The position numbers and the translations under genes were made by a program. Under the pieces are notes generated by a model. It made no database searches and was not told where the DNA came from. It worked only from the letters and a program-made list of their open reading frames with translations. Shown here one piece after another: positions 1-37,155 of a stretch of DNA of 37,155 nucleotides (positions are counted from its first letter, which is position 1; each line of letters opens with the position of its first letter). Origin of the DNA: Thermodesulfobacteriota bacterium (GTDB lineage Bacteria; Desulfobacterota; Thermodesulfobacteria; Thermodesulfobacteriales; Thermodesulfobacteriaceae); NCBI GenBank assembly GCA_030578315.1, contig JAUQQL010000015.1, positions 1 through 37,155 of the forward strand, given 5' to 3'.

Positions 1-77
1 AAAAAGAATTAAAAAAATAAAGTTAAAATTATAAAGGTTGATTTAAAAATTACTCTTATAAAGAGAGGGGGCTATAT

Positions 78-2054
78 ATGGAACCTAAGGTTTTAGCTAT
101 TTTGGGACAAAATGAAGGTGGAAAAACTACTTTAGCAGAAAATTTATGTAAACTTTGTGGGGAAACTCTTAAAAGTAGTAAAAAAGAAAGTACCACATAT
201 TTAAAAGTATATGGTTTAAAGTATAGAAATGTTTCTGTTTATCTTTTAGATACTCCTGGAGATGAAAATTTTATTGGTGAAGTAATATGGGCTGTTAATG
301 CAGCAGATATAGGTATTTTAGTAATAGATGCTTCTTCTCCTTTAAAGTATCAAGTAATAAGAACTTTTGAAATTGCTCAGGAATACGAGCTTCCTTTAGC
401 AATTTTTATTAATAAATTAGACCACGAAAAAGCCAATTTAAGTCAAACCTTAGCCGAGTTAAAAAACAATTTAGAAGTTTCTCAAATACCAGTAGTTTAT
501 TTTTGGGGTATGGAAAATTCTTCTCCTATTTTAGTGGACATGATTAAGGAACTGAGAGTTGTTGAAGAAGGAAATAAACTAAAGTTTGTAGAACTTTCTG
601 AAAATTTAAAATCTCAAATAAAGTTCTTAAGAGAGAATTTAGTAGAAGTTTCGGCAGAAGGTAAGGATGAGTTAATAGAAAAGTACTTAGAAGAGGGAAG
701 TTTAACCGAAGAAGAAATTTTAGAAGGTCTTAGAGAAAGTCTTATTAAGGGAAAGGTAATTCCTCTTTTTATGGGTTCTGCGGAAAATAATTGGGGTTTA
801 ATTTCTTTTTTCAATCAGATAATAGAACTTTCGCCATCTTACAAAAGAAAATTAAAAAAAGAGAACATTACTTCTACTTCCATAGGATTTATTTTTAAAA
901 ACTACATAGACCCTTATGCAGGAAAGCTTTCTTATGGACGAATTTATGCAGGAAAATTAACTTCTGATAGTGTAGTTTATACTGCAGATGGACATGAAGA
1001 AAAGTATACCCAAATTTTTATTCCTAAAGGAGATTCTCTGCAGCAAGTTAAGGAAGTTTCGGAAGGTGAAATAATTGTGTTTGCTAAGGTAGAAGCCTTA
1101 AAAACTGGAACTACTTTTTCTAATAGTTACATAAAAGAGGCTTTTAGAGTTCCTGAAATGCCTTTCCCCATGCTTACTCTAGCTTTGCATCCGGAAACTA
1201 GAGCAGATGAAGACAAAATTAGTGCTGCAATTTCTAAACTTAAGGAAGAAGACCCATCTTTAGTATTTAAAAGGGACGAAGAAACTCGAGAACTTTTAAT
1301 TTCAGGTATAGGAAAAATTCACATAGATAAAACTCTAGAAAAACTGAGAGAAAAATACGGAGTCAAGGTAAGAGTAAGCATCCCTAAGATTCCTTATAGG
1401 GAGACTATTAGAAAATCTGTTCAGGGCGTTATTTATCGGCATAAAAAACAAAGTGGTGGAAGAGGTCAATTTGCTGAAGTTCATTTTAACATCTTTCCTC
1501 TAGAAAGAGGAAAAGGTTTTGAATTTTTAGAAACTTTAACAGGAATGAATGTTCCTAGAAACTTTGTTCCTGCGGTAGAAAAGGGGGTAAGAGAAGCTAT
1601 GGAAAAAGGTATTTTAGCTAATTATCCGGTAGTGGATGTGAAAGTTCAGTTTTATGACGGAAAGTCTCACGAGGTTGACTCATCAGACTTAGCTTTTAAA
1701 ATTGCAGCTTTTCACTGTTTTAAAAAGGGTCTTGAACAAGCTGATCCTATCCTTTTAGAGCCTTATTCAGAACTTGAAATTTGGGTTCCTGATGAAAATG
1801 TGGGAGATGTAATTGGTGATCTTAATGCTAGGAGAGGAAGGGTTATAAGTATTGACAAAGAAAAAAAATATACTAAGATCCGAGCCCTTGCTCCTATGGC
1901 TGAGGTTCAAGATTATGTAATAACTCTTCATGGTTTCACTGCGGGAAGAGGAAGGTTCGTGAGTAGATTTTCTCACTACGAAGAAGTACCTCCTTTTATT
2001 GCTGAAAAAATTATAGCTGAAGCTAAAGCTTCTTCTGAAACTGAGGAAAAATGA
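78..2054 (+). CDS. EF-G-like translational GTPase (divergent paralogue)
   Basis: A 658-residue protein with the EF-G domain order: GTP-binding domain, beta-barrel domain II, then domains III, IV and V. Visible G motifs are a P-loop ending GGKTT (residues 14-18), DTPGD (58-62), NKLD (112-115) and a G5-like GSAENN. The domain IV loop that reaches the decoding centre is present (KKQSGGRGQFAEV), so it probably still binds ribosomes. It is shorter than canonical EF-G (about 690-700). The DTPGH histidine that activates water for GTP hydrolysis is Asp62 here, and the usual switch I sequence is not recognisable. That places it with EF-G-like/FusA2-type paralogues rather than the housekeeping factor. 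An AGAGAGGGGG ribosome site sits just before the ATG. mogA starts inside its stop codon (ATGA), so the two are probably translated together. Its exact role is unknown. Confidence 0.88.
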   Translation: MEPKVLAILGQNEGGKTTLAENLCKLCGETLKSSKKESTTYLKVYGLKYRNVSVYLLDTPGDENFIGEVIWAVNAADIGILVIDASSPLKYQVIRTFEIAQEYELPLAIFINKLDHEKANLSQTLAELKNNLEVSQIPVVYFWGMENSSPILVDMIKELRVVEEGNKLKFVELSENLKSQIKFLRENLVEVSAEGKDELIEKYLEEGSLTEEEILEGLRESLIKGKVIPLFMGSAENNWGLISFFNQIIELSPSYKRKLKKENITSTSIGFIFKNYIDPYAGKLSYGRIYAGKLTSDSVVYTADGHEEKYTQIFIPKGDSLQQVKEVSEGEIIVFAKVEALKTGTTFSNSYIKEAFRVPEMPFPMLTLALHPETRADEDKISAAISKLKEEDPSLVFKRDEETRELLISGIGKIHIDKTLEKLREKYGVKVRVSIPKIPYRETIRKSVQGVIYRHKKQSGGRGQFAEVHFNIFPLERGKGFEFLETLTGMNVPRNFVPAVEKGVREAMEKGILANYPVVDVKVQFYDGKSHEVDSSDLAFKIAAFHCFKKGLEQADPILLEPYSELEIWVPDENVGDVIGDLNARRGRVISIDKEKKYTKIRALAPMAEVQDYVITLHGFTAGRGRFVSRFSHYEEVPPFIAEKIIAEAKASSETEEK

Positions 2055-2542
2055 TAAAAGTAGGAATATTAACTGTAAGTGATAAGAGCAGTCAGGGGGA
2101 AAGGGAAGATTTATCAGGAAAAAAGTTAAAAGATTATATTAAGAAATTAGGATGGTGTTTGGAACAATATCAAATCATTCCTGATGAAAAAGAAAAAATT
2201 GTAGAGACTTTACTTAATTGGTGTGATAGAGAAAAGCTTGAACTTATTTTGACCACTGGAGGAACTGGAGTTTATCCTAGAGATGTAACTCCAGAAGCTA
2301 CCAAAGAAGTTTTGACAAAGGAAGTTCCAGGAATTTCAGAGTATATTAGATTTATAAGTTATCCTCATACTCCATTTGCAGCTTTATCGCGAGGAGTTTC
2401 AGGTATTCGTGGACAAACTTTAATAATTAATCTTCCAGGAAGTCCAAAAGCTATAGAAGAGATCTTTCCCTATCTTGTAGAAATTATTAAACATGCGATA
2501 TCAAAAATAAAAGGAGATTCAAGTGAGTGCTTCAGAAATTAG
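2051..2542 (+). CDS. mogA: molybdopterin adenylyltransferase-like protein (MogA/MoaB family)
   Basis: A 163-residue single-domain MoCF-binding protein. Family signatures are the N-terminal GILTVSDKSSQGERED, the central TTGGTGVYPRDVTPEAT and the later NLPGSPKA. MogA adenylylates molybdopterin before metal insertion into molybdenum or tungsten cofactor. MoaB paralogues share the fold, and I cannot separate the two by eye. The start overlaps the previous gene's stop by 4 bp. The 3' end overlaps the start of selD by 20 bp, and selD's ribosome site (AAAGGAGA) lies inside this gene. The pairing with selD fits an organism making molybdenum or tungsten plus selenium enzymes such as formate dehydrogenase, but that is inference. 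Confidence 0.9.
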   Translation: MIKVGILTVSDKSSQGEREDLSGKKLKDYIKKLGWCLEQYQIIPDEKEKIVETLLNWCDREKLELILTTGGTGVYPRDVTPEATKEVLTKEVPGISEYIRFISYPHTPFAALSRGVSGIRGQTLIINLPGSPKAIEEIFPYLVEIIKHAISKIKGDSSECFRN

Positions 2543-3572
2543 ACTAACCCAAATGGTAAGAGCTGCAGGCTGAGCTTCAAAGCTTCCACAAGAGTTTCTT
2601 GTGGAAATTTTAAAAGAACTTGAAGTTCCCACCCATCCTAACCTTCTTCAAAGTTTTGAGGAAGGTGCTGATGCTGCTATATATAAATTAACTTCCGAAG
2701 TAGCTCTAGTTTTTAGTGCTGATTTTTTTACCCCGGTGGTAGATGATCCTTTCGTTTTTGGACAAATTGCAGCTGCTAACTCCCTTTCTGATATTTATGT
2801 AAGTGGAGCAAAACCCCTTTTAGCTTTAAATTTAATTTCCTTTCCTAAAAAAGGAGTCCCTAAAGAGATCCTTAAAGAAATTTTAAAAGGTGGACTTTAT
2901 AAAATAAAAGAAGCCGGAGCTTTGCTTGTAGGTGGACATAGTGTAGAAGATCCAGAACCTAAATATGGACTGGCTGTAATAGGAATAGCTCATCCTGACA
3001 GAATTATCACTAACAAAAATGCTAAACCTGGTGACTTACTTTACCTTACTAAACCTCTTGGTTTAGGAATACTTCTTACTGCCTATAAAGCTAAGCTTAT
3101 TTTTCCCCATTCTGAAATTTATCAAAAAATGATTGATACCATGACTGAGCTTAATAACAAGATAGCTGAAATTATGTTAGATTTAGAACTTAAAGGAGCA
3201 ACTGATGTTACAGGTTTTGGACTTCTAGGACATGCTCTGGAGATGGCTTTAGCTAGTAAAAAAACTTTAATTATCTATGCCTCACAAGTTCCTTACTTTG
3301 AGGAAGCTAAAGAGTTTATAAAGTTAGGATTAATACCAGAAGGAGATTATAATAATCTTAACTTCTGTAAAAAACTGTTAGAAGTTTCTTCTAAAGTTTC
3401 AGAAGAAGATCTGTTTATTTTAGCTGATGCACAAACTTCAGGAGGTTTTCTTCTCTGTGTACCTAAAGAAAAACAATATATTTTTGAAGAAAAAGCTAAA
3501 GAAAAAAAACTTTTTATTAAATTAATTGGTGAAGTTAAAGAAGGAAATCCTTGTTTAAAGATTTTACTTTAA
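2523..3572 (+). CDS. selD: selenide, water dikinase SelD, itself a selenoprotein (UGA = Sec17)
   Basis: Makes selenophosphate from selenide and ATP for selenocysteine and selenouridine synthesis. A plain reading starts only at 2601, after a UGA. Reading from GTG at 2523 gives VSASEIRLTQMVRAAG, then UGA at 2571-2573, then ASK. This is the conserved SelD active site (C/U)xxK, with Sec at residue 17 and Lys at 20, the same positions as Cys17/Lys20 of the E. coli enzyme. An AAAGGAGA ribosome site precedes the GTG at good spacing, whereas 2601 has none and would drop the catalytic loop. Total length is 349 residues, normal for the family. Further signatures are SADFFTPVVDDP, AAANSLSDIY, VGGHSVED and TDVTGFGLLGH. 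The 3' end overlaps the convergent thioredoxin-like gene by 4 bp. selA, selB and selC must lie elsewhere. Confidence 0.95.
2584..2606 (+). promoter_or_regulatory. candidate bacterial SECIS hairpin for selD Sec17
   Basis: A perfect 9-bp inverted repeat, TTCCACAAG / CTTGTGGAA, closes a 5-nt loop AGUUU. It begins 10 nt after the UGA at 2571-2573, and its apical loop is 19 nt after the UGA. Bacterial SECIS elements are hairpins just downstream of the UGA, inside the coding region, with a G near the start of the apical loop; this one fits in position and loop. The bulged U seen in the E. coli fdhF element is not obvious. SelB binding is inferred. Confidence 0.75.
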
Positions 3573-4060
3573 TTTTTACAAATTCGATACTTATTAAGAA
3601 TTTCCAAAAAATTGTGATAACTTTTATATCCTACTAGTTTTTCCACCTTCTGTCCTTTGCTGTCTATTAAGTAAGTTGTAGGAGTAGTAGAAAGGTCTGG
3701 AAAACTTTTAAGAACTTTAGAGTCAGCAAATCCTACCAAATAATTTAATTCTCTTGAAGAAACAATTTTAGGCAGTAAAGGAATTCCTTCTTTGTCTAAC
3801 ATTAAAGAAATTATCTGAAAATTTTTACTCTTACAATTTTCTTTAAGCTGTTTTAAAACTTTTAATTCCAAAATACAAGGTGCACAGTAGCTGGTAAAAA
3901 AATTTACTAACAAAAACTTACCTTTAAAATCTGAGATATTGTACTTTTTTCCATCATAAGTATAAAAAGAAAAATTCCACTCACTTGGGCAGGCATTATA
4001 ACTCAATAAAAACAAAAAAAGAAATAACACTAACTTACATACTAATAACTTTTTTTTCAT
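3569..4060 (-). CDS. secreted/periplasmic thioredoxin-like protein (TlpA/ResA type)
   Basis: 163 residues. The N-terminus is a signal peptide (MKKKLL then a Leu/Phe-rich core to about residue 22). Then comes a thioredoxin fold with the redox motif SYCAPC in the expected position after a beta strand (FLLVNFF), and a TTPTTYLID segment carrying the cis-proline. TlpA/ResA proteins reduce disulfides in exported proteins, often for cytochrome c maturation; no such partner gene is adjacent. An AC pair near the signal end hints at a lipoprotein, but the lipobox is not canonical. No clear ribosome site precedes the ATG, and a strong hairpin lies just upstream, so expression may be low or driven by a weak promoter in the short gap. 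Confidence 0.82.
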   Translation of the reverse strand: MKKKLLVCKLVLFLFLFLLSYNACPSEWNFSFYTYDGKKYNISDFKGKFLLVNFFTSYCAPCILELKVLKQLKENCKSKNFQIISLMLDKEGIPLLPKIVSSRELNYLVGFADSKVLKSFPDLSTTPTTYLIDSKGQKVEKLVGYKSYHNFLEILNKYRICKN

Positions 4061-4093
4061 TTTTAAAAAATTTTTTAAAACTTTTAAAAATTT

Positions 4094-4129
4094 AAAAGGA
4101 GGTTAGGTATAAAACCCTAACCTCCTTTT
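4094..4129. terminator. strong intrinsic terminator, probably bidirectional
   Basis: A perfect 14-bp inverted repeat, AAAAGGAGGTTAGG / CCTAACCTCCTTTT, with an 8-nt loop. A T run follows on the plus strand (TTTTTT). The minus-strand side continues TTTTAAATTTTT. It lies directly downstream of the minus-strand small secreted-protein gene, which it most likely terminates. It can also stop read-through arriving from the left. Confidence 0.88.
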
Positions 4130-4173
4130 TTAGTTAAAGATACTTAATTTAAAAAAAAATACAAGAGGCTAAA

Positions 4174-4374
4174 TTACTCAGCTTTCTTCTCTTGAGTAGC
4201 ATTATCAACAGCTTTTTTGGGAGCTTTTTTAGTAGCTTTTTTCACCTTCTTTTTTTCTACCTTAGTAGCCTTTTTCTGAGGAGTAGTAACCTCTGTAGTT
4301 TGATTTTGAGTTGCTATAACAGGTGATACTAAAAGTCCTAAAGCTAATAGTGCACCTAAAAGTTTTTTAACCAT
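4174..4374 (-). CDS. small secreted Lys/Ala/Thr-rich protein
   Basis: 66 residues. A clear signal peptide (MVKK, hydrophobic core GALLALGLLVSPVIA) is predicted to be cut after VIA at about residue 21. This leaves a mature peptide of about 45 residues with around 14 lysines in a KKAT/KKAP pattern. It is low-complexity, very basic and has no cysteines. An unusually strong G-rich ribosome site (AAGGGGGG) lies 5-12 bases before the ATG, and the gene has its own strong terminator, which together suggest a highly expressed monocistronic gene. I recognise no family. An envelope or nucleic-acid/LPS-binding role would be a guess. Confidence 0.75.
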   Translation of the reverse strand: MVKKLLGALLALGLLVSPVIATQNQTTEVTTPQKKATKVEKKKVKKATKKAPKKAVDNATQEKKAE

Positions 4375-4513
4375 GACTTAACCCCCCTTTTTTAATTTTT
4401 TTTTAAATTTCTAAAAAACAAATTTCATACCTAAAAGATTTTCAAAAAATTCAACATAAATTTTCTTTTCAGAAGGTAAAAATGTCTTTTAAATTGATAC
4501 AATTTTGTAATAT

Positions 4514-5446
4514 CTAAAGTTTAGAATAGATAAATTCTAGAAGACCTTTTACCTCTACTGAAAAATCTAAAAAGTACAAATTAGGAGATGGTTTTAATTT
4601 AACCCCGTCTTTAAGGGTAGTTAAATAATTTTCTTGAGGTAGAAGATTAAAGTTTTCGTAAAAATGATGGTCTGGAAAAGAAATAAACTTTTTTACTTTT
4701 ATTCCGAGTTTTTTGAGAACTTTTAAAAACTGTTGGTTATCTCCCAATCCACAAAAGGCTATAAATTCTTTTTCTTGATAGTTTTTTAAAATTTTTCCTT
4801 CTGAATCAATAACTTTCCAGTCTTTTCGGTAAAGTTTAAAAGTAGGTTTATCTTTGAGTTGTAAATCAAAAGGTTCAATTTCTTGATAGCTTAGTATTAT
4901 GGCGTCTGCTCTTTTTAAATTTTCTAAAGGTTCTCTTAATCTTCCCCAAGGAAAAAGTCTAGCTTTTAAGTCTTCTTTTTTTAGAAGAACCAAATCAATA
5001 TCTTTTTTAAGTCTTATATATTGGAATCCGTCATCCAATAAAATTAAATCTCCTTTAAGTTCTCTTACTGCTACTTCTCCTCCTCTAACTCTATCTTCGT
5101 CTACTATTATGCTTACCTTTAAATCTTTTTTTTCTACTAATTTAGCTAATAAGTAGGGTTCATCTCCTGCATTTCTCCAATTTTCTAATATTTTTCCTTT
5201 AAAAGAAACTATTAAAGTTCCCTTACTTTTTCTTTTATATCCTCTAGAAAGAATAACTACATGGTACTTAGAAGATAGTTTTTCACATAGAAACTTTACT
5301 AAACTAGTTTTTCCTGTACCTCCTAAAGAAAGATTTCCTACTGAAATAACTGGAATTTTAAGTTGATAGATTTTTAAGAAAGTTTTTTGATAAGCTAAGT
5401 TTCTTAGTTTTAAAAGGTAAAAATAGGGATTTAAAAAGTTGAGCAT
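4514..5446 (-). CDS. lpxK: tetraacyldisaccharide 4'-kinase (lipid A synthesis)
   Basis: Phosphorylates the 4' position of the lipid A disaccharide at the inner face of the cytoplasmic membrane. The 310 residues match the usual LpxK length. Visible signatures are ISVGNLSLGGTGKTSLV (P-loop, around residues 35-51), LSRGYKRKSKG, NAGDEPYLLA, LLDDGFQY and FPWGRLREPL, all typical of the family. A hydrophobic N-terminal segment (LNFLNPYFYLLKLRN) would anchor it to the membrane. It starts 5 bp after the flippase-like gene and is presumably co-transcribed with it. It is firm evidence for a Gram-negative outer membrane. Confidence 0.95.
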   Translation of the reverse strand: MLNFLNPYFYLLKLRNLAYQKTFLKIYQLKIPVISVGNLSLGGTGKTSLVKFLCEKLSSKYHVVILSRGYKRKSKGTLIVSFKGKILENWRNAGDEPYLLAKLVEKKDLKVSIIVDEDRVRGGEVAVRELKGDLILLDDGFQYIRLKKDIDLVLLKKEDLKARLFPWGRLREPLENLKRADAIILSYQEIEPFDLQLKDKPTFKLYRKDWKVIDSEGKILKNYQEKEFIAFCGLGDNQQFLKVLKKLGIKVKKFISFPDHHFYENFNLLPQENYLTTLKDGVKLKPSPNLYFLDFSVEVKGLLEFIYSKL

Positions 5447-5451
5447 AAAAA

Positions 5452-6411
5452 CTAACTTTTCCTTAAGTCTTTAAGAAGAAAAATTGAAAAAATAATACCT
5501 CCTAAAAAGGCACTTAAATACTGACTAATAAGTCTCCAAAAAATTACAAAAATTCCTAAAATATCTTCAGAAAGATATGTAGAAAAAATAGGCAAGGCTC
5601 CCAGTTCTCCTACTCCACTTCCTCCCGGAGTAGGACTCATAAATATGGCATATATTAAAGGCAATTGAGAAAAATAGAGTTCTTTCCAGTCAATGTCAAC
5701 ATGAAAAGCTTTGAGTAAAAAGATACCTATAAATATAAATGAAAAGTAAAGAAAAAAACTAAAAATTAAAACTAAAATAAAAATTTTTTTATCTTTTTTA
5801 ATAAGTTGTTTGCAAGTGGCTATGTATTTTAAAAAAGTATTTTTTACTTTTTTTCTTAAATTAACTCCTAAAAAAGACTCGTTTTTGGTTATTAGTCTTT
5901 GCCAAATAATGTACCCTAAAAAGAACAAAATTATTAGTAAAGAAACTATAATTAGAAATTCTTTGGTTTGTTTAGGATTTTTTAAAAGAGTATGTAAAGT
6001 AAAAGGTAAAAAAAATATATAAAAAAGAGTTCCAGAAACACCCTTAATAGTAACTACCGTAAGAATTTTATGAAACTCACCTCCCTTACGAGAGAGAGTA
6101 TAAAGAGGAAGCACTTCTCCCCCTAAATGAGCAGGGGTGATTGTAGCTCCAAAAGTACTTACTAAAGAAACTAAATAACCGTATGAAAAGGGATATTTTA
6201 AGTCTAAACTTCGAGCGACAAAAAAAAGCCTTAAATTGTCAAAAGTGTGATAAAAAATTAAAGAACAAAAAGAATAAAAAAGATATTTTTTATTAAGTTT
6301 CATCAGGACCTGTAAAAAATTAGGAGGACAGGTTTTAAAAATAATATAACTAAAGGAAAATAAAATAACAATTATAGTTATACAAAGTCCGTATAAAAAG
6401 TTTTTGTACAT
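5452..6411 (-). CDS. flippase-like membrane protein (LPG-synthase TM / YbhN-UPF0104 family)
   Basis: 319 residues, almost entirely hydrophobic, with about seven or eight membrane segments. Two family hallmarks are visible: TPAHLGGEVLPLYTLSRKG around residues 95-115 and SPTPGGSGVGELG near residue 260. These belong to the lysylphosphatidylglycerol synthase transmembrane-region family, which includes proteins thought to move or modify membrane lipids. There is no C-terminal aminoacyl-transferase domain, so it is not an LPG synthase proper. It heads a two-gene unit with lpxK, which suggests a link to lipid A or other envelope lipid. The substrate is unknown. A paralogue lies at 24676-25566. Confidence 0.85.
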   Translation of the reverse strand: MYKNFLYGLCITIIVILFSFSYIIFKTCPPNFLQVLMKLNKKYLFYSFCSLIFYHTFDNLRLFFVARSLDLKYPFSYGYLVSLVSTFGATITPAHLGGEVLPLYTLSRKGGEFHKILTVVTIKGVSGTLFYIFFLPFTLHTLLKNPKQTKEFLIIVSLLIILFFLGYIIWQRLITKNESFLGVNLRKKVKNTFLKYIATCKQLIKKDKKIFILVLIFSFFLYFSFIFIGIFLLKAFHVDIDWKELYFSQLPLIYAIFMSPTPGGSGVGELGALPIFSTYLSEDILGIFVIFWRLISQYLSAFLGGIIFSIFLLKDLRKS

Positions 6412-6429
6412 AGACTTAACTTATTTTTC

Positions 6430-6457
6430 AGTATAACACACCTTCCCTCTTTGAAAA
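6430..6457 (-). promoter_or_regulatory. candidate promoter for the flippase-lpxK unit
   Basis: On the minus strand, TATACT (6435-6430) is preceded by TTTTCA (6457-6452) at 16-bp spacing, about 18 bp before the flippase ATG. On the plus strand the same bases contain TTGAAA (6451-6456), a possible -35 for the HIT gene with TAATTT 15 bp further on. The two divergent promoters may therefore overlap. This is a motif match only. Confidence 0.4.
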
Positions 6458-6511
6458 CTGAATTTTTATGCTAATTTATTTCTACCAATTTTTTAACTTT
6501 AGGAGTTTAAA

Positions 6512-7006
6512 ATGGAGAGAAAAATTTTGTGGGCACCTTGGAGAGGAGAGTATGTTTCAAAAAAAAGAGAAACTGGATGTATTTTTTGTATTCCCAATTC
6601 ACCTCTTCCTGATGAAGAAAAGTTAGTTCTTTATAGAGACCAGAAAGTACTGGTTATTATGAACAAGTTTCCTTACAATGTTGGACATCTTCTAGTTTCT
6701 CCTGTAAGACATGTTAAAGAATTAGAAGAGTTGATAGAGGAAGAACTTTTAGCTCTTATGAAAATTACTAGAGAATGTGTTAAAATTTTAAAAAAAGTTT
6801 TTAATCCTCAAGGTTTTAATATAGGTTTTAATCTTGGAAAAGTTGCTGGAGCAGGATATCCTGACCATCTTCATCTTCAAATTGTTCCTCGATGGGAAGG
6901 AGATATTAATTTTTTAACAATTTTAGATGAAGTAAGATTGATTTCTCATCATCTAATTTCTACTTATAGAGAACTTTTTTCGTATTTTCAAAAAGTTAGA
7001 ATTTAA
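6512..7006 (+). CDS. HIT-family nucleotide hydrolase/transferase (Ap4A phosphorylase-like)
   Basis: 164 residues. The N-terminus APWRGEYV followed by CIFC (Cys23, Cys26) and the HIT core [11 protein letters not shown] ... [11 protein letters not shown] are typical of the Ap4A-phosphorylase-like group of histidine-triad proteins. The triad reads H-L-H-L-Q, with Gln where hydrolases such as HinT have the third His. That H-x-H-x-Q form is found in GalT and Ap4A phosphorylases, so nucleotidyl transfer or phosphorolysis of diadenosine polyphosphates is likelier than simple hydrolysis. TTTAGGAG lies just before the ATG. The stop overlaps the convergent tyrS stop. Confidence 0.88.
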
Positions 7007-8235
7007 ACCACCTTAAGTTTTAAAAATTTCTTTTTTCCTATTTTCAAAAGATAATTACCAGGATTTAAAAAGATCTCTTCTTGAGTAAGGACTTCTGTTG
7101 AAGAATTATTTATATTTAAAGTGGTTAAATCTAAAGCCTTCTGATTAATTAGCCTACGTGCTTCGGAACTACTTTTAACTATTCCTTGTTCTTTTAAAAA
7201 ACCAGGTATCCAGAGTTTGCCAGAAGAAACTTCAATTTCCGGCACCAATGTAGGGGCTTCTTTTTTACTAAAAACTCGTTCAAATTCCTCTTCAGCTTTT
7301 AAAGCTTCTTTTTCAGAATGAAAATAAGCTACCAAAGTTCTAGCTAATCTTTTTTTGACTTCTTTAGGATGAAGCTTACCACTTGATACTTTATCTTTCA
7401 TATCTTCAATTTCTTCTGTAGAAACCTCGGTTAAAAGTTCATAATACTTCCACATAATACTATCTGGAATAGACATAATTTTTCCATACATTTCAAAAGG
7501 AGGTTCCATAATGCCTACATAATTACCTAAGCTTTTGCTCATTTTTTGGACTCCATCTAAACCTTCTAAAAGCGGTAATGTGATGATGACTTGAGCCTCT
7601 TGTCCATATTCTCTTTGAATATCTCTTCCAATAAGAAGATTAAAAAGTTGATCAGTGCCTCCAAGTTCTATGTCTGCTTCCAAAGCAACAGAATCGTAAG
7701 CCTGAAATAGAGGATAAATTAACTCATGAATATTGATAGGAATTCCTAATTCGAAACGTTTTTTAAAATCTTCTCTTTCAAGCATTCGTGCTACTGTATA
7801 TTTAGCACAAAGTTTGACTACTTCTTCTGCAGTCATTTGAGAGAACCACTGGCTGTTAAATACTACTTTAGTTTTCTTTGGGTCTAAAATTTTGAAAACT
7901 TGTTCCTTATAAGTTTGAGCATTTTTTAAAACTTGTTCTTTAGTTAAGGCTGGCCGTGTTTCTGATCTTCCGGTAGGATCTCCTATCATTCCAGTAAAAT
8001 CACCTATCAAAAAATAAACTTCGTGTCCCAGATCTTGAAACTGTCTAAGTTTTCTAAGTAACACCGTATGTCCTAAGTGAAGATCAGGAGCCGTAGGATC
8101 AAAACCAGCCTTAATCCTTAAAGGTTTTTTACTCTGGTAAGCTTTTTCAAGTTTACGGATCAGATCCTGCTCTTCTATAAGATGAACAACCCCTCTTTTT
8201 ATAATTTTAAGAGCTTGAGTTATTTCTAATAACAT
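7003..8235 (-). CDS. tyrS: tyrosyl-tRNA synthetase
   Basis: 410 residues. Class I synthetase with HLGH (residues 53-56, the HIGH motif) and KMSKS (231-235). The tyrosine pocket region includes [12 protein letters not shown] and [10 protein letters not shown], and a C-terminal S4-like RNA-binding domain includes [14 protein letters not shown]. The layout matches the bacterial TyrRS class with HLGH/KMSKS signatures. GAGGAGG, inside the end of the cobA-hemD gene, is its ribosome site, 2 bp separate the two genes, and it is the last gene of the hem operon. An aminoacyl-tRNA synthetase here has no obvious metabolic reason and may simply be co-transcribed. Confidence 0.96.
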
Positions 8236-8237
8236 TT

Positions 8238-9761
8238 TTAAACCTCCTCTTTTTTGTCAAAAAATTCCTTTATAGCTAAAACCAAACCTTCTACAGTGTA
8301 TTCCTTAGCTTCTATATGAGGTTCAAAGCCAAATTCTCTTAAGGTCTGAGAAGTTATAGGACCTATAGAAGCAAATTTAATTCCTTGAAGGCTTTCTTTC
8401 TTTTCAAGTAAGAAAAAAAAATTCTTTACTGTAGAGGAACTAGTAAAAGTAATTAGGTCTATACCTTCCTCTAAAACTTTATTCAACCTTTCTCTAGAAT
8501 TTTCAGGAACTACAGTTTTGTAAATAGGTAGAACCGTAACTTCTGCTCCCTGATTAATTAAAGCTTTGGGTAAAACTTCTCTTCCTTCTTCAGCTCTTAT
8601 CAGGAGAACTTTTTTTCCTCTTAAATCGAGTTTCTGAAAAGCCAAACTTAAACCTTCTTGAGTATACTCACCTTCAGGTATTAAGTCAGGTTTTATTCCC
8701 AAAGTTTCTAAACTCTTTTTGGTAGTTTTTCCTATTACCGCTATTTTTAAAGGACCTAAAATTCGTAGGTCATAACCATTTTTGAATACAATTTCATAAA
8801 AAATTTTTACTCCATTTTCTGAGGTAAAAACTATCCAATCATAATGGTGAAGTTCTTTTAAGATGTGGAGAATTTTTTCATTATAGAGAGGAACGATTTG
8901 TATAGTAGGAACTTCGTAAACCCAAGCCCCTAAGTTTTCCAAATATGTTTTCAGTTTCCCTGCTTGCTCTTTGGTTCTAGTTACAAGGATTTTTTTCCCA
9001 AAAAGGGTTTTTTTTTCAAACCAATTAAATTTTTCTCTAAACTTTACTACCTCTCCTACTACAATTATAGCTGGAGAACTTATTTTAGAATTTTTGGCTT
9101 TTTCTAGAATATCACTCAAAGTCCCAGTTATAGTTTTTTGAAAAGGAGTAGTGCCCCACTGAATAATTGCACAAGGGGTATCTGGTTTTTTTCCACTTTC
9201 TATAAGATTAGTTATAATATAAAACAGTTTTTTTACTCCCATAAGAAAAATCAAGGTTCCTATTTTAGAAAGAGCATTAAAATCAACCTGAGTTTCTTTT
9301 TTTTCATCTGCTTCGTGGCCTGTGACAATAGCCAAAGTAGAAGTATAATTTCTATGGGTTACAGGAATACCTGCATAAGCTGGAACAGCAAGAGCAGAAG
9401 TAACCCCAGGTACAATTTCAAAAGAAATACCATGTTTTTCAAGTTCTTCAACTTCTTCCCCTCCTCTTCCAAAAAGAAAAGGATCACCTCCTTTTAGCCT
9501 AACCACCACTTTTCCTTCTTTAGCTTTTAAGACCAAAAGCTTATTAATTTTATCTTGAGAAAAAGTGTGTTTGCCTCCTTTTTTCCCTACATAAATTTTT
9601 TCGGCTTCCTCTTTACAATATTTTAAAAGTTCTGGATTGGCTAAGTAATCATAAATTACTACATCAGCTATACTAAGAATTTCTTTTCCTTTTAAAGTAA
9701 GAAGCCCTGGATCTCCAGGACCAGCTCCAATTAAATAAACTTTTCCAGGTTCTTTAAACAT
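8238..9761 (-). CDS. cobA-hemD: uroporphyrinogen-III C-methyltransferase / uroporphyrinogen-III synthase fusion
   Basis: 507 residues in two domains. Residues 1 to about 250 are a SUMT methylase: [18 protein letters not shown] at the start, [13 protein letters not shown] (88-100), [21 protein letters not shown]. It adds methyls at C2 and C7 to give precorrin-2. Residues from about 262 to the end are a HemD-type synthase: [38 protein letters not shown]. It cyclises hydroxymethylbilane to uroporphyrinogen III. The fusion makes the substrate of one half the product of the other and is known in several anaerobes. The ATG overlaps the hemC end by 8 bp. It supplies the corrinoid operon across the intergenic region and possibly siroheme and haem routes. 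Confidence 0.95.
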
Positions 9762-10683
9762 CTTTACCAGTAAATTCCTTTAAGATTTCATTTCCACCCA
9801 TTTTCAATAATTTTTTAGCTAAAATGTTGCCTAAGTATTCTGCCTCTTCAGGTTTACCTACTTCGGTATACCTGTAAAATCTTTCTCCCTCTAAATCACT
9901 TATAAAACCCGTAATAACAAGTTTGTCATTTTCTAAGTAAGCATAAGCTCCTAAGGGAACTTGACAACCTCCTTCTAAACTAAAAAGAAAGGCTCTTTCA
10001 GCTTTAATGGCTAAAGCAGTCTTTTCACAATGAATTACCTTTATTAATCTTTTAACCCAAGTTTTTTCTTTCAAAACCTCTATACCCAAAGCTCCTTGAC
10101 CTACTGCTGGGATCATTTCTTCCAAACTAAATCTCCGATATTTAACCTCTATCTTTAATCTCTTTAAACCTGCTTCCGCAAGAATTATTCCATCAAACTG
10201 TCCTTCTTTCCACTTTCTTATTCTAGTATCTACATTTCCTCTAAGAGGTTCTACTTTTAAGTCTTTTCTTAATCTCTTTAATTGAGAAAGTCTTCTTAAA
10301 CTACTTGTTCCTATTCTTGCCTCTACAGGAAGCTCTTTTAGCTCAGAATATTTAGATATCCACACATCAAAAGGAGATTCTCTTTTAGGAATGGCTCCTA
10401 TTTCAAGCTCTGGTAATATGCGTGATGGAATATCTTTCATGCTATGCACTGCTAAATCTATTTCTTCTTTTAATAAGGCTTCTTCAATTTCTTTCACAAA
10501 AAGTCCCTTCCCACCAATTTTGCTTAAGGGAGAATCTAAAATTTTATCTCCTGTAGTTTTAATAATAACTTTTTCAAACTTTAGTTCTGGATAAGTTTTT
10601 TTTAGAGCTATAATTACTTCTTCAGTTTGAGCTAAAGCTAACTTGCTTCCTCTTGTACCTATTTTAATCAGCTTTATAGACAT
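9754..10683 (-). CDS. hemC: porphobilinogen deaminase (hydroxymethylbilane synthase)
   Basis: 309 residues, the normal length. It polymerises four porphobilinogens into hydroxymethylbilane on a dipyrromethane cofactor. Signatures: GTRGSKLALAQTEEV at the N-terminus, AVHSMKDIPS, GTSSLRRLSQLKRLR, RGNVDTRIRKW, and EGGCQVPLGAYA carrying the cofactor-attachment cysteine. It begins 19 bp after fmdB and runs by overlap into cobA-hemD, so one transcript encodes three steps from porphobilinogen to precorrin-2. hemB and glutamyl-tRNA reductase are not in the window. Confidence 0.97.
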   Translation of the reverse strand: MSIKLIKIGTRGSKLALAQTEEVIIALKKTYPELKFEKVIIKTTGDKILDSPLSKIGGKGLFVKEIEEALLKEEIDLAVHSMKDIPSRILPELEIGAIPKRESPFDVWISKYSELKELPVEARIGTSSLRRLSQLKRLRKDLKVEPLRGNVDTRIRKWKEGQFDGIILAEAGLKRLKIEVKYRRFSLEEMIPAVGQGALGIEVLKEKTWVKRLIKVIHCEKTALAIKAERAFLFSLEGGCQVPLGAYAYLENDKLVITGFISDLEGERFYRYTEVGKPEEAEYLGNILAKKLLKMGGNEILKEFTGKDV

Positions 10684-10702
10684 TTTTTATTAAAAATAGA
10701 TG

Positions 10703-10921
10703 TTAGTTGCAAGAACTACAAGTTCCTGCTTTACAGGTACTACAACTTGACCCTGAGGCACTTACAAATTTATTTCCGGACCTGAAAGCTACCTGAGAAA
10801 TTAATTTTTTTACTTTGGGACTTTTGCACTTTTTACAAATAACTTCTTTAACATTTCCTCCAAAAACAAGTTCTTCAAAAATCTCGCCACACTCCTCGCA
10901 TTGAAACTCAAAAATAGGCAT
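10703..10921 (-). CDS. FmdB-family putative zinc-ribbon protein
   Basis: 72 residues. MPIFEFQCEECGEIFEELV followed by CKKC gives the two CxxC knuckles of the FmdB/CxxC small zinc-ribbon family; a Ser/Cys-rich tail (SSCSTCKAGTCSSC) adds five more cysteines. FmdB was first linked to formamidase regulation in methylotrophs, but most homologues have no proven function. First gene of the hem operon, with a strong G-rich ribosome site (AAGGGGGGA) close to the ATG. The tail is Cys-rich enough to bind a second metal ion, which is speculation. Confidence 0.88.
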   Translation of the reverse strand: MPIFEFQCEECGEIFEELVFGGNVKEVICKKCKSPKVKKLISQVAFRSGNKFVSASGSSCSTCKAGTCSSCN

Positions 10922-10957
10922 TTTTCATCCCCCCTTACAAAATTTTTGTGAAAATTT

Positions 10958-10985
10958 AAAATAATACTTTATTTCATTTAGTCAA
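10958..10985 (-). promoter_or_regulatory. candidate promoter of the fmdB-hemC-cobA/hemD-tyrS operon
   Basis: Minus-strand TTGACT (10985-10980) and TATTTT (10963-10958) separated by 16 bp, about 36 bp upstream of the fmdB ATG. An alternative TATTAT overlaps at shorter spacing. It fits a sigma-70-like promoter but is based on consensus alone. Confidence 0.45.
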
Positions 10986-11213
10986 CGAGAGTTTTTCTTA
11001 CAAAATGTTAAAAGCTTCTATTATACTTTAATAATCTTTAGTCTAAAAGTAATTTCTTTTTAAAAGCGTTTGTATTTTGATTTACTATTTTTTATTTTCT
11101 AAAAAGCAACTTTAAATTTATTCATTCCAAAGACGTATAGATTTTAAGTAAAAATACTAATAGAGGTTTTTTCAGGGTGATCAGTAAAAACATTCTACTG
11201 GTATTGAAAAAAA

Positions 11214-11241
11214 ACTGAAGTTCATTATACTTTTTTAATTA
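11214..11241 (+). promoter_or_regulatory. candidate promoter of the cobalamin operon
   Basis: TTGAAA (11214-11219), 16-bp spacer, TATACT (11236-11241), about 60 bp upstream of the cobT ATG. A start near 11248 would give a leader of about 50 nt. A second TATAAA-like element occurs near 11271-11278 without a good -35. Confidence 0.45.
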
Positions 11242-11254
11242 TAAATGGTTAAAA

Positions 11255-11274
11255 ATTTTACCATATTTTAGTAT
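11255..11274. repeat. short inverted repeat in the cobT leader, possible operator
   Basis: ATGGT and ACCAT arms flank an A-run/T-run centre (ATGGT-TAAAAATTTT-ACCAT). It lies just after the predicted transcription start and 26 bp before the cobT ATG. It could be a repressor site, a small leader hairpin, or chance in AT-rich DNA. Confidence 0.3.
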
Positions 11275-11300
11275 AAATAAATTTTGTATCAGGGGGAAAG

Positions 11301-12323
11301 ATGTTGAAAAAAGAATTTATAGAGCTAGCTTGGAAACGTTTAGATTCTTTGACTAAACCTAAAAGAAGTCTTGGAAGGCTTGAAGAGGTTGCAGTGCAAC
11401 TTGTGGCTATTTATGAAAACCTCATGCCGGAGCTTCCTAAAAAAGTTGTTTTGGTTTTTGCTGGAGACCATGGAATTGTAGAAGAAGGAGTTTCAGCTTA
11501 TCCTAAAGAAGTTACTGCTCAAATGGTCTTTAACTTTTTAAGAGGAGGAGCAGGAATTAATGTTTTGGCAAGACATGTAGGAGCAGAAGTTGTGGTAATA
11601 GATGTGGGAGTTGATTATGAGTTTGAAAATCTAAAAGGGCTTTTAAATAAAAAAGTAATGAAAGGAACTAAAAATTTTTTAAAAGAAAAAGCTATGTCTT
11701 TAAATGAAGCACAAAAAGTAATAGAAGTGGGAAAAGAAACTGCAAAAGAGATTATAGAGCAAGGATTTAATCTTATAGGTTTAGGAGATATGGGAATAGG
11801 AAATACTACGGCTTCCTCAGCTATTACAGCAGTTATAACTGGAAAACCGGTTGAAGAAGTTACAGGAAAAGGAACGGGTATAACCGAAACCATGCATAAA
11901 AAAAAGATAGAAATCATTAAAAAAGCCATAGAGTTTCATAAACCTGACCCTGAAGATGTACTTGATGTGTTAAGTAAAGTTGGAGGAGCTGAAATTGGAG
12001 CTATTGCAGGAGCCTGTCTTGCTTGTGCTGAAAACAAAATTCCTGTAGTAATAGATGGTTTCATTTCTTCGGCAGGTGCTTTAATTGCTTATAAAATAAA
12101 TCCTGAAGTTAAAGACTATATTATTGCTTCTCATAGATCTGAAGAAGTAGGGCATCAAGCTATACTTGATTATATGGGTCTTAAACCTCTTTTGGACCTA
12201 AATCTAAGACTTGGAGAGGGAACTGGGGCAGCTCTTGCTATGTTAATTATAGATGGAGCCCTAAAGATTTACCGAGAAATGGCTACCTTTGAATCTGCTA
12301 AGGTTTCAACTTCTATAATATAA
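11301..12323 (+). CDS. cobT: nicotinate-nucleotide:dimethylbenzimidazole phosphoribosyltransferase
   Basis: 340 residues. It activates the lower-ligand base of cobalamin by moving phosphoribose from NaMN. Signatures: FAGDHGIVEEGVSAYP, RGGAGINVLARH, GLGDMGIGNTTASSA, and the C-terminal RLGEGTGAAL with the catalytic glutamate. GGGGGAAAG precedes the ATG. First gene of the corrinoid operon; cobS starts only 2 bp after its stop. Final-stage genes thus come first and ring-building genes later. No lower-ligand synthesis gene (bzaF, bluB) is in the window, so the native base cannot be told. Confidence 0.97.
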   Translation: MLKKEFIELAWKRLDSLTKPKRSLGRLEEVAVQLVAIYENLMPELPKKVVLVFAGDHGIVEEGVSAYPKEVTAQMVFNFLRGGAGINVLARHVGAEVVVIDVGVDYEFENLKGLLNKKVMKGTKNFLKEKAMSLNEAQKVIEVGKETAKEIIEQGFNLIGLGDMGIGNTTASSAITAVITGKPVEEVTGKGTGITETMHKKKIEIIKKAIEFHKPDPEDVLDVLSKVGGAEIGAIAGACLACAENKIPVVIDGFISSAGALIAYKINPEVKDYIIASHRSEEVGHQAILDYMGLKPLLDLNLRLGEGTGAALAMLIIDGALKIYREMATFESAKVSTSII

Positions 12324-12325
12324 AA

Positions 12326-13117
12326 ATGTTTAAAAGTATAGTTTTAGCTTTTTCATTTTTAACTCAAATACCTTTAAAAATTTCTGAAGTCAAAGAAAGA
12401 GAACTTATCTTTGCTTTAAGTTTTTTTCCTTTAGTTGGTCTATTTGAAGGACTCTGGTTAAATCTAGTAGCCTATATAAATTGTTTCTTTTTATCGCCTG
12501 AACTAAACTCTCTTCTTTGTATTATAGCTCTTACTTTGGTCAGAGGAATTTTTCACTGGGATGGATTTTCTGATACTGTGGATGCACTTTGTATTAAAAG
12601 CTGTGGAGATTATGTTAAGGATGTGGAGAAAAGACTTCAAGTTATGAAGGACAGTACAGTGGGCGTAGGAGGGGTTGTAGCTTTGATTATAAATTTTTTA
12701 TTAAGATTTATTTTACTTAAAGAAGTTATTATAAATAGTTTTTTCCCCTTTGTCCTTATTTTAAGCTCGGTTCTTTCCAAAGGTTTAATAGTTCCGATTA
12801 TTTATCTTTCCAAACCTGCTAAAAAAGAAGGGATAGGAGCTTTTTTAATTTCTTTTGTAACCTTTAGAGAAGTGCTTTTAGCTTTAACTTTTACTTTTTT
12901 AATTATTTTAGTTTGCGTTTTTTTATTTTCTTTAAGTTATCATCAAGTGTTTTTTTTGATTTTTTCAATTTTTTTGATTTTTCTTTTGGGTTTTTGGATT
13001 AAAAAATTTTTGGAAAAAAGATTTTTAGGTCTTACTGGAGACAATTTTGGTGCTCTTATGGAGTTTTTTGAAATAAGTTTTCTTTTCTTTTGGGGTACTT
13101 TATGGCTAAAACTTTAA
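12326..13117 (+). CDS. cobS: adenosylcobinamide-GDP ribazoletransferase (cobalamin synthase)
   Basis: 263-residue integral membrane enzyme that joins activated cobinamide to alpha-ribazole (phosphate) in the last assembly step. Diagnostic stretch: RGIFHWDGFSDTVDAL, followed by DSTVGVGGVVALI and, near the end, GLTGDNFGALMEFFE. The rest is hydrophobic with about six membrane segments. It starts 2 bp after cobT. The 3' end overlaps cbiP by 16 bp. Confidence 0.95.
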   Translation: MFKSIVLAFSFLTQIPLKISEVKERELIFALSFFPLVGLFEGLWLNLVAYINCFFLSPELNSLLCIIALTLVRGIFHWDGFSDTVDALCIKSCGDYVKDVEKRLQVMKDSTVGVGGVVALIINFLLRFILLKEVIINSFFPFVLILSSVLSKGLIVPIIYLSKPAKKEGIGAFLISFVTFREVLLALTFTFLIILVCVFLFSLSYHQVFFLIFSIFLIFLLGFWIKKFLEKRFLGLTGDNFGALMEFFEISFLFFWGTLWLKL

Positions 13118-14598
13118 TGATTCAAGGAACTTCTTCCGGTGCAGGAAAGTCCCTTTTAGTTATGGCTCTGTGTAGAATAGCTCAAAAGAATGGTTTTAAA
13201 GTTGCTCCTTTTAAGGCTCAGAACATGAGTTTACAAAGTTATATTACTTTAGAGGGAGGAGAAATAGGCCTTGCCCAAGCTTTACAAGCCAAAGCTTGTA
13301 AAGTAGAACCGGAAGTTCATTTTAATCCGATTTTGTTAAAAGCTTCAGGTAAACAAGGTTCTCAGGTAATTGTTCATGGAAAAGTTTACAAAACTTTAAA
13401 ACCAAAAGATTATTATAAGGAAAGGGATATTCTTTGGGAATATGTAAAAAAGTCTTTAGAAATTTTGAATCAAAAATACGAACTTGTAATTATAGAAGGT
13501 GCTGGAAGTCCTGCAGAAATTAATCTTTTAGAGGATGAAATAGTTAACATGGCAGTGGCTGAATTTCTTAACTCCCCTGTTATTCTAGTGGGAGATATAG
13601 ACAAAGGAGGAGTTTTTGCTTCGCTTTATGGAACAGCTGAACTTCTTAAGTTGTACAAGAAAAAATACTTTGAACTTATAAAAGGATATATAATAAACAA
13701 GTTTAGAGGAGAGCTCGAAATTTTAATGCCTGGAATTGAAAAAATAAACACGCTTTTAGGAAAACCTTGTTTTGGAGTTTTACCTTACTTTGAAAATCTA
13801 GCTATCTCGGAAGAAGATGGATTTGCACTTCCTTATTTCGTACAAAAACTTGTCTCCCATGCTGAAACTGTAAGAATAGTTGTTTTGAGATTAAAATACA
13901 TTTCTAACTTTTACGACTTTGACCCGTTTAAATACGAACCTGATGTGGAACTTATCTATTCTTTAAGAAAAGAAGATCTTCTAAACGCAGACATTATTAT
14001 TATTCCTGGAAGTAAAAAAACCGTAGAGGACCTTTTCTTGCTCAGAAAGTTACATCTAGATGAAACTCTAAAAGAAGCAGTTAAAAAAGGTATAGAAGTT
14101 ATAGGAGTGTGTGGAGGTTTTCAAATGCTTGGTGAAGTTATTAGAGACCCTGATAGTATTGAAAGTTCCTTAAAAGAAGTTAAAGGATTGGGATTCCTTG
14201 AAGTTGAAACAGTTTTTTATCCACAAAAAATAACTACTCAAGTTTCAGCTACTTATCTTAAGAATCCTTCTCTCGGTTCTCTTTGGGGATATGAAATTCA
14301 CATGGGAATAACTCAAGGAGATTTAAATCTTTTTAAGATTAAAAGATTTACAAGTTTAGAAGAAACTGTTGAGGGTTCTCAAAGAGGTTTTGTTTGGGGA
14401 AGCTATATTCACGGAATTTTTCATAACGACCAATTTAGAAGATACATTATAAATCAACATAGAGTTAAAAAAGGACTTTCACCTATTGCTCAAACTTACT
14501 CTTATTCAGAATTTCAAGAGCGAGAAATAGAAAAACTTGCACAACTAGTTGAAAAATATTTAAATGTAGAAGCTATTTTTAAATTAATAGAGAAATGA
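13102..14598 (+). CDS. cbiP: cobyric acid synthase (glutamine-dependent amidase)
   Basis: Amidates side chains b, d, e and g of adenosylcobyrinate a,c-diamide, using glutamine and ATP. I chose ATG at 13102, giving MAKTLMIQGTSSGAGKS, rather than an upstream TTG at 13090, because family members begin almost directly with the P-loop strand. Length is 498 residues. The N-terminal synthetase domain has GTSSGAGKS and FKAQNMSLQS. The C-terminal class I glutamine amidotransferase-like domain has GVCGGFQMLG with the nucleophilic Cys and a late GSYIHGIF with the catalytic His. It overlaps both cobS and cbiB. Also called cobQ. Confidence 0.96.
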   Translation: MAKTLMIQGTSSGAGKSLLVMALCRIAQKNGFKVAPFKAQNMSLQSYITLEGGEIGLAQALQAKACKVEPEVHFNPILLKASGKQGSQVIVHGKVYKTLKPKDYYKERDILWEYVKKSLEILNQKYELVIIEGAGSPAEINLLEDEIVNMAVAEFLNSPVILVGDIDKGGVFASLYGTAELLKLYKKKYFELIKGYIINKFRGELEILMPGIEKINTLLGKPCFGVLPYFENLAISEEDGFALPYFVQKLVSHAETVRIVVLRLKYISNFYDFDPFKYEPDVELIYSLRKEDLLNADIIIIPGSKKTVEDLFLLRKLHLDETLKEAVKKGIEVIGVCGGFQMLGEVIRDPDSIESSLKEVKGLGFLEVETVFYPQKITTQVSATYLKNPSLGSLWGYEIHMGITQGDLNLFKIKRFTSLEETVEGSQRGFVWGSYIHGIFHNDQFRRYIINQHRVKKGLSPIAQTYSYSEFQEREIEKLAQLVEKYLNVEAIFKLIEK

Positions 14599-15596
14599 CC
14601 ATTTTTGAATACTTCAAAGTTGAAATATGGGAAATAATTTTGGCCTTTTTTCTTGATCTATTAATAGGAGACCCTAAGTTTGTGCCTCATCCTGTGGTTG
14701 GGATCGGAAAACTTATAGAAAAAACTGAAAACTTTTTACGAAAGATTTCTCTTTCGGAAAGAATTTTAGGTGTTATATTATTCTTAGTGGTAAATATAGT
14801 CGTTTTTCTTTTAACCTTTCTAGTTTTATATTTAATATTCTTAGGAAAAAATTCTAGTTATTTGGAATTAAAATTTTTTTCAGAAGTTATTTTTATTTTT
14901 TTGATAAGTCAGTTTTTAGCTTTAAAAGGATTAATTGAGGAAGCAAAAAGAGTAGAAAATTTTTTAATTTCTGGAGACTTGATTTCTGCTCGTAGAGCTT
15001 TGAAAGCTCTTGTTGGGAGAGATACAGAAAAGCTTTCAGAAAAAAAAATAAAAACTGCTGTAGCAGAAAGTCTTTCTGAGAATTTAAATGACGCTGTTAT
15101 AGCTCCACTTTTTTATCTTTTTTTGGGTGGATTTCCTGGAATAGTTTTTTATAAAACCTTAAACACCCTTGACTCTATGGTAGGATACAGAGACGAAAAA
15201 TATTTGAATTTTGGATGGTTTTCAGCTAAAATGGATGACCTTATAAATTATTTTCCTGCAAGAATAGCTGGTTTGATGATAGTTATGAGTTCTTTTATTT
15301 TAGGTGGCTTTGCTTCTGCTAAAAGGTCTTTTATTACTATGATAAAAGACGGAAAAAAGCATTTAAGTCCTAATAGTGGTATTCCAGAAGCAGCTTTAGC
15401 TGGATTTCTTGGAATTCAAATGGGAGGACCACACTTTTATAGGGGAGTTTTAATTGAAAAACCTTATATTGGTGAAGAGCGTATTACAGATTATTCTTCT
15501 ATAATAATGACTTCGTGTAAAATAGTTATACTTTCTTCTTTTTTATTTCTTGTTTGGGCTATTTTTTTTAAAATAATCTTTGAGGTTCTTAGATAA
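14595..15596 (+). CDS. cbiB: adenosylcobinamide-phosphate synthase CbiB/CobD family
   Basis: 333-residue membrane protein that attaches aminopropanol phosphate to adenosylcobyric acid. Signatures: DLLIGDPKFVPHPVVGIGKLI near the N-terminus, RRALKALVGRDTEKL, AVAESLSENLNDAVIAPLFY, NTLDSMVGYRDEKY and the late NSGIPEAALAGFLGIQMGG. Several membrane segments. ATGA overlap with cbiP and a 1-base overlap with the next gene show translational coupling. Confidence 0.96.
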   Translation: MTIFEYFKVEIWEIILAFFLDLLIGDPKFVPHPVVGIGKLIEKTENFLRKISLSERILGVILFLVVNIVVFLLTFLVLYLIFLGKNSSYLELKFFSEVIFIFLISQFLALKGLIEEAKRVENFLISGDLISARRALKALVGRDTEKLSEKKIKTAVAESLSENLNDAVIAPLFYLFLGGFPGIVFYKTLNTLDSMVGYRDEKYLNFGWFSAKMDDLINYFPARIAGLMIVMSSFILGGFASAKRSFITMIKDGKKHLSPNSGIPEAALAGFLGIQMGGPHFYRGVLIEKPYIGEERITDYSSIIMTSCKIVILSSFLFLVWAIFFKIIFEVLR

Positions 15597-16708
15597 TGGA
15601 ATATTTATTTAAAAAATTTTTGCATGGTGGATATATCTTTCAGGTAGCAAAATTAATTTCTAAAAGTCCCGAAGACCTTATAGATTTTAGTTCTTCTGTA
15701 AATCCTTTTAATTTTTTTTATCATCTTATACCAGACCGTAAAAAACTTTCTTTTCTTTTAAACAAATATCCAGACCCTGAAGCTTTAGAAGTTCGTGAGG
15801 CTGTTTCAGAAGTTTATCAAATTCCTTTAGAATGTATTCTTTGTGGAAATGGTTCTATGGAACTGATATACTTAGTTCTTAGAAGTTTTTCCTGGAACTC
15901 GGTTCTAATCTGGGAACCTACTTTTACTGAATATTATAGAGGTTGTAAAGTTTATAAAATTTCAAAAGTGAAAAGAATTTTTAGTCTTAATTTAAAAGAA
16001 GGATTAGAGAAGCTTCAGGAAGAACTTTCTAAAAATTATAAAATTCAGGCAGTTTTTATTTGTAATCCTAACAATCCAACCGGATGGGTTATTAAAAAAG
16101 AAATACTGCTAAAATTGATAGAAAAGTTTCCTTCGGTTGTATTTTTAGTGGATGAAGCTTTTATAGACTTTGTTCCTGAGGAGAGTCTTGTTAGGGAAGC
16201 AGTTTCTTATCTTAATCTTGTGGTTTTTCGTTCACTTACCAAATTTTTTGGTTTAGCTGGTATAAGGTTAGGTTATCTAGTTGCCCACTCTAAAATTGTT
16301 CAAAAACTAAAAGTTTATCAGGAACCTTGGAGTGTGAATTCACTTGCCCAATTTTTGGGAAGCAGATTTATTAAAAATGCTCAACTTATTCAAAAAACCT
16401 TAGCTCTTTTTAAAAAAGAAAAAAAATATTTGGAAAAATTTTTTAAAAAATTAAACTTAAGTTATTTTCCTAGTGTAGCTAATTTTTATCTTTTTTATCT
16501 TGAAAATGGAGCAGATTTTACGGAATATCTTTTAAAGAAAGGAATTCTTATAAGAAACTGTTATAATTTTTACGGGTTAAACGAAAATTACCTTAGGATT
16601 TCAGTTAGAAAAAGAGATGAAAATAAAAAGTTTTTAGAGGAGCTTAAGAGGTGGTTAAAGGTTTTTTGGTTGCGGGAACCCACAGTGGATGTGGGAAAAC
16701 CACGGTAA
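15596..16708 (+). CDS. cobD: L-threonine-O-3-phosphate decarboxylase (PLP enzyme, HisC-like)
   Basis: 370 residues. Makes (R)-1-amino-2-propanol phosphate, the linker used by CbiB. Fold-type I aminotransferase signatures: FSSSVNPFN near the start, CGNGSMELIYL, CNPNNPTGW, VDEAFIDFVPEESL, and SLTKFFGLAGIRLGYLVA with the PLP lysine. HGGYIFQVA and its operon position separate it from histidinol-phosphate aminotransferase. The 5' end follows cbiB with a 1-base overlap. The last 19 residues (RWLKVFWLREPTVDVGKPR) lie in the overlap with cbiA, and family members normally end around the EELKRWL helix, so the tail looks like a run-on. Confidence 0.93.
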   Translation: MEYLFKKFLHGGYIFQVAKLISKSPEDLIDFSSSVNPFNFFYHLIPDRKKLSFLLNKYPDPEALEVREAVSEVYQIPLECILCGNGSMELIYLVLRSFSWNSVLIWEPTFTEYYRGCKVYKISKVKRIFSLNLKEGLEKLQEELSKNYKIQAVFICNPNNPTGWVIKKEILLKLIEKFPSVVFLVDEAFIDFVPEESLVREAVSYLNLVVFRSLTKFFGLAGIRLGYLVAHSKIVQKLKVYQEPWSVNSLAQFLGSRFIKNAQLIQKTLALFKKEKKYLEKFFKKLNLSYFPSVANFYLFYLENGADFTEYLLKKGILIRNCYNFYGLNENYLRISVRKRDENKKFLEELKRWLKVFWLREPTVDVGKPR

Positions 16709-17940
16709 CACTGGGACTTTTAAGCGTTTTTAAAAAAAAAGGATTTAAGGTTCAACCTTTTAAGGTGGGACCAGATTATATTGATACTGCTTGGCACAGA
16801 GTAGTTTGCGGGAATCCCTCAATAAATCTTGATCTTTTTGCTATGGAAAAAGACTTAGAAGCTTGGTTTCTAAAGTATGCTTTAAAAGCCGAACTAAATA
16901 TTGTGGAAGGAGTTATGGGACTTTTTGATGGCAATTTTTCTTCCTTCAAACTTGCTAAAAGACTTGGATTGCCCATAATTTTAGTTTTAGATACTTTTGG
17001 TATGGCAGAAACTGTAGAAGCTATAGCTCTTGGTTTTAAAAAACTTTTAGAAAAAGAAAAGCTTGAACTTTACTTAGTTTTAAATAGGGTTTCCTCAGAG
17101 AGACACCTTTTAAGACTCCTTAAAGCTTTAAAGGATTTTCAGGTAGTTGGATTTCTTTTTAGAAAAAGTGAGGTGTCTATTCCTTCTAGGCACCTTGGAC
17201 TTTTTATGCCAGAAAAAGAAGTACCTTCAAAATATTTTTTAAATTCCTTGGAAGAAGAAATAGAAAAAAATTTTGATCTTGAGCTTTTGTTAAGCCTTAG
17301 GTCTTATAAAAACTTTAAAATCTCAAATTGTTTACTTTCAAATTTTGAATTTCCTTTTTCCAAAATAGCTATAGCTTACGATTTAGCTTTTTGTTTTTAT
17401 TATAATCACTTTCTTGACTTACTTTCTGAAAAAGTTCAGGTTTGCTATTTTAGTCCCCTTAGTAACAAAAGCCTTCCTTCTGAGGTTGACGCAGTTTATA
17501 TTGGAGGAGGTTATCCGGAACTTTATGCAGAGGCTTTGGCAGAAAACGAAACCTTAAAAAAGGATATTAAAATTTGGGTTGAAGAAGGTAATCTTCTTTA
17601 TGCTGAGTGTGGAGGATTGATATACCTTTCTCAAAATCTTTTGTACCAAGGGAAAAATTATCCGATGGTTGGAATATTTCCTGTAAGAGTTGAAATGAAA
17701 GGACTTCATCTTGGATACCGTGAAGTCTTTCCTAAAAAGGAAGGACAGTTTTTAGTAAATTCAACATTTAGAGGTCACGAATTTCATTATACTTCAGTAA
17801 CTGAGCTTTCCGAGATTCAAAAAGCTTTTTTAGTTAAGGACTTAGAAGGAAATGTTTGGGAAGAAGGATATAGCTATAAAAATACACTGGCAACCTATGT
17901 TCATTTTATAAACTTAATTAATTATGAGGAGGAAATTTAG
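16651..17940 (+). CDS. cbiA: cobyrinic acid a,c-diamide synthase
   Basis: 429 residues. Glutamine-dependent amidation of the a and c side chains, the first amidations after the corrin ring is finished. GTG start at 16651, with AGAGGAG 8 bp upstream inside cobD, gives MVKGFLVAGTHSGCGKTT. The P-loop is followed by PFKVGPDYIDTAWH and GVMGLFDG. The C-terminal amidotransferase domain has YIGGGYPELYAE and AECGGLIYLS (nucleophilic Cys), ending in TYVHFINLI. It overlaps cobD by 58 bp, an unusually long overlap that contains the whole P-loop. The next ATG follows the stop with no gap. Confidence 0.96.
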   Translation: MVKGFLVAGTHSGCGKTTVTLGLLSVFKKKGFKVQPFKVGPDYIDTAWHRVVCGNPSINLDLFAMEKDLEAWFLKYALKAELNIVEGVMGLFDGNFSSFKLAKRLGLPIILVLDTFGMAETVEAIALGFKKLLEKEKLELYLVLNRVSSERHLLRLLKALKDFQVVGFLFRKSEVSIPSRHLGLFMPEKEVPSKYFLNSLEEEIEKNFDLELLLSLRSYKNFKISNCLLSNFEFPFSKIAIAYDLAFCFYYNHFLDLLSEKVQVCYFSPLSNKSLPSEVDAVYIGGGYPELYAEALAENETLKKDIKIWVEEGNLLYAECGGLIYLSQNLLYQGKNYPMVGIFPVRVEMKGLHLGYREVFPKKEGQFLVNSTFRGHEFHYTSVTELSEIQKAFLVKDLEGNVWEEGYSYKNTLATYVHFINLINYEEEI

Positions 17941-18909
17941 ATGGAAAAAATTGTTTTAGTGTTTCACGGAAGTCCTAGAAGCGAAGCTAATAATGTATTT
18001 TTTTTAATTCCTATTTTGGCTAGAGTTTTAAACAAACCTTGTTCTGATATAAAATTCTCTTTTTTGCAGTTTGGGAAACCATCTTTAAAGGAGGTTTTAG
18101 AAGAAACAGTTAAAGAAAATCCTTTAAGAATTATTGTTCATCCATTTTTTTTGACTGCTGGACAACATGTGTCTTTTGATATTCCTGAAATTATAAGAAA
18201 TTTTGAAAAAAACTATCCAGAAATTAAATTTTTTTATACTCCTCCTTTGGGGATTCATCCTAAAATGGCTGAAATTGTAAAAGAAAGAATAGAGGAAGCT
18301 CTTGGATTTACAGCTGAAAAAATAGAAAAATTAAGTATGGAATTAATTGAAGCAGAAATTGGATTTAGGTTTTCAGATCCTCTAGAAAGGGAGATAGTAA
18401 AAAGGGTTATCCATGCAACTGCTGACCCTGAGTATAGAGAAACCATGTACTTTCATCCCGAAGCTGTTTCAAAAGCTTTAAAACTTTTAAAAGAAGAGAA
18501 AGATATTTTGGTTGATGTGGAAATGGTAAAGACAGGAATAAATAAAAAACTTCTGGAAGGTTCTAAAGTTGTTTGCTATCTTTCAGAGGTTAACGAATCT
18601 GAAACTACACGTTCTGAAAAAGCTATAGAACTTGCCCTAGAGAAAGAAAAAAATATCGGGCTTATAGCCATAGGAAACTCTCCAAGAGCTCTTTTTAAAG
18701 TTATAGAAATTCTTAAAAAAAGAGAAGAAAAAGAGGTAGTAGTAATAGGGATGCCTGTTGGATTTGTTAAAGCCTTTGAGGCTAAAGTTTTACTTTCTCA
18801 ACAAAAATTTCCTTTTATTACAAACTTTAGTCCTAAAGGAGGCACCCCAGCAACAGTTGCTGTTTTAAACGCCATTTTAAAAATGAAAAAGGAGTATTTT
18901 AAACTATGA
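17941..18909 (+). CDS. cbiX-cbiC: fusion: short sirohydrochlorin cobaltochelatase CbiX + cobalt-precorrin-8 methylmutase CbiC
   Basis: 322 residues. Residues 1 to about 118 are a short-form CbiX chelatase: VLVFHGSPRSEAN with metal-ligand His9 and VHPFFLTAGQHVSFDIPEI with His76. It inserts cobalt into sirohydrochlorin, the committing step of the anaerobic route. Residues from about 125 to the end are CbiC: AEIGFRF, RVIHATADPEY (catalytic His158), FHPEAVSKA, VDVEMVKTGI, IAIGNSPRALF, GMPVGFVKAFEAK. It shifts the C11 methyl to C12 to give cobyrinate. The first and one of the last ring steps are thus on one chain. GAGGAGG lies upstream. The linker is short (about 118-128). Confidence 0.94.
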   Translation: MEKIVLVFHGSPRSEANNVFFLIPILARVLNKPCSDIKFSFLQFGKPSLKEVLEETVKENPLRIIVHPFFLTAGQHVSFDIPEIIRNFEKNYPEIKFFYTPPLGIHPKMAEIVKERIEEALGFTAEKIEKLSMELIEAEIGFRFSDPLEREIVKRVIHATADPEYRETMYFHPEAVSKALKLLKEEKDILVDVEMVKTGINKKLLEGSKVVCYLSEVNESETTRSEKAIELALEKEKNIGLIAIGNSPRALFKVIEILKKREEKEVVVIGMPVGFVKAFEAKVLLSQQKFPFITNFSPKGGTPATVAVLNAILKMKKEYFKL

Positions 18910-19655
18910 TTGAAAAAATTTACTTAATAGGAATGGGACCAGGAGATGTAAAGTATCTTACTTTAGAAGCTGTTGAAGTTATCCGCAAACTTAAACTTTT
19001 TTTGATTCCTGTTAAAGCTGGAAAAAAAGAAGCTTTAACTTTAAAAAGAAAAGAGATCATTGCTCAGATAAAACCTGAAAAGGATTATCGTTTATTAGAA
19101 ATTCCTTTTCCCGAGAGAAAAAGAACAGGAAGTTATAAAAAAGAAGTTAAAAAGTGGAGAGAAAGTAAAGCTCAAATTCTTAAAGAAGTTTTAAAAAAGG
19201 AAACAGAAAAAGAAGGGGGGTTTTTAGTATGGGGAGACCCTTCTATTTATGACGGACATCTTGAGATTTTTAAAGAAGTTCAAAAAGAACTCAACTTTTC
19301 TTTAGAAGTTATTCCTGGAATTTCTGCCTTTCAAATTTTAAGTGCTAAACATCAGATTTCTCTCACAGAGATAGGAGGGACTTTAATTTTTACTACCCCG
19401 AGAGGGATTAAAAAATTTACTCAACTACAAGACCGTATAGTAGTTTTTTTGGATAACTATGAAACTTATAAAAATTTTACCTCTCAAAATCTCAAAATTT
19501 ATTGGGGAGCTTATCTTGGAACTCCTGAAGAAATACTTTTTTCGGGAAACTTAAAAGAAGTTCTTCCCCAAATTATAGAACTTAGAAGAAAATTAAGAAA
19601 AGAAAAAGGTTTTATCATGGAAACCTATCTTCTTTCTCCAATTTCAGAATTGTAG
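18906..19655 (+). CDS. cobF: CobF-type precorrin-6A synthase (C1 methyltransferase)
   Basis: 249-residue SAM methylase of the corrin family. It begins IYLIGMGPGDVKYLTLEA, has LVWGDPSIYDG (108-117) and EVIPGIS, then features I associate specifically with CobF: KHQISLTEIGG, WGAYLGTPEEILFSG (200-214) and the tail IMETYLL. In the aerobic pathway CobF removes the C1 acyl group and methylates C1. Here every neighbour is of the anaerobic type, CbiG (which opens the lactone) is present and CbiD, the usual anaerobic C1 methylase, is absent from the window. I infer that it supplies C1 methylation of the cobalt intermediate. ATGA overlap with cbiX-cbiC; 10 bp before cbiE-cbiT. Confidence 0.88.
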   Translation: MIEKIYLIGMGPGDVKYLTLEAVEVIRKLKLFLIPVKAGKKEALTLKRKEIIAQIKPEKDYRLLEIPFPERKRTGSYKKEVKKWRESKAQILKEVLKKETEKEGGFLVWGDPSIYDGHLEIFKEVQKELNFSLEVIPGISAFQILSAKHQISLTEIGGTLIFTTPRGIKKFTQLQDRIVVFLDNYETYKNFTSQNLKIYWGAYLGTPEEILFSGNLKEVLPQIIELRRKLRKEKGFIMETYLLSPISEL

Positions 19656-19665
19656 AGCTCTTTTT

Positions 19666-20886
19666 ATGAAAAATAAAATTTATCTTATAGGAATAGGATT
19701 TAAACCTCTTGAGAAAGAAGCTAAAGATTCTCTTTTAAAAGTTTGTTTGGTCCTTGGATTTAAGAAAACTGTTGAACTTTTTAGAAAAAAATATTCTATT
19801 TATGAAAAAGTAAAATCAAAGATAAAAATCTTAAACAAATTAGAAGAACTTCTACATGAAGCTGAAAGAAGTCTTTCTTTAGGCGATGTTGCTATTTTAG
19901 CTTCAGGTGACCCTCTTTATTTTGGAGTTGGAAAAAAAGTAGTTGAATTTTTTGGAAAAGAAAAAGTAAAAGTTTTTCCAGACTTAAGTTCTTTGCAGAA
20001 AGCTGCTTCTTTAATAAAAGAAAATTGGTGGGAGATCCCTTCCTTAAGTTTTCACAGTCGTCCTCTTAAGCCAGAACTTTTGTTGACCAAACTTTATGCT
20101 TATCAGAAACTTGCTATTCTTACAGACGGATTAAACACTCCTTCAGTTATTGCACGTTGTTTAAAAGAAAAAGGTCTTGAAGAGGAGCTTGAAATTTGGG
20201 TTTTTGAAAAGTTAGGGTCTGAAGAAGAAAAGTTTTTTTGTGGAAATTGTAGTGAAGTGGCTCAGAAAAATTTTGAAGAACCTAATTTTTTAATTTTAAA
20301 CTTAAAAAATAAAAAAAAATATACTTTTGGACTTGAAGAAAAGGAAATTTTACACTCCAAAAGTATGATCACTAAAGATGAAATAAGAGCTGTAGTTTTA
20401 CATAGGCTAAAAATTCCTAAAAATGGAGTTTTTTGGGACATAGGAGCAGGTTCTGGTTCAGTAAGTTTGGAATGTGCACTTTTAAGCCCTGAACTTAAAA
20501 TTTATGCTATAGAAAAAGAACCTTTGGCTTGCGAACTTATCTATCAGAATATAAAAAAATTTAAAACTTTTAATATAAAAGTAGTTAAGGGAATTGCTCC
20601 AGAAATTTTGACAGATCTAGAAAAACCTGATAGAGTTTTTATAGGAGGAAGTGGAGGAAGACTTAAGGAAATTTTAAAATTTTTGGATAATTTAAATAAA
20701 GGATTGCTCTTGGTATTAACAGCCATTTCTTTAGAAACTTTAAATCTTAGTTTAAGTTTTTTTAAAGAAAATAATTGGAAGTTTGAAGTTTCTCATATTG
20801 GAGTAAGCCGTGTAGAGCCTTTAGGTGATAAATTGGTTTTTAAAGCTCAAAATCCTATCTTTGTTATTAAGGCTGAAAAAAAATGA
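19666..20886 (+). CDS. cbiET: fusion CbiE-CbiT: cobalt-precorrin-7 C5-methylase and C15-methylase/C12 decarboxylase
   Basis: 406 residues, equivalent in layout to CobL of the aerobic route. Residues 1 to about 215 are CbiE: IYLIGIGFKPL, LASGDPLYFGVGK (GDP at 81-83), then VFPDLSSLQKAASLI and SFHSRP. Residues from about 230 are CbiT, a Rossmann-type methylase: MITKDEIRAVVLHRLKIP, DIGAGSGSVSLECA (258-271, SAM binding) and a strand-turn RVFIGGSGGRLKEI. The first glycine loop of CbiE is slightly unusual (GIGFKP instead of GxGPG), as is common in CbiE. The ribosome site is weak. ATGA overlap with cbiL. Confidence 0.94.
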   Translation: MKNKIYLIGIGFKPLEKEAKDSLLKVCLVLGFKKTVELFRKKYSIYEKVKSKIKILNKLEELLHEAERSLSLGDVAILASGDPLYFGVGKKVVEFFGKEKVKVFPDLSSLQKAASLIKENWWEIPSLSFHSRPLKPELLLTKLYAYQKLAILTDGLNTPSVIARCLKEKGLEEELEIWVFEKLGSEEEKFFCGNCSEVAQKNFEEPNFLILNLKNKKKYTFGLEEKEILHSKSMITKDEIRAVVLHRLKIPKNGVFWDIGAGSGSVSLECALLSPELKIYAIEKEPLACELIYQNIKKFKTFNIKVVKGIAPEILTDLEKPDRVFIGGSGGRLKEILKFLDNLNKGLLLVLTAISLETLNLSLSFFKENNWKFEVSHIGVSRVEPLGDKLVFKAQNPIFVIKAEKK

Positions 20887-21590
20887 AACTTTTTGTTTTA
20901 GGGGTAGGGCCTGGGGACCCAGAACTTTTAACTCTTAAATCTAAAAAAATTTTAGAAGAAGTTTCGCTTATTTTCTCCCCTACAGGAGGTAAAGACAATA
21001 TCGCTCTTTCAATAGTGGAAAAAGTAATAAATCTAAAAAATAAAAAAGTAGTCAGTATCTACTTTCCAATGAAAAAAACTCGTAAAGAAAGTTTAGAGGC
21101 TCACTGGATAAGTATTGCTGAAAAGATTATAAAAGAGCTTAAAATTTTTAAAAAAGGAGCCTATATAACTCTTGGAGATCCTTCTTTTTACTCTACTTTT
21201 TTTTATATTTATCCATATCTTCGTTTAGAAGTAGAGGTAGAACTCGTTCCAGGGGTAAGTTCGGTTTCCGCAGTAGCTTGTGCTATCCCTTTAAGTTTAT
21301 CCATAGCAGATGAAAAAATAGCTATTTTACCTGCCAATTATTTAACCGAAAAAGACTACCAAAAATATTTATTTAATTTTGATACTTTAGTTTTTATGAA
21401 ACCTTACAAAAACCTTCCAGAAATTACCAAATTTATCTCAAACTTCTTTTCTGATTTAAAAGTTTATTATGTAAAAAGAGCTAGTTTGCCTGAGGAAGAA
21501 ATTTACGAAAATTTATCTCAAGTGCCTGAAAATTCTTTAGACTATTTTTCTGTAGTAATTGTTAAAAAGGAGAAAAAAAATGAAACCTAA
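20883..21590 (+). CDS. cbiL: cobalt-factor II C20-methyltransferase
   Basis: 235 residues. Adds the C20 methyl to cobalt-sirohydrochlorin (factor II), giving factor III, the first methylation after cobalt insertion. Signatures: LGVGPGDPELLTLKSKKIL, a conserved FPM motif (IYFPMKKT), ITLGDPSFYSTFFY and LVPGVSSVSAVACAIPLSL. The length and the GDPSFYSTF form separate it from CbiF and CbiH. Both ends overlap the neighbouring genes. Confidence 0.94.
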   Translation: MKLFVLGVGPGDPELLTLKSKKILEEVSLIFSPTGGKDNIALSIVEKVINLKNKKVVSIYFPMKKTRKESLEAHWISIAEKIIKELKIFKKGAYITLGDPSFYSTFFYIYPYLRLEVEVELVPGVSSVSAVACAIPLSLSIADEKIAILPANYLTEKDYQKYLFNFDTLVFMKPYKNLPEITKFISNFFSDLKVYYVKRASLPEEEIYENLSQVPENSLDYFSVVIVKKEKKNET

Positions 21591-22341
21591 AGTGTATTTT
21601 ATAGGAATGGGACCTGGGGACCCGGAACTTTTAACTCTTAAAGCTTGGAGAATTATTAAGGATTCACAGGTAATTTTATATCCAGGAAGTCTTGCAAATG
21701 CAGAAATGATAGATTTTTTAAAGAAAGAATTACCCACAGCGCAGTTTTACGACTCTGCACCTTTGAAATTGGAAGAAATTATTAAAATAATTGAAACTGC
21801 GGTTTTAAGTAAAAAACAAGTAGCAAGACTTGTTAGTGGTGATCCTTCTTTTTACAGTGCAATTCAGGAGCAAATTGAAATATTAAGAAAAAAAAATATA
21901 GACTATGAAATCATACCCGGCATTTCTTCTGCTTCTGCAGGAGCAAGCAGGTTAGGAATAGAACTTACCTATCCAGAAGTTTCTCATACTGTAATTTTTA
22001 CAAGATTTTTAGGAAAAACCGGGGGAGCAACTCCGGAGGAAATAAAAAGTTTAGCTTTAAAAAAAGCTACATTGGTTTTTTTCTTAAGTGCTTCTTATGT
22101 TAAAGAACTAAAAGAAACTCTTTTAGAAGTTTTACCTTCAGAAACCCCGGTAGCCGTTCTTTATCGAATAACTCAAAAAGAAGAAAAAATACTTATCGGA
22201 ACTTTAGACCAACTCTCAAGTCTTTTGGAAAGAGAAAATATTAAAAAAACTGCTCTTATCTATGTAGGAGAGGTTTTGAAACTTCATTTTCAAAATCTTG
22301 GGAAAAGGTCTAAACTTTATGGAGAACAAAATGGAAGCTAA
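21580..22341 (+). CDS. cbiF: cobalt-precorrin-4 C11-methyltransferase
   Basis: 253 residues from ATG at 21580, which has AAGGAG about 8 bp upstream; a TTG start at 21559 only adds a lysine-rich leader and I reject it. It methylates C11 of the contracted macrocycle. Signatures: VYFIGMGPGDPELLTLKA, LYPGSLANAEM (typical of CbiF/CobM), RLVSGDPSFYSAIQEQ, IIPGISSASAGASRLGIELTYPEVSHT split over the active-site loop, and TRFLGKTGGATPEE. It overlaps cbiL by 11 bp and cbiG-cbiH by 11 bp. Confidence 0.95.
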   Translation: MKPKVYFIGMGPGDPELLTLKAWRIIKDSQVILYPGSLANAEMIDFLKKELPTAQFYDSAPLKLEEIIKIIETAVLSKKQVARLVSGDPSFYSAIQEQIEILRKKNIDYEIIPGISSASAGASRLGIELTYPEVSHTVIFTRFLGKTGGATPEEIKSLALKKATLVFFLSASYVKELKETLLEVLPSETPVAVLYRITQKEEKILIGTLDQLSSLLERENIKKTALIYVGEVLKLHFQNLGKRSKLYGEQNGS

Positions 22342-24067
22342 GTATGTAGTTTTTTATCTTTCAGAAAGAGGGAAGTCTTTAGCAGAAAAGTTAAAAGCTT
22401 TATTAAAAGAAATTAAAATTTTTAGATTGGATACAGAATTAATTTCCAGAAATTGGCAGAAAGATAAAATCTTAATTTTTATCTGTGCCTGTGGAATTGT
22501 AGTAAGAAAGATAGCATCTTTTATAAGAGAAAAAGAAGAAGACCCTGGGGTTTTGGTTATAAATGAAACTGGTAATTATGTAATTCCTATTTTAGGGGGC
22601 CATAGAGTAAAAGCTAATGAAATAGCTCAGAAAATAGCAGACTTTTTTTCAGCTCAGGCTATTATTACTACTGCTTCAGATTCTCTTTCTCTTATTCCTC
22701 TTGACCTATGGATTAAGGAAAAAGGATTTTTAATAAAAAACCCTCATCTTTTACCTGGAATTATGGCCCTTTTTAATCAAAAGGGGACTTTAAAACTTTA
22801 TAAAGAAAAAGCTATTAAAATTCCACTTTTTAAAGGAGCTTATGAAGTTGAAAAAATAGAAGAAGCTGAAATTGTAATCACAAATCGCAGAATTGGTAAA
22901 CCTAAAAAACAACTAATTTTAATTCCAAAGAATTTATGGCTGGGGATAGGTTTTCACGAAAATATAAAAGAAACTTATCTAGAGGAAGCAATAAAAAAAG
23001 TTTTAGAAGAAAGTGAGTTGGAGGAAGGGGCTTTAAAAGGAATTGCAACTTTAGACAAAAAAGCTACTCATCCAGTTCTTTTAAGTTTTTGCGCTAGTAA
23101 AAATCTTAAACTAGTTTCTTTTAGCAAAGAAGAACTGGAAAAAGTTAAAGCCTTAACGCCTTCAAAAAGAGTCTGTGAAGCAGTAGGAGTTGAAAGTGTT
23201 TCAGAACAGGCAGTGCTTTTGGCAAGTAAGGGTACTCTTTTAGTGCCTAAAAGGATTTTCCCAGATTTAACTATAGCTGTAGCTGAAGAAGATTATCAAG
23301 TTAAAGGTAAACTTTATGTAGTAGGAACTGGACCTGGAGATATAAATTATTTAACTTTGAAAGCTTTACAAGTTTTAAGAGAAGTAGAAGTAATTGTAGG
23401 CTACAGAACTTATATTAAACTTTTGGAACCGCTTTTTTATAACAAAGAAGTTTATAGTTTTTCTATGACTGAAGAAATAGAAAGAGCTAAAAAAGCTATA
23501 GCAGAAGCTTTAATAGGAAAAAAGGTGGCTCTTATAAGTGGAGGAGACCCTGGAATTTACGGAATGGCAGGTCTTGTTCTGGAAATTTTGGCTTTTAATA
23601 AAGTGTCTATAGATGTAGAGGTTATTCCTGGGATATCTGCTTTAAATGCTTGTTCAGCTTTAATTGGTGCTCCGCTTATGAACGATTTTGCAGTAATAAG
23701 TCTTTCAGACAGACTCACTCCTTGGAATGAAATAGAAAAAAGGTTAGAACTTTTTGCTCAACTTGATATACCTTTAGTTGTTTATAATCCTAAAAGCCAA
23801 AAAAGAGTTAATCAATTTTTAAGAGCTTGGGAAATTTTAAAATCTTTTAGAAGTCCTGATACAGTAGTTGCCGTAGTAGTTTCAGCCACAAGGGAAAGTC
23901 AAAAAATTTATCTAACTACTTTAAAAGAGCTAAAAGAAGATTGGATAGATATGCACAGCACATTAATTGTAGGAAGTTCACAAAGTTTTTTCTTTGGAAA
24001 GTGGTTTATTACTTCCAGAGGATACAAAAAAAAGTATTCGGAAAATGAATTTCTTTTAAATTTATAA
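22331..24067 (+). CDS. cbiGH: fusion CbiG-CbiH: cobalt-precorrin-5A hydrolase and C17-methyltransferase
   Basis: 578 residues from ATG at 22331, which has GGAG 7 bp upstream; ATG 22319 and TTG 22298 are alternatives with poorer spacing. Residues 1 to about 320 are CbiG: ICACGIVVRKIA, ILGGHRVKANEIA, TASDSLSLIPLDLW, GIGFHENI, and a C-terminal subdomain with TLDKKATHPVL and VCEAVGVESVSEQA. It opens the ring-A lactone and releases acetaldehyde. Residues from about 327 are CbiH: LYVVGTGPGDINYLTLKAL, ISGGDPGIYGMAG, IPGISALNACSALIGAPL, SLSDRLTPW. It performs ring contraction with C17 methylation, making the lactone that CbiG opens. Two consecutive activities sit on one chain. Last gene of the operon; it ends in a 6-bp convergent overlap with marC. 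Confidence 0.95.
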   Translation: MEAKYVVFYLSERGKSLAEKLKALLKEIKIFRLDTELISRNWQKDKILIFICACGIVVRKIASFIREKEEDPGVLVINETGNYVIPILGGHRVKANEIAQKIADFFSAQAIITTASDSLSLIPLDLWIKEKGFLIKNPHLLPGIMALFNQKGTLKLYKEKAIKIPLFKGAYEVEKIEEAEIVITNRRIGKPKKQLILIPKNLWLGIGFHENIKETYLEEAIKKVLEESELEEGALKGIATLDKKATHPVLLSFCASKNLKLVSFSKEELEKVKALTPSKRVCEAVGVESVSEQAVLLASKGTLLVPKRIFPDLTIAVAEEDYQVKGKLYVVGTGPGDINYLTLKALQVLREVEVIVGYRTYIKLLEPLFYNKEVYSFSMTEEIERAKKAIAEALIGKKVALISGGDPGIYGMAGLVLEILAFNKVSIDVEVIPGISALNACSALIGAPLMNDFAVISLSDRLTPWNEIEKRLELFAQLDIPLVVYNPKSQKRVNQFLRAWEILKSFRSPDTVVAVVVSATRESQKIYLTTLKELKEDWIDMHSTLIVGSSQSFFFGKWFITSRGYKKKYSENEFLLNL

Positions 24068-24685
24068 AAGTTTAAAAGTTTCTTTAATCCCTGTTACAAT
24101 ATACTCAGTAGCAATGGTAGCTAAAATAAGACCTAGTATTCTTATAGTAGCTTTGGTGCCTAATTCTCCTAAGACTTTAAATATAAGATAAGCATAGTTT
24201 AATAAAAGGTATACAAACAAAGCTATAATTCCAATAATAAAAAATAAACCCACTTTGTAAATTAACTCTACATTTTCTCCTAGTATTATTACAGTAGTTA
24301 TAGCTCCTGGTCCTGCCAAATAAGGAATTCCCAAGGGGACTATTGCGATATCTTCTTTTTCTTTAAAATGGATTATTTCTTGAGAAGAAGTTTTAATTTG
24401 TCCTACCCTTCCAAAAAGCATTTCTATAGCAGTAATAAAAAGAAGAATGCCTCCTGCAATTTTAAAAGAAGAAGTAGAAATATGAAAAAAACTTAAAATA
24501 AACTTTCCAATCCACAAAAAGGTAGCTAAAGTCACAAACACTGTAATTGAGCTTATAATAGCTACTTTTTTTCTTTCTTCTGGTAAATAATCTGAAGTTA
24601 TATTTAAAAAAAGAGGAATTGCTCCTATAGGGTCAACTATAGTAAAAATGGCTAAAAAACTTTTAATAAAAAATCCTACTTCCAA
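24062..24685 (-). CDS. MarC-family integral membrane protein
   Basis: 207 residues with about six membrane segments. Family signatures: TIVDPIGAIPLFLNIT near residues 16-31 and, in the second half, PLGIPYLAGPGAITTVI. Once linked to multiple antibiotic resistance in E. coli, MarC itself was later shown not to be needed for it, so function is unknown. Last gene of the infB-led minus-strand cluster, overlapping the flippase-like gene by 10 bp. The tail-to-tail overlap with the cobalamin operon leaves no room for a conventional terminator. Confidence 0.9.
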   Translation of the reverse strand: MEVGFFIKSFLAIFTIVDPIGAIPLFLNITSDYLPEERKKVAIISSITVFVTLATFLWIGKFILSFFHISTSSFKIAGGILLFITAIEMLFGRVGQIKTSSQEIIHFKEKEDIAIVPLGIPYLAGPGAITTVIILGENVELIYKVGLFFIIGIIALFVYLLLNYAYLIFKVLGELGTKATIRILGLILATIATEYIVTGIKETFKLL

Positions 24686-25566
24686 AGGTCTTTTTCTCTT
24701 AGGTAAAAGTATAAACCTGGTAAAGCAGAAATAAGAATTAAACTATAACCTAAAAGTCCTAGGCTTAAGCTATACTCTAAAGGATAATTTAAAAGAGAAA
24801 AAAAATAACTTAAACTCCATTCTCTTACTCCTAAACCTGAAATACTTATAGGTAAAGCAGATAAAAAACTTATTACCGGAATAATTACAAAAAAGTATTC
24901 TGCTTTAAAGTTTAATTTTAAAGCTAGAGCTAAAAAAATAAATTGTAAGACAAAAAGCACTTGAATTAGAAATCCTAAAAAAATCGGAAAAAGATTATAG
25001 GGAATGCAAAGCGGGTTTAAATAGTCTTGTACTTTTTTTTTGGATAGAAAAAAAGAAACCGAGAAATAACTTATTAAAACTAGATAGGTTAATATTTCTA
25101 AAAAACTAAAAAAAGAGTAGGGTAGAAAATATCCTTTTAAAGGAAGAAATATAGCTAGAATAATAAAAATGCCTAATAGTCCATAACCACGGTCTAGTAA
25201 TACACTAAAACTAGCTTTTTTCCACGAAAGCCCTCTTTTGGTAAGTAAAAAGCTTCTCAGAATGTCCCCACCAACTATACCTGGCATAACAGTATTTAAG
25301 GAAAATCCCATAAAATAAGCTTTTAAATAAAAACCGAGTTTATCTTTAAAATTCCAAGATAAACAAATTTTTTTCCAACGGAGCGCAACTAAAATTTGAA
25401 AAGAGAAAAAGGTCGCTAGAGCTAAAAGATAATAAAATAAGGAAATATTTTTCCAGATAGTTCGAAATTTTTCAAAATCAGTTTTTTTAAAAAGATAAAA
25501 AAGAATAGAAATGGTGACAGTCATTCTTAAAAAAAAGAATACATAACCTTTAAGTTTATTACTCAT
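24676..25566 (-). CDS. flippase-like membrane protein (LPG-synthase TM / UPF0104 family), second copy
   Basis: 296 residues, about eight membrane segments. Family hallmarks: TVMPGIVGGDILRSFLLTKRG (residues around 85-105, written here without its first residue) and LPISISGLGVREWSLSY, the classic second motif ending in Arg-Glu. It has no soluble transferase domain. It is only distantly similar to the 5452-6411 protein, which has PGGSGVGELG instead. It lies 24 bp downstream of truB and overlaps marC, probably on the same transcript. Substrate unknown. Confidence 0.84.
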   Translation of the reverse strand: MSNKLKGYVFFFLRMTVTISILFYLFKKTDFEKFRTIWKNISLFYYLLALATFFSFQILVALRWKKICLSWNFKDKLGFYLKAYFMGFSLNTVMPGIVGGDILRSFLLTKRGLSWKKASFSVLLDRGYGLLGIFIILAIFLPLKGYFLPYSFFSFLEILTYLVLISYFSVSFFLSKKKVQDYLNPLCIPYNLFPIFLGFLIQVLFVLQFIFLALALKLNFKAEYFFVIIPVISFLSALPISISGLGVREWSLSYFFSLLNYPLEYSLSLGLLGYSLILISALPGLYFYLREKDLWK

Positions 25567-25590
25567 ATTTTTAAAACTTTTTAAAAAAAA

Positions 25591-26544
25591 TCAAAAATTT
25601 TTAAAAACTTTAAAGTAAGAAATAAAAGGTTTAGGAGAGGGGGAGGAAAGAGGATTTTCTATAATAGCTACCAGTTCACCTTTAGTACTCACAAGCCTTA
25701 TCCATTTTTCTGTGGAAGATATAGTAAGTTTTTGAAACTTTGTAAAAGATAAAAAAGAAGAAGTATACATAGGTTTTCCTTCCCTTACTTTTTTAGAAAA
25801 TTTCTCACTTATAATAATTTTAGGAAGAAATTCTAGTGCCTTGGAGACCGGAATTAAAAATTGGGTCCAAGAAAAGTCTTTTGCTCTTTCTTTCAACTCT
25901 TCTAGACTGATGGCGTGTTCTATGGTAAAAAAACTTTTTTTCAATCTCCTCAACTTAGAAAGAACAGCTCCACATCTTAACTTTTCTCCTAGTTCGTTTA
26001 TCAAACTTCTTACATAAGTTCCTTTAGAACAGTGAAGGTAAAAAAATGCCTTATTGTTTTCCAAGGCTTTAATTTTAAACTCATATATTTTAACTTTTTT
26101 AGGTTCTTTAGAAATAATAACTCCGTCACGAGCGTATTTATAAAGTGGTCTTCCTCTAAATTTAGCTGCAGAAAAAGGAGGTGGAACTTGTTCTGAAGTT
26201 CCTTCAAAACTTTTAGCTAATTCTTGAAGAGTTTCTAAGGAAATTTTAGGAACTTCTGCTTTTCTAATAACTTCACCTGTGATATCGTAAGTTGAAGTAG
26301 TAATACCTAGTAAAAATTCGCCTTCATATACTTTATCGCCCTCTAAAAATATTTGGGCAATTTTAGTAGCTTCGCCTATTAAAATGGGAAGTACCCCTGT
26401 AGCTATAGGGTCTAAGGTTCCTCCATGACCTGCCTTTTTAATTCTAAGAAATTTTTTTACTTTTTCCAAAACCGCGGTTGAAGTAAGACCCTCAGGTTTA
26501 TCTAAAACTAAAATACCACTAATTTTATTTTCCTTTTCTTTCAT
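25591..26544 (-). CDS. truB: tRNA pseudouridine-55 synthase
   Basis: 317 residues. Converts U55 in the T-loop of tRNAs to pseudouridine. Signatures: GILVLDKPEGLTSTAVL, KAGHGGTLDPIATGVLPI with the catalytic Asp, PPPFSAAKFRGRPLYKYAR, and CSKGTYVRSLINELGE. A C-terminal PUA-like RNA-binding extension follows. The start overlaps the nrnA end by 20 bp. Part of the conserved infB-rbfA-nrnA-truB order. Confidence 0.97.
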   Translation of the reverse strand: MKEKENKISGILVLDKPEGLTSTAVLEKVKKFLRIKKAGHGGTLDPIATGVLPILIGEATKIAQIFLEGDKVYEGEFLLGITTSTYDITGEVIRKAEVPKISLETLQELAKSFEGTSEQVPPPFSAAKFRGRPLYKYARDGVIISKEPKKVKIYEFKIKALENNKAFFYLHCSKGTYVRSLINELGEKLRCGAVLSKLRRLKKSFFTIEHAISLEELKERAKDFSWTQFLIPVSKALEFLPKIIISEKFSKKVREGKPMYTSSFLSFTKFQKLTISSTEKWIRLVSTKGELVAIIENPLSSPSPKPFISYFKVFKNF

Positions 26545-27520
26545 AAAACTTACTTATAATTTTTTTTAAATAAGTAATAGTACTAACGAAGTCCTGAGTC
26601 TCTACTGTAAAACCACTAGCATACTTATGTCCTCCTCCTCCAAACATTTTAGCTAATTCTACTACTTCTACAGGAGCTTTACTTCGCAAGCTAACACTTA
26701 CTTTACCTTTTTCTATTTCTTTTACTAAAACTGCAATTTTTACATTTTTCAGACTTCTTAAAAAATTAACCCAATCTTTCGAAAGATTAAAGACTCCTTC
26801 TTTCTGAAAATCTTCAAAAGTAAGATAAGAAAAAGCTACTTCTCCGTTATTAAGAAATTCTAAGTTTTTTAAAATTTTTTTTAGGAATTCTATTTGAGTT
26901 AAGGAAAGATTCTCAAAAATTTGGCAGGCAACCCAAGAAGGTCTTGCTCCTAAATTAACTAACTCATAAGCTAGTAAAAAGGTTTCTTTAGTAACATTAT
27001 CGTATCTAAAACCCCCTGTATCAAAGTAAAGACCTGCCAGTAAGTTTTCAGCTATTTCTAAAGTAATAGGAAAATTACCTAACTTCAAAAGCTGATATAT
27101 TAAAAAAGTAGTAGAAGGAACTTGAGAGTCTACAATAAGAATTTCTTCTTCGGAAAAGAATTCTTCTTTGCTCAGTACATGATGGTCTATAATAATAAAT
27201 TTAGTTTTAAGATTAATTTTTTCCCAGATTTTTTGAGAAATTCTTTTAGGTGAATGGGTATCAGCTACAATAACAATTTCGGGTTTAAAGTTTTTAAAAT
27301 TTTCAGGAACTCGAAGAAAAGAACTCCCATGTAAGAATAAAGCTTCTTCCGGAATTTCTTCCACAACAGGTAAAGCTTTTTTATTTAAAAAAATAAGGGC
27401 TTGAGTTAGACTTAAAATAGATGCTAATCCATCTATATCAGGTTGAGAATGAGTTATTAAAAGAAAATTTTCAGCATCTTTGATCCAAGAAATGGCTTTA
27501 TTCCAATGCTCCAAGTTCAT
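26525..27520 (-). CDS. nrnA: DHH/DHHA1 phosphoesterase (NrnA-type oligoribonuclease / pAp phosphatase)
   Basis: 331 residues. DHH-domain metal ligands are visible in THSQPDIDGLAS, VADTHSPKR and IIDHHVLS; the C-terminal DHHA1 domain has the glycine motif FGGGGHKYASGF. NrnA proteins degrade very short RNA oligonucleotides and pAp. The place between rbfA and truB is the common bacterial arrangement and supports this assignment over other DHH proteins. It follows rbfA by 2 bp. Confidence 0.93.
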   Translation of the reverse strand: MNLEHWNKAISWIKDAENFLLITHSQPDIDGLASILSLTQALIFLNKKALPVVEEIPEEALFLHGSSFLRVPENFKNFKPEIVIVADTHSPKRISQKIWEKINLKTKFIIIDHHVLSKEEFFSEEEILIVDSQVPSTTFLIYQLLKLGNFPITLEIAENLLAGLYFDTGGFRYDNVTKETFLLAYELVNLGARPSWVACQIFENLSLTQIEFLKKILKNLEFLNNGEVAFSYLTFEDFQKEGVFNLSKDWVNFLRSLKNVKIAVLVKEIEKGKVSVSLRSKAPVEVVELAKMFGGGGHKYASGFTVETQDFVSTITYLKKIISKFYERKGK

Positions 27521-27522
27521 AG

Positions 27523-27873
27523 TTAATATCGGCTTTTAGAAATTTTAGCTAAAAGTTCCGCCAATTCTTTTTCTTTTTCTTCTCTTAAGTCAATCTTAAA
27601 CTCTATATCGGGTATAAACTTGAGGGTAATTTTTTGAGCTAAAAGTCTTTTAATATAACCTTTCGCTTTATTTAAAGCTTTTTCAATTTCTTTGTTATCT
27701 TTTCCAAAAGCTCTAAAATAAACCGTGGCCTTTTTTAAGTCATTACCTATTTTCACTTCTGTAAGAGAAATAAAATTTTTGAAAACAGGGTCATTTAATT
27801 CGTAAAGAATAATTTCTGAAATTACTTCTTTTAAAAGACTAGCTACTTTTTTTGAACGATAAGTAGTGGACAT
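27523..27873 (-). CDS. rbfA: ribosome-binding factor A
   Basis: 116 residues, usual length. KH-fold 30S maturation factor. It opens TYRSKKVASLLKEVISEII and continues with NDPVFKNFISLTEVKIGNDL and KATVYFRAFG, all typical. A 19-bp gap separates it from the DUF503 gene upstream; nrnA follows 2 bp after its stop. Confidence 0.93.
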   Translation of the reverse strand: MSTTYRSKKVASLLKEVISEIILYELNDPVFKNFISLTEVKIGNDLKKATVYFRAFGKDNKEIEKALNKAKGYIKRLLAQKITLKFIPDIEFKIDLREEKEKELAELLAKISKSRY

Positions 27874-27892
27874 TTGGACATTAAAACTTTTC

Positions 27893-28183
27893 TTAATAGG
27901 AAATAAACTCTATTTCCGCTTTTATTAATTCCAACTCACTACGGTTTTGAATAAAGTTAATAATGGAAGTTATTTTGCTGTCTACCATTTTTTTATCTTT
28001 TCCTACTACACAAATACCTAATATAGCATTTTGCCAAAGGTTGTGCCCGTCTACCTCTGCTAGGGATATTCTTTTAAATTCTGATTCAATTTTGTGAATG
28101 AGAGCCTTCAAAATTTGCCTTTTAGCTTTTAAAGAATTAGGTTCAGGCAAAAAAAGTTCTATTTTAGCGATCCCTACCACCAT
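27893..28183 (-). CDS. DUF503 family protein (YlxP-like)
   Basis: 96 residues from ATG at 28183 (MVVGIAKIELFLPEPNSLKAK). A TTG at 28192 would add three residues. The motif SLKAKRQILKALIHKIESEF and the later NAILGICVVGKD are typical of DUF503. This small family almost always lies between infB and rbfA; its role, probably in translation or ribosome assembly, is unproven. There is no clear ribosome site, and the gene lies 13 bp after infB, which suggests coupling. Confidence 0.88.
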   Translation of the reverse strand: MVVGIAKIELFLPEPNSLKAKRQILKALIHKIESEFKRISLAEVDGHNLWQNAILGICVVGKDKKMVDSKITSIINFIQNRSELELIKAEIEFISY

Positions 28184-28196
28184 AAAAAGCAATTTT

Positions 28197-30812
28197 TTAT
28201 AATTCAGGAGTTACTTCCTTAATTTCAAATACTTCTATAAGGTCTCCTACTTTTATATCTTGAAAGTTTTCAATTCTTATACCACATTCGTATCCTGCAG
28301 CAACCTCTTTTACATCTTCTTTAAATCTTTTAAGGGAAGCAATTTTCCCTGTATGAATAACTACTCCATCTCTTATTATCCTTATTTTGCTATTTCTATT
28401 TACTATTCCTTCTTTTACATAACACCCAGCAACTATTCCAATTTTAGGGATTTTAAAAGTAGCTCTAACTTCTAACAGCCCTACAATTTTTTCTTCGTAT
28501 CTGGGCTCTAAAAGACCAATCATAGCTTTTTTAACATCGTCTAAAAGATTATAAATTACCTCGTAAAATCTTACATCTATCCTTTCATTTTTAGCTACTT
28601 CTTTAGCTTGAGGAGTAGGTTTAACATTAAACCCTATTACAATAGCTTCTGAAGCAGAAGCTAGCATTATATCACTTTCAGAAATAGCTCCAATACCAGC
28701 TCTAATAATATTTATTTTCACTTTTTCAGTGGATAACTTTTCCAAGGAGGTTTTTAAAGCCTCCAAAGTACCTTGAGTGTCAGCTTTTAAAACAATTTTG
28801 AGTTCTTTTAATTCTCCTTCTTTTAGTTTTTCAAAAATTTTTTCTAAAGAGATTTTAGTTTCCTTAGCAATTTCAGCCTCGCGAGCTTTTCTTTGTCGGT
28901 ATTCAGCAATTTTACGAGCCTTTTCCTCATTTTCTATTACAATAAAATCGTCTCCTGCCTGAGGAAGTTCTTCAAAACCCAAAATTTCTACAGGAATTGA
29001 AGGAGTAGCTACTTTTACTCTTCGACCGTAGCTATCAAACATAGCTCTTACTCTACCATAAGTTACCCCTGCTACAAAGGTATCCCCTTCTTTTAAAGTT
29101 CCTTCTTGAATAAGAACTGTAGCTATTGGACCTCTTCCCTTATCCAACTTACTTTCTATTATTCTTCCTCTTGCAGGACGCTCATAGGCAGCTTTTAATT
29201 CTAACATTTCAGCTTGAAGAAGAACTAATTCCAAAAGCTCATTAATTCCTATCTTTTTCTTAGCGGAGATACTGGCCATTAAAGTGTCTCCACCCCATTC
29301 TTCTGGAATAAGACCTAATTCTGCAAGTTGAGATTTTACTTTTTCTACATTTGCCTCAGGTTTGTCTATTTTATTTATAGCTACCACAATTGGAACTTTA
29401 GCAGCTCTTGCATGTTCAATAGCTTCTTTGGTCTGTTCCATAACACCATCATCTGCAGCTACTACCAAAATTACTATATCAGTCACTTGAGCCCCTCTGG
29501 CTCTCATAGAAGTAAAAGCTTCGTGTCCCGGAGTATCAATGAAAGTAATAAGTCTTCCATCTTCTAATTTAACAGTATAAGCTCCGATATGCTGAGTAAT
29601 TCCTCCAGCTTCTTGATTTGCTACATCAGTTTTTCTAATAGCATCAAGAAGAGTAGTTTTCCCATGGTCTACATGTCCCATTACTGTTACTACCGGGGGA
29701 CGGGGTTTTAACTCTTCGGGAGCAGGCGGAATATATTGTAATAAAATTTCTTCTTCAATGGGAGCTTTTTCTACTTCGTATCCAAATTCGTAAGCCAAAA
29801 TAGCTGCTGTATCTACATCAATGGATTGATTAATAGTTAAAGGCATTCCCATTTGAAGAGATCTTTTAATAACCTCACTTACTTTAACCCCCATCAATTT
29901 AGCTAACTCCCCTACTTGAATAGTTTCGTAAATTTTAATTTTTCTTTCCTTAGGAGGTAAAGTAGGAGGTCTTTCAGAAACCTTTTCAGGTTTTTCCTTA
30001 GGTTTTACTTTAATCTTTGAAAAAGTATCTTCTTCCTCCACTAAAGAAATTTTTTCTGGAAATAAAGATTCAGGTTCTTCTTCTATAAAGAATTCTTCTA
30101 TTTCTTCTTTTCTTTTTTTAGGCAGAGAAAATTTTTTCTTTTGTTTCTTTTTTTCTTCTAATAGGAAAATTTCTTCTTTTTTCTTTTTCTTAACTTCTTC
30201 TTTTTTGACTATTTCATCTTCAGGAACTTCTTCAGGTTGAGGAAAAACTTTTTCTACTTTTTCCTTAAAAAATTTAGGTTTAAAAACCTTTTCTTTTCTT
30301 TTAACAAAATCAGTGACTACTCTCTTGTCAGGAGCCTCTTTTATTTTTTCTTCTTCAGGCGTTTTAAGGGGTTCTTCCTGAGAAATTAACTTTTCAACTG
30401 AAGGTCTTTCTAACGATGTAGAAATTTCTCCAACTTTAGAAGTGTCTTCAATAAATACTTTTTCTTCTGGGATTTCTAAAGGAGGTGGAAGTTCAACTTT
30501 TGGAATTTCTAACTCTTCTTTTGATACTTCTTGAGATATTTCAGAAGGAGTTTTTTTTCTTAAAATTAACTTCTTTTTTTTTGGAATAATAACAGGTTCC
30601 TCAGAAACTATTTCCTCTTTTGTAACTTCTTCTTTTTTTATCACAATAAATCTTTTGGAAGAAAACAACTGTCTTATTTTCTCAGCCTCTTCTTCCATTA
30701 AAGGTGAAGAAATAGTTTTTATAGAAAAACCCTCTTCCTTTAATTTTTTCAAAAGTTCTTTAGGGTCAATATTTAGTTCTTTAGCTAAATCAGCTACCTT
30801 AATCTTTTCCAT
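28197..30812 (-). CDS. infB: translation initiation factor IF-2
   Basis: 871 residues. N-terminal IF2_N helix domain (KVADLAKELNIDPKELLKKL), then a highly charged Lys/Glu linker (about 55-290), a second IF2_N-like segment (TIQVGELAKLMGVKVSEVI), then the G domain: GHVDHGKT (379-386), DTPGH (426-430), NKID (480-483). Domains II-IV with the initiator-tRNA binding end follow. It positions fMet-tRNA on the 30S subunit. First gene of the minus-strand cluster. nusA, often upstream in other bacteria, is not here. Confidence 0.98.
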   Translation of the reverse strand: MEKIKVADLAKELNIDPKELLKKLKEEGFSIKTISSPLMEEEAEKIRQLFSSKRFIVIKKEEVTKEEIVSEEPVIIPKKKKLILRKKTPSEISQEVSKEELEIPKVELPPPLEIPEEKVFIEDTSKVGEISTSLERPSVEKLISQEEPLKTPEEEKIKEAPDKRVVTDFVKRKEKVFKPKFFKEKVEKVFPQPEEVPEDEIVKKEEVKKKKKEEIFLLEEKKKQKKKFSLPKKRKEEIEEFFIEEEPESLFPEKISLVEEEDTFSKIKVKPKEKPEKVSERPPTLPPKERKIKIYETIQVGELAKLMGVKVSEVIKRSLQMGMPLTINQSIDVDTAAILAYEFGYEVEKAPIEEEILLQYIPPAPEELKPRPPVVTVMGHVDHGKTTLLDAIRKTDVANQEAGGITQHIGAYTVKLEDGRLITFIDTPGHEAFTSMRARGAQVTDIVILVVAADDGVMEQTKEAIEHARAAKVPIVVAINKIDKPEANVEKVKSQLAELGLIPEEWGGDTLMASISAKKKIGINELLELVLLQAEMLELKAAYERPARGRIIESKLDKGRGPIATVLIQEGTLKEGDTFVAGVTYGRVRAMFDSYGRRVKVATPSIPVEILGFEELPQAGDDFIVIENEEKARKIAEYRQRKAREAEIAKETKISLEKIFEKLKEGELKELKIVLKADTQGTLEALKTSLEKLSTEKVKINIIRAGIGAISESDIMLASASEAIVIGFNVKPTPQAKEVAKNERIDVRFYEVIYNLLDDVKKAMIGLLEPRYEEKIVGLLEVRATFKIPKIGIVAGCYVKEGIVNRNSKIRIIRDGVVIHTGKIASLKRFKEDVKEVAAGYECGIRIENFQDIKVGDLIEVFEIKEVTPEL

Positions 30813-31176
30813 AAAATTTTTTATATTATTAAAAAATTTTTAAAAACTAAAAACATATTTGTAAGTTTAATATTAAACTAAGAAAATTCAAGAGTTTTTT
30901 AAAAATTTAGTATCACCAATATTTTAAAAAATAACAATAATTTTGCTTATTTTGTAGTTTAGTTTGGGCAAATTTTGCAAAGTAGTTTTTTAAATTACAA
31001 ACATAAAAAATTGTTTTTAAAAATAGAAAAAGATATCCTGAAGGAAATTTAGGAAAATACTTTCAAAAAGCCGAAGAATAGGTAAACTATGGCCTTATTT
31101 TGGGTCTTGAAAAATTAGAATTCGGATAAATTTTTTACTTTTATTTTTCTGATTTCAGATTAAACTTTTTTAAAAT
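30813..31176. other. 364-bp divergent intergenic region, infB / kdsB
   Basis: AT-rich, no convincing coding capacity on either strand. A perfect 14-bp palindrome (GTTTAATATTAAAC, 30865-30878) overlaps the -10/spacer of the candidate infB promoter. I see no clear promoter for kdsB, no RNA gene and no riboswitch. Confidence 0.6.
30864..30891 (-). promoter_or_regulatory. candidate promoter of the infB cluster, overlapping a palindrome
   Basis: Minus-strand TTGAAT (30891-30886), 16-bp spacer, TAAACT (30869-30864), about 52 bp upstream of the infB ATG. The palindrome at 30865-30878 covers most of the -10 and part of the spacer, a place where a repressor would block RNA polymerase. Consensus match only. 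Confidence 0.3.
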
Positions 31177-31908
31177 ATGAGAAAAGTCATAATTATACCT
31201 GCGCGTTATGGTTCTGCTAGGTTACCTGGTAAACCTCTAGCTCTTTTGTGGCATAAGCCTCTTATACAACATGTTTACGAAAGAGCTATAAAATCTGAAA
31301 TTTCTGAAGTTTATGTAGCAACTGATGACCAGAGAATATTTGATACTGTAATAAGTTTTGGTGGAAAAGCTCTTCTTACTAAAAAAGAACATACTTGTGG
31401 AACGGAAAGAGTTGCAGAAGCAAGTGAAATTTTAGGTCTTAAGGAAGACGACCTTATAATAAACTTGCAAGGAGATCAACCCCTTTTTCCTTCTGAATAT
31501 TTTTCGTTTTTAATAAAACCTCTTTTGTTATCTCCAGAGATAAATATCTCTACTTTAGCTACTCCTATCACAAATGAAACTGATTTAAAAAATCCTAATA
31601 AAGTAAAAGTAGTTTTAGATAAGAAAGGATTTGCTCTTTACTTTTCTCGTTCTCCTATTCCTTATTTTAGACCTCCAGGTAAAGAACCTCAGTATTTAAA
31701 ACACATAGGAGTTTATGCTTACTGGAAAGGATTTTTAAGTAAGTTTGTAAAATTGCCTCCAGGAGAACTTGAAATGGCTGAGAAATTGGAACAACTTAGG
31801 GCTTTGGAATACGGATACAAAATTAAAGTTACAGTAGTTCCTAAAGATGTTCCCGAAGTAGATACTTGGGAAGACTTGAAATACTTAGAAAACTTAAAAG
31901 AGGGTTAA
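31177..31908 (+). CDS. kdsB: 3-deoxy-manno-octulosonate (Kdo) cytidylyltransferase
   Basis: 243 residues. Makes CMP-Kdo for the lipopolysaccharide core. Signatures: IIPARYGSARLPGKPLALL, VATDDQRIFD, TCGTERVAEA, NLQGDQPLF, YFSRSPIPYFR and HIGVYAYWKGFL. Together with lpxK it shows a Kdo-lipid A outer membrane. The ribosome site is weak. The MEMO-family gene begins 2 bp after its stop. Confidence 0.97.
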   Translation: MRKVIIIPARYGSARLPGKPLALLWHKPLIQHVYERAIKSEISEVYVATDDQRIFDTVISFGGKALLTKKEHTCGTERVAEASEILGLKEDDLIINLQGDQPLFPSEYFSFLIKPLLLSPEINISTLATPITNETDLKNPNKVKVVLDKKGFALYFSRSPIPYFRPPGKEPQYLKHIGVYAYWKGFLSKFVKLPPGELEMAEKLEQLRALEYGYKIKVTVVPKDVPEVDTWEDLKYLENLKEG

Positions 31909-31910
31909 AA

Positions 31911-32714
31911 ATGAAAAGGACACCTGCAGTAGCTGGATACTTTTATAGTGAAAATAAAGAAATTCTTATGTCAGAACTTAAAACTTTGGTTAAAGAAAAA
32001 GAAGAAAAAATTAAAGTTAAAGGGATCGTTGTTCCTCATGCAGGATACATGTATTCTGGCTGGGTAGCAGGTCAAACTTATGGAACTATTTATCCTCCAG
32101 AAGTAGCTTTTATTATAGGACCCAATCATACCGGACTAGGAAAAGAAGTTTCAATTTTTATTGGAGAATCCTTTGTTACTCCTTTAGGGGAAGCTCTTAT
32201 CTGTAAAAAATTAGCTTTAAAATTACTAGAAGAAGTTCCCTTTTTAGAAGAAGACCCTTTAGCCCATCTTCACGAACATTCTTTAGAAGTTCAGGTCCCT
32301 TTTTTACAATACCTTAATCCGAAAATAGAGATTGTTCCCCTTTGTTTAGGAAGATTGAGTTTGGAAGAAATAGTAACCTTAGGCAAGGGAATAGCTAAGT
32401 GTATAAAACAAGAAAATAGGTATGTTATTGTAGTAGCTAGTTCAGATTTTAGTCACTATGTACCTCATGAAGTGGCAAAAAAGAAGGATTTTATAGCTAT
32501 AGAGCAAATTTTGAACCTTTCTGAAGGTGGGCTTTTACATGTGGTTCAGAAGGAAAAGATTAGTATGTGCGGTGTTATTCCAGTAGCAGTAACCATATAT
32601 GCTTGTAAGGAAATCGGAGCTAAGAAAGCAGAGCTAGTAGTTTATGCAACCTCAGGAGAGGTAATAAGAGATTATTCTTCAGTTGTGGGTTATGGGGGAA
32701 TAATAATTTATTAA
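31911..32714 (+). CDS. MEMO-family protein (AmmeMemoRadiSam system protein B)
   Basis: 267 residues from ATG at 31911, with AGAGGG upstream, rather than an upstream start inside kdsB. The sequence opens KRTPAVAGYFY and has GIVVPHAGYMYSG, IGPNHTG, HSLEVQVPFLQYL, ASSDFSHY and MCGVIPVAV. These include the conserved His/Asp/Cys cluster of the MEMO fold, related to class III extradiol dioxygenases. The family often sits with AMMECR1 and a radical-SAM protein, together of unknown function. Neither partner is in this window. Confidence 0.92.
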   Translation: MKRTPAVAGYFYSENKEILMSELKTLVKEKEEKIKVKGIVVPHAGYMYSGWVAGQTYGTIYPPEVAFIIGPNHTGLGKEVSIFIGESFVTPLGEALICKKLALKLLEEVPFLEEDPLAHLHEHSLEVQVPFLQYLNPKIEIVPLCLGRLSLEEIVTLGKGIAKCIKQENRYVIVVASSDFSHYVPHEVAKKKDFIAIEQILNLSEGGLLHVVQKEKISMCGVIPVAVTIYACKEIGAKKAELVVYATSGEVIRDYSSVVGYGGIIIY

Positions 32715-32762
32715 TTTTTTTAATAAAATTCTTAAACGCTTAAAAAGGAGGAAAAAATACAT

Positions 32763-34160
32763 ATGTCTCAAGTAATAACGAGATTTCCTCCTAGTCCTAC
32801 AGGACATCTTCACTTGGGAGGAGCAAGGACAGCTTTGTTTAATTGGCTTTTTGCAAGACGTCATAGAGGTAAATTTATTCTTCGTTTTGAAGATACAGAT
32901 AGGGAGCGGTCAAAACCTGAATATGTAAATTCTATTATGGAAGCTCTAAAGTGGCTTGGGCTAAATTGGGATGAAGGTCCTTATTTTCAGAGTGAAAGGT
33001 TACACATCTATCACAATTTTGCTCACAAACTTTGGGAAGAAGGAAAAGCATATTATTGTGAGTGTTCCAAAGAACTTTTAGAAGAAAAAAAGAAAAAGAG
33101 ATTAGAAATGGGATTAAAACCTGGATACGACCAGACATGTAGAAGTAAAAATTTAGGTCCTAAAGAGGGTAGAGTCCTGAGATTGAAAGTTCCTGAAATA
33201 GGAGATATAGTAGTTGAAGACCTTTTAAGAGGAAAAATAATTTTTTCTGCAGACGAGATAGATGATTTTATTCTCTTAAGATCAGATGGAACACCTACCT
33301 ATCATTTTGCAGTAGTTGTTGACGATATTGAAATGAAAATTACTCATGTTATAAGAGGAGACGACCACCTTTCTAATACTCCTAAGCAAATACTCATTTA
33401 CAAGTCTTTAGGAGTTAACCCTCCTTATTTTGCGCATATTCCTATGGTTCTTGGTCCAGATGGAGCAAGGCTTTCTAAAAGGCATGGAGCTCGGTCAGTC
33501 TTAGAGTACAGAGAAGAAGGGTACTTACCTTTTGCCTTAATTAATTACCTTGCTCGTCTAGGATGGGGATATGGAGATGAAGAATACTTTAGTGTAAAAG
33601 ATTTAATAGAAAAATTTTCTTTAGAAAAAATTAATCTAGCACCTGCAAGATTTGACCCAGATAAACTCTTGGCAGTAAATGCTTATTGGATTAAAAATAC
33701 TTCTTCAGATCTGCTTTTGAAATACCTTCAGCCTTTTTTGAAAAATTACTCCGTTTCTAGCTTTCCCGAAGAATATCTAATTTCTGCTATTGATACAGTT
33801 AAACCACGAACTAAAACTTTAAAGGAAATGGTAGATATGCTTCACTTTTATCTGGTAGAAGAGATCGATTATGAAGAAAATTCTGCCCAAAAGTATTTAA
33901 CTAAAACAGTTTTACCTTGTTTAGAAAAATTCCTTTTAGATCTAAAAAATTTACCTTTAGAGGACCATAAGCTAGAGAGTTACTTTAAAGATTTAACTCA
34001 AACCTTTGGTATAAAGTTAAAAGACTTGGCTCAAGCTATAAGAGTTTCTCTTACTGGTAGAAGTGTCAGTCCTGGGCTTTTTGAAATAATAAGAATTTTA
34101 GGAAAAGAAAGGGTAGAAAGGAGACTTAAAAAAGCTTTAGAATTTATAAAAAACCTATAA
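32763..34160 (+). CDS. gltX: glutamyl-tRNA synthetase
   Basis: 465 residues. Class I synthetase: RFPPSPTGHLHLGGARTALF (HIGH motif), RFEDTDRERS, YHFAVVVDDIEM, VIRGDDHLSNTPKQ and ARLSKRHGA (KMSKS-type). Bacterial anticodon-binding C-terminal half. AAAGGAGG lies 11 bp before the ATG. It also supplies Glu-tRNA to the C5 tetrapyrrole route, a loose link to the haem/corrin genes here. Confidence 0.96.
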   Translation: MSQVITRFPPSPTGHLHLGGARTALFNWLFARRHRGKFILRFEDTDRERSKPEYVNSIMEALKWLGLNWDEGPYFQSERLHIYHNFAHKLWEEGKAYYCECSKELLEEKKKKRLEMGLKPGYDQTCRSKNLGPKEGRVLRLKVPEIGDIVVEDLLRGKIIFSADEIDDFILLRSDGTPTYHFAVVVDDIEMKITHVIRGDDHLSNTPKQILIYKSLGVNPPYFAHIPMVLGPDGARLSKRHGARSVLEYREEGYLPFALINYLARLGWGYGDEEYFSVKDLIEKFSLEKINLAPARFDPDKLLAVNAYWIKNTSSDLLLKYLQPFLKNYSVSSFPEEYLISAIDTVKPRTKTLKEMVDMLHFYLVEEIDYEENSAQKYLTKTVLPCLEKFLLDLKNLPLEDHKLESYFKDLTQTFGIKLKDLAQAIRVSLTGRSVSPGLFEIIRILGKERVERRLKKALEFIKNL

Positions 34161-34179
34161 AAAATTTTAATTTTAAAAA

Positions 34180-34290
34180 ATGGACGCTGAGGAAATATTT
34201 TTAAAATTTGGTTTTGTTTATAGTGGTTTTGATGAGCTTAGAAGGGGGGGTTTAGAATTTTTAAAGGTGAGTTTTGTTAAAGAGTTTTAA
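34180..34290 (+). CDS. possible 36-residue ORF between gltX and tRNA-Pro
   Basis: ATG at 34180 opens [20 protein letters not shown], then [16 protein letters not shown]. No ribosome site is visible and I recognise no family. The composition looks more protein-like than the surrounding AT-rich spacer, so it may be a remnant or a small gene; chance is quite possible. Confidence 0.2.
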
Positions 34291-34327
34291 GATTATCTTG
34301 TAAAAATTAAAAAATAGAGTGGGGAGG

Positions 34328-34355
34328 TTGTAAAACAATAAAAAAAAATTATAAT
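34328..34355 (+). promoter_or_regulatory. promoter of tRNA-Pro
   Basis: TTGTAA (34328-34333), 16-bp spacer, perfect TATAAT (34350-34355). A start near 34362 leaves about 14 nt before the mature tRNA 5' end. Confidence 0.6.
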
Positions 34356-34375
34356 TGATAAAAAAAATTAAGTTA

Positions 34376-34449
34376 CGGGGCGTAGCGCAGCCTGGAAGCG
34401 CACCTGCCTTGGGAGCAGGGGGTCGGAGGTTCAAATCCTCTCGCCCCGA
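34376..34449 (+). tRNA. tRNA-Pro (anticodon UGG)
   Basis: Complete cloverleaf. Acceptor stem CGGGGCG pairs perfectly with CGCCCCG; D stem GCGC/GCGC; anticodon stem CCTGC/GCAGG with loop CTTGGGA (anticodon TGG, followed by G37); T arm GGAGG-TTCAAAT-CCTCT; discriminator A73. C1-G72 and A73 are proline identity features. CCA is not encoded. It forms the left boundary of an integrated element. Confidence 0.97.
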
Positions 34450-34525
34450 TTGGTTTATCAGGGTTTCAGAAAATTCATTTTTTTTCAAAAATTAAAAAAT
34501 AACTCCAATTTTATACCCACAAACA

Positions 34526-35750
34526 ATGTCTCGAAAACCTCATCAAATAAGCCTTTTAAAAAGATATAGATCACTCTTTATCCTAGAGAAAACAGGAAGT
34601 TTTTAACAATTGACTGCAAGGTAAAAACAAAAAAGGGCACATTTAGAGTTCATAGAGGTATTCCTATTTCAGATAAGCAAGTTCAGAAATTTAAAGAAAA
34701 GCTAAGAGCTTTTCTTGAAAAGAATTTAAACCAAATAACTTGTGTTGAGGATTTAAAGAAGTTTGTAGCGGAATTTTATATAAAATTCACAGGAAAGAAA
34801 CTACCTGAAAGGAAGGTAAAAAAAGAGGCAAATTTGTTTAAAAGTTATAAGAAAGGAACTTTAAGATGGCTCTTAGGTCTTTACATTGAGGGGTAAAGTA
34901 TAAAGTTTCTCCTGTGACTTTGGGCGTTAACAAATGGTGTGCAAAAGGGGTCTTATCTAAACTAGGCTCTAAACTTCTTGATGAGCTTACCTATGCAGAC
35001 CTTTTAAATTATCAAGTGCAAAGAAAAGAGGAAGGGGTAAGTAATCGAACGGTTAACATGGAGATAGGTTTCATTCGAAGGGCTTTAAACTGGGCTAAGG
35101 AGGTAGGATTGATAAGCAATTACAATATCAAAAAGTTTCCTATGCTTTCTGAAGAAAAAAGAGTTTTTTATTTCCTCACAAGAACTGAGCTTTCCTCTCT
35201 TCTACAAGTTCTTAAGCATCATCCTATTTTACAGTGCAGAGTGCTCCTTACTGTATTAACTGGACTTAGACCAAAAGAGGTTGCAAATTTAGAATGGACA
35301 GATATTGATTTTGAAAACAAGCTTCTTTTTGTAAGGAAAAAGCCTTATAGTTTTGTAAAGGATCGTGAAGAAAGAGTTATTCCACTTTGTGAGGAGGCTA
35401 TGAAAATTTTAATCGCTTTAAAAACTATAAATCCCTCTTCTCGTTTTATTTTTGGAAAAAATGGAAAACCAGTTTATGAAATCTCTCCTCAACTAAGAAG
35501 GGCAAGAAAAAAGGCAAAACTTGAAAAACCTGTATATCCTTATATGCTTAGACATACTTTTGCAGTAATAAGCTTAAGAGCAGGAGTTGATATATATGCT
35601 TTAAAGGAACTTATGGGTCATAGTTGCATAACTACAACTGAAAGATATCTTCATACTGATCCTGAACATATAAGGGTTTTTGTTGAAAGGTTGGCAAAAT
35701 TTTTAAAATTGGAAAAGGAGAAAGTTTTATGGCAAGATTTGAAAAGCTAA
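34526..35750 (+). pseudogene. tyrosine recombinase (phage-type integrase), frameshifted N-terminal part
   Basis: Three reading frames join into one integrase. ATG 34526 opens MSRKPHQISLLKRYRS; the frame then changes near 34571-34573 to ITLYPRENRKFLTIDC... (open 34570-34896, no start codon, arm/N-terminal domain). It changes again at the GGGG run at 34890-34893, from LYIEG-stop to GVKYKVSPVTLGVNKW. The last frame continues intact; from GTG 34914 it is 278 residues with core-binding domain and catalytic domain: Arg119 (TGLRPKEVANL), YMLRHTF (Arg213), GH (236) and Tyr245 (TERYLH). The usual His of HxLR is Tyr210. The catalytic part could still be made alone from GTG 34914, but without its arm-binding domain. 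The downstream ORF overlaps by 22 bp. Confidence 0.8.
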
Positions 35751-36251
35751 TTGAGGAAATGGATGCTTTAGAAAAGGAAATAATTGAAAAACTAAAAAAA
35801 GCTCCTCAGAAAAAGATTAAAAGTGTGCTTAAGATTAAGTATCCCTCTTTTAAAAATTTAATTTCAGTTCTCTCTTCAATACCTAAGCAAACTTTAAAGA
35901 AGTTAGGTTTAAAGCCTGCAAATTTGCCAAAACCAATGATAATACCTAATACTATAGAAGAGGAAACTGAAGAGACAAAGGAGTTAAGAGAACTTGAAAA
36001 AGCAATAGAAATTAAGCCCTATGCTAGATGGTTTCTTATTCCTATCAGGTTTAAATTTACTGAAGAATTAATCAGAGACCTTGCTTATAGAGAGGGAGTT
36101 ATTCCTGAAATATTTCTCTTAAAGTTGATTTTACAAGGATTTATTAGGATATATGCAAAGAAACACAGAAACTTTTTATTAAAAAACGGCTATTCCTTTG
36201 TCGTTCCAGAAATAGACAGAGACTTAAAATGGGAAGTAAAATTTTATGAAG
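35729..36251 (+). CDS. unknown protein encoded next to the integrase; 3' end uncertain
   Basis: ATG at 35729 with AAAAGGAG upstream, overlapping the integrase end, so probably translated with it. An open frame runs to the stop at 36512-36514 (261 codons), but from about residue 175 the DNA belongs to the phospholipase-like gene, first in the wrong frame and then in frame, so the tail is an artefact of gene decay. The credible part is about 170 residues: a charged, coiled-coil-prone N-terminus (MARFEKLIEEMDALEKEIIE), a Lys/Pro linker, a Glu-rich stretch (about 76-93), then a globular-looking region with KPYARWFLIPIRFKFTEELI and YREGVIPEIFLLKLILQGFI. No family recognised. The true end was probably near 36250; the end given is approximate. 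Confidence 0.5.
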
Positions 36252-37031
36252 GATTAAAAAAACATTCCAGTTCTTATCTTCTATCTAGAAGGTTTTTCCT
36301 GGTCATGCAAAACTCATATATTTATAGCACAAGAAGCAGGTATAAAAAAAATCCCGAAATTACTTGTTTCCCTGATCTAATTATGAAAGAAAATGAGAAC
36401 CTTTTAAGACCTTTCCATTGGCATAATGCTTCTCAAAATACGGTTGTAACACCGGATTATATTGATCAATATCAGATTATTGAGTGGATGTATATAAAAT
36501 TAAATTCCCCTTAATCAAGACCAATTAAAATTAAAGTTCCTGATCCTGCAGGTGTGCTATATTGGAAGATTTTAGAGCTTTATCAAAAAATACAAAAAGA
36601 AAGTGGATGGAAATATGATTACTATCTAGCCAATATAGCTCATTATATTGATGACCTCTCTCAACCCTCACATAATTTCCCTTACAAAGATCTACCTGCT
36701 AGTGATGGCAAACCTTATCCAGAGATAGGTTTTTTGGGCAGAAAAGCACCATTGAGAATTTGATACAGTTTTAGATACCTATCTACCTCTAGATAAAAAA
36801 ACAAAAAAATCTTTGAAAATATGATAACTTTAATAAAAATTCACTCTATTGAGGATCTCAGAAAAGAGATTACTAAAATAGCAAACAGTTCTATTACTTT
36901 AGCTAAAAAATGCTATTTTGAAAAAAAGAGTCATTACTAAAGAAGAAGCCTTCAAACAGATAGCTATGTCTGTATCTTTGATTAAGGCAATAATTAATCA
37001 CACAAAAAATAAAATAAGAGAAGGAGGTAAA
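36246..37031 (+). pseudogene. zinc-dependent phospholipase C / S1-P1 nuclease-like gene, multiply disrupted
   Basis: Reassembled by hand across two alternating frames. MKD, stop at 36255, then KNIPVLIFYLEG (signal-like) and FSWSCKTHIFIAQEAGIKK, with Trp at 36300 and His at 36315. The frame shifts at an A8 run (36344-36351) into PEITCFPDLIM and RPFHWHN; Asp 36374 and His 36416 are 14 residues apart. A stop at 36512 follows, then HYIDDLSQPSH (His 36641, Asp 36653, His 36671, spacing 0/+4/+10). The frame shifts at a T6 run near 36730, giving FWAEKHH, a stop at 36753 and EFDTVLDTYLPLD, and shifts again in A runs near 36796-36810 and 36921-36927 to end around HTKNKI. The spacing matches the zinc ligands of Bacillus cereus PC-PLC. 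No functional product is expected. Boundaries approximate. Confidence 0.75.
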
Positions 37032-37032
37032 A

Positions 37033-37155
37033 ATGAAGCTTTACAAAGCGAAGATGCTTTCATTAATTGTAATTCTTTATCTTTTATTTTTTCCTTTTAT
37101 AGCAATTGCTCAAGGTATAAAAACTACTGTAGGGGATATTCTTTCTGATCCAGAC
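37033..37155 (+). CDS. secreted protein, 5' end only (runs off the window)
   Basis: A perfect AAGGAGGT ribosome site 5 bp before ATG 37033 opens a frame that stays open to the window end (41 codons). It begins MKLYKAKMLSLIVILYLLFF and continues PFIAIAQGIKTTVGDILSDPD, a textbook signal peptide with predicted cleavage after AIA. It follows the phospholipase-like pseudogene immediately and may have been its operon partner. Too short to name; it may or may not be intact further on. Confidence 0.7.
   Translation, partial: MKLYKAKMLSLIVILYLLFFPFIAIAQGIKTTVGDILSDPD

Follow-up and report, generated by a model that had tools for sequence, protein, structure and literature searches.

A methyltransferase of the CobF family has probably replaced CbiD as the enzyme that methylates C1 of cobalt-precorrin-5B in the anaerobic, early-cobalt pathway of a Thermodesulfobacteriota bacterium, as judged from gene content, gene order, and comparative sequence analysis. 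A heat-loving anaerobe would, on this account, make B12 by an oxygen-free route with an enzyme family hitherto assigned to the oxygen-using one, and the same substitution of CobF for CbiD appears in other bacterial groups. The window (the whole 37,155-nucleotide stretch analyzed here, from contig JAUQQL010000015.1 of assembly GCA_030578315.1) carries the gene in question, cobF, at positions 18906–19655 of the plus strand, where it encodes a protein of 249 amino acids in the position otherwise held by cbiD. The product scores 246.7 bits against TIGR02434, the curated equivalog model for CobF (cut-off 195.8), and the runner-up family, CbiL/CobI, reaches 89.7 bits against a cut-off of 163.25; its sole Pfam match is PF00590, and the Pfam profile search returned no match to PF01888 (CbiD). 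All 10 further CobFs that were scored, out of 36 full-length sequences, also exceed the TIGR02434 cut-off. The nearest solved structures are 2npn (listed title: CobF) and 3nd1 (precorrin-6A synthase/CobF), and a fold search with the AlphaFold model (mean pLDDT 92.7) ranks 3nd1 first (TM 0.90), ahead of 2npn (0.82) and CbiL (0.69). A tree of 57 proteins, comprising 52 CobFs and five CbiL/CobI sequences as root, with a program warning of long outgroup branches, sets all 52 CobFs apart from CbiL/CobI on a branch supported at 100/100. On profile score, tree, and fold, the product is CobF, a designation in keeping with its residue signature (below); the same three lines of evidence rule out a CbiL or other tetrapyrrole methylase misread as CobF. 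The original prediction had placed a CobF at the C1-methylation step on the strength of CobF-specific segments (WGAYLGTPEEILFSG and a METYLL tail); those segments are present and align with other CobFs, and the profile score, the TM of 0.90 to 3nd1, and the position on the CobF branch, away from CbiL/CobI, all agree with that assignment.

The gene sits within a B12 cluster that spans 11301–24067, entirely on the plus strand. The cluster opens with CobT (11301–12323; TIGR03160, 468 bits, cut-off 319.3), CobS (12326–13117; TIGR00317, 114.3 bits, cut-off 110), the cobyric acid synthase CbiP/CobQ (13090–14598; NF001989, 589.5 bits, cut-off 273), CbiB (14595–15596; TIGR00380, 246.3 bits, cut-off 165.9), the threonine-phosphate decarboxylase CobD (15596–16708; TIGR01140, 299.3 bits, cut-off 290.55), and the a,c-diamide synthase CbiA (16651–17940; NF002204, 402.8 bits, cut-off 254). 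A fusion of the early cobalt chelatase CbiX with the methylmutase CbiC follows (17941–18909; PF01903, 82.8 bits; PF02570, 189.1 bits), and then CobF, a CbiE–CbiT fusion (19666–20886; TIGR02467, 142.8 bits, and TIGR02469, 119.6 bits, both above cut-off), the C20-methyltransferase CbiL (20883–21590; TIGR01467, 201.2 bits, cut-off 163.25), the C11-methyltransferase CbiF (21559–22341; TIGR01465 is its best match, at 241.5 bits below the cut-off of 259.65), and a fusion of CbiG, the cobalt-precorrin-5A hydrolase, with the C17-methyltransferase CbiH (22298–24067; PF11760, 106.4 bits; PF01890, 101.2 bits; TIGR01466, 299.3 bits). The early-cobalt set of the operon thus comprises CbiX, CbiL, CbiF (below cut-off), CbiG, CbiH, CbiE, CbiT, and CbiC, and the profiles agree with the early-cobalt Cbi operon, CbiG included, that had been proposed to surround CobF, with the CbiF call as a best match under its threshold. 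The cobF start codon (ATG) overlaps the stop of the CbiX–CbiC fusion by 4 nucleotides, and 10 bases separate its end from the start of CbiE–CbiT. Its G+C content (30.7%) equals that of its neighbors (29%–33%), and there is therefore no sign of a recent foreign origin. A cobalamin riboswitch was also sought in the window, where Rfam at the gathering score returned only a tRNA (34376–34449).

The absence of CbiD, likewise claimed from the window alone, holds for the whole genome: PF01888 has no match in the window genome (G000; 99.98% complete, 5.17% contamination), and the same model finds matches in 6 of 14 control genomes. Nor does CbiD match in the isolate Thermodesulfobacterium hydrogeniphilum (G043) or in G018, a sister-genus genome assembled into a single contig, and both results speak against a cbiD gene overlooked through genome incompleteness. 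Searches of the window genome for CobG and for CbiJ/CobK were similarly without a match. The missing CbiJ/CobK is a feature of the wider lineage, since 40 of 41 genomes (the window genome and its relatives), CbiD users included, return no match. A loss of CbiJ caused by the exchange of CobF for CbiD can therefore be set aside, and the pattern makes an unrecognized precorrin-6A reductase in this lineage likely.

The distribution of the two methyltransferases among these 41 genomes, comprising G000 and 40 relatives, is one of mutual exclusion. CobF above its cut-off occurs in seven genomes and CbiD in 17, and no genome has both; these counts use matches above the cut-off, as TIGR02434 matches of any strength occur in 35 of the 41 and are mostly weak hits to paralogous methylases. 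The C-terminal CbiG domain (CbiG_C) is found in 26 genomes, including all seven with CobF and 16 of the 17 with CbiD, so that the 26 divide into seven with CobF only, 16 with CbiD only, and three with neither (Fisher p = 1.8e-4 for CobF versus CbiD, uncorrected for kinship). The seven CobF genomes represent 3 of 14 from the window's genus and all four from a second genus of the same family. The other 11 genomes of the window's genus (G001 and G004–G013) are without CbiG_C, CobF above cut-off, and CbiD, and de novo corrin synthesis therefore seems to have been lost in most examined members of the genus. Gene order ties the two enzymes together: CbiC–CobF–CbiET is found in all seven CobF genomes, and CbiC–CbiD–CbiET in seven of nine CbiD loci from sister genera, the two off-order loci being one in which CbiC falls outside the fetched stretch (G025) and one in which CbiET is located elsewhere (G027). 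Because CobF and CbiD share the same slot between CbiC and CbiET, the replacement looks like an exchange in place.

CobF also occurs together with CbiG in genomes of other groups. A scan of genome_contigs with two short peptide patterns, which does not amount to a census, returned 50 loci, 36 of them with full CobFs; the other 14 (L091–L094 and L096–L105) are fragments or other methyltransferases and were excluded from the counts. Among them, L093 stops 34 residues into a CobF, and the 1.1 Mb genome from which it comes (G077) has no match to CbiG or CbiD. By record labels, 25 of the 36 CobFs come from Thermodesulfobacteriota, Desulfobacterota-type or Deltaproteobacteria, Nitrospirae/Nitrospira, one Nitrospinota MAG, and two records labeled "bacterium," and the remaining 11 from Chromatiaceae. 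The 25, together with the window genome and G018, make up a set of 27 CobF/CbiG genomes; of those that lie beyond the window's own family, most are MAGs. CbiG_C and CbiG_N both match in every one of the 27, and CobF and CbiG fall on one fetched stretch at 14 of the 25 scan loci. At one locus (L066:9194–10633), CobF and CbiT share a single 480-residue frame with no CbiE recognized between them, which may be a true gene fusion or may reflect a stretch deleted from the MAG.

CbiD is without a match in 25 of the 27, and the two exceptions are both MAGs. G054 carries a full CbiD on a contig with its own CbiE–CbiT (L145) and CobF on a separate contig with another CbiE–CbiT (L069), and the bin is probably mixed. 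In G056, labeled Deltaproteobacteria, only the start of cbiD is kept (locus L071), as an 81-residue frame at 5070–5315 that begins 458 bases upstream of cobF; it matches PF01888 at 39.0 bits over profile positions 1–54 of 254 and shares 53% identity with a CbiD across 53 positions. The remnant is followed, in a different frame, by a 101-residue stretch that has no Pfam match and a weak likeness to the C-terminus of CbiL (26% across 68 residues, with E = 8e-5 when three sequences were searched). The truncated cbiD and the piece after it (together L071:5070–5527) have the look of a remnant left by the exchange of cbiD for cobF; the arrangement may also be a chimeric assembly. No second cbiD remnant was found beside cobF in the loci searched with CbiD queries, for which L021, L022, L024, and L104 were counted and L092 and L106 (actually CbiE–CbiT) and L023, L026, L027, and L028 (short frames) were dropped.

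What CobF would do in such a pathway depends on its partner. In the anaerobic route, CbiG opens the lactone and acetaldehyde is released before CbiD methylates C1; the CobF of the aerobic route both methylates C1 and brings about loss of the extruded C20 unit (both as given in the consulted portion of PMC7242693). With CbiG expected to perform the deacylation, CobF here would need the methylation half-reaction only. We infer its substrate and chemistry, and the pathway may be pictured as follows. CbiX would insert cobalt into sirohydrochlorin; CbiL, CbiH, and CbiF would take the cobalt-bound intermediate as far as cobalt-precorrin-5A; CbiG would open the ring-A lactone, with the two-carbon unit leaving as acetaldehyde; and CobF would use SAM to methylate C1 of cobalt-precorrin-5B, yielding cobalt-precorrin-6A. 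A reductase not among the recognized genes, CbiT/CbiE, and CbiC would then finish the ring. It is unlikely that CobF instead retains both activities, deacylating and methylating cobalt-precorrin-5A, with CbiG redundant or serving some other role. The enzyme is conserved overall in sequence and fold, with 39 alignment columns invariant across seven CobFs of CbiG genomes and four classical CobFs, which is compatible with a retained double activity; a redundant CbiG, however, should be lost in some genomes, and both of its domains are present in all 27. The 11 Chromatiaceae genomes, which have CobF and CobK, offer a contrast: CbiG_N exceeds a 25-bit cut-off in eight, weakly in six (26.6–43.3 bits) and strongly in two, and is without a match in three. 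The contrast is not a clean one, as CbiG_C matches in 10 of the 11, mostly in short frames. Given the retention of CbiG in all 27, methylation of C1 alone, on cobalt-precorrin-5B, is the economical reading of CobF's role.

A metal-free pathway, in which CobF acts on precorrin-5, CbiX serves siroheme, and cobalt is inserted late by CobN-like chelatases, is improbable. CobN-like matches do occur in 13 of the 27 CobF/CbiG genomes, 11 below threshold and two above it (G043 and G055), so that late insertion is possible in some of them, but the remaining 14 have no CobN match. Across 39 genomes searched, CobG never exceeds its cut-off (weaker matches occur in 13), and CbiJ/CobK matches in none of the 27, compared with all 11 Chromatiaceae genomes; the CbiX of the operon, moreover, is fused to CbiC. 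In the window genome, two CobN-like matches score 605–610 bits, against a cut-off of 822, and a third pair scores 362 and 306 bits; one of these genes adjoins a TonB-type receptor (L140), which suggests a role in transport. In T. hydrogeniphilum, a CobN-like chelatase lies near a CbiK whose N-terminus resembles a signal peptide by eye (L142). The chelatases at these two loci are perhaps involved in metal or tetrapyrrole uptake.

The CobFs of CbiG genomes also carry their own residues in what appears to be the substrate loop. The window CobF reads GDPSIYD-GH at residues 110–118, and GH follows the GDPxxYD motif in 26 of the 27 CobFs from CbiG genomes, with GQ in the remaining one (L081). The same positions hold ST in 12 and SS in two of 14 classical, plasmid-borne CobFs, which were assigned to this class from their family and host (with a cobG neighbor seen in one, L055), and QT in all 11 Chromatiaceae CobFs. 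These residues lie outside the two peptide patterns used for recruitment. We take the GDP motif letters of NirE to be shared with CobF and, counted from that motif, CobF residues 117–118 presumably correspond to NirE 111–112. NirE is a uroporphyrinogen methylase that shares this fold; its loop 103–115 binds both cofactor and substrate, with R111 and the G110 backbone in contact with the ring A and ring D acetate side chains, and an R111K change abolishes 94% of activity (as described in the consulted portion of PMC4731766). By this motif alignment, the class-marking residues 117–118 would fall in the part of the protein that holds the substrate; that His118 acts at the metal or at ring A is a guess. 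Scarcely probable at all is a vestigial or moonlighting CobF, with an unrecognized enzyme methylating C1: CbiJ/CobK also goes undetected in this lineage, so unknown enzymes probably do exist in these pathways, but CobF holds the CbiD operon slot in all seven CobF genomes among the relatives, YD-GH is kept in 26 of 27, and CobF and CbiD are never found together in the 41.

The history of the family is less settled. The classical CobFs form one group (99/99) and the Chromatiaceae CobFs another (100/100), and the two join at 92/96, with the CbiG-partnered CobFs outside the joined group. When the tree is rooted on CbiL/CobI, the classical and Chromatiaceae sequences nest within the CbiG-partnered ones; an alternative tree with the latter as a single clade fits equally well (AU p = 0.55). 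The question raised by the original prediction, whether CobFs from CbiG-containing genomes form a clade of their own, is thus answered in part: they do stand outside the classical and Chromatiaceae CobFs, and a single rooted clade is neither favored nor rejected. It is conceivable, though on balance doubtful, that the CbiG-partnered CobF came first, having arisen as the C1-methyltransferase of the cobalt pathway in anaerobes, and that the aerobic, deacylating CobF descended from it. The Chromatiaceae CobFs (L079, L082–L090, and L095) are the YD-QT group, and their genomes carry CobK and no CobG above cut-off.

We found no prior account of a CobF/CbiG pathway in the literature searched, and a description outside that literature is possible. 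PMC6461909 mentions none of cobF, cbiD, and cbiG. In their consulted portions, PMC545781 and PMC6593275 treat CbiD/CbiG and CobF/CobG as alternative sets and use them to separate the two routes in genome surveys, and PMC3403918 notes a gap at cbiD/cobF in haloarchaea. The combination of CobF with CbiG breaks this survey rule: a genome that has it would be recorded either as missing CbiD or as having a gene of the aerobic route. The combination also provides a natural test of the methylation part of CobF against its deacylation part, and makes the CbiG-partnered CobF a candidate ancestor of the aerobic enzyme.

Among known systems, the aerobic CobF (TIGR02434; 3nd1 and 2npn) shares with the window protein its family, length, fold (TM 0.90), SAM-methyltransferase core, and expected methylation of C1. 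It differs in its partners, which in the window genome are CbiX and CbiG, with no CobG above cut-off and no CobK match; in the substrate loop, where the CobFs of CbiG genomes have YD-GH and the aerobic ones YD-ST or YD-SS; and in the deacylation step, which is expected to fall to CbiG in the window pathway. Compared with the late-cobalt, oxygen-dependent set as a whole, the window genome is without a CobG or CobK match and has CobN-like matches only below cut-off. The anaerobic early-cobalt pathway, by contrast, is present except for CbiD and CbiJ. CbiD (PF01888), the cobalt-precorrin-5B C1-methyltransferase, would occupy the same pathway position as the window CobF, and has the same operon slot and the same CbiG partner; the two belong to different families, the window protein having no PF01888 match, and their exchange would be a non-orthologous replacement. 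The closest parallel, in the portion of PMC3621897 consulted, is that of Methylobacterium extorquens CM4, in which a CbiD within an otherwise aerobic plasmid set led to the suggestion that CbiD and CobF are exchangeable. That exchange runs in the reverse direction, and the CM4 chromosome still has cobF (PMC3621897).
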